Source: a bacterium (GTDB lineage Bacteria > Patescibacteriota > Microgenomatia > UBA1400 > PJMF01). Taken from it: a DNA stretch of 32,004 bases. Shown in pieces: positions 1 through 32,004 of the stretch. Every line of letters begins with the position of its first letter. Positions within the stretch are counted from its first letter, which is position 1. The stretch is taken from contig JAFRKQ010000001.1 in assembly GCA_017431625.1 (NCBI GenBank), positions 1 through 32,004 on the forward strand. Reading direction: 5' to 3'. The notes below the pieces were generated by a model. It was not told the origin of the DNA. It saw nothing but the letters and a program-made list of their open reading frames with translations, and did not search any database. A program made the position numbers and the translations under genes.

Positions 1-141
1 ACCAAGGTTCTTACTCCTACTGGTGGTCCTCTACCGTCTCTTCTGCCACGTTCGCCAGGAGCATGTACGTGGGTTCCTCTGCTACCCTCCCCGCGAGCCT
101 CGACGCCAAGTACAACGGGTTCTCGGTTCGGTGCCTCCTAG
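1..141 (+). repeat. DGR variable repeat (VR)
   Basis: Aligned without gaps to bases 660-800. The two copies differ at 16 positions (12, 18, 51, 52, 61, 66, 72, 73, 87, 88, 97, 99, 100, 102, 105, 106), and in every case the template copy has A. No C, G or T of the template is changed. The last 35 bases are identical and the copies diverge right after CCTCCTAG, which is where the initiation-of-mutagenic-homing region should end. The 5' boundary is cut by the window. Confidence 0.95.
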
Positions 142-149
142 GAAATTGA
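1..149 (+). CDS. DGR target protein, C-terminal end (5' truncated by window)
   Basis: Only the last 48 or so codons are present; the reading frame has its first full codon at base 3 and ends in TGA. The translation has YWWSST, then a variable stretch, then YNGFSVRCLLGN at the end. This is the usual ending of FISUMP/DUF1566-type C-type-lectin-like domains, which are common DGR targets. The last 16 or so invariant residues form the scaffold, and the upstream residues differ from the template repeat only at positions where the template has A. The protein is therefore the diversified ligand-binding product of the retroelement next to it. The N-terminus, any signal peptide and the anchor lie outside the window. 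The family assignment rests on the short C-terminus and the matching template; the DGR-target role is much surer than the exact domain name. Confidence 0.85.
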   Translation, partial: QGSYSYWWSSTVSSATFARSMYVGSSATLPASLDAKYNGFSVRCLLGN

Positions 150-182
150 CCTTTATGTCGTTATCCAATTGCCTTCATTTTT

Positions 183-280
183 CTGTTGCCAGCGTGCCAG
201 CCTGCGGCGCGACCTTAGTCGCCGCCTGCAGGCGCCGCCTGCTGGCAACAGTCGCCAATTTTTCCTGGGAAAAATTGGCG
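183..280 (+). other. Two strong hairpins downstream of the target gene
   Basis: The first structure has 11-bp arms CTGTTGCCAGC (183-193) and GCTGGCAACAG (241-251) enclosing a GC-rich segment with further self-complementarity. The second, starting 2 nt later, is a nearly continuous inverted repeat with 13-nt arms (253-265 and 268-280, arm CGCCAATTTTTCC). Neither is followed by a convincing T-tract on the plus strand. In the Bordetella phage DGR a hairpin/cruciform just after the VR promotes retrohoming. These hairpins are in a comparable place but about 40-140 bp further away, so that role is an inference. A transcription terminator for the target gene is the alternative. Confidence 0.55.
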
Positions 281-607
281 GCGCCCCAAAATTGCCCCTT
301 GCACTTCGCCACTAGCTGTGCTACACTAAGTATTGTCAGCGTCGTCGAGTGGCGGCGTGGCTCTTTCAAATGTTGGTGGTCTCCAGCAGCCTGGAAGAGC
401 AGGTTCAGAGGGTCAAATGCTCCGGCTCATGACCCGAACTCGACTCAAAAGGTCATTCCCTCGATCCACCTCGGATTGGCTCACTCGCAGCCAGCGAGGT
501 TTAATATCAACGTAGGGTGCTGCTGGTGCTTTATGAGAAACAAGATCTTCCTAAGTGATCGTTTTGTGGGGCAATCCGCACGTTGTCTTCGTGCCTGTCC
601 GCTATTG
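281..607. other. Non-coding spacer between DGR target and template repeat
   Basis: I see no supported gene here. Open frames cross it, but none has a recognisable domain or start signal, and they conflict with the VR and TR frames. It probably belongs to the transcribed or structural part of the retroelement. Confidence 0.4.
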
Positions 608-659
608 AATGCGTTCAGGCTGCGGCTCGCCGGGAACGGCAATGGTACGACGTTGAACA

Positions 660-800
660 ACCAAGGTTCTAACTCCAACTGGTGGTCCTCTACCGTCTCT
701 TCTGCCACGAACGCCAGGAACATGAACGTGAATTCCTCTGCTACCAACCCCGCGAACAACAACAACAAGTACAACGGGTTCTCGGTTCGGTGCCTCCTAG
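660..800 (+). repeat. DGR template repeat (TR)
   Basis: The segment is rich in AAC codons and reads in frame as a target-protein end with SNSNWWSST, NPANNNNKYNGFSVRC and no variable residues, the classical look of a template repeat. The 141 bp align to the VR with changes only at A. Target-like coding similarity continues upstream to about base 608 (NAFRLRLAG, GTTLNNQG in the same frame), so the functional TR may start before 660; the matching part of the VR is outside the window. Three nt after the repeat there is a small hairpin (ATGAC-AAGA-GTCAT, 803-816). The TR is upstream of avd and the reverse transcriptase, so the template RNA can be transcribed with them. Confidence 0.95.
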
Positions 801-909
801 CAATGACAAGAGTCATGCTAAATTTTTTGTGTCAAATTATTTCTCCAATCCCTGTTATTCAGTACTGCTGGACCACTAATATTGAAGGACCAGCCTGGAA
901 AGGTCTGAC

Positions 910-1842
910 ATGCCAAAAGAGTCTTCGACCCCCAAAACAAGCGGGTTGCGTCTGCCCGCGGTAAGAAAGCCCAAATCGGAGCAACCGGACGCGGCCCAAG
1001 CGGCACAAACACTGGCAATGATGGAGGTGACGGTACCTTCCATCGAGAATTTGACGCCTACCCCGATGGATCTGCCCACGATTTTTGAGCGGGAAGAAAA
1101 AAATCAAGACTGCGCTCACTTGTATGTCAACAAAAACTTTTTCAATGCCTACAATCTGAGTGCTTATTTCACTCGGACGGTTTTGTGGCCGGGGATTGTC
1201 GCCCGCGAACAATATGTCACCGCTCACCCGATGGGGGTGCGAGTTGGTTTCCCGGTGGCTTCCTTGGCCAAAGCGATTTTGGGTGCGGCCAAAAACAAAA
1301 TTGGCTTTGAGGCGATTAACAATAAGTCCGGTCAATTGATGGAACTGCGCTTTGGGCCCTTCAAGCCCGCTGGCGATGCCTACACCCACTGGCGAGATAA
1401 TTTTTTGCGCGAGACGGAGCGGGGCAAGCAGCTGCTCAAGCCTTCTTATAGCGATCTGCCCGTCTACTTGGAGCTTTTTCGCTATTTCAATTTGGTCTTG
1501 GTGGTCACCAATAAATTCAAGCATCCTTATGATCATATTTTCCAATCACGCTTGATTGACGCGGCGGTCGCCATCAATGAGTCCTTTTTCCTTTACAGCC
1601 AGGACAAAAACAATTACACTCAGACCTTGAAGATTATCGGCGACATCAAAAAAAATCTTAACAAAATGACATTTTATTTTCGCTTGGCTTTTGAGGCTCA
1701 GGCCTACAGCATGGAAGCCAATGGCAATTTGATGAAACAAAAAGCAGTGATAGAAAGGCAATTGACACTATGGGAAAAAAGTATTGCCAGCAAGTGCTCA
1801 ACGACGATTACTTCCGGGGGCAAGAATGGCTCTTCGACTTGA
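910..1842 (+). CDS. avd: DGR accessory protein: Avd-like four-helix domain with a long N-terminal extension
   Basis: The 310-residue product sits between the template repeat and the reverse transcriptase, the usual place of the accessory variability determinant. Residues about 182-291 look like the Avd / 23S-rRNA-intervening-sequence four-helix bundle: long amphipathic helices rich in F, Y, K and N, including VYLELFRYFNLVLVVTNKF. Avd proteins are usually only about 110-130 residues. Here about 180 residues precede the domain: a low-complexity start, then a compact region (about 60-180) with ASLAKAILGAAKNKIGF that I do not recognise. The ATG is preceded by GGAAAGG at suitable spacing. The 3' end overlaps the reverse transcriptase start by 73 nt in another frame. 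Known Avd acts as a pentamer that binds the RT and template RNA; the job of the N-terminal part is unknown. Confidence 0.75.
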   Translation: MPKESSTPKTSGLRLPAVRKPKSEQPDAAQAAQTLAMMEVTVPSIENLTPTPMDLPTIFEREEKNQDCAHLYVNKNFFNAYNLSAYFTRTVLWPGIVAREQYVTAHPMGVRVGFPVASLAKAILGAAKNKIGFEAINNKSGQLMELRFGPFKPAGDAYTHWRDNFLRETERGKQLLKPSYSDLPVYLELFRYFNLVLVVTNKFKHPYDHIFQSRLIDAAVAINESFFLYSQDKNNYTQTLKIIGDIKKNLNKMTFYFRLAFEAQAYSMEANGNLMKQKAVIERQLTLWEKSIASKCSTTITSGGKNGSST

Positions 1843-2867
1843 TCATAAGCTCGTATTATCAAGCCCGCCGGCACAAACGCTCCACGCTCAATCAACTCAA
1901 CTTCGAGCTGGATTTGGAGCGCAATCTAGCGCGGCTTTTTGAGGACATCCGTGATCGACGCTATCAGCTCAATCCTAGTATCGCCTTTATCGTCACCAAT
2001 CCCAAAAGGCGAGAGGTTTTTGCGGCGCATTTTCGCGATCGCATCGTCCACCATATTGTCTACAATCTGATGATTGATTATTGGGAGCGACATTTTATTT
2101 ATGACTCTTATTCATGCCGTCTGCGCAAGGGGACACATTTTGGCATCCAGCGGGTGGCGCAATTTCTGCGCCAGGCCACGGGCAATTATCATCATGAAGC
2201 CTGGGTAATGAAACTCGATGTGGATAGTTATTTTACCAGTATCAATCAAGGGATTATGTGGGAATTGCTTGGCCGGATTTTTACCGATCCACGCCACAAA
2301 TTACCGCCGGAATATCTGGATTTGTTGGCTTATTTGCTGCCGATTATTGTTTTTGCCCGGCCGACGTATGACGTGAGTTTGCGCTCTCGCCGCCAGTTGT
2401 GGCAGGCTTTGCCGGATCACAAGTCACTTTTTTGGGTTGCTCCTGATCGAGGGTTTCCTATTGGCAATCTCACCTCACAACTTTTTTCCAATATTTACTT
2501 GGGCGAGCTGGATATTTTTGTCAAAAACACCCTTAAAGTCCGCTATTATGGCCGTTACGTTGATGATATGGTGCTGGTGGATCGTGACCGCAACTTTTTG
2601 TTGTGGGCGCGCGATCAAATCGAGACTTTTCTCAATCAACGCCTCCTGTTGCGTCTGGCCAAAAGGAAACTTTATCTTCAGCCGGCTCGCTTTGGGGTGA
2701 CTTTTATTGGTGGTCAGATCCGGCCCGAGCGAGTTTATCCTGGTAGGCCATTGCAATCCCACTGGCAAGAGTATGTCTACATCACGAGAGATCTGGACCA
2801 CGGGGTGGAATGGCGCAATAATTGCGAGTCCTACCTGGGCCAGTTACGGATTTTTCGCTACCTCTAG
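1770..2867 (+). CDS. DGR reverse transcriptase
   Basis: The 365-residue product has the full set of group-II/DGR-type RT motifs: REVFAAHFRDRIVHHI (82-96), KLDVDSYFTSI with the first catalytic Asp (148-158), FPIGNLTSQLFSNIYLGELD (229-248), the catalytic YVDD (263-266), KRKLYLQP (298-305) and GVTFIGGQI (309-317). IGNLTSQ matches the DGR hallmark [I/L/V]GxxxSQ in motif 4, which is linked to adenine-directed infidelity. Length is normal for the family and there is no maturase or nuclease domain. The chosen ATG has AAAGG about 11 nt upstream but lies inside the accessory gene; a GTG at 1794 is an alternative that would shorten the overlap. With template RNA and Avd it makes mutagenised cDNA that replaces the VR. 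Confidence 0.95.
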   Translation: MGKKYCQQVLNDDYFRGQEWLFDLIISSYYQARRHKRSTLNQLNFELDLERNLARLFEDIRDRRYQLNPSIAFIVTNPKRREVFAAHFRDRIVHHIVYNLMIDYWERHFIYDSYSCRLRKGTHFGIQRVAQFLRQATGNYHHEAWVMKLDVDSYFTSINQGIMWELLGRIFTDPRHKLPPEYLDLLAYLLPIIVFARPTYDVSLRSRRQLWQALPDHKSLFWVAPDRGFPIGNLTSQLFSNIYLGELDIFVKNTLKVRYYGRYVDDMVLVDRDRNFLLWARDQIETFLNQRLLLRLAKRKLYLQPARFGVTFIGGQIRPERVYPGRPLQSHWQEYVYITRDLDHGVEWRNNCESYLGQLRIFRYL

Positions 2868-2911
2868 TTGATCTTTTTTGTTTGCAGTCTTACACTTTAT
2901 TTTTCGTTTCA

Positions 2912-2941
2912 CCCTCTCTCAGCTTCACCGCTGAGGGAGGG
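2912..2941. terminator. Hairpin after the reverse transcriptase, possible terminator
   Basis: CCCTCTCTCAGC and GCTGAGGGAGGG form a 12-bp stem with a single weak pair and a 6-nt loop, 44 nt after the RT stop. No T-tract follows, so intrinsic termination is uncertain. It could instead protect the DGR transcript end. Confidence 0.4.
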
Positions 2942-2972
2942 ACATTTGGGGGGGGCGTCAGCGTGTCGTCAA

Positions 2973-3046
2973 TTTTTGTTGACTTTGATAGTTGAGAAGT
3001 CAACGAAATGACCATTTTTGTGGACTTGTTGGTTGACAAAGTCAAC
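2973..3046. repeat. Tandem pair of palindromes with GTTGAC/GTCAAC half sites
   Basis: Two adjacent units each carry opposed half sites. The first pairs GTTGACTT (2979-2986) with AAGTCAAC (2997-3004). The second holds the perfect 15-bp palindrome GTTGACAAAGTCAAC (3032-3046) within a larger imperfect inverted repeat. The layout fits a dimeric repressor's operators. They lie 110 bp upstream of the first 33-bp array, so they may belong to the same control region or to the retroelement's end. Confidence 0.5.
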
Positions 3047-3158
3047 AAAAGATGGCTGAGTTAATAAACGTGGGGGTTATTTTAGTATGTTTTGGCGAAT
3101 GAAAAAACAAATGGCAATACTGATTATCTCGCGCATGCCAGCCGTGACAGTTGAGCTG

Positions 3159-3270
3159 TTCATTTTGTGAAAAACAATCAGCTGTAAACTCCGCATTTTG
3201 TGAAAAATCACCCTTGTCTAACTCTTCATTTTGTGAAAAATAGCCGATTTGAATCTGTTCATTTTGTGAA
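3159..3270 (+). promoter_or_regulatory. 33-bp-phased operator array 1 (4 sites), upstream of the ATPase gene
   Basis: Copies of the 13-bp element start at 3159, 3192, 3225 and 3258, an exact 33-bp period. The core is TTCATTTTGTGAA, with short dyad symmetry (TTCA, 5 nt, TGAA) and usually followed by AAAAT. The second copy starts with CG instead of TT. The 16-17 nt between copies are variable. The last copy ends 6 nt before the -35 box, so the array is upstream DNA, not part of the mRNA. The same array with the same order of variants occurs at two other loci in this window. Confidence 0.85.
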
Positions 3271-3276
3271 ATTAAG

Positions 3277-3305
3277 TTGACAAAAACCCCAGCCTGTGCT
3301 ATAAT
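3277..3305 (+). promoter_or_regulatory. Consensus sigma-70-type promoter of the ATPase gene
   Basis: TTGACA (3277-3282), 17-nt spacer, TATAAT (3300-3305), with TG one base before the -10. The start codon A is 8 nt after the -10, so the mRNA should be leaderless. The promoter decides the gene start: a longer in-frame TTG start would fall on the -35 box itself. Confidence 0.85.
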
Positions 3306-3312
3306 CACCCCC

Positions 3313-4665
3313 ATGAAAAGAAAGATCTATCGTCAGCTTGTAGCCTGGAAAGCTGGTAGCGCTGGTCGGCAAGCACTTTTAATTGAGGGCGCCAGGCGAA
3401 TTGGCAAAAGTTATATTGTCCGTCAATTTGCCACTGAGGCCTATCAGTCATGCGTGTGGATCGATTTCACTAAAGTCGATGAGACCGTCAAGAACATTTT
3501 TAACAACTATTTAACTCATCTGGATGACTTTTTTTTACTGCTGTCCAATTATTATCAGATCAACCTCTTCCCACGTCAAACCATTTTTGTTTTTGATGAA
3601 GTGCAAAATTTTCCGCGGGCGCGTGAAGCTATCAAGACTCTGGTAGAGGATGGCCGTTTTGACTACATCGAGACGGGATCACTCATTAGTCTCAGGCAAA
3701 ATGTTCAAAATATCCTTATTCCCTCTGGCGAGAGAAAAATAGCGATGTATCCATTTGATTTTGAGGAGTTTTTATGGGCGCGGGGTGATAATTCGCTCAT
3801 GCAGCTCATTACCCAGTATTTTGAGCGGCGTGAGGCCATTCCGGCGGCTTTACATCGACGGGCGCTTGATCGGTGGCGCGAATATTTGATCGTCGGTGGC
3901 ATGCCAGAATCAATTGCGACTTATATCCAAACTCGTGACTTCGTGGCCGTTGACGCGATCAAAAGAGATATCATTGGCCTTTACCGTGACGATATTCGTA
4001 AATTTGCCGCTGGTCTGAATTTGAAGGCGGAGCGATTTTTTGATGACATTCCAGGTCAACTCAATAGTCTTGACAAGAAGTTTACTTGGACTTCTCTGGG
4101 AGACAATGCCCGTTTTCGTGACTATGAGTCGGCTTTGGTGTGGCTTGATGATGCCAAACTTATCAATCCTTGCTATAACACTTTTGAGCCTAATATAGGC
4201 TTGCATTTTCACCGTGACTCCAGTGATTTTAAGTGCTTTTTGGGCGACACGGGTTTGTTGTTGTCGCTGGCTTTTGATAGTGAAACACTTTTCCAGGAAG
4301 CCATTTATAGAAAGATTTTGTTTGATAAGTTGACATTTAATTACGGTATGATCGTGGAAAACGCTGTTGCTCAGATGTTGGTAGCTAGTGGTCATCGACT
4401 TTATTATTACAAGCGCAATGATCGGGAGGACACTGACAATAATATGGAAGTGGACTTTTTGCTGACCAAAAGAGGTGTCACTTCTAGACATAATATTATT
4501 CCTATAGAGGTAAAATCTGGACAAAAAATCACTCTCACTTCGCTGACGAAGTTTCGCAAGAAATTTCGCAATTATGCCAGCAAACCAGTGGTGCTCTATC
4601 CTGGTGAGTTGAGGGATGAGCAGGAGGCGACATATCTGCCACTTTACATGACACCTTGTTTGTAG
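3313..4665 (+). CDS. AAA ATPase with DUF4143 (AAA_14 family)
   Basis: The 450-residue product has the AAA_14/DUF4143 architecture. An N-terminal P-loop domain shows Walker A GARRIGKS (26-33), Walker B FVFDEVQ (92-98) and an ETGS motif shortly after. A C-terminal half carries LGDTGLL and a nuclease-like ending with EVDFLL and PIEVKSG. The D...E-x-K pattern resembles PD-(D/E)xK folds, but activity is not shown. Members of this family are numerous in CPR genomes and their role is not settled; defence, toxin-like and regulatory roles have all been suggested. The start is fixed by the promoter just upstream. The gene stands alone, with its own operator array, between the DGR and a Fic-like gene that has a homologous array. 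Confidence 0.88.
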   Translation: MKRKIYRQLVAWKAGSAGRQALLIEGARRIGKSYIVRQFATEAYQSCVWIDFTKVDETVKNIFNNYLTHLDDFFLLLSNYYQINLFPRQTIFVFDEVQNFPRAREAIKTLVEDGRFDYIETGSLISLRQNVQNILIPSGERKIAMYPFDFEEFLWARGDNSLMQLITQYFERREAIPAALHRRALDRWREYLIVGGMPESIATYIQTRDFVAVDAIKRDIIGLYRDDIRKFAAGLNLKAERFFDDIPGQLNSLDKKFTWTSLGDNARFRDYESALVWLDDAKLINPCYNTFEPNIGLHFHRDSSDFKCFLGDTGLLLSLAFDSETLFQEAIYRKILFDKLTFNYGMIVENAVAQMLVASGHRLYYYKRNDREDTDNNMEVDFLLTKRGVTSRHNIIPIEVKSGQKITLTSLTKFRKKFRNYASKPVVLYPGELRDEQEATYLPLYMTPCL

Positions 4666-4707
4666 TCTGGTAATGAATACGAGTGGGGGGGCATCAGCTG
4701 TAAACTC

Positions 4708-4819
4708 CGCATTTTGTGAAAAATCACGTTAGTCTAACTCTTCATTTTGTGCTAAATTGCTATTGATAATCTGTTCATTTGGTGAAAATTAAGCATATAC
4801 TAACCTTTCATTTTGTGAG
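4708..4819 (+). promoter_or_regulatory. 33-bp-phased operator array 2 (4 sites), upstream of the first Fic-like gene
   Basis: Elements start at 4708, 4741, 4774 and 4807, again exactly 33 bp apart. The first is the CG-variant and is preceded by the same CAGCTGTAAACTC sequence that precedes the CG-variant in array 1; TCTAACTC then precedes the second copy in both loci. The array therefore shares a duplicated block with array 1, lacks that array's first unit and has one extra promoter-proximal unit. Copies two to four carry single changes (for example GGTGAA for TGTGAA). Confidence 0.85.
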
Positions 4820-4831
4820 ACAGTGTGCTGT

Positions 4832-4850
4832 TTGACGGGTGTGATATAAT
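4832..4850 (+). promoter_or_regulatory. Extended -10 promoter of the first Fic-like gene
   Basis: TGATATAAT ends at 4850, 7 nt before the start codon A, giving a leaderless mRNA. No good -35 exists at normal spacing. A TTGACG lies only 7 nt before the -10. A weak core promoter next to an operator array suggests dependence on an activator. The -10 begins 38 bp after the last operator start, the same distance as at the third locus. Confidence 0.7.
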
Positions 4851-4856
4851 GGTGAC

Positions 4857-5537
4857 ATGCAAGAGACGATCCAACAATTATCAGCGAAAGTCAAGCTCAA
4901 TATTGACTGGGCGCGGCGCAATCTGACCGAGATGATCTATGATCAAGCGATTTTGGAAGGGGTGGCGACCACACGTGCCGATACAGAAGCGATCATTACT
5001 GGTGGTCTGGTGCAAAATATGACAGCTGAGGACATTGTCAAAACGCGCAATCTCAAGCGTGCCTGGGATTTTATTTTGACTCCTGAAACCCTTTGGTCGC
5101 CGACAGATTTTGCCTTACTCTCACAAATAAACAGACTCGTTGAAGAAACATTTTATTACACTGCCGGTCAAGTGCGTACTGTCCCGGTGACGATTGGTGG
5201 GACGACCTGGCAACCGCCAATACCAATCGAAAGTCAAATCAAGGAAGAACTCATAGCTTGGCAACAGCGGGCGACGGTCAAAAAACCAATTGAAGCAGCC
5301 ATTGATTTGTTACTATATGTGATGCGCCGCCAGATCTTTTTGGATGGCAACAAAAGAACAGCGGTGCTGACGGCCAATCATTATTTGATTGCCCGGGCGG
5401 CGGGCTTGATGGTCATTTCTGAAACCCTGGTAGCTGACTTCAAAAAGCTGCTGGTGGCCTATTATGAGAGTGGCGATGAGACGGTAATTGGTGAGTTTTT
5501 GCGACGTCGGTGTTGGCAGAAGATGTCATCAGCTTAA
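4857..5537 (+). CDS. Fic-like protein with Gln in place of the catalytic His
   Basis: The 226-residue product has the Fic fold signature near its C-terminus, RQIFLDGNKRT (158-168), in place of HxFx(D/E)GN(G/K)R. The anion-hole DGNKR is intact, but the first motif residue is Gln (159) rather than the His needed as general base for AMP transfer. From memory, a subgroup of short Fic proteins shares this Gln, so it may be a family trait rather than damage. An upstream ILEGVATTRADTEAII (32-47) resembles the EG-containing inhibitory region of other Fic proteins, but the Ser/Thr expected 4 residues before Glu is Gln. The role could be a different transfer reaction, a regulator or an inactive partner. 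It stands alone behind operator array 2, with the start set by the promoter. Confidence 0.8.
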   Translation: MQETIQQLSAKVKLNIDWARRNLTEMIYDQAILEGVATTRADTEAIITGGLVQNMTAEDIVKTRNLKRAWDFILTPETLWSPTDFALLSQINRLVEETFYYTAGQVRTVPVTIGGTTWQPPIPIESQIKEELIAWQQRATVKKPIEAAIDLLLYVMRRQIFLDGNKRTAVLTANHYLIARAAGLMVISETLVADFKKLLVAYYESGDETVIGEFLRRRCWQKMSSA

Positions 5538-5834
5538 AATAACAAAAACGTCATTTTTGTCACAAAAAACCAGAGGTATGCGTTTAACACACGTTTAACA
5601 AAAGTGTCAAATTGTACACATTTTGTCTACATACAAAAAATGCGGAGCTGCGCACACAGCTCGGCAGTCGCGTACACAAATGATGTGTGAAGGGGGGGTA
5701 ATATAAATAACTTAGAATGTTTAATTATAGGCATTAGCAAATCTATTGAAATCTGATAGTAGTTGATAACTTATTTTTATTCCACCAAATTTGAGGGAAC
5801 AAAAAACGAAGCTAGACCCAATCGTTTTATTCTC
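5538..5834. other. AT-rich intergenic region at the glycan-cluster boundary
   Basis: No gene is supported. It holds a direct repeat (CGTTTAACACA / CGTTTAACAAA), a perfect 6-bp-stem hairpin (GAGCTG-CGCACA-CAGCTC, 5645-5662) and a GTACAC pair flanking it. It separates convergent genes and may hold their terminators, but no clear T-tract hairpin was found. Confidence 0.4.
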
Positions 5835-6809
5835 TTATTGCGAATTAAGAAATTGATATATAGATGAGTAATTAATTATTTTCATACGCGAAACAATATC
5901 TTTATGCTTGGGACGCATGTCATGTGGGTAAGTCCAAAAGTCTCCATAGAGTTTATGTAGAATGATTTCCGGTTGTTTCGGAATAAAAAACTGTTTGTTC
6001 TCAAAACTAAGCTGACGAGCAGGAAATATTTCTTGATACGCAAAACGTCTCGTATTAGATATATAGAATTCAGGTGTTTCCATGCCGAGGAGTACTAGTG
6101 ATTCCGGATCTACAGGGTCTTTATTATCATCCATGCAAGATCGACGCATTTTTTGTAATTGCATATATGAATGTGATTTTATTGTTCTTTCTTGTCGCAT
6201 TAATTTCTCCCAATCAAACTCTATTTGTTTATGCTGTGAAACTAGCTTGTCAAAGAGTGCCTCTTGTGCCTTTGTTTCACGATACTTTTTTGAATATATA
6301 TCAAGAGGAAATATATCAACTTGAAATGGTAAATCAAAGGCATAAATGCGTATTATTTCAGAATGTATCATGTATAAACGATGTTGCCGTAATGTTTGCG
6401 GCAAAAGTTCTAATGTCTTTTCGTAGTCTTTTCTAGACATAGCTATATCACAATCATCATCCCACGGGATAAAGCCTGCGTGTCTAACTGCACCCAATAG
6501 AGTACCGAAAAATAATACATAGTGGATATGGTTTTTTTGGAAAAAATCATCTAGTATGGAAAGTATTTTTAGATTTCCTAACTGCTGTAGGCGTAAGTTT
6601 CCAACTGCCGCAGGTAGTGATGAAATATCTGTACTTAGCTTGGCGAACTCCATAAGTCCTTCATGTTGTTTGGAAAGCTGGTGTAATTGATCTGATAATT
6701 CAGAAATCATCTTGCTTTGCTCATTAAATAGCCTAATGAACGTGTTGTGATATCGGTAATTTGGACTTAGTAGGCAAACAATTTGTTTTAATTTTTGTTT
6801 TATGCTCAT
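5835..6809 (-). CDS. LicD-family phosphotransferase (first copy)
   Basis: The 324-residue product contains the LicD signature FFGTLLGAVRHAGFIPWDDD followed by CDIAMSRKDY, with the Asp cluster that holds metal and substrate in this nucleotidyltransferase-fold family. LicD enzymes move phosphocholine or similar phospho-groups onto surface glycans or teichoic acids; the exact donor cannot be read here. An N-terminal stretch of about 70 residues looks helical and coiled. It is the last gene of a minus-strand operon, 6 nt after the methyltransferase. The gene is clearly more AT-rich than the housekeeping genes of the window, pointing to acquisition. A second LicD two genes upstream shares the motif but differs elsewhere, so the two probably act on different acceptors. 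Confidence 0.9.
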   Translation of the reverse strand: MSIKQKLKQIVCLLSPNYRYHNTFIRLFNEQSKMISELSDQLHQLSKQHEGLMEFAKLSTDISSLPAAVGNLRLQQLGNLKILSILDDFFQKNHIHYVLFFGTLLGAVRHAGFIPWDDDCDIAMSRKDYEKTLELLPQTLRQHRLYMIHSEIIRIYAFDLPFQVDIFPLDIYSKKYRETKAQEALFDKLVSQHKQIEFDWEKLMRQERTIKSHSYMQLQKMRRSCMDDNKDPVDPESLVLLGMETPEFYISNTRRFAYQEIFPARQLSFENKQFFIPKQPEIILHKLYGDFWTYPHDMRPKHKDIVSRMKIINYSSIYQFLNSQ

Positions 6810-6815
6810 ATGTGT

Positions 6816-7445
6816 TTACTTTTGTGCAATTACACGTATAAAATAGTCATCAAAGTCGCTAATAGGCGCGAAACCACGTTCTTCATTAGCAATCAATATT
6901 TTAAACCCAATAGCTACTAGTTCCTCCACGAGTTTATCGATATTAATAAAACGTCTATAATGATCATTAAATATAAAGGCGTCCTTTTGACCGGTGACAG
7001 CTTTGCCTTTTTTATAAAGAGCGTTTTTATATCCGCGTGCTTCTATACATATTTTGCCCTTTGGTTTTAGGCTGTTATATGACCAATTAATGACTCGTGA
7101 TTGCCCTAATTTATCAACCGAATGAAGTGTAAAACGCGAATAAATTAGATCGTACGCTTCATTTGACTGATCCAAATGAGTGAAATCTGCAATCATAAAT
7201 ACGAGATTGTCCAACCTATTGCTTGTTTTTAATCTTTCAATCTCGCTACTGCACTGATCGACGGCTACAACTTGAATATTGTTTTGGGCAAAGTAAATAG
7301 CATCACGACCATTACCACACCCGAGTTCTATGATTTTGTCATCAGGATGAATGTACGATGATAGCACATATTGTGCAAACGATGACTGTGCTATTGGAGC
7401 ACGATTGTGTTTATAGACAGATTCCCAATAAAATTTATTTGTCAT
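6816..7445 (-). CDS. Class I SAM-dependent methyltransferase in the glycan operon
   Basis: The 209-residue product has SAM-binding motif I IIELGCGNGRDA near residues 38-49, an acidic end to the next strand (VVAVDQC) and the post-motif YDLIYSRFTLHS typical of small class I methyltransferases. There is no signal or membrane segment, so it acts in the cytoplasm. The start overlaps the end of the preceding LicD gene by 11 nt and the stop is 6 nt from the next LicD gene, so the three are translated as a unit. The likely job is to methylate a sugar, amine or phospho-group of the glycan precursor handled by the LicD proteins. The substrate is inferred only from context. Base composition is as AT-rich as the flanking LicD genes. 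Confidence 0.82.
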   Translation of the reverse strand: MTNKFYWESVYKHNRAPIAQSSFAQYVLSSYIHPDDKIIELGCGNGRDAIYFAQNNIQVVAVDQCSSEIERLKTSNRLDNLVFMIADFTHLDQSNEAYDLIYSRFTLHSVDKLGQSRVINWSYNSLKPKGKICIEARGYKNALYKKGKAVTGQKDAFIFNDHYRRFINIDKLVEELVAIGFKILIANEERGFAPISDFDDYFIRVIAQK

Positions 7446-8403
7446 AAATAATGTTCCTGACCAAATCTAATTCTTTCGCTGTTGCTTGGGATATATGAGA
7501 ATGTAAGTGTTCATTCTTTGGAAATGACATGTAGTCTCCATACAAATGTGTTAAGTGCTTTTCTGGATTATTTGGCACATAGAATTCTTGATCCTCAAAG
7601 ACCATTGTTTTTAATGGAAACATATCTTCGCTGTGGACTATTAAGGGCTGAAATGCAGCGTCCGTTTCCATCCCTAAAAACATCTTTTTCGTGTCATGTA
7701 CGCTCGATATACTATTATTGTACTCCCGTGTCATTTGTTCAGCCTTATCTAAATCTGATAGCTTCTTGTAATCAGCAAGCGGACGTGTACGCTTGAGGCT
7801 TGTGACAATCGTATTGTTAATTCTTTCATCTTCCAGGTTTTCATCAGCAAAATAATATGGGAAAATGTCGCAAAAAAAAGTCAAATTGCTATTTGTGCGG
7901 CCATATGCAAATTCTATTTGACTTTCTCTTGTATTAGGCAATATTCTTTTGTGAGCGATTTTCGGAATTTGTGATGGAATGTATATTAGAGAAAAATCTG
8001 ATGAGACAAATTCTTCAGTGGCTACTTGTAAAAATCGTTGATAATCAGGCGCAGGCATAGAGATATCCACATCATCATCCCAGGGAATAAAACCTCGATG
8101 CCTGACTGCCCCCAAAAGAGTGCCAAAATCCAGCCAATAGCGCAATTGATATTTATTGCATATTCTCACTACCTCTTGTAAAGCAAGATAGTTAATTTGT
8201 TGGGCATATCTAATTGCTCCAATGGCTTTAGGTAGCTTGGTTATATCCACCTGTGATTTCATAATTAGCGCTGTCTGATAAACGTCTACAAGCAGCATGT
8301 TCTCTAATCTATACAAATGCTCTTCTATGCCACATACTTGCCTGTAAGTTGGGCTTATGGACAACCAAATCTTTTTTAGTATTTTTTTAATATTGCTTGT
8401 CAT
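7435..8403 (-). CDS. LicD-family phosphotransferase (second copy)
   Basis: The 322-residue product carries DFGTLLGAVRHRGFIPWDDD and then VDISMPAPDY, the LicD core. The rest is only loosely similar to the other LicD in this operon, though both share an N-terminal helical region, LPKAIGAIR/LPAAVGNLR before the core, and GMETDAAF/GMETPEFY near the C-terminus. They are paralogues of the same sub-family. It starts 9 nt after the stop of the GT2 gene and overlaps the methyltransferase by 11 nt. Expected function is transfer of a phosphodiester-linked substituent, such as phosphocholine, to a surface polymer. The base composition matches the AT-rich block. Confidence 0.9.
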   Translation of the reverse strand: MTSNIKKILKKIWLSISPTYRQVCGIEEHLYRLENMLLVDVYQTALIMKSQVDITKLPKAIGAIRYAQQINYLALQEVVRICNKYQLRYWLDFGTLLGAVRHRGFIPWDDDVDISMPAPDYQRFLQVATEEFVSSDFSLIYIPSQIPKIAHKRILPNTRESQIEFAYGRTNSNLTFFCDIFPYYFADENLEDERINNTIVTSLKRTRPLADYKKLSDLDKAEQMTREYNNSISSVHDTKKMFLGMETDAAFQPLIVHSEDMFPLKTMVFEDQEFYVPNNPEKHLTHLYGDYMSFPKNEHLHSHISQATAKELDLVRNIIYDK

Positions 8404-8412
8404 GATTTGTCT

Positions 8413-9570
8413 CTACTTGCCGATCTTAATATGTGCCCAACTGTATAAATTATTATCAAAACGCGTACCTATCTGTATGCCAAGTATACAAACTTGCCAA
8501 TGTCCCTCAAAATCTTTTGGTAGACGTTTGCTAATGAGTGTGCGTCTGATTATCGGCCAATGTTTGTTATATTTTAATGCACCGCATAAATCACCTCGCC
8601 AGATGCTACGCAGAGACTTTAGGTTTTCATTGCTAAAGTATTTGTAAGTAAAGCTAAAATCGTCTCGCAATGGCAAGACTAATTCACGAAACTTGTCAAA
8701 GTATTCCCCTTTGTATTGCCATTTAATTTTGTGCAAGAAGTCCATATTGACTCGGACAAGATGTGCATACAACGCTTCTTTGCAAACCGCAAGTTGGCCA
8801 TTGGTTTCCAATATCTCTCTTGCTAAGTCAAACATTTTTGGCATATACAAGAGTTTTTCTCCTGTTTGACTGGTGGAATTGCCATCCCTGCCTCCACGCC
8901 ACCTATACAAAGGCTCTTTGACAACTACTATCTTACCAGCAGCACAACAGACCGCAGCCATATAAGGAGTATCCTGATATGCGGCGTGGCGTTCATCGAA
9001 CATTTTGATGCAGTGATCGCGCATTATTTTTCTTTTGACAATCATTGACCAGATTGATGGGTGAGGTAATAGGATTTGTGGAAATTGTTGAAGAGTAAAA
9101 GCTTCTTCTGGGGCATCAAATAGATATCTAACATGAAACGAATGGATTTGTTTAAAACCAAATTTTGGCTCCCAATCATAAAAACTCCCCTTACTCACAT
9201 CGGCATCATATTTTTTTGCTTTTGCGTAGAGTTTTTCGTACATTCCCGGCTCGATGAAATCATCGCTTTCGACGATCCCGATGTACTCACCCCGCGCCAA
9301 GTCAAATCCATGATTAACAGCCTTGCCGTAACCACCGTTTTTTTGGTGGACAGCAATTACACGCGGGTCTTTGGTAGCATATTCATCCACGATCTGCGGG
9401 CATTTATCAGGACTACCATCGTCTACCAAAATAATTTCAATTTCCTTGAGTGTTTGAGCTAAAATTGAATCCACACACTCGCGCAAATAATTTTCAACGC
9501 CATAAATTGGCACTACTACAGAGACCTTGATCTCCTTTCTGTCAGTCGTTTTTGATTCAACTGTCGCCAT
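8413..9570 (-). CDS. Family 2 glycosyltransferase, first gene of the LicD operon
   Basis: The 385-residue product begins with VSVVVPIYGVENYLRECVDS and continues with ILVDDGSPD and GIVESDDFIEP, the nucleotide-sugar and DxD-type metal-binding elements of GT-A family 2 enzymes. The C-terminal half is an accessory region seen in capsule and teichoic-acid glycosyltransferases. The chosen ATG is 8 nt from a TGGTAGAAT promoter box, so the mRNA should start at the codon; a longer frame exists upstream but would begin before the promoter. It leads an operon with LicD, methyltransferase and LicD, implying assembly and decoration of a surface glycan. It resembles the second GT2 gene of the window in the same motifs. 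Confidence 0.9.
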   Translation of the reverse strand: MATVESKTTDRKEIKVSVVVPIYGVENYLRECVDSILAQTLKEIEIILVDDGSPDKCPQIVDEYATKDPRVIAVHQKNGGYGKAVNHGFDLARGEYIGIVESDDFIEPGMYEKLYAKAKKYDADVSKGSFYDWEPKFGFKQIHSFHVRYLFDAPEEAFTLQQFPQILLPHPSIWSMIVKRKIMRDHCIKMFDERHAAYQDTPYMAAVCCAAGKIVVVKEPLYRWRGGRDGNSTSQTGEKLLYMPKMFDLAREILETNGQLAVCKEALYAHLVRVNMDFLHKIKWQYKGEYFDKFRELVLPLRDDFSFTYKYFSNENLKSLRSIWRGDLCGALKYNKHWPIIRRTLISKRLPKDFEGHWQVCILGIQIGTRFDNNLYSWAHIKIGK

Positions 9571-9577
9571 CCCCCAT

Positions 9578-9586
9578 ATTCTACCA
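9578..9586 (-). promoter_or_regulatory. Extended -10 promoter of the GT2-LicD operon
   Basis: TGGTAGAAT on the minus strand, 8 nt from the start codon of the GT2 gene. It sets the start and predicts a leaderless mRNA. Confidence 0.65.
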
Positions 9587-9669
9587 CATTTTTCCCCGCC
9601 GAGACGACTCAATTGCGATTTTTGCCTGTTTTGATGTTCTGGCAATACAAAAGCTGACCCAATTTGCCT

Positions 9670-10521
9670 TCAGCCATCAATTTTTAGTTCTTGATTTGAG
9701 AGGTCATTTTTCTCGCCCAAGATCACATTTTGCCAAAAGCGCTCTAAGTACTCGTGATTTTCTTTCACTCCAAGACATAAATTACTATAATTTGCCCTCA
9801 CCAATGCATTGCGAAAATACCACGAATGCTGGGCAAAAGGCTCGTTGTCAAGCTCAAAGCCAAGTTTGCGCCAATACTTGATGGAAAATACCGCCACTGT
9901 ACGCGTATTCCCTTCGCCAAACGGATGAATTTGCCAAATTTTGGCGATAAAACCACTTACATGGGTAATAATATCATTAATATCAAGTCCCTCATATGAA
10001 AACACACGCTCCTGATCAAAGTCATAAGCTAGCGCTGCTTGAAGCTCAAAGGCGGGAGCGTAAATAACGCTGGCGCCGTTTAAGATCCATTCCTGTTTGG
10101 AGATATTGTAATCGCGCCACTGTCCCGCAAAAGAGTAAATATCGCCAAAAAGTTGTCTGTGAATTGAAGACAAATAAGCAGGACTAAAGTTAAAAGTTTG
10201 CTCGCTCAAAATCAAAGCAATTCGACTGGCCACTTTATCTGCCTCTTCTTGACGGCCAACGGCGGCATGTTGTTGTTTTTTCGTCTGATAATAATCATTT
10301 ATCAAGTGATTTGCCTCTGGCAAAGTCAGCTCACCCTCGACATTTCTTTTCGCGGTTTGATACAAGTATGCTGATGGCGTGAGATTATCTACTTGCTGCA
10401 AGCCAATAGCAGTTGACCAAATTTCCCCCTTTTGTCTTTTGTCTGGTTCTATCTGCCGAATATAAGTAGCAAAATCGTCAGCTGCTTTCAGGCTAAGATC
10501 GGCACTGTCTTTGTTTGACAT
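9670..10521 (-). CDS. Fic-domain protein with canonical HPFxEGNxR motif
   Basis: The 283-residue product has an intact Fic active site, HPFGEGNTRT (199-208), with His199 as the expected base and Asn205/Arg207 for phosphate binding. FSYEGLDINDIITHVSGFIAKIWQ leads into it. The N-terminal segment GEIWSTAIGLQQVDNLTPS and then TAKRNVEGELTLPEA resembles the Fic sub-group that carries its own inhibitory helix; the Glu of VEGE is a candidate inhibitory residue. Such enzymes AMPylate or otherwise modify proteins and act as toxins or regulators. The second of two nearby ATGs is chosen because the first overlaps the -10 box. It stands alone with its own promoter and array 3, between two GT2 genes on the same strand. 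Confidence 0.9.
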   Translation of the reverse strand: MSNKDSADLSLKAADDFATYIRQIEPDKRQKGEIWSTAIGLQQVDNLTPSAYLYQTAKRNVEGELTLPEANHLINDYYQTKKQQHAAVGRQEEADKVASRIALILSEQTFNFSPAYLSSIHRQLFGDIYSFAGQWRDYNISKQEWILNGASVIYAPAFELQAALAYDFDQERVFSYEGLDINDIITHVSGFIAKIWQIHPFGEGNTRTVAVFSIKYWRKLGFELDNEPFAQHSWYFRNALVRANYSNLCLGVKENHEYLERFWQNVILGEKNDLSNQELKIDG

Positions 10522-10528
10522 ATTTTCC

Positions 10529-10547
10529 ATTATACCATACTCGTCAA
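10529..10547 (-). promoter_or_regulatory. Extended -10 promoter of the second Fic gene
   Basis: On the minus strand TGGTATAAT ends 8 nt before the chosen ATG. TTGACG lies 7 nt before the -10 box, as at the first Fic-like gene, and no normal -35 is seen. The -10 begins 38 bp from the nearest operator start. Confidence 0.7.
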
Positions 10548-10559
10548 CTAAAACGCTTT

Positions 10560-10671
10560 TTCACCAAATGAACGGATTCCCAATGGCTATTTTTCACAAA
10601 ATGAAGAAATAGACTAGCGCGATTTTTCACAAAATGCGGACTTTGAAGATAACAGTTTTTCACGAAATGAA
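10560..10671 (-). promoter_or_regulatory. 33-bp-phased operator array 3 (4 sites), upstream of the second Fic gene
   Basis: On the minus strand, elements occupy 10659-10671, 10626-10638, 10593-10605 and 10560-10572, exactly 33 bp apart. The second from the distal end is the CG-variant, as in arrays 1 and 2, and the promoter-proximal copy is the GGTGAA variant. The variable parts are also related to array 1 (AAAAATAGCC follows the third copy in both). A more decayed fifth copy may exist further upstream near 10692. Confidence 0.85.
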
Positions 10672-10717
10672 GGGATTCATATCAGCCAATTTCACATGTT
10701 TTCAAGATTTTCGTCTC

Positions 10718-11719
10718 TCACCCTCGCTCTTTCCAGCGTGCCAGCTTGGCCTTGATGATAAAGGCCTCGGGCAGCCTTCTGGCCAAAAAAGTGTCAAAAG
10801 ACTCGCGCCAGCTAAACAATCGCGTCTGATAGATCTCTTCAGCCTGCATTTTTTTCCAATCACTAGTAGCGAGAGTGACAAATTTGCGTGCTATCGAGTA
10901 GGGTAGACGAGCGGTATTCCACTTGTAGCCGTAAAACTTGGCCAAAGTCAGGGCAGCGGCCCAGTCTTGCAGACTCCCGCGCTCGCGCAAAAAGCGCTCC
11001 GTTTCTTGATATTCCTTGAGGATTGCTGTCGGGTAGGCGCGCGAAACCACCGATTGACCCGGGTGTTGGCGATAGTGATAAAAGGCACGCGTGGTGTAAT
11101 AGACACGGTGGGCGCAGGCAAGAGTTTTGAAGGCAAAAGATGAGTCTTGAAATCGGTGATCACTCAAGTCGAGAAAAGACAATTGCTGCTCGGTCAAAAA
11201 CTCCCGCCGATACAAAGCGGTCCAGATAGTAGCTGGTCGGGTGAGCAAATACTCCACCTGAGCCACTTGCAAATTTGGCTGATCGCCAGTCACGGGCAAA
11301 AGCTGCTGGCGCCAGTCGCGGTCGTGTTTGTACAGATAATAGTCGCTTTTGGCAATGTCGGCTTGATATTTTTGGGCGTGAGTATACAAAAATTCCGCCA
11401 TGTCAGGCTCGATAAAGTCATCAGCCTCGACAATCCCGATGTATTCGCCACAGGCCCCTCGAATGCCTTGGTTCATAGTGTCGCCATAACCAGTGTTTTT
11501 TTTGCTAATAATCCGGAAGCGAGAGTCTTTTTGTGCGTACTGACGCATAATTGTGAGCGAATTGTCGCTGGAGCCATCATTGAGACATAAGACCTCTATT
11601 TCTTTTAAAGTCTGGGTGTGAAGACTTTCTAGGCATGGTGTCAAAAATCGCTCGGCATTGTAAATCGGCACCAAAAAACTGACTTTGATTTCGCTTTTAC
11701 CCGAGGCCTCATCTTTCAT
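10718..11719 (-). CDS. Family 2 glycosyltransferase
   Basis: The 333-residue product has VSFLVPIYNAERFLTPCLES, VLCLNDGSSDNS and GIVEADDFIEPD, the core GT-A family 2 elements with the DxD-like motif. The last 100 residues are helical and basic. It closely resembles the other GT2 gene in motif wording, order and length, so the two are paralogues or have related donors. The ATG is preceded by GGGAGGG, a strong ribosome site, and an upstream TGGTATAAT gives a short 14-nt leader. It lies upstream of the Fic gene and the GT2-LicD operon on the same strand. Probable role: adding a sugar to a surface polysaccharide or teichoic-acid-like polymer. Confidence 0.88.
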   Translation of the reverse strand: MKDEASGKSEIKVSFLVPIYNAERFLTPCLESLHTQTLKEIEVLCLNDGSSDNSLTIMRQYAQKDSRFRIISKKNTGYGDTMNQGIRGACGEYIGIVEADDFIEPDMAEFLYTHAQKYQADIAKSDYYLYKHDRDWRQQLLPVTGDQPNLQVAQVEYLLTRPATIWTALYRREFLTEQQLSFLDLSDHRFQDSSFAFKTLACAHRVYYTTRAFYHYRQHPGQSVVSRAYPTAILKEYQETERFLRERGSLQDWAAALTLAKFYGYKWNTARLPYSIARKFVTLATSDWKKMQAEEIYQTRLFSWRESFDTFLARRLPEAFIIKAKLARWKERG

Positions 11720-11740
11720 GTCTTCCCTCCCTCAAAGTGT

Positions 11741-11749
11741 ATTATACCA
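11741..11749 (-). promoter_or_regulatory. Extended -10 promoter of the upstream GT2 gene
   Basis: TGGTATAAT on the minus strand followed by a short leader holding GAGGGAGGG before the ATG. It is divergent from the winged-helix gene's promoter. Confidence 0.65.
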
Positions 11750-11810
11750 CGAGTGAGTGATGATTGTCGGCTCAATGCGTGCAAATACCGGTGCGTCTCA
11801 AGCGTTTTTG

Positions 11811-11819
11811 TGATATAAT
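11811..11819 (+). promoter_or_regulatory. Extended -10 promoter of the winged-helix gene
   Basis: TGATATAAT ends 8 nt before the start codon A, so the mRNA should be leaderless. The gene start was chosen accordingly. Confidence 0.65.
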
Positions 11820-11826
11820 ACCGCTC

Positions 11827-12066
11827 ATGACCAGTGAGCAGACAAAACCCAGTCAACGACATCGTTCCACCAGGTTGGAATTGGCCCAGATGGAAAAGCA
11901 ACTCTTGATTTTGATCGACAAAGGCGATAATACCATCGGTCAATTGATAGAAAAGACCGGTTGGTCACGACAAAATATCAATAGACGCCTCGCCGTCATG
12001 CTCAAAGACCAGCGCCTGCAAATGGTCTATCGCGGCCGTAGCACCTATTACCGCTTGCAAAATTAG
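11827..12066 (+). CDS. Small winged-helix DNA-binding protein
   Basis: The 79-residue product is almost only a winged helix-turn-helix: MEKQLLILIDKGDNTIGQL, then the turn and recognition helix TGWSRQNINRRLAVMLKDQR, then a wing with QMVYRGRSTYYRL. Length and layout fit MarR/ArsR-like or LexA-N-like minimal domains; there is no ligand or dimer domain. It is divergently transcribed from the GT2 gene, so self-regulation or control of the glycan cluster is possible. It is also the only free-standing small DNA-binding regulator in the window, making it a candidate, no more, for reading the 33-bp-phased arrays. Confidence 0.75.
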   Translation: MTSEQTKPSQRHRSTRLELAQMEKQLLILIDKGDNTIGQLIEKTGWSRQNINRRLAVMLKDQRLQMVYRGRSTYYRLQN

Positions 12067-12089
12067 TATGTTTAGTTTTGTCCAGTCAG

Positions 12090-12112
12090 GAAGTAGCACT
12101 AATATCTACTTC
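12090..12112 (+). terminator. Possible terminator of the winged-helix gene
   Basis: GAAGTAG and CTACTTC form a 7-bp stem with a 9-nt loop, followed by the weakly T-rich TTATTAGTTATT. Confidence 0.4.
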
Positions 12113-12200
12113 TTATTAGTTATTATATCACATTATAGGCTTTTTGTCAAGGGGTAATTTCTAGGCGTCAGCCAGGCAATAGCGAGTCACTTGACGACCA

Positions 12201-12209
12201 TGATATAAT
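12201..12209 (+). promoter_or_regulatory. Extended -10 promoter of the glucosaminidase-like gene
   Basis: TGATATAAT ends 6 nt before the ATG. TTGACG lies 7 nt before the -10 (12191-12196), the same layout as at both Fic genes. Confidence 0.6.
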
Positions 12210-12214
12210 AAGTT

Positions 12215-12937
12215 ATGGCAAAAATGATTTACGCCACGATTTGGTGTCTAGCCAGCTGCATTTTTCTTTTGATTGGTGGGTCAATTTTGGCTGTTGGCTA
12301 TATGCCCGATCACTGGTCTTGGCAGGCAAGCCGGATTTTGGGCGAGTGGACGGATGCCCAGGCGAGTCACGAGGGGGAGTTGGCAACCGGTGAGAGCGAA
12401 AAACCAGCGCAAACGGCTGATGCTCGGGCCATTTTGGTAGCCAACTTCATCGAGCGCAATGACCACGGCCACAATTCACCCTTGCAGCCTTATGACTATT
12501 GGGGGCAGTTTTTTGTGGCCACAGCTGATGAATTTGGGCTTGACTTCCGCCTTTTGCCCGCTATTGCCCGCAAAGAGAGCACTTTTTGCAAGAGTAATAT
12601 TGCTCAAAAGTATTACAATTGTTTTGGTTATGGGGTACCAGCTTCAGGCATTACTGACGCTGGCAAATTTGACAGTTTTGAGGAGGGCATCCGGACTGTG
12701 GCCGCGAGTCTGAAAAAAAGCTATCTAGACAAAGGCTTGACCGATCCGATTTCCATCATGCGCAAGTATTGTCCGCCCTCGGCTGAGGGTGAAGGTGCGT
12801 GGGCGCGCAATATTAATCAGTGGCTGGGTGAGATGCGCTATGATGACAAAACTGCGGGCTTGAATAGCACCGAAAATGCCGACCTGACAGAATTTGTCGC
12901 CCCACCTACACCAGAGGGTAATCAAAACGAGCCATAA
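12215..12937 (+). CDS. Membrane-anchored glucosaminidase-like cell-wall hydrolase
   Basis: The 240-residue product starts with one hydrophobic segment (about 5-29), likely a signal anchor, then a hydrophilic linker, then a lysozyme-like domain. ADEFGLDFRLLPAIARKEST carries the catalytic-type Glu, and NCFGYGV and FDSFEEGIRTVAASLKKSY match the mannosyl-glycoprotein endo-beta-N-acetylglucosaminidase (glucosaminidase) superfamily. It should act outside the membrane on peptidoglycan, in growth, division or, in an episymbiont, on the host wall. The C-terminal 40 residues are acidic and proline-rich. It is transcribed alone. Confidence 0.8.
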   Translation: MAKMIYATIWCLASCIFLLIGGSILAVGYMPDHWSWQASRILGEWTDAQASHEGELATGESEKPAQTADARAILVANFIERNDHGHNSPLQPYDYWGQFFVATADEFGLDFRLLPAIARKESTFCKSNIAQKYYNCFGYGVPASGITDAGKFDSFEEGIRTVAASLKKSYLDKGLTDPISIMRKYCPPSAEGEGAWARNINQWLGEMRYDDKTAGLNSTENADLTEFVAPPTPEGNQNEP

Positions 12938-13082
12938 GGTAGATCGGTTGATTTGTCCGCCAAATTTTGCATTTGTCACATTATTTTTTGGCCCATTTGT
13001 AGTCACTTTGAGTGCAAAAACGTGAAATTACGGCGGTAGTTAGCAAACAAAATTGTTAGGATTTGAGCATTAAAATTGCCTA

Positions 13083-13110
13083 TTGACATATTTCGATCTT
13101 GTGTTATAAT
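13083..13110 (+). promoter_or_regulatory. Consensus promoter of the putative small RNA
   Basis: TTGACA (13083-13088), 16-nt spacer, TATAAT (13105-13110). No open reading frame follows; a hairpin and an intrinsic terminator do. Confidence 0.8.
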
Positions 13111-13116
13111 ACACTT

Positions 13117-13197
13117 ACCTTGGCAGGTACGGCCTCACTGGGCGGTTACGTGCCAAGACACAAGGAACCGAGTTTACTGGACAGAACTCGGTTTTTT
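13117..13197 (+). ncRNA. Putative free-standing small RNA, about 80 nt
   Basis: A consensus promoter and a clear intrinsic terminator bracket about 80 nt with no reading frame. A first stem pairs CTTGGCA (13119-13125) with TGCCAAG (13151-13157) around a 25-nt internal part that may form a GCC/GGC sub-stem. A short linker leads to the terminator stem. I compared it by eye with SRP RNA, 6S RNA, fluoride, guanidine and preQ1 riboswitches and recognise none. It sits about 120 nt upstream of an anchored-protein gene that has its own promoter, so it is more likely a separate RNA than a leader. Confidence 0.6.
13168..13197 (+). terminator. Intrinsic terminator of the putative small RNA
   Basis: CCGAGTT (13168-13174) pairs with AACTCGG (13185-13191) around a 10-nt loop and is followed directly by six T. 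Confidence 0.85.
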
Positions 13198-13287
13198 GCG
13201 GTCTGTGGGCAAGTTGGCCTGATCATCTACTGGCTCCCCCAGAGAAAAACCGATTATTTATCCTGATTGACGCTTGCTTTTGTGCTC

Positions 13288-13315
13288 TTGACTTTTGACA
13301 ATTATCGTTTACAAT
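13288..13315 (+). promoter_or_regulatory. Promoter of the anchored-protein gene
   Basis: TTGACT (13288-13293), 16-nt spacer, TACAAT (13310-13315). The expected start of transcription is about 3 nt before the ATG at 13325 and just after the ATG at 13319, which favours the second. Confidence 0.6.
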
Positions 13316-13324
13316 ACCATGATT

Positions 13325-14245
13325 ATGGCAAATCAAGATCAAAGCAAACTTTATTGGATAATCGGTGGTGTCGTGGGCGTTATTGTCGTGGTAGCGCTAA
13401 TTTTTGGCCTGACGCGAGGCAAAAAGAGTGACGAGACCGCACAGGCGCCGGTTGAGAGTGCCGCTCCAGCCAAGAAAAAACGGATCAGTGCCCCGCAAAA
13501 TGTTATTGCCCTTGGGGATCGTCCGGTGGTCAAATTGCGGCCTTTTAGCAAAGATGGCGGCCGGTTTGTGAGCATTGAGGTGCAGTCTTTGGGCAAAACG
13601 GCCACCTCGGCTGAGTATGAGATCGTCTACAATGTCATTGGTGCTAATGCCGTGGACAAAAATGGGCGAGCAATCAGTGATTTTGATGCCGAGGCTGAGG
13701 GGGGCTTGCAGGCGTTTATCGGCGAGCTTGATTTGAGTCAATTACCTACCAGTAGTGAAAATCGTTTTGGTACTTGTAGTGCCGGTGGTGCTTGTATCAA
13801 TAATAGTGTTGACTACGGCACGCTGACACTCAATTTTGACGCCGCCGAAAAGTTTGGTGTCAAGACCAATTGGACTTATTTTGAATCCGCAGTCAATCGC
13901 ACCGCGATGCATGATGGCAATTTTGCCTTGGAGGCTGAGGGGCTGGAAAAAGCCGAAGACTACTTGCTGATGCAGATGATGGGTTTACCGGCGGGTATTC
14001 AGGGTGAAGTAGTGATGTTGCCTGATGATGGTCGCGATAACGGCACCTGGCCGGTAGCTTATCAGCTTAGTTTTACCAAAACACCAAGTGGTCTTAAGAC
14101 TGGTAAGGTGGATTTTGGCAGTAATTTTGGTGAGCAAGTGGCTGTGTATGATGGCCAGAGTTGGACCAATTATGACTTGATGGAGTCAGTGCCAGTGGGG
14201 GCGGATTATATTTATGCCCTAGTCACTGTTGGTGGTGGCCAATAA
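13325..14245 (+). CDS. Membrane-anchored extracytoplasmic protein of unknown function
   Basis: The 306-residue product begins with a short polar head and one strong transmembrane segment, YWIIGGVVGVIVVVALIFGL (about 10-29). A Lys/Ala-rich linker and a long extracytoplasmic part follow, probably rich in beta strands (TSAEYEIVYNV, YGTLTLNF, GQSWTNYDL). Two Cys in GTCSAGGACINN could form a disulfide. I do not recognise the domain. The second in-frame ATG is preferred because of the promoter position. The gene is followed by a GC-rich hairpin shared with the convergent neighbour. A role on the cell surface is inferred only from the topology. Confidence 0.75.
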   Translation: MANQDQSKLYWIIGGVVGVIVVVALIFGLTRGKKSDETAQAPVESAAPAKKKRISAPQNVIALGDRPVVKLRPFSKDGGRFVSIEVQSLGKTATSAEYEIVYNVIGANAVDKNGRAISDFDAEAEGGLQAFIGELDLSQLPTSSENRFGTCSAGGACINNSVDYGTLTLNFDAAEKFGVKTNWTYFESAVNRTAMHDGNFALEAEGLEKAEDYLLMQMMGLPAGIQGEVVMLPDDGRDNGTWPVAYQLSFTKTPSGLKTGKVDFGSNFGEQVAVYDGQSWTNYDLMESVPVGADYIYALVTVGGGQ

Positions 14246-14267
14246 CATTGATTGATGAGTGAAAAAT

Positions 14268-14285
14268 GCCGGCTCTAGGGCCGGC
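14268..14285. terminator. Bidirectional hairpin between convergent genes
   Basis: GCCGGC-TCTAGG-GCCGGC forms a perfect 6-bp GC stem, with AAAAA before and TATTTGTT after, so it can serve both converging genes. It overlaps the last codons of the minus-strand gene. Confidence 0.6.
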
Positions 14286-14823
14286 TATTTGTTCTTGGTG
14301 CAGCCAGGGGACTCATGATTTTTTCATTGGTGAGGATTTTTTGTAGCTCAAAATTATCGGCCGGAGTGAGGCTGATGAAATTGGCATCAAGGTATTTGTC
14401 CACACCCACTGCTAGCTGACGATCAAAAGGAGTAAGAATGATGATCAGATCATACTTACGCCTAGAGCTGCCAGTCAGAGTCTCAATGAGAGTGACCACT
14501 CTAGCTGGTAGGTTTTGAGCACCCACCGAATAGCTGCCATCGTGATGATGATACAGACTGGTGATCGGCGCGCTAGTGGTCAGCGGAGTGAGAGTGAGCT
14601 TGGGATTGATCTGCTTGAGAATCCTGTAGGCCCGAGCGAACATGTCGATCGCGACACCAAGATCAGCGCGATTCATACTGGCTGTTAGCTCTGGCGCCTG
14701 AATGCTGGTGGCGGTGATAAAAAGGACATGTTCGGGGATACTTTCAGGGCTTAAGGCGCCAACAGGAGCACTAATAAACAACCAACCAAGAAGCAAACAC
14801 AAGGTGATGAAGAGTTTTTTCAT
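14275..14823 (-). CDS. Secreted protein of unknown function
   Basis: The 182-residue product has a clear signal peptide: MKKLFITLCLLLGWLFISAP then VGALSPE, with likely cleavage after VGA or GAL. The mature part has an alpha/beta feel: EHVLFITATSIQAPELTASM, DMFARAYRILKQINPKLTLT and YDLIIILTPFDRQLAVGVDK. The last looks like a strand-turn typical of Rossmann-like or protease-inhibitor folds, but I cannot name the family. The start is chosen for the signal peptide and a GAGGTT ribosome site 7 nt or so upstream; a longer frame adds 33 residues with no secretion signal. The transcript has a leader of about 117 nt from a consensus promoter. Confidence 0.7.
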   Translation of the reverse strand: MKKLFITLCLLLGWLFISAPVGALSPESIPEHVLFITATSIQAPELTASMNRADLGVAIDMFARAYRILKQINPKLTLTPLTTSAPITSLYHHHDGSYSVGAQNLPARVVTLIETLTGSSRRKYDLIIILTPFDRQLAVGVDKYLDANFISLTPADNFELQKILTNEKIMSPLAAPRTNSRP

Positions 14824-14946
14824 GAAAAACAACCTCGATTCGTTAAAATTTGCTGTCGAGTTTTCCTGACTTGTTCCAGAACGAACTCTTGTCGAGTCCG
14901 CACCAACCTGTATTAAAGTCATAGCTAACTAGACAAAAGATACATT

Positions 14947-14975
14947 ATTATAACACACATTGTCAATTTTGTCAA
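14947..14975 (-). promoter_or_regulatory. Consensus promoter of the secreted-protein gene
   Basis: On the minus strand TTGACA (14970-14975), 17-nt spacer, TATAAT (14947-14952). The start should be near 14940, leaving a leader of about 117 nt in which ACTCGACA occurs twice. Confidence 0.7.
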
Positions 14976-15038
14976 GAGGCAAAAACCAGGCTAAATATTA
15001 CTAAGAGCAGCTTGCTTGACGATTGTTGGCAAATAATG

Positions 15039-15344
15039 TTATTTTTTGTCTTTACCAAAATAATAGCCCAGGACAAAACTTAAAACCACATTAAAATAAC
15101 TGCCAAATGAGTCCAGGATCTGCTTGATATTGACAACTTGATTGTTAAACACCAGGCTAGCAATACCGACTATAATCACAAAAGCACTGATGTGCACAAA
15201 CGCGTTTGTCAAATTGACGGCGATGTTATTGCGCGTGTCGCTTTCACCTTTGGTGATTTCCTTTTGAGTTTTTTCTTCTGCCGCATTACTGTAACTTAGA
15301 CCAGAATCAAGCAACTTATTAATTTCTGAATCAGTCTTAGACAT
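15039..15344 (-). CDS. Small membrane protein of unknown function
   Basis: The 101-residue product has a charged N-terminal half (about 40 residues, Lys/Glu-rich) and two hydrophobic segments, VHISAFVIIVGIASLVF and YFNVVLSFVLGYYFG, ending in KDKK. It is probably a two-span membrane protein with both ends inside. No family is recognised. It overlaps the end of the upstream small gene by 8 nt and is therefore co-translated with it, downstream of the tRNA genes. Confidence 0.65.
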   Translation of the reverse strand: MSKTDSEINKLLDSGLSYSNAAEEKTQKEITKGESDTRNNIAVNLTNAFVHISAFVIIVGIASLVFNNQVVNIKQILDSFGSYFNVVLSFVLGYYFGKDKK

Positions 15345-15549
15345 ATGCCAGTTGTTGCATGAAATTGCTATTGGAAATAAGATAGTTCTTAAACGAACTG
15401 ACGAGCACGTCCGACTGCGACTTTAACTGTTCGCGGCTGGTAGTCTCGTTCTCAGCCAGTTCGCTCATTGTCTCAATCTGCTCAGCCAAAAGCCGAATTG
15501 ATTCGTTGTTTTGTATTTTTGCCTGTCTTAATCGTTCTGATCTTGACAT
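15337..15549 (-). CDS. Small coiled-coil protein of unknown function
   Basis: The 70-residue product is nearly all predicted helix, with heptad-like spacing in ERLRQAKIQNNESIRLLAEQ. There are no membrane segments or known motifs. The ATG is preceded by GAAAGGCG at a good distance; the frame continues upstream through the tRNA-like sequence but that part cannot be coding. It pairs with the small membrane gene by an 8-nt overlap, so the two products may form a complex, for example a membrane protein with a helical partner. Confidence 0.6.
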   Translation of the reverse strand: MSRSERLRQAKIQNNESIRLLAEQIETMSELAENETTSREQLKSQSDVLVSSFKNYLISNSNFMQQLAYV

Positions 15550-15566
15550 GATCGCCTTTCTGCTCG

Positions 15567-15641
15567 TGCGCCCGGCGGGAGTTGAACCCTCAACCTTTCG
15601 GTTCCTCAAGACCACTGCTCTATCCATTGAGCCAGGAGTCC
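15567..15641 (-). pseudogene. Decayed tRNA-Arg copy
   Basis: This 75-nt segment repeats most of the intact tRNA-Arg next to it: the D-arm GCTC-AATGGATA-GAGC, the T-loop and the 3' acceptor strand CGGGCGC are the same. The 5' acceptor strand is GGACTCC, which cannot pair with CGGGCGC. The T-stem has an A/G mismatch. The anticodon loop has 8 nt (CTTGAGGA) instead of 7. The altered 5' part instead forms a small hairpin with upstream sequence (GGAGT-CTGG-ACTCC). It is best read as a tandem duplicate that lost tRNA function, though a retained tRNA-like RNA processing signal cannot be excluded. Confidence 0.75.
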
Positions 15642-15670
15642 AGACTCCACCAGATCTACTTACAACGCCG

Positions 15671-15743
15671 TGCGCCCGGCGGGAGTTGAACCCACAACCT
15701 TTGGTTCCGAAGACCACTGCTCTATCCATTGAGCCACGGGCGC
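15671..15743 (-). tRNA. tRNA-Arg (anticodon TCG)
   Basis: A complete 73-nt cloverleaf: 7-bp acceptor GCGCCCG/CGGGCGC with discriminator A, D-arm GCTC-AATGGATA-GAGC, anticodon loop CTTCGGA giving TCG, and T-arm GTGGG-TTCAACT-CCCGC. The top pair of the anticodon stem is a G/A mismatch. CCA is not encoded. A TGGTATAAT box lies 10 nt upstream. Confidence 0.92.
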
Positions 15744-15752
15744 ATTAGTCGT

Positions 15753-15761
15753 ATTATACCA
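15753..15761 (-). promoter_or_regulatory. Extended -10 promoter of the tRNA-Arg transcript
   Basis: TGGTATAAT on the minus strand, followed by about 9 nt and the tRNA 5' end. It is divergent from the alaS promoter. Confidence 0.6.
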
Positions 15762-15802
15762 CGCCGACAACCACAAACTGCTGGTAAATTATGACGGTTT
15801 TA

Positions 15803-15811
15803 TGGTAAAAT
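15803..15811 (+). promoter_or_regulatory. Extended -10 promoter of alaS
   Basis: TGGTAAAAT ends 8 nt before the ATG, predicting a leaderless alaS mRNA. Confidence 0.6.
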
Positions 15812-15818
15812 ACATCAT

Positions 15819-17657
15819 ATGTCAGAAATCGAGAGTATTAGGTCAAAATTTATACAATTTTACGAAAAACGTGGACATATACGTATTCCTAGTAGTTCAC
15901 TTTTGCCAGAAAATGATGCGAGCACGCTTTTTACGAGTTCTGGTATGCAACCACTTTTGCCTTATTTTTTGGGCACGCCCCACCCACAAGGTCAGCGCAT
16001 TTGCGATTCTCAGTGCTGTTTTCGAGCGGTGGATATTGAGGAAGTGGGAGACAATCGTCACACCACTTTTTTTGAGATGCTAGGCAATTGGTCTTTTGGT
16101 GATTATTTCAAGCGTGAACAAATTGAGCAAGTTTTTACCCTTTTTACTGATGTCATGGGACTTGATCCCGCTCGTTTGTACGTCACTGTTTTTGCTGGTG
16201 ATCAGACGCTTGGCTTATCACGGGACGACGAAGCGATCGCTACCTGGCAGCAGGTTTTTGCCACCAAGGGGATTGAAGCTAAAATCGGTGAGCGGATTTT
16301 TACCTATGGACCAGAAAAGAATTGGTGGTCTCGTTCTGGTCGACCCGAGCAAATGCCTGCCGGTGAGCCAGGCGGGTCTGATAGTGAAGTATTTTATGAC
16401 TTTGGACCGCAGCTACAGCTGCATGAACATTCGCCTTATCGCGATCAACCTTGCCATCCCAATTGCGATTGTGGTCGGTTTATTGAAATCGGCAATAGTG
16501 TCTTTATGCAATTTCAAAAGACACACGAGGGTAAATTTGTTGATTTACCAGCCAAAAATGTTGATTATGGCGGCGGGCTGGAACGGCTGGCGATGGCCAG
16601 AGCTCAGACGCCAGATATTTTCCAGACGGAAGTATTTGCGCCCGTAATCAAGGTTTTGGAACAAAAATCTCAGCAAAAATATAGCCAGCTGAAAGAGGCG
16701 GACAAGCGTGCCTGGCGGATTATTGCCGATCACACTCGCTCGAGTATTTTCTTGATGAGCGAGGGCTTGGTTCCTAGCAATAAAGAACAAGGCTATGTTT
16801 TGCGCCGGCTGTTGCGCCGCAGTCTGGTGCAATTGCGCCGTCTTGATCTAGATTTTGCGCTTTTGGTTGAGCTGGTGGCCCCGGTGGTCGCTCAATATGA
16901 GTCCGAGTATCCGCGTTTGCGCACTCAGGAGGCGACTATTGTCGCTGGTATCAAGCGTGAGAGCCAAAAATTTGCCGCGACCTTGCGCCAGGGCTTGCGT
17001 GAAATTAACAAATTGACACAAATTACTGGTGAGAAGGCATTTTTCTTGTATGAAAGCTATGGCTTTCCTTTTGAGTTGACCCGCGAAATTGCCGCCGAAC
17101 GAGGGATAGAGGTGGACGAGCAGGCCTTTTTGGCCGCCAAAAAGCATCATCAAGAGCTGTCCAAAACGCAGTCAGCGGGTAAATTCCGCGGTGGTTTGGC
17201 CGATCACGAGGTGCAGACGGTCCGTTTTCACACCGCTAGCCATTTGCTTTTGGCCGCTTTGCGCAAGCTCATCGACCCCACTATTACCCAAAAAGGGAGT
17301 AATATCACCGGTGAGCGGGCTCGTTTTGACTTTACCCTGGCACGCGCCCTCACTAGCGAGGAGATTGCTGCCCTCCAAAAGCAAGTCAACGATTGGATTA
17401 CAGCTGATTTGCCCGTAACCAGGAAAGAAATGCCTAAAGCTGACGCTTTGGCGCTGGTAGGCGGCAGTGTTTTCGCTGATCGTTATCCTGATCAGGTCAG
17501 TGTTTATCAAATCGGACAGGATACTTCTTGCGAGATTTGTGTCGGTCCTCATGTGACTCACACCGGCGAGATCGGCCCTATAAAGATCACCAAGCAACAG
17601 TCAGCTGGGAGTGGTGTCCGCCGCTTATATCTTTACCCGGCTAGCGCGACTGCCTAA
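15819..17657 (+). CDS. alaS: Alanyl-tRNA synthetase, short form
   Basis: The 612-residue product attaches Ala to tRNA-Ala. The class II catalytic core is clear: FTSSGMQPLLPYFLG, QCCFRAVDIEEVGDNRHTTF and FEMLGNWSFGDYFK near the N-terminus, and YGGGLERLAMA as class II motif 3. The editing domain is present with the HxxxH zinc site HTASH and the CxxxH site in CVGPHVTHTGEIG. The chain ends soon after this site, so the oligomerisation/C-Ala (DHHA1) part of the usual 870-residue enzyme is missing. Short forms of this kind are known in CPR bacteria and some mitochondria. The ATG is set by the promoter. The gene is divergent from tRNA-Arg. Confidence 0.97.
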   Translation: MSEIESIRSKFIQFYEKRGHIRIPSSSLLPENDASTLFTSSGMQPLLPYFLGTPHPQGQRICDSQCCFRAVDIEEVGDNRHTTFFEMLGNWSFGDYFKREQIEQVFTLFTDVMGLDPARLYVTVFAGDQTLGLSRDDEAIATWQQVFATKGIEAKIGERIFTYGPEKNWWSRSGRPEQMPAGEPGGSDSEVFYDFGPQLQLHEHSPYRDQPCHPNCDCGRFIEIGNSVFMQFQKTHEGKFVDLPAKNVDYGGGLERLAMARAQTPDIFQTEVFAPVIKVLEQKSQQKYSQLKEADKRAWRIIADHTRSSIFLMSEGLVPSNKEQGYVLRRLLRRSLVQLRRLDLDFALLVELVAPVVAQYESEYPRLRTQEATIVAGIKRESQKFAATLRQGLREINKLTQITGEKAFFLYESYGFPFELTREIAAERGIEVDEQAFLAAKKHHQELSKTQSAGKFRGGLADHEVQTVRFHTASHLLLAALRKLIDPTITQKGSNITGERARFDFTLARALTSEEIAALQKQVNDWITADLPVTRKEMPKADALALVGGSVFADRYPDQVSVYQIGQDTSCEICVGPHVTHTGEIGPIKITKQQSAGSGVRRLYLYPASATA

Positions 17658-17757
17658 TTTTGCTTGATAGATGGTGATTTTTTGCCTCTTGATAAAAAGG
17701 TGGTTTTGTGGTATAATATAGGTCATATGAGCAAATGTCACAGTGTTCTGGACGCAC

Positions 17758-17786
17758 TTGACAAAATGATCATAATATGATATATT
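17758..17786 (+). promoter_or_regulatory. Promoter of the long-leader gene
   Basis: TTGACA (17758-17763), 17-nt spacer, TATATT (17781-17786) with TG one base before the -10. A second box, TGGTATAAT, lies upstream at 17709-17717. Confidence 0.7.
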
Positions 17787-17792
17787 AAAGCC

Positions 17793-18005
17793 ACTTGTTA
17801 GCCTCAAAAAGGAGGCATCACGTTCACGAAAACGGTGATGTTGAGCTAGACAAGGCAAAAGCTCTTTGATAGTTTTACATCAACGCTTAACTCTCAACCA
17901 GCCAGCAGTACGAGCCTTGGTGGCCATGGACAGGTACTGACAGGCGTGAATTCATAAATTGCTAGATAGATCAATCAATCTCATCAGATAAAGGAGCGTT
18001 TCATC
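17793..18005 (+). other. Long structured mRNA leader (about 213 nt)
   Basis: The leader begins with a GCCTC/GAGGC hairpin (17801-17816) and then CATCAC/GTGATG arms around a 13-nt loop (about 17816-17840). GCTCTTTGATA (17861-17871) resembles the boxA element of antitermination leaders. A strong AAGGAG ribosome site closes it. No known riboswitch class is recognised. Confidence 0.45.
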
Positions 18006-19277
18006 ATGAAGAAAGTCATTCTTAGTCTTGTAACAATCACAGTCGCGTTGGTATCCACAGTCACCGCCAGTGCCTTTGATCTGCCCAAGCTGCCCCGCTC
18101 GGTCACCGACTCACCCCAGTTTCGCCAACGGCTCAAGCAATTTGTGGCCAAAAACTCGTGGCAGATCGGACCATTAGGCTGGATGGCGATAGATGAACTG
18201 CTGCAGTCCGAAAAACCCAAACGTCAGCCTGATCCGGTGCTCACCTGGCATCACGAGACACCCAAAATCACGCGCCCGGCCGATCTTGATCCCATTGCCA
18301 CGACCACACGTCCTATCCCACAGCCGCGTCCGCGTACCCGCCAGACTAGCGACAATGTTGTCAAGGACGCCCGGCAGCTGTACACCCTCGCTGATGTGGA
18401 AAAAGCCTCGGTACATCAGGTAGTGGTGGTCGATCGGGAAAATCAGCGCTTTTGGCTACAGTTTGCCTGTCGGGTCCAGATCCATGGTTTCAAGTTTGTG
18501 CCCGAAAAAACTGGTAAGCCTGTCAGCGACCACTCGGTGATCAAGAAGGGAACCAAAGGTTGGGCCTATTTCCCGGAATTATTTGCGCCCAAAGCCACAC
18601 CTACACCCACGCCGACACCTCTTCCTGATCCCGCCGGCGATTACTTCCAAGTGCATCATTATCAGGAGCCACCCATGCTGGCCAAAAGCCGGCTGGAATG
18701 TGATCCTATCAGACGGCATCGCTTGGCATCACAAGTATTTGAAAGGCAGGAATTTCTGCGGCTTCGAGCTGATCAGCAGGTCCACTACAAGAAGGAAGAT
18801 CGCTTGCATTACCAGCCCACCACCCGCGAGCAGTTAGCGCTCATGGCTGATCCTGTTTATGGATTGGCGTACTCAGGTACTTTTTGGGCAGGTAGTACCA
18901 AACTGCACAACTACTTACTCAAACTCGATTTCGACTGGGAGATTCCTCGCGAAGGAATTAAGGTGAGTCTGTTCGGCGGCGGTAACGGTCATCAAGTTAA
19001 TCCTGGACAGGTGATGGAAAAAGGGACGGTGCTCGTGTTAACACTTGAAAGCGAGTATCCAGCCAAACCTATCACGGCCACGACTTCCAAAACCAAACCA
19101 GCTCCTAACTTCTTCCAGCGTTATTGGCGTTATCTAATTTTTACTACCGGCTTGATTACGCTCATGCTGTGGCTTGTATGGCAGAAAAAATTAGCCAATC
19201 TCAAACCAGTGCGTGCCAGAAGAAGGATGACAACCACCAGAGTCACCAGAGTGAGAAGACGACTGCAAACGATCTAA
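18006..19277 (+). CDS. Secreted, C-terminally anchored protein with Pro/Thr-rich linkers; function unknown
   Basis: The 423-residue product has a signal peptide (MKKVILSLVTITVALVSTVT then ASAFDLP, cleavage probably after ASA) and one transmembrane segment near the end (YLIFTTGLITLMLWLVW) followed by a highly basic tail (RARRRMTTTRVTRVRRRLQ). This is the layout of a surface protein held by a C-terminal anchor. The middle has Pro-rich stretches (RPIPQPRPRTRQ; the TPTPTPTPLPDP run is a typical spacer) between two or three beta-rich parts that I do not recognise. The ATG follows AAAGGAG at good spacing. A good intrinsic terminator follows the gene. The strong promoter, long leader and strong ribosome site suggest high or regulated expression. 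Confidence 0.8.
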   Translation: MKKVILSLVTITVALVSTVTASAFDLPKLPRSVTDSPQFRQRLKQFVAKNSWQIGPLGWMAIDELLQSEKPKRQPDPVLTWHHETPKITRPADLDPIATTTRPIPQPRPRTRQTSDNVVKDARQLYTLADVEKASVHQVVVVDRENQRFWLQFACRVQIHGFKFVPEKTGKPVSDHSVIKKGTKGWAYFPELFAPKATPTPTPTPLPDPAGDYFQVHHYQEPPMLAKSRLECDPIRRHRLASQVFERQEFLRLRADQQVHYKKEDRLHYQPTTREQLALMADPVYGLAYSGTFWAGSTKLHNYLLKLDFDWEIPREGIKVSLFGGGNGHQVNPGQVMEKGTVLVLTLESEYPAKPITATTSKTKPAPNFFQRYWRYLIFTTGLITLMLWLVWQKKLANLKPVRARRRMTTTRVTRVRRRLQTI

Positions 19278-19327
19278 ACCAGAGTCATCAATTGATGTAA
19301 AAGTAACCCAGGGCCTTTTGGCTGACA

Positions 19328-19353
19328 GCCTCGAATGCGTTCGGGGCTTTTTT
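19328..19353 (+). terminator. Intrinsic terminator of the anchored-protein gene
   Basis: GCCTCGAA-TGCG-TTCGGGGC makes an 8-bp stem with one G-T wobble pair, followed by six T. Confidence 0.9.
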
Positions 19354-19553
19354 GCGGCTGCTAGCAATAAGAGCGACTGGTATCATGGGTGATTCTAGCT
19401 ATTATAGGATTTTAACCCACATTTGAGCAATTTTTCCAGGCAGAAAAATAGTTAATTATCCTATAATATATTTTTATGAAAAATTTCTCTCGAGTAGAAC
19501 AAAAATATTATAAGTCTAAATTGTACACAAATTTTGATCTAATATTTAAAAAA

Positions 19554-20279
19554 TTACTTATTATCATTATTTTTGTGTTCAGATTTATTGCGATACCAAC
19601 TGAGAATTTGATTTTGTCCGCCATAAAGGCCGATACTAATGGCACTGCCGGCCACAAAAGCGACACCGGCCATCAACCAATCATGGGCCAAAAGTCGATC
19701 ACCCAGATAGATACTAGTAAGCATCATCGGTAGACACGAAAGCATCATAATCCAAGCGTAGCGGCGAAAGGGGATTTTGGTTTGGACAGCCATAAAGGGC
19801 ACAAAACAATTACTCAAAAAGGGAAACAAATACAAAACAAAAACCACCGTTTCTGGCGAGTGTTCGCTTATAAGGCGGCGACATTTCTTGATAGCCCGAG
19901 TGCGTTCCAAAAAAGCTGGTAGCTGCCAGCCCAGGTGGCGCAACCCCAAAAAGATGACAAAATTGCTCATAGTGTAGCTGGTCATCAAAATCAAACTGCC
20001 CCAGAAAACCCCGTAGGCCGCGCCGGCGGCAACTTGGAGCAAGACCACAGGAAAAATCGGCACAAAGACTTGGAAGGCTTGCAGCAAAAAGAGAATTAGC
20101 GCCCCGGGCCAGCCAAATGAATGGATATAAGTAGTCAAAGCCTCGTGGTCGTGCTGGGATAATATCTCCACCAGCTCGCCGCCTGTAGCCAGCAGTTGTG
20201 GAGCACTAGCAATCACGCCAACTGTGGCCGCTAACATGATCGCACCGACAGTGAAGACAAAAATTTTAGTTTTGCTCAT
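19554..20279 (-). CDS. VTT/SNARE-associated domain membrane protein (TVP38/TMEM64, DedA-like)
   Basis: The 241-residue product has about five to six hydrophobic segments and the VTT-domain core: FGWPGALILFLLQAFQVFVP, FPVVLLQVAAGAAYG and FWGSLILMTSYTMSNFVIFLG. These match the TVP38/TMEM64/DedA superfamily, whose members scramble or flip lipids such as undecaprenyl phosphate. In this neighbourhood (cell division and wall genes) recycling of a lipid carrier is a plausible job but is not shown. The start follows a TGGTATAAT box by 9 nt, so the mRNA is nearly leaderless and transcribed apart from ftsI, which ends 22 nt upstream. Confidence 0.85.
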   Translation of the reverse strand: MSKTKIFVFTVGAIMLAATVGVIASAPQLLATGGELVEILSQHDHEALTTYIHSFGWPGALILFLLQAFQVFVPIFPVVLLQVAAGAAYGVFWGSLILMTSYTMSNFVIFLGLRHLGWQLPAFLERTRAIKKCRRLISEHSPETVVFVLYLFPFLSNCFVPFMAVQTKIPFRRYAWIMMLSCLPMMLTSIYLGDRLLAHDWLMAGVAFVAGSAISIGLYGGQNQILSWYRNKSEHKNNDNK

Positions 20280-20287
20280 GTGTGCCT

Positions 20288-20296
20288 ATTATACCA
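20288..20296 (-). promoter_or_regulatory. Extended -10 promoter of the VTT gene
   Basis: TGGTATAAT on the minus strand, 9 nt from the ATG, within the short gap after ftsI. Confidence 0.6.
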
Positions 20297-20300
20297 CAAG

Positions 20301-22112
20301 TCAATCTTCGCTGGCGTGAATGTCAAAGCGCAAAAAGAGTTTTTCGGCTAGTTCTTTCCAGGTGACCGCTGAGGTTTCGGCGGCATAGGGTGATGTTCGT
20401 GGTCGCTCGTACTTGATCAGCATTAAAAATTTAGGATCATCATAAGGAGCAAAGCCAATAAAACTGGCGATCGTATCCTCGGTGTAACCGCCGTGTTGGA
20501 GATCGGGAATTTGCGCCGTGCCGGTCTTGCCCGCAATCAAATCAGAATTTTTGAAAATGTATTGCGCCTCCCCGTGCTGGGCGGCTGTTTGCATCATTCG
20601 GCGCATGGTGGCAGCGGTGTCGGCACTGATGACCTCCCGTTCCACCTCAGGCTGGGTGGTGTAGATCTCGCCGGTGGCTTTGTCCACGACGTGATCAATA
20701 AAGGTCATTTTCATGAGCTGCCCGCCATTGGCAATGGCACCCACGGCTCGTACCATTTGGAGGCTGGTAACCATAACCGCTTGACCAAAGGATCTGGTGG
20801 CGGTCTCATGTGGACCCCAAGGAGCAATCGTCTGGGGAGAATTGCGCTCTTGCACTTCGGTCTCCACGCTATCTTCAAAGCCAAAAGCCTTGATATATGA
20901 GTAAAAACGCTCACTACCCAGAAGACTGGAGACCCAAGAGAGGGCAATGTTGTCAGATTTTTCCAGAGCCTGCGTCATGGTAATATTGCCGTTAAAATTA
21001 AAATCCCAATTGTTAATGACGTGAGAGCCTATCTGGTAGGGGCGATTGCATACCGGGCAGACGGTGTCGGGTGAAATTAAACCAGTATCAATGGCAGCGG
21101 CCATAGTAATGACCTTGAAAATCGATCCTGGTTCAAAATAATTGATGACACTGGGATTCTTGATTTGGTCGGCTGAATACTCATAATAATGGGCGGGGTC
21201 ATAGTCAGGGTAAGAGGCCATAGCCAGAATTTTGCCGGATTTGGGCTCGGTGATAATAATCTCACCTCGCTCAGCGCCAAATCGTTCCACCCCTTCTTGG
21301 AGAGTTTTTTCGACCAAATACTGCAAATCACGATCAATTGTCAAATAAATATCGCGACCATCAAGGTCAAAACCCCAAGCATTTTCGCTTTCGCTACTGC
21401 CAGGTGTGAGCGATTGTCCGGAAAGCTCCAGATCACAACCACCCTCAATCCCGTAATTGCCACCACTATTGTCCACACTAAAATAACCCAAAACATGTGA
21501 GGCCAAATTACCCTCTGGGTAATAGCGGCGCAGCTGCCGCTCAAAGTGAAGACATTGCTGTTGGCTTTTATCGGTGCACGGCCACGCCTTTGCGTCGATC
21601 GCCTCTTTGGTATCCTGGGTGATGGGTCCGCGGCTAAAATACACCCAACTTGATTGTGTTTTGGGGTTGGCAGCCAAATTATCCATTAAAGTCACAAATT
21701 CTTCTCTGGGGCGCAGGCCGCTGCTAGCCTCTGGGTCAGAGAGCGCAAAAGGAGCGACAAAGTCATAAGCCTGTCCGGCGTTGCTCACTTGATTGGGTTG
21801 GGCGTAGAGTTGGTAAATATAGCGATTGCTTACCAAAAGTTGGCCATTGACATCGTAAATCCGCCCCCGCGCCCCAGTGGGCAGGCCACCATCATCAAGC
21901 AAATAAAGAGCTTGAGCTTGCTGATTGATTTGTTCACCGTGCACTATTTGGAGCCAAAAATATCTTCCCCAAACAAGTCCCAGTCCCAGACCAATCAGTA
22001 GCCAACTTACAAGCCGACCCCGCCAAGTCTCCACCCTTGCGGCCGGTTGAGTGACCACCTGCTTGGGGGCTTGTTGGCGGAAATTTGGTCGGTGTTCACG
22101 GATGATTGGCAT
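20301..22112 (-). CDS. ftsI: Division transpeptidase FtsI / penicillin-binding protein 2 type
   Basis: The 603-residue product is a class B penicillin-binding protein: a short cytoplasmic head, one transmembrane segment (about 35-55), the dimerisation module with GARGRIYDVNGQLLVSN (80-96), and the transpeptidase domain with SIFK (Ser330, Lys333), SDN (386-388) and KTG (529-531). All three catalytic boxes are intact, so it should crosslink septal peptidoglycan. A pair of Cys in VCPVCNRPY (351-359) is unusual and might bind metal or form a disulfide outside the membrane. It starts one base after the ftsL-like stop and is the fourth gene of the mraZ operon. Position supports FtsI rather than an elongation enzyme. 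Confidence 0.95.
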   Translation of the reverse strand: MPIIREHRPNFRQQAPKQVVTQPAARVETWRGRLVSWLLIGLGLGLVWGRYFWLQIVHGEQINQQAQALYLLDDGGLPTGARGRIYDVNGQLLVSNRYIYQLYAQPNQVSNAGQAYDFVAPFALSDPEASSGLRPREEFVTLMDNLAANPKTQSSWVYFSRGPITQDTKEAIDAKAWPCTDKSQQQCLHFERQLRRYYPEGNLASHVLGYFSVDNSGGNYGIEGGCDLELSGQSLTPGSSESENAWGFDLDGRDIYLTIDRDLQYLVEKTLQEGVERFGAERGEIIITEPKSGKILAMASYPDYDPAHYYEYSADQIKNPSVINYFEPGSIFKVITMAAAIDTGLISPDTVCPVCNRPYQIGSHVINNWDFNFNGNITMTQALEKSDNIALSWVSSLLGSERFYSYIKAFGFEDSVETEVQERNSPQTIAPWGPHETATRSFGQAVMVTSLQMVRAVGAIANGGQLMKMTFIDHVVDKATGEIYTTQPEVEREVISADTAATMRRMMQTAAQHGEAQYIFKNSDLIAGKTGTAQIPDLQHGGYTEDTIASFIGFAPYDDPKFLMLIKYERPRTSPYAAETSAVTWKELAEKLFLRFDIHASED

Positions 22113-22113
22113 A

Positions 22114-22401
22114 CTACAAGCTGGCTAGGGTATCATTAAAGAAAATTAAGTCTTCAATCGGCACGTAGCCGGCAGACTCCAAATCAAGATTTTGGATTTG
22201 CTCACTGGTGAGGGATTTTTGGGCGGCAATTTTGTTTTCCAAAATCCGATTGCGATCTTGGGCTTGCTGAATTTGGGCTTGCAGCTCGGCTACGCGGTGC
22301 TGGTCAGAATAACTATTATTGCTGGCAAAAATGGCAAAAATAGACTGCGCCAAGAGCGTCAGCCCTAGGCCTAAAAAGACATTAGCAATGATTTTTGGCA
22401 T
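22114..22401 (-). CDS. ftsL: FtsL-like cell-division protein
   Basis: The 95-residue product has one N-terminal transmembrane segment (about 4-26) and then a coiled coil with long heptads, YSDQHRVAELQAQIQQAQDR and onward to about residue 68. Length and topology are those of FtsL/DivIC. Such proteins bridge FtsB/DivIC and FtsW-FtsI at the septum. Sequence is too variable to be conclusive; the call depends on position between rsmH and ftsI, where ftsL normally sits. It starts 30 nt after rsmH. Confidence 0.8.
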   Translation of the reverse strand: MPKIIANVFLGLGLTLLAQSIFAIFASNNSYSDQHRVAELQAQIQQAQDRNRILENKIAAQKSLTSEQIQNLDLESAGYVPIEDLIFFNDTLASL

Positions 22402-22431
22402 CGGTACTTTCTGTTGTTACGTGTTACTACT

Positions 22432-23316
22432 TTATAACTTCCGCGCCACGCGCATCTTGGCAGAACGCGAGCGCGGATTGGCAGTGGTTTCTGCCTCATC
22501 TGGCATAATCGGTTTTTTGGTTTCAAGCTGCACCAGACCTTCATCGGCCCAGGCGCGCAGTTGTTTTTTGACTGGTCGGTCTTCACCCTCGTGAAAGGCG
22601 ATCATCACCAGATAGCCGCCAGACTTGAGAGCATCGATGATTTGTGGCAGGACACGCTCCAAATTGCCGATTTCGTCATTAACGGCAATGCGCAAAGCCT
22701 GAAAAACCTTGGTCGCCGGGTGGAGTTTGCCCAGGCGATTTTTTTTGACCCGTGAGACCAAATTGGCCAGCTCAAATGAGGTGGCAAATGCCTCTGGACC
22801 ACGTTTTTTGCGCTCGAGCACGATTTCTCTGGCGATCCGTCGACTTTCGGTCTCGCCGCCAAATTCATCAAAAAGCTCGATCAATTGTTTCTCGCTTAAG
22901 GCTTGTAAAAGGTCGTGGGCAGAAACGCCCAAGGTTTTGTCTAGGCGCATATCTAGTGGTCCGTTGGTGTAAACACTCAAACCGTGCTGAGCTGACATCA
23001 GCTGATCAGTACTGGTGCCTAAATCAAAGATCATGCCGTCAAAGCCAACAAAATCACCAAGACTGCCTACTACCTGGTTAAGTTTGACAAAATTTTGGGT
23101 AAAAAGACGCAAGCGATCAGTGGCAATTTCACGAGCAAATTTTTCTTGGCCTTTTTTGACGCTCAGCTCATCATAATCCAGAGCGACCACTCGCCCGCCA
23201 CGCTTGAGGATTTCGCCGGTATGGCCGCCGGCCCCAAAAGTGGCGTCCAGATAGAGGCCCCCAGGCTGGACGTGGAGATGGTCAACGGCAGGCAGCAGCA
23301 AGACAGTTTGGTGCAT
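22432..23316 (-). CDS. rsmH: 16S rRNA (cytosine1402-N4)-methyltransferase
   Basis: The 294-residue product (also called MraW) has the SAM motif YLDATFGAGGHTGEILKRGG near residues 22-41, DGMIFDLGTSTDQL, the MRLD signature in GPLDMRLDKT and a C-terminal RSRSAKMRVARKL. These are all standard for the family, and the length is normal. It methylates the 4-amino group of C1402 in the decoding centre. The start codon follows the mraZ stop with no gap (TAAATG), so translation is coupled. The gene order mraZ-rsmH-ftsL-ftsI is the conserved beginning of the dcw cluster. Confidence 0.97.
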   Translation of the reverse strand: MHQTVLLLPAVDHLHVQPGGLYLDATFGAGGHTGEILKRGGRVVALDYDELSVKKGQEKFAREIATDRLRLFTQNFVKLNQVVGSLGDFVGFDGMIFDLGTSTDQLMSAQHGLSVYTNGPLDMRLDKTLGVSAHDLLQALSEKQLIELFDEFGGETESRRIAREIVLERKKRGPEAFATSFELANLVSRVKKNRLGKLHPATKVFQALRIAVNDEIGNLERVLPQIIDALKSGGYLVMIAFHEGEDRPVKKQLRAWADEGLVQLETKKPIMPDEAETTANPRSRSAKMRVARKL

Positions 23317-23745
23317 TTATCCTTCCTCCAGTGACACGAGCTCCGCGCGCTCTTCTACATTCATCTCGAGCCGATCCATCATCTCGCGGTAGCGATCAGC
23401 GTCCCAGATTTCTAGATGTGATAGCTGACCGACGATCACCAATTTTTTGTGTAAGCCCGCTAAAGCCTGGAGATTGGTTGGGATCGTGAGTCGACCCAAA
23501 TTGTCAGTTGTTTGCGGGCTGGCGGTCCCCACCAGGTGACGGACGACTGCGCGGTGATCGGCCTGAAAGTATGACAGTTTTTGCATTTTGGCCACTTCAG
23601 TCTCAAAGTCACTGGCCCGGTAAGCATACAAACAGCCGTCAAAACCAGCCGTCAACACCCAACTGGGCGATTCACTGCGGAAAGCCTTGGGCAGACTAAA
23701 ACGTCCCTTGGCCTCGAGTGTGTGGTAGTATGTGCCTACAAGCAT
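23317..23745 (-). CDS. mraZ: MraZ, transcription regulator of the dcw cluster
   Basis: The 142-residue product has the two repeated MraZ/AbrB-like half domains: MLVGTYYHTLEAKGRFSLPK at the start and TDNLGRLTIPTNLQALAGLH in the second half, each with the (D/E)xxGRxxLP-type loop. MraZ forms ring oligomers that bind direct repeats about 10 bp apart upstream of its own gene and controls the division operon. In this window five YTGAC repeats spaced 10, 11, 10 and 20 bp lie between two promoters upstream of the gene and are the natural candidate operators, although the sequence differs from the TGGGN box of E. coli. First gene of the operon. Confidence 0.95.
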   Translation of the reverse strand: MLVGTYYHTLEAKGRFSLPKAFRSESPSWVLTAGFDGCLYAYRASDFETEVAKMQKLSYFQADHRAVVRHLVGTASPQTTDNLGRLTIPTNLQALAGLHKKLVIVGQLSHLEIWDADRYREMMDRLEMNVEERAELVSLEEG

Positions 23746-23779
23746 GGTTTATAACTTTCAAAATAATTATTATAAGGAT

Positions 23780-23807
23780 ATTTTACCACATTTTTCCAAT
23801 TTGTCAA
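23780..23807 (-). promoter_or_regulatory. Proximal promoter of the mraZ operon
   Basis: On the minus strand TTGACA (23802-23807), 16-nt spacer, TAAAAT (23780-23785) with TG one base before it. The start should be near 23773, leaving a leader of about 27 nt. Confidence 0.7.
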
Positions 23808-23856
23808 GACCCAATTTGTACTTACTACCATTTTGCCAGTCGCAGACTGTCAAAAG

Positions 23857-23912
23857 TTGACTTTGTCAGATCAGAGTTGACACTAATTGACTCTAGTCTG
23901 ACATAAGCTGAC
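23857..23912 (-). promoter_or_regulatory. Phased YTGAC repeats, candidate MraZ operators
   Basis: Read on the plus strand, TTGAC or CTGAC starts at 23857, 23877, 23887, 23898 and 23908, spacings of 20, 10, 11 and 10 bp. All have the same orientation (GTCAR when read toward mraZ). One-turn spacing fits binding by a ring-shaped MraZ oligomer to several half sites. The array lies just downstream of a distal promoter and 84-139 bp upstream of the proximal start. Confidence 0.55.
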
Positions 23913-23924
23913 TTTGGTGTACTT

Positions 23925-23933
23925 ATTATATCA
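23925..23933 (-). promoter_or_regulatory. Possible distal promoter of the mraZ operon
   Basis: TGATATAAT on the minus strand. A transcript starting near 23918 would run straight through the YTGAC repeats toward mraZ, so repressor bound there would block it. Confidence 0.5.
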
Positions 23934-23959
23934 TACTGATGCAGAGTGTAAATTGCCTC

Positions 23960-23988
23960 TTGACAAATTGACATGTTTATGTTATAAT
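23960..23988 (+). promoter_or_regulatory. Consensus promoter of the first HIT gene
   Basis: TTGACA (23960-23965), 17-nt spacer, TATAAT (23983-23988). The leader of about 69 nt contains GCTCTTTAAG (23996-24005), similar to boxA, and AAGGAGGTC before the ATG. Confidence 0.85.
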
Positions 23989-24063
23989 ATTATCGGCTCT
24001 TTAAGATTGTCTGTAAAAAGCGACGTTTTGGAGGGCTAATATCACAAGGAGGTCAAAAAGACC

Positions 24064-24822
24064 ATGGAGAAAAATCACAATCACAAAGCTACTAACCCCG
24101 TACCCGGCTGCGTCTTCTGCGATGCCGAAAGCCGCATTCCCGACACGCTGGCTTATGCTCCTGGACTTGACGAGTCGCAGACCGTTTACGCCTTCGGCAG
24201 ATGGTTTTTCGTCACCATCGACAAGCACATCGTCACCTCAGCGCCTACACCGTACTTCCTGATAGTACCGTATGACCACTACACTTCGTACGCGCAGCTG
24301 TCAGGAGACGACAAAGGTGCAGAGCTGGAGAAACTGATCGCGTTCACGCACTTTGCTGTCCTCAATGACAGATCCACTGCTCCCTTTGCGCTCAACCGGG
24401 TTATCTTCGAGCACGGGCAGATGAGACAGGGCAACAAAGTGAAGAGTGTGTATCATGCGCATCTTCACGTGCTGTACGGACAGTTTGCTGCGGAGTTCTT
24501 GATGGCGTCCGTATTGCACGAAATGGAAGCACTGGAGATACCGTTTTTCCTGGTTGATCATCACCGTAATTATCTGGAAACATTGCAGACCAACGTACCC
24601 GCGGGAGTTGACTATTTGTACTTCCAGGTCAACGACACATGCGTGGTAGCGATCGACGAGGGCAATGAGAGGATTTACAGTCAGTTCTTCAGACAGATAC
24701 TGGCGAAATCCAGCGGTGATGCGTTTATTAACTGGAAGACGGCTACTGAGGACGAGCATCAGATTTTCTGTGAGCGTCTTTACCAGTCGCTGCCACTCAA
24801 CCCCCTGAGCTTTTTGCACTAG
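24064..24822 (+). CDS. HIT-like nucleotide hydrolase/transferase family protein
   Basis: The 252-residue product has the HIT features: an N-terminal CxxC (CVFC, 16-19) of the zinc-binding HIT sub-group and the histidine triad YHAHLHVLYG with HxHxH at 131-135. HIT proteins hydrolyse or transfer nucleotide monophosphates from dinucleotides, aminoacyl-adenylates or similar compounds. The chain is about twice the usual 110-150 residues; the C-terminal 110 residues (about 141-252) are not recognised and may be a divergent second half, as in GalT-type proteins. Codon use (many C/G-ending codons) is unlike most neighbours, suggesting strong expression or a foreign origin. A strong promoter and an AAGGAGGTC ribosome site support high expression. 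Confidence 0.8.
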   Translation: MEKNHNHKATNPVPGCVFCDAESRIPDTLAYAPGLDESQTVYAFGRWFFVTIDKHIVTSAPTPYFLIVPYDHYTSYAQLSGDDKGAELEKLIAFTHFAVLNDRSTAPFALNRVIFEHGQMRQGNKVKSVYHAHLHVLYGQFAAEFLMASVLHEMEALEIPFFLVDHHRNYLETLQTNVPAGVDYLYFQVNDTCVVAIDEGNERIYSQFFRQILAKSSGDAFINWKTATEDEHQIFCERLYQSLPLNPLSFLH

Positions 24823-24829
24823 CTGCTAA

Positions 24830-24838
24830 TGGTATAAT
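24830..24838 (+). promoter_or_regulatory. Extended -10 promoter of the MazG-like gene
   Basis: TGGTATAAT just after the HIT gene, followed by a short leader with GGAGGAGGTG. This is the window's example of the same box used together with a ribosome site. Confidence 0.6.
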
Positions 24839-24857
24839 AGGGGAGGAGGTGAATATC

Positions 24858-25211
24858 ATGGCTGAAAAGCTCATTCGCGACAAGTATTTAGGCCGACTCA
24901 AGCTCGGAGACTGGCGTTTTGCTGCTCCGGAAGAGATGACGGACCTTCTCCGGCGTAAATACTGGGAGGAGATGCATGAGTCTCTGATGGCTCTTGGACG
25001 CGATGCTTTGATCGACGAGCTGGCTGATGTCAAGGAAGTCCTGTTGACGCTTGATTTGTGGCGGCCCCGCCGGCCCTGGCGCTGGTGGCTGTGGCACTTG
25101 ATCGCCTTCATCTCGAGGGTAGATCAGGACGCGATAGAACAGGCGCGCATAAAAAAGCGCAAGTCCAAAGGCAGCTTTCACAAGTGCCTGGTACTCAAGA
25201 CAAAACGCTAG
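24858..25211 (+). CDS. MazG-like nucleotide pyrophosphohydrolase
   Basis: The 117-residue product begins EKLIRDKYLGRLK and continues with EEMTDLLRRKYWEEMHES and then ALIDELADVKEVLLTL. The KLxRDK opening and the E-x3-E plus E-L-x-D-V-x-E motifs are the metal-binding pattern of all-alpha NTP pyrophosphatases (MazG/HisE superfamily), which remove unwanted nucleoside triphosphates. After about residue 75 there is a Trp/Arg-rich stretch (RPRRPWRWWLWHL) not typical of the family, possibly binding membrane or RNA, and a basic tail. The ATG follows GGAGGAGGTG; an upstream GTG is inside the ribosome site and is rejected. It follows the HIT gene closely and shares its codon style. A clear terminator ends the pair. 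Confidence 0.75.
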   Translation: MAEKLIRDKYLGRLKLGDWRFAAPEEMTDLLRRKYWEEMHESLMALGRDALIDELADVKEVLLTLDLWRPRRPWRWWLWHLIAFISRVDQDAIEQARIKKRKSKGSFHKCLVLKTKR

Positions 25212-25240
25212 ATAGCTAGACAGACAATTTTTGCAGAGTA

Positions 25241-25269
25241 CCCCGGGATTGATTACGCCCGGGGCTTTT
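25241..25269 (+). terminator. Intrinsic terminator of the HIT/MazG-like pair
   Basis: CCCCGGG (25241-25247) pairs with CCCGGGG (25258-25264) around a 10-nt loop, followed by C and four T. Confidence 0.8.
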
Positions 25270-25352
25270 GTTGGTTAAGACCCGTAAAAAAAGAACACAA
25301 AAAAAACTCAAAATAAAAATTAACAATGAATCATCAATGTTTCTGACTGTGA

Positions 25353-25943
25353 TTATTTAGCGTCATTTTCGTGGCAGCAACAGCCGTGACGGCCACCATG
25401 GTAGCCGCAACAACGTTCTTGGTTTTGACAACAAGCACAATCACAAACGTGTTGGCGGGCATGTTTGTAGTCACCGCGCTCAAAAATACACTGGCGAATA
25501 CCACCGGTGGGGAATTGACGGTCGCCTGGGAAACTCGGAATTAAGTGATAGTGAAAGTGCATTTGGGTTTGGCCAGCATCGAGGCCACAATTGCAGCCGA
25601 GATTGTAGCCGGAGCACTTGGTATTCATCTCGTCCCAATGCTCGAGGGCAAAAGTGACCATCTCCCGGGTACGCTCATCGGGTTGACTCTCAAGTGTCTG
25701 CTGGTAGTAGTCGCGGATGCGAGTGTCAGTACACAGTTGTTGCATTTTGCCAATAACGGTTTGCAGGTCTATTTTTTCTTCGTCACTCAGGGCAAAATAA
25801 TCCTCAGCGTGACGACGAGAAATAGCCAAAAGATGACCGGGATTGGCAGGTGAACGATCGGCTTTGATATAAAAATAATCATCCGACCACAAAGTGGAGT
25901 GTGGATCTTCGCGAAATTGCTCTTGACAAAATAAACATGACAT
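25353..25943 (-). CDS. HIT-family protein with Cys/His-rich C-terminal tail
   Basis: The 196-residue product starts MSCLFC (CxxC at 3-6) and has the histidine triad MHFHYHLIP (HxHxH at 129-133) after CNCGLDAGQTQ. It also contains SPANPGHLLAISRRH, standard for HIT hydrolases. After the HIT domain, residues 161-191 hold nine Cys and five His (for example CDCACC, ERCCGYHGGRHGCCCH). Such a tail should bind zinc or copper and is not part of the usual HIT fold. The ATG is chosen because the CxxC motif follows directly and GAAAGGCG lies upstream; longer frames exist but start before the promoter. It is convergent with the MazG-like gene. Confidence 0.85.
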   Translation of the reverse strand: MSCLFCQEQFREDPHSTLWSDDYFYIKADRSPANPGHLLAISRRHAEDYFALSDEEKIDLQTVIGKMQQLCTDTRIRDYYQQTLESQPDERTREMVTFALEHWDEMNTKCSGYNLGCNCGLDAGQTQMHFHYHLIPSFPGDRQFPTGGIRQCIFERGDYKHARQHVCDCACCQNQERCCGYHGGRHGCCCHENDAK

Positions 25944-25971
25944 TAACGCCTTTCTGCTCCTAAGTAGCCTT

Positions 25972-25980
25972 ATTATATCA
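25972..25980 (-). promoter_or_regulatory. Extended -10 promoter of the Cys-rich HIT gene
   Basis: TGATATAAT on the minus strand. The leader of about 22 nt carries GAAAGGCG before the ATG. Confidence 0.6.
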
Positions 25981-26020
25981 CAATGACGGCGTAATTGGTG
26001 GTCCAATTGCGTGAGTCTCA

Positions 26021-26029
26021 TGATATAAT
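26021..26029 (+). promoter_or_regulatory. Extended -10 promoter of the GT-C gene
   Basis: TGATATAAT ends 8 nt before the chosen ATG (leaderless). No good -35 is seen. Confidence 0.6.
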
Positions 26030-26036
26030 GCACGCG

Positions 26037-28169
26037 ATGGCAAAAAAATGGTCAGAGAAAATCAATCAGGGAATTTGGCTGATGATTAGGCTATTTTTTG
26101 GTGCGATTGCTGTCTATTTATTGATTCTGGCAGCGTTTTCTACGACTGTCCTCAATGATGTCGAGCATCCGCGCTTGGTGGGCGATCAGCCGCTGGTCAA
26201 TGTACTTTTGGCCTTGTTACTGGTTGCTGGCCTGCTGTGGCTGCGCACGCGCTCGTGGTGGCAAAAGTGGTGGCGTACCCTGGAAACAGATACTGGCCGA
26301 CAAACTCGAGCCCGCCACTGGGGCTTGATGGTGATTGCCCTTTTGGGCGTGAGTTTTGTTTTGACCACACAAATTGAGCCTGGTTCAGACCAGTCGGCCG
26401 TCTTGCACTATGCTCGCGACTGGATCAATCACGACTATCGTGGCTTTGTACCTGGGGCATATTTGGATAGTTTCCCCAATCAATACGGTCTTGTCCTGAT
26501 TCTTTATTGGGGCAGCTGGCTGGTGGGCAGCTACAATTATCTTTTTTGGCAGCTGCTTAATGTGGTTGGCATTGTTTTGATTTATCGCACGCTGGCGCGC
26601 TTGAGCGACAGTCTGGGTCAGCCGCGCAATCAGGGGTTGATCCTGATTTGGTTAGGTAGTCTGTTTGTGCCGCTACTGCTTTATGCCAATTTTCTTTACG
26701 GGACGATCTGGGGCTTGACACTGGCCTTGATGTGCTGGGAACAAGTCAACTCCTATCTAGAGACACGCCAGATCAAAGCGGCGCTTTTGGCGCTGGCCTT
26801 TGCTTTTGGCAGCCTGATGCTCAAGAGTAATTACCTCATTTTTGTCTTGGGGGTGGCCGTTTGGTTGATGCTGCAACTCTGGTCACGCGGCCGCTGGCGC
26901 CAGTTGTGGCTGGTGGCGGCATTACTGGCGACTTTGCTGATCACTCAGCCCGTGATTAATGGTCTGGTGTATTATACCACCGGCCAAAAACCCAGCCCTG
27001 GTCTCTCGAGTTTATCTTGGATTGCTATGGGTTTGCATTATAACAGCAGTCATATTTACAAAGGCTGGTGGGATTATTATAATACCGGTTCCTATCATCA
27101 GGCTCACCACGATCGGAGACTACAGGCTCAATACGCTCGCGAGGAAATTGCCAAATGTCTGGAATACCTGATTGCCCACCCAGCGCTGGCGCTCCAATTT
27201 TTTGCTGACAAAAACGCCTCCCAATGGAACAATCCCGATTTTGGTGGCCTGCTGCTTAATCAAAAACACCCCAGCAGCATGACTTTATCACCCCTGGCAG
27301 GTTGGCTATTTTCGCCTGTTGGCGGCGATTTTTTGGTGCAAGTGCTCAATTATGGCCAGTTTATTTGTTTGGTGGGGGTAGTTGCTTATTGTTATCACGC
27401 TCGATCTGATCGTGGCTGGTTGGCTTTGGCGATTATTATCTGCGGTGGCTTTGTCTTTCACACTTTTTGGGAGGCGAAGTCGCAGTATATTTTGCCATAT
27501 TTCACGCTCTTTTTGCCCATCAGTCTTGCGGGCTGGCGGGCGCTGCTTGTTGCTGTGGAGACGGCCAAAACTCAGCGCCAGAGTTGCCGCCAGCTTATGA
27601 TCGGCTGGGGGAGTCTTGTAGCCTTGATGATAGTGGTGGCTACTCGGGCTTTTTCGCCTTTGAACATTGTTTTTTATCTGGTGCATGATCGGCCAGAGTA
27701 TCAGGCTTATTTGAACCAACGCCACTATGTTCACCTGCGCCACGAGGGAGATTATTATTTGGTACCGGTTGTGACCGCTGATTATCGCGTTGGTGTCGGG
27801 CCAGCGATTGACAGTCAGGAATTTAAGGCGGCATTGGTGCCAGCGGCCACGGGTGAGCTGATTGTACGCCAGTCATCAGCACAGGCAGGGGCGATCTTTT
27901 TCACTCCCGAGTGGCCAGATGAGCGCTACCTCGAGTATCATTATACTCTTGAGGACAAAGAGGCGACCAAAGAGGTCACTTTTCATGGCTATCGGGCTGA
28001 GGGTCGACCGATGCGCTGGCAGTTGGTGCCTGTTGGTGACACTCAGGACGAGTACTATCTTTTTGCCTCAGAAAACTATTGTCTGACAGCTCATCCTGCC
28101 AGCCGCCAAGTGTTTTTGAGCTGGTTTGTGGAGGCGCCGGAGCAGCGCTGGCGACTAGTGGCCAGATAA
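26037..28169 (+). CDS. Multi-span GT-C-type glycosyltransferase with C-terminal soluble domain
   Basis: The 710-residue product has about ten to twelve hydrophobic segments up to about residue 545. The first is LMIRLFFGAIAVYLLILAAF and another is RHWGLMVIALLGVSFVLTT. An early extracytoplasmic loop with acidic residues (EPGSDQSAVLHYARDW) is where GT-C enzymes such as the GT39/PMT and ArnT families keep their catalytic Asp/Glu. The last 130 or so residues are soluble; the pattern RWQLVPVGDTQDEYYLFAS then LTAHPASRQVFLSW and QRWRLV looks like a ricin-type beta-trefoil carbohydrate-binding repeat. It probably moves a sugar from a lipid carrier to a protein or glycan outside the membrane and holds the substrate with the trefoil. 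Start set by the promoter. Confidence 0.75.
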   Translation: MAKKWSEKINQGIWLMIRLFFGAIAVYLLILAAFSTTVLNDVEHPRLVGDQPLVNVLLALLLVAGLLWLRTRSWWQKWWRTLETDTGRQTRARHWGLMVIALLGVSFVLTTQIEPGSDQSAVLHYARDWINHDYRGFVPGAYLDSFPNQYGLVLILYWGSWLVGSYNYLFWQLLNVVGIVLIYRTLARLSDSLGQPRNQGLILIWLGSLFVPLLLYANFLYGTIWGLTLALMCWEQVNSYLETRQIKAALLALAFAFGSLMLKSNYLIFVLGVAVWLMLQLWSRGRWRQLWLVAALLATLLITQPVINGLVYYTTGQKPSPGLSSLSWIAMGLHYNSSHIYKGWWDYYNTGSYHQAHHDRRLQAQYAREEIAKCLEYLIAHPALALQFFADKNASQWNNPDFGGLLLNQKHPSSMTLSPLAGWLFSPVGGDFLVQVLNYGQFICLVGVVAYCYHARSDRGWLALAIIICGGFVFHTFWEAKSQYILPYFTLFLPISLAGWRALLVAVETAKTQRQSCRQLMIGWGSLVALMIVVATRAFSPLNIVFYLVHDRPEYQAYLNQRHYVHLRHEGDYYLVPVVTADYRVGVGPAIDSQEFKAALVPAATGELIVRQSSAQAGAIFFTPEWPDERYLEYHYTLEDKEATKEVTFHGYRAEGRPMRWQLVPVGDTQDEYYLFASENYCLTAHPASRQVFLSWFVEAPEQRWRLVAR

Positions 28170-28197
28170 ATACTGATTTATCAAGAAAAATTTCCTC

Positions 28198-28226
28198 TTG
28201 ACAAAATTGACTCTTTGTGATATAAT
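28198..28226 (+). promoter_or_regulatory. Orphan consensus promoter
   Basis: TTGACA (28198-28203), 17-nt spacer, TATAAT (28221-28226) with TG one base before the -10. It points into the 3' end of a gene on the other strand; no plus-strand gene follows. It may make an antisense or small RNA. Confidence 0.6.
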
Positions 28227-28272
28227 ATAAGGCATTAAAACATATTCTGACTAAGTTTATCGGTCTTGGGTC

Positions 28273-29223
28273 TTAGGCGAGGATCTGGTAGTCATCAATG
28301 GGCGCGCCAGCGAGGAGTTTTTGGGCAATAGTCAGCGAGCCATAAACGGGCTGGGTGCCAGGATTGATGACATAAGCATGTAAGTGAGTTTGCTCGAGGA
28401 AATGGCGGAATTGCGGCTCCAAAGCGAGTAGGAAATTGCCGGCGATTACCAGACCAAATTCTTGGGATTCGATCTGGAGCTTGCGGGCGACAGTCTGGAC
28501 ATTGACGATCAACTGGCCCAAACAATACTCAAGAATTTGCTGCGCCGTGCGGTCGCCACCACGAGCCTGCTGGATCACGCTTTGGGCGAGAGCGGCCACC
28601 TCGTCTTTGGTAATTTGGGGTGAGTAGATCTCATCTTTGAGTTGTCCAGCCGTCTCCACCTCAAAATGTTCAAAGACTACCCTCTGTAGGCTGGTCTGAG
28701 GGCTGCGACCATCAAAACTGCGCACTGCCGCTTTGATAGCGAGTCGGCCAGCATCATAGCCACTGCCTTCATCTGAGAGTAAATAATCCAGGCCACTCAC
28801 CCGGTGAGTGCGACCTGTAGTCGTCCAGCCGAAACAATTGGTGCCAGTACCCGCAATCAAGACCAGAGCCGGGCGTCTAGTCGTGCCATTGACCAAAGCC
28901 GCCACGCTGTCATTGACAAGAGTGAGCCGCTCCAGCGACCAATCGCTTAAAACCTCGCCAAAAACTTTTTCGGCACTTGTCATGTCCTTGCGGGTATCAA
29001 GCCCAGCGACTGCAATGGTAGCGATTTTGACAGTCGTTTCAGTTTCATTTTCCAACAATTGGTGTATGCCTTCGCGCAAATTGTAGCCGGCCTGCCCCAA
29101 ATTATTGGCCGAAACACTCGTCGGCCCGCCTGTCAGTGTCCGGACAACGTGGCCTTCTAGATCAGCCAGCAGATAATCAGTCTTGCTACCACCACCATCA
29201 ATCGCAATAATTCTGGGAGTCAT
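28273..29223 (-). CDS. BadF/BadG/BcrA/BcrD-type ATPase, probable N-acetylglucosamine or sugar kinase
   Basis: The 316-residue product has the ASKHA fold: the phosphate-1 loop IIAIDGGGSKTDYLLADL near the start, AVAGLD and LVNDSVAAL in the middle, and LIAGTGTNCFGW with DEGSGYDAGRLAIKAA. The last motif is the standard GSGxxxG signature of the BadF family, in which the sugar kinases (GlcNAc kinase type) group. Length is that of the sugar kinases rather than of benzoyl-CoA reductase subunits. Its start overlaps the GH57 stop (ATGA), and AAAGGTG lies upstream. It is the last gene of the glucan operon and probably phosphorylates the sugar that the amylase releases or a related amino sugar. Confidence 0.85.
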   Translation of the reverse strand: MTPRIIAIDGGGSKTDYLLADLEGHVVRTLTGGPTSVSANNLGQAGYNLREGIHQLLENETETTVKIATIAVAGLDTRKDMTSAEKVFGEVLSDWSLERLTLVNDSVAALVNGTTRRPALVLIAGTGTNCFGWTTTGRTHRVSGLDYLLSDEGSGYDAGRLAIKAAVRSFDGRSPQTSLQRVVFEHFEVETAGQLKDEIYSPQITKDEVAALAQSVIQQARGGDRTAQQILEYCLGQLIVNVQTVARKLQIESQEFGLVIAGNFLLALEPQFRHFLEQTHLHAYVINPGTQPVYGSLTIAQKLLAGAPIDDYQILA

Positions 29224-30443
29224 TGACACCTTTCTTGCAAATCAGCCAAGACAATGCAATAGCGGCGATAAGCTTCATAAGGCGAATCATAAGCACTAAA
29301 ATAAGCGTGAACATCACCGTCGGCAAAATACTTGGTACACATGTAATAAAAATGATCACTCGTCTGGAGACGGCGCCAATCAGCCAGCAGGCGCGGGTCT
29401 TTTTTGGCTTTCACTTTGGCCTCCAGCTCATAGATTTTTTGTAGGGTGTCATACTGAAAGTCATTGGCGCGCCAAGCAGAAAGATCACGATCCTCATCAG
29501 CCCAAGAAATGGGGTCATCAACATTGTAAATCGGCAAAGTTTTCACCCAAGCCGACCAGTCTTTTTTGGTGGTGAAACGTTTGGGGGAGAGCTGCTCGCG
29601 TGGGGTGGTGAATTGGATATGGGCATCCTGGCAACCAGTCTCCACCAGTCTGGCAAAAAAAGGAAAAATGCCGGTAGACTCCCACTGATGCTCGCCAAAA
29701 GTCTCAAAGTCCATAAACAAATTAATTGTCTCCTCGTCGCGATAGTCATGCAACCAACTGAGATATTTTTCACTGGTGAGCGGCCATTGGCTCCAACTTT
29801 TTTGGGAGAAGCGAAAGGCGATGTCATCAGAAAGTTGGGCGTGTTTGAGTAACATTGGCAAAGCGAGATCGCAATTAGCCCGGTAAATCTGTGTTTTTGG
29901 CCGGCCTTGCATGAGTCTGTCTACACCTTCTACCAAAATCCCGCGAAAACCCAAACGGGCCACTTGCCAGCCGACATAATTATTGTAAATCATCTCGGTG
30001 TTGCGAAAAGTCACGGGTTTGACATCAAAAAGCTCACGCATCAGACTCGTGTGTTGCTTGACTTGCGCGCGAAATTCTTTTTGCGAATAAAGAGCCGAGA
30101 GTGAGTGATAGTAGTTTTCACCCACAATTTCTACTTGTGAGCGGTGCTTGCTCAAGCGCACCAGCAAGTCAATTACCTCTGGTCCCCAAGCCTGAGCCTG
30201 CTCCAAAAAAACACCCGAGCAGGAAAAACTAAATTTAAACTCAGGATGTTTTTCCACCAAATCCAGTAACAGACTTAACATCGGCCGATAGCTTTTTTGG
30301 GCCACTTTTTGGAAGACCTCACGATTTTGGTCATAGCAGTCTTGGCAAAAATACTCGTGGCGAGGGTCACTCAAATCAGTCACGGCAAAATTGGTGAGCC
30401 GATAGGGTTGATGGAGTAAAAAATAAAAACACACCTTAGGCAT
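29220..30443 (-). CDS. Glycoside hydrolase family 57 (alpha-amylase / 4-alpha-glucanotransferase type)
   Basis: The 407-residue product shows the five GH57 regions: LLHQPYR at the start (9-15), FSFSCSG (71-77), EIVGENYYHSL (105-115), VTFRNTEMIYNN with nucleophile Glu150, and FMDFETFGEHQW with acid/base Asp245. These cover the catalytic barrel and helical bundle. Family members hydrolyse or transfer alpha-1,4-glucan, and some branch it. With the overlapping synthase-like gene (8 nt) this forms a glycogen-type synthesis and breakdown pair known in many archaea and CPR bacteria. No signal peptide, so cytoplasmic. The kinase gene follows by an ATGA overlap. Confidence 0.92.
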   Translation of the reverse strand: MPKVCFYFLLHQPYRLTNFAVTDLSDPRHEYFCQDCYDQNREVFQKVAQKSYRPMLSLLLDLVEKHPEFKFSFSCSGVFLEQAQAWGPEVIDLLVRLSKHRSQVEIVGENYYHSLSALYSQKEFRAQVKQHTSLMRELFDVKPVTFRNTEMIYNNYVGWQVARLGFRGILVEGVDRLMQGRPKTQIYRANCDLALPMLLKHAQLSDDIAFRFSQKSWSQWPLTSEKYLSWLHDYRDEETINLFMDFETFGEHQWESTGIFPFFARLVETGCQDAHIQFTTPREQLSPKRFTTKKDWSAWVKTLPIYNVDDPISWADEDRDLSAWRANDFQYDTLQKIYELEAKVKAKKDPRLLADWRRLQTSDHFYYMCTKYFADGDVHAYFSAYDSPYEAYRRYCIVLADLQERCQ

Positions 30444-31782
30444 GAGTCGTGTTCCCTTTGCGTTTGGCTCTCACTTGCCGGCGGGGTTTTTTGGCCGCCT
30501 CGCTCGCGCTCACGCGCCGATAAATTTTCTCGATTTTGTGTGCTGATTTCTTCCAGGTGTTGTGGTCGAGTTTGCTGAGCTGATCATCGACTACTCGCTG
30601 GCGATATTCGTGATCATCAAGTAGATGCAAGACTTCAGCAGCCATCGCGTCCACATCCCAAAAATCAAATTGGGGACTGCCAGTCATCACCTCAACGACA
30701 CCGGAATTTTTGGAAGCAATCACGGGAGTGTGATTCATCGCCGCCTCAGCCGCTGACAAGCCAAACGGTTCGCTCACAGAGGGCATGACAAACACATCAG
30801 CACGCCGCAAAATTGCCTGCTGCGCCCCGCCACGGACAAAACCCGAAAATAATAAATTGGCCGACAAAGATTTACTTGCAGTGGACAATAATAAGTGTTG
30901 ATACATGTCACCCATACCAGAGACAATAAAAAGAATATTTGGTCTTTGGGTCATTAACTTCTCGGCCAAACGAATAAAATAATCCGGACCTTTTTGCATC
31001 GTCAGCCGCCCCATAAAAACCACCACTGGACGGCCTTGGGCAAAAACTTTTTCCTGACCAGAGACATTTTGCAAGAAACGCACCACTCCATTGTGAACGA
31101 CGTCAATTTTGCACGGATCCACCTGATATTGTTCCACCAAGACGCGCTTGGTGTAGTAGCTGACAGCCAGCACCCGATCAGCCAGCCGCATACCCGCGGT
31201 CTCACATCGGCCAATATAGGTGGAGCGATCAATACTCCCAGAGCGATCGTACTCAGTGGAATGAAAATGAGCGACAAAGGGCTTGCCGAGTTTTTGCTTG
31301 ATCATGATCGCCGCGGGAATGGTCATCCAGTCATGGGCATGGACCAGATCAAACTCATCCAAATGGGCCAAAGCATAAGCGTAAACCTGGCGTGCGTATT
31401 CCTCCACGCGGTCTTCCATCCACGAGCCGGGGGGTGGCAAAGGGGTGTCGTCATCACTGTCGCTGATGGCGATCACGGGCGAATAGGCACTAAAGGGGGG
31501 ACGGGTATTTTGGTACTCCGGGAAGAAATCCGCCCAAGACTCACTGTGACAATCTACGACCTCAATGCCATCGGGATAATCATTGGTAATATAAGGCAAA
31601 GTAAACTTGAGCTCACAACCGTCTGCAGTCAGGGCCTGAGCCATCTGAGCACAAGCCGTTCCCAGGCCACCACTATTGTGAGGCGGTAACTCCCAGCCGA
31701 TCATTAATACTCTTAATTTTTTTTGCACGTCCACATGATAGCATGCTTTTTGCTTTCCGGCAAGTAGATATTTAGTGGTCAT
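30436..31782 (-). CDS. GT-B glycosyltransferase, glycogen-synthase-like (GT4/GT5)
   Basis: The 448-residue product has the GT-B layout. The N-terminal domain has MIGWELPPHNSGGLGTACAQ, whose GGLG loop binds the sugar nucleotide in starch/glycogen synthases, and then LVHAHDWMT and HFHSTEYDR. The C-terminal domain has VVFMGRLTMQKGPDYF and the E-x7-E motif SEPFGLSAAEAA. The closest matches from memory are the GT4/GT5 enzymes paired with GH57 in archaeal and CPR gene clusters; the donor may be UDP- or ADP-glucose. It is the first gene of the glucan operon. The start is less certain: the ATG has no ribosome site, but a TATAAA box about 15 nt upstream fits a nearly leaderless mRNA. A GTG about 20 codons inside is an alternative. 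Confidence 0.88.
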   Translation of the reverse strand: MTTKYLLAGKQKACYHVDVQKKLRVLMIGWELPPHNSGGLGTACAQMAQALTADGCELKFTLPYITNDYPDGIEVVDCHSESWADFFPEYQNTRPPFSAYSPVIAISDSDDDTPLPPPGSWMEDRVEEYARQVYAYALAHLDEFDLVHAHDWMTIPAAIMIKQKLGKPFVAHFHSTEYDRSGSIDRSTYIGRCETAGMRLADRVLAVSYYTKRVLVEQYQVDPCKIDVVHNGVVRFLQNVSGQEKVFAQGRPVVVFMGRLTMQKGPDYFIRLAEKLMTQRPNILFIVSGMGDMYQHLLLSTASKSLSANLLFSGFVRGGAQQAILRRADVFVMPSVSEPFGLSAAEAAMNHTPVIASKNSGVVEVMTGSPQFDFWDVDAMAAEVLHLLDDHEYRQRVVDDQLSKLDHNTWKKSAHKIEKIYRRVSASEAAKKPRRQVRAKRKGNTTHA

Positions 31783-31796
31783 AAGTACTCATATTT

Positions 31797-31802
31797 TTAT
31801 AG
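31797..31802 (-). promoter_or_regulatory. Possible -10 of the glucan operon
   Basis: TATAAA on the minus strand, about 15 nt from the ATG. It is a weaker match than the other boxes in this window. Confidence 0.4.
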
Positions 31803-31820
31803 GTCCTTAACTTAAAATGT

Positions 31821-31847
31821 TATAGGATATTACTTATATATCCTATA
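31821..31847. repeat. 10-bp inverted repeat upstream of the glucan operon
   Basis: TATAGGATAT and ATATCCTATA are perfect inverted arms around 7 nt, about 20 bp upstream of the putative -10. It may be an operator for the operon. The AT-rich 150 bases that follow to the window end hold no supported gene. Confidence 0.45.
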
Positions 31848-32004
31848 GATTATATCAAAATTGTGTTGGATTAACGAACATATCTTACACGTTTTTAATT
31901 GAATCTTTTTTGGAGTTAAGTGTCATTTTGCGTTGGTTTTTCATGGCAGTTTTTGTTGTTTTCTCAAATAGCGTGCGGTGAGAACCAGCTTATTTGCCAT
32001 AGAT

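Follow-up and report, generated by a model that had tools for sequence, protein, structure and literature searches.

Among described diversity-generating retroelements (DGRs), the reference system is that of the Bordetella phage BPP-1, whose components are arranged mtd-avd-TR-brt, TR being the template repeat. The locus analysed here resembles it in mutagenesis at template adenines, in the DGR motif of the reverse transcriptase (RT), in an accessory protein of the Avd fold, and in an unchanged IMH-like 3′ end and an inverted repeat 3′ of the variable repeat (VR) (PMC3240598). Unlike BPP-1, however, it is cellular, its TR precedes the accessory gene, its target is a FISUMP protein instead of Mtd, and the accessory protein has an extra MutS-I-like domain. 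From the VR to its inverted repeats the distance is 39 nt, against 4–34 nt in BPP-1-type elements, and a GRNA loop is not evident. The cellular DGRs of CPR/Patescibacteria (clade 2 in Roux et al. 2021, PMC8144416) also sit in small-genome hosts, and small genome size and RT relatives suggest that the present host belongs to Patescibacteria; in contrast to these DGRs, the present locus has a fusion of the MutS-domain-I-like (MSL) domain to Avd and a recognisable FISUMP domain. The third point of comparison is MSL itself, which PMC10053308, citing an earlier survey, assigns to PF01624 as a DGR accessory. The same domain family is found beside Avd or fused to it in relatives of our RT (12 alone, 17 fused).

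We refer to the whole 32,004-nt stretch as the window. It corresponds to positions 1–32004 of contig C7 in a genome of 1.14 Mb that is 96% complete in 32 contigs, and the contig start truncates the VR. The features of the locus are as follows.

1..144, plus strand: 3′ part of the VR, truncated by the contig start; 16/16 substitutions at template A; 150-nt overlap with contig C28.
Contig C28, L009:1-183, minus strand: full VR, overlapping the window VR over 150 nt.
3..150, plus strand: 3′ end of the target gene, FISUMP domain, ending ...GFSVRCLLGN; stop codon TGA at 148-150.
183..251, no strand assigned: strong inverted repeat 3′ of the VR (DNA fold of 142-290, −43.5 kcal/mol, z = −6.7).
253..280, no strand assigned: second inverted repeat, perfect 12-13-bp stem.
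About 627-803, plus strand: TR; the C28 VR aligns from about 627 with 16 A-only substitutions.
910..1842, plus strand: accessory gene, 310 aa, an MSL-Avd fusion by profile and fold matches.
1066..1401, plus strand: MSL domain, residues 53-164 (MSL profile 90 bits; PDB fold match to E. coli MutS, prob 0.96).
1447..1779, plus strand: Avd domain, residues 180-290, four-helix (Avd profile 71 bits; fold match to BPP-1 Avd, 4dwl).
1770..2867, plus strand: RT of DGR type, 365 aa, with IGNLTSQ at 2460-2480 and YVDD at 2556-2567.

The RT scored above the cut-off of PF00078 and matched a PHROG RT of a phage family at 5e-77. Its IGNLTSQ and YVDD, which the earlier note had called intact, have the DGR form [ILV]GxxxSQ and YxDD and are invariant or nearly so in five relatives; among its closest named relatives are Saccharibacteria, Gracilibacteria and other Patescibacteria. 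The order target-TR-accessory-RT was borne out. Together with the Avd-fold accessory, the FISUMP target and TR/VR differences at template adenines in both VR versions (16/16 in C7, 16/16 in C28), these features agree with the earlier identification of the element as a DGR, and its assignment as a cellular DGR, of a kind already known, is well supported at the sequence level.

We recounted the differences between the VR (1-141) and the TR (660-800) and again found 16, every one at a template adenine (7 A>T, 6 A>G and 3 A>C). With adenine at 36 of the 141 TR bases, the chance of an A-only pattern is ~3e-10, that is, (36/141)^16. AAC and AAT codons carry all 16 changes and contain 24 of the 36 template adenines. 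The adenine-only pairing thus stands; the extent of the TR does not, since the C28 VR matches farther upstream and takes the TR to about 627-803. An (AAC)4 run lies near the 3′ third of the TR, and over about 31 contiguous bases TR and VR are identical. The TR 3′ end is free of adenine changes (0 over the final 28 nt of TR/VR, both in C7 and in C28), and this adenine-poor segment appears IMH-like from its sequence. At the 3′ boundary, position 142 has a C>G difference that comes on top of the 16 and is common to the C28 VR; it looks like an IMH/IMH* boundary. The inverted repeat at 183..251 is a candidate target-recognition hairpin or terminator. The VR core had no match among the viral contigs searched, and an Rfam search of the window returned nothing but a tRNA.

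The remainder of the target gene lies on another contig of this genome, C28, at its end. The earlier note had described the target end as FISUMP-like and had proposed an upstream extension for the whole gene and its secretion signal. Read from C28, the target is a 460-aa protein with a hydrophobic, signal-like N-terminus, and it scores above the Pfam and NCBIfam cut-offs for FISUMP (PF09603 1.8e-12; TIGR02145 3e-17). The domain runs to the last residue, and the VR is at its C-terminal end, as expected for a DGR target with a ligand-binding domain of the C-type-lectin-like kind. The AlphaFold model of the target was too poor for use (pLDDT 43). The target protein is presumably surface-exposed and may bind a partner or environmental ligands. 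The signal-like N-terminal segment, of the KTMRLEDMPNG type (residues 33-105 of the C28 target), recurs in many proteins of the genome, at about a dozen other places. A short FISUMP paralogue with the same IMH-like end (TGCCTCCTAGGAAAT) was also observed at C11:49853-50275 (L049:845-1201); the sequence downstream of it resembles that after the window's RT gene.

Contig C28 ends inside the VR, and the VR version that it carries differs from the C7 copy. Except for the boundary base that C7 also has, the C28 VR differs from the TR by 16 A substitutions and 0 non-A changes, and its AAC run is longer by 3 nt, an in-frame insertion equal to one extra AAC-type codon. Slippage that lengthens or shortens AAC runs has been described for DGR RT (PMC12875486). 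Between the C7 and C28 versions there are 15 base differences, and 15/15 fall at template A. We infer the join of the two contigs from the shared VR and a few flanking bases, and within the sampled population the two versions are presumably alleles of a single locus. The contig break at the VR leaves the adjacency of C7 and C28 unproven, and second targets in trans do occur, for the sibling DGR described below (contig C4) and, probably, in the closest relative (genome G001, contig C43; 21 A and 6 non-A changes), so C7 and C28 might represent two different target genes written from the same TR. But among all contigs of the genome the upstream half of a target is present only on C28 and the downstream half only on C7, so that each is without exactly the half that the other has; the bases past the TR boundary match between the two (GGAAATTG); and, with two loci, a genome that is 96% complete would have to lack two halves. 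We therefore regard two separate targets as unlikely; if C28 and C7 were two targets, retrohoming would still be shown twice. 

The reading as alleles of one locus bears on whether the clean pattern stems from recent activity or from strong conservation, both of which the earlier note had considered. G001 (RGIG2560, goat jejunum), the closest relative and of the same genus, has a comparable pair of contig ends, C94 and C26, that meet inside a VR: C26 begins 8 nt before the VR, C94 stops 98 nt into it, and the 8-nt flank is identical. The two G001 versions differ at 15 positions, 15/15 at template A. The probable second target in trans of the G001 DGR lies at C43:6506-6674, its differences being counted to the TR. 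In the TR/VR pairs of seven more related loci, 0-1 non-A change was counted. Non-A template changes, which the earlier note had named as one observation that would refute its reading, number 0 in C28, 0 in C94 and 0 in C26. The simplest reading of these sequences would be that the VRs vary within the sampled populations, and the paired versions in two genomes support recent activity over conservation, the latter being disfavoured.

A DGR that is silent now, with VR versions that are old strain differences under selection and contig breaks caused by repeats, would draw some support from the fact that bins may mix strains and that the exact TR/VR stretch of about 31 bases could disturb assembly. 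The below-average activity of the CPR clade 2 DGRs (Roux et al. 2021, PMC8144416) also counts against recent activity. However, old differences should bring some silent C, G or T changes, and this explanation is weakened because there are none in C7, C28, C26 or C94. If repeats were the cause, the TR should be broken no less often than the VR, whereas contig ends fall inside VRs in C7, C28 and C4 and none of the six TR copies of the genome is broken; uniform breaks would give about 0.03 VR ends (64 contig ends, about 550 nt of VR). In addition, all DGR genes are open. A silent element thus seems quite improbable, and the locus is very probably a working cellular DGR with a recently diversified VR in which C28 and C7 form one target locus. 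Paired contig ends of this kind provide a cheap view of DGR activity in assemblies without reads.

By analogy with known DGRs, the TR (about 627-803) would be transcribed, and the RT, associated with MSL-Avd, would make cDNA of it with random bases opposite template adenines. Anchored by the unchanged, adenine-poor 3′ segment of VR and TR, this cDNA would then take the place of the corresponding 3′ part of the FISUMP gene. Because the changed adenines are all in AAC/AAT codons, the variation would hit a fixed set of residues, in a C-terminal domain of ligand-binding type in the target.

The accessory protein was earlier described as the product of an Avd-type gene. Its Avd part superposes on BPP-1 Avd (4dwl) with a TM of 0.85 by target length and matches the Avd profile at 71 bits, although the window protein scores below the Pfam and NCBIfam Avd thresholds; the predicted four-helix fold and the position beside the RT identify the C-terminal part as Avd. 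The description as Avd alone does not hold, as an N-terminal MSL domain is fused to it. MSL is already known as a DGR accessory; here it is fused to Avd in one protein. Within the RT relatives and the window, the MSL profile matched 29 proteins, 12 stand-alone and 17 fused to Avd, a count in which the two loci of G001 are entered twice under two names. They occur in the window's genus and in Fibrobacter-type and Bacteroidales-type genomes. To our knowledge, MSL has been reported as a DGR accessory but is uncharacterised.

Is the N-terminal domain derived from MutS? Pfam MutS_I matches over the same region were obtained in several members, but every member stays below the curated cut-off, and a search of PDB sequences with the MSL profile retrieved no MutS, as would be expected if the weak matches were convergence. 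On the other hand, three independent lines agree: the repeated MutS_I matches, PDB fold matches at prob 0.69-0.96 with several entries for MutS, and an hhalign comparison of MSL with MutS N-termini (E 3.4e-5, prob 72) in which KNFFNAY is in register with GDFYELF. A published survey likewise puts MSL in PF01624 (PMC10053308). An origin outside MutS therefore has little probability, and we continue with a MutS-domain-I-like assignment. The stacking Phe of MutS is kept in 23/24 MSL domains, whereas the Glu of the F-x-E mismatch motif is present in 0/24. Domain searches of the host genome found no MutS ATPase domain (MutS_V) and no MutL domain, and MutS was absent from 40 of the 46 relatives searched. 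That the accessory is a MutS mismatch-repair protein was rejected on the missing MutS_V in the host genome and the missing Glu.

Because the host is apparently without MutS and MutL, the function of MSL would not be to block host mismatch repair or to recruit it. MSL may hold or tolerate a mismatched duplex and, given the fusion, both parts of the protein would act together on the same nucleic acid. The fusion makes the role of MSL testable.

A second RT, about 50% identical to that of the window and with its own MSL-Avd, is encoded on contig C15, next to an array of templates.

Contig C15, L010:2290-3560, minus strand: sibling DGR, five tandem TR-like copies; VRs at C15:6716-6903 and C4:20181-20355.

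One TR copy pairs with the VR at the C15 end (12 A changes, 0 non-A within the VR) and another with the VR at the C4 end (7 A, 0 non-A over 169 nt), whereas cross-pairs of TR copies and VRs have 11-32 non-A differences; the two paired copies match different target genes. For the other three TR-like copies a VR was not found in the assembly. We considered whether the four extra copies are VRs of one TR, and rejected this on their 9-18 non-A differences from that TR. Likewise, the C4 and C15 ends are not alleles of one target, as 27-32 of 41 differences are non-A and their TR partners differ. We found no description of multi-TR arrays in the DGR literature searched.

The points of interest are thus the MSL-Avd fusion and the multi-template sibling. 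Tentatively, MSL-Avd might be a dedicated DGR mismatch-handling module, in which Phe without Glu holds any cDNA/target mismatch at an adenine site, Avd tethers the RT, and the whole works alone in a host without MutS or MutL, with the second DGR using one RT and one fusion to serve several targets from several templates; this combined proposal is possible but doubtful.

Eight TR-like copies before one RT were also seen in Paludibacter sp. 221 (NZ_QVMH01000013.1, L117:3336-6872), where MSL and Avd are stand-alone. The genome has about 30 VR-like places, including one clean pair (9 A, 0 non-A); the remaining ones have 4-19 non-A differences to the nearest template.

Another repeat family, of TTCATTTTGTGAAA, forms four-copy arrays with 33-nt spacing at 3159-3271, 4708-4820 and 10559-10671 of the window and at 2683-2760 of C28; the window has 13 matches where 0.6 would be expected. 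The arrays flank an AAA_14-DUF4143 gene and are also present upstream of a Fic-type gene; read on the minus strand, they give 11-aa repeats (FSQNEEL).
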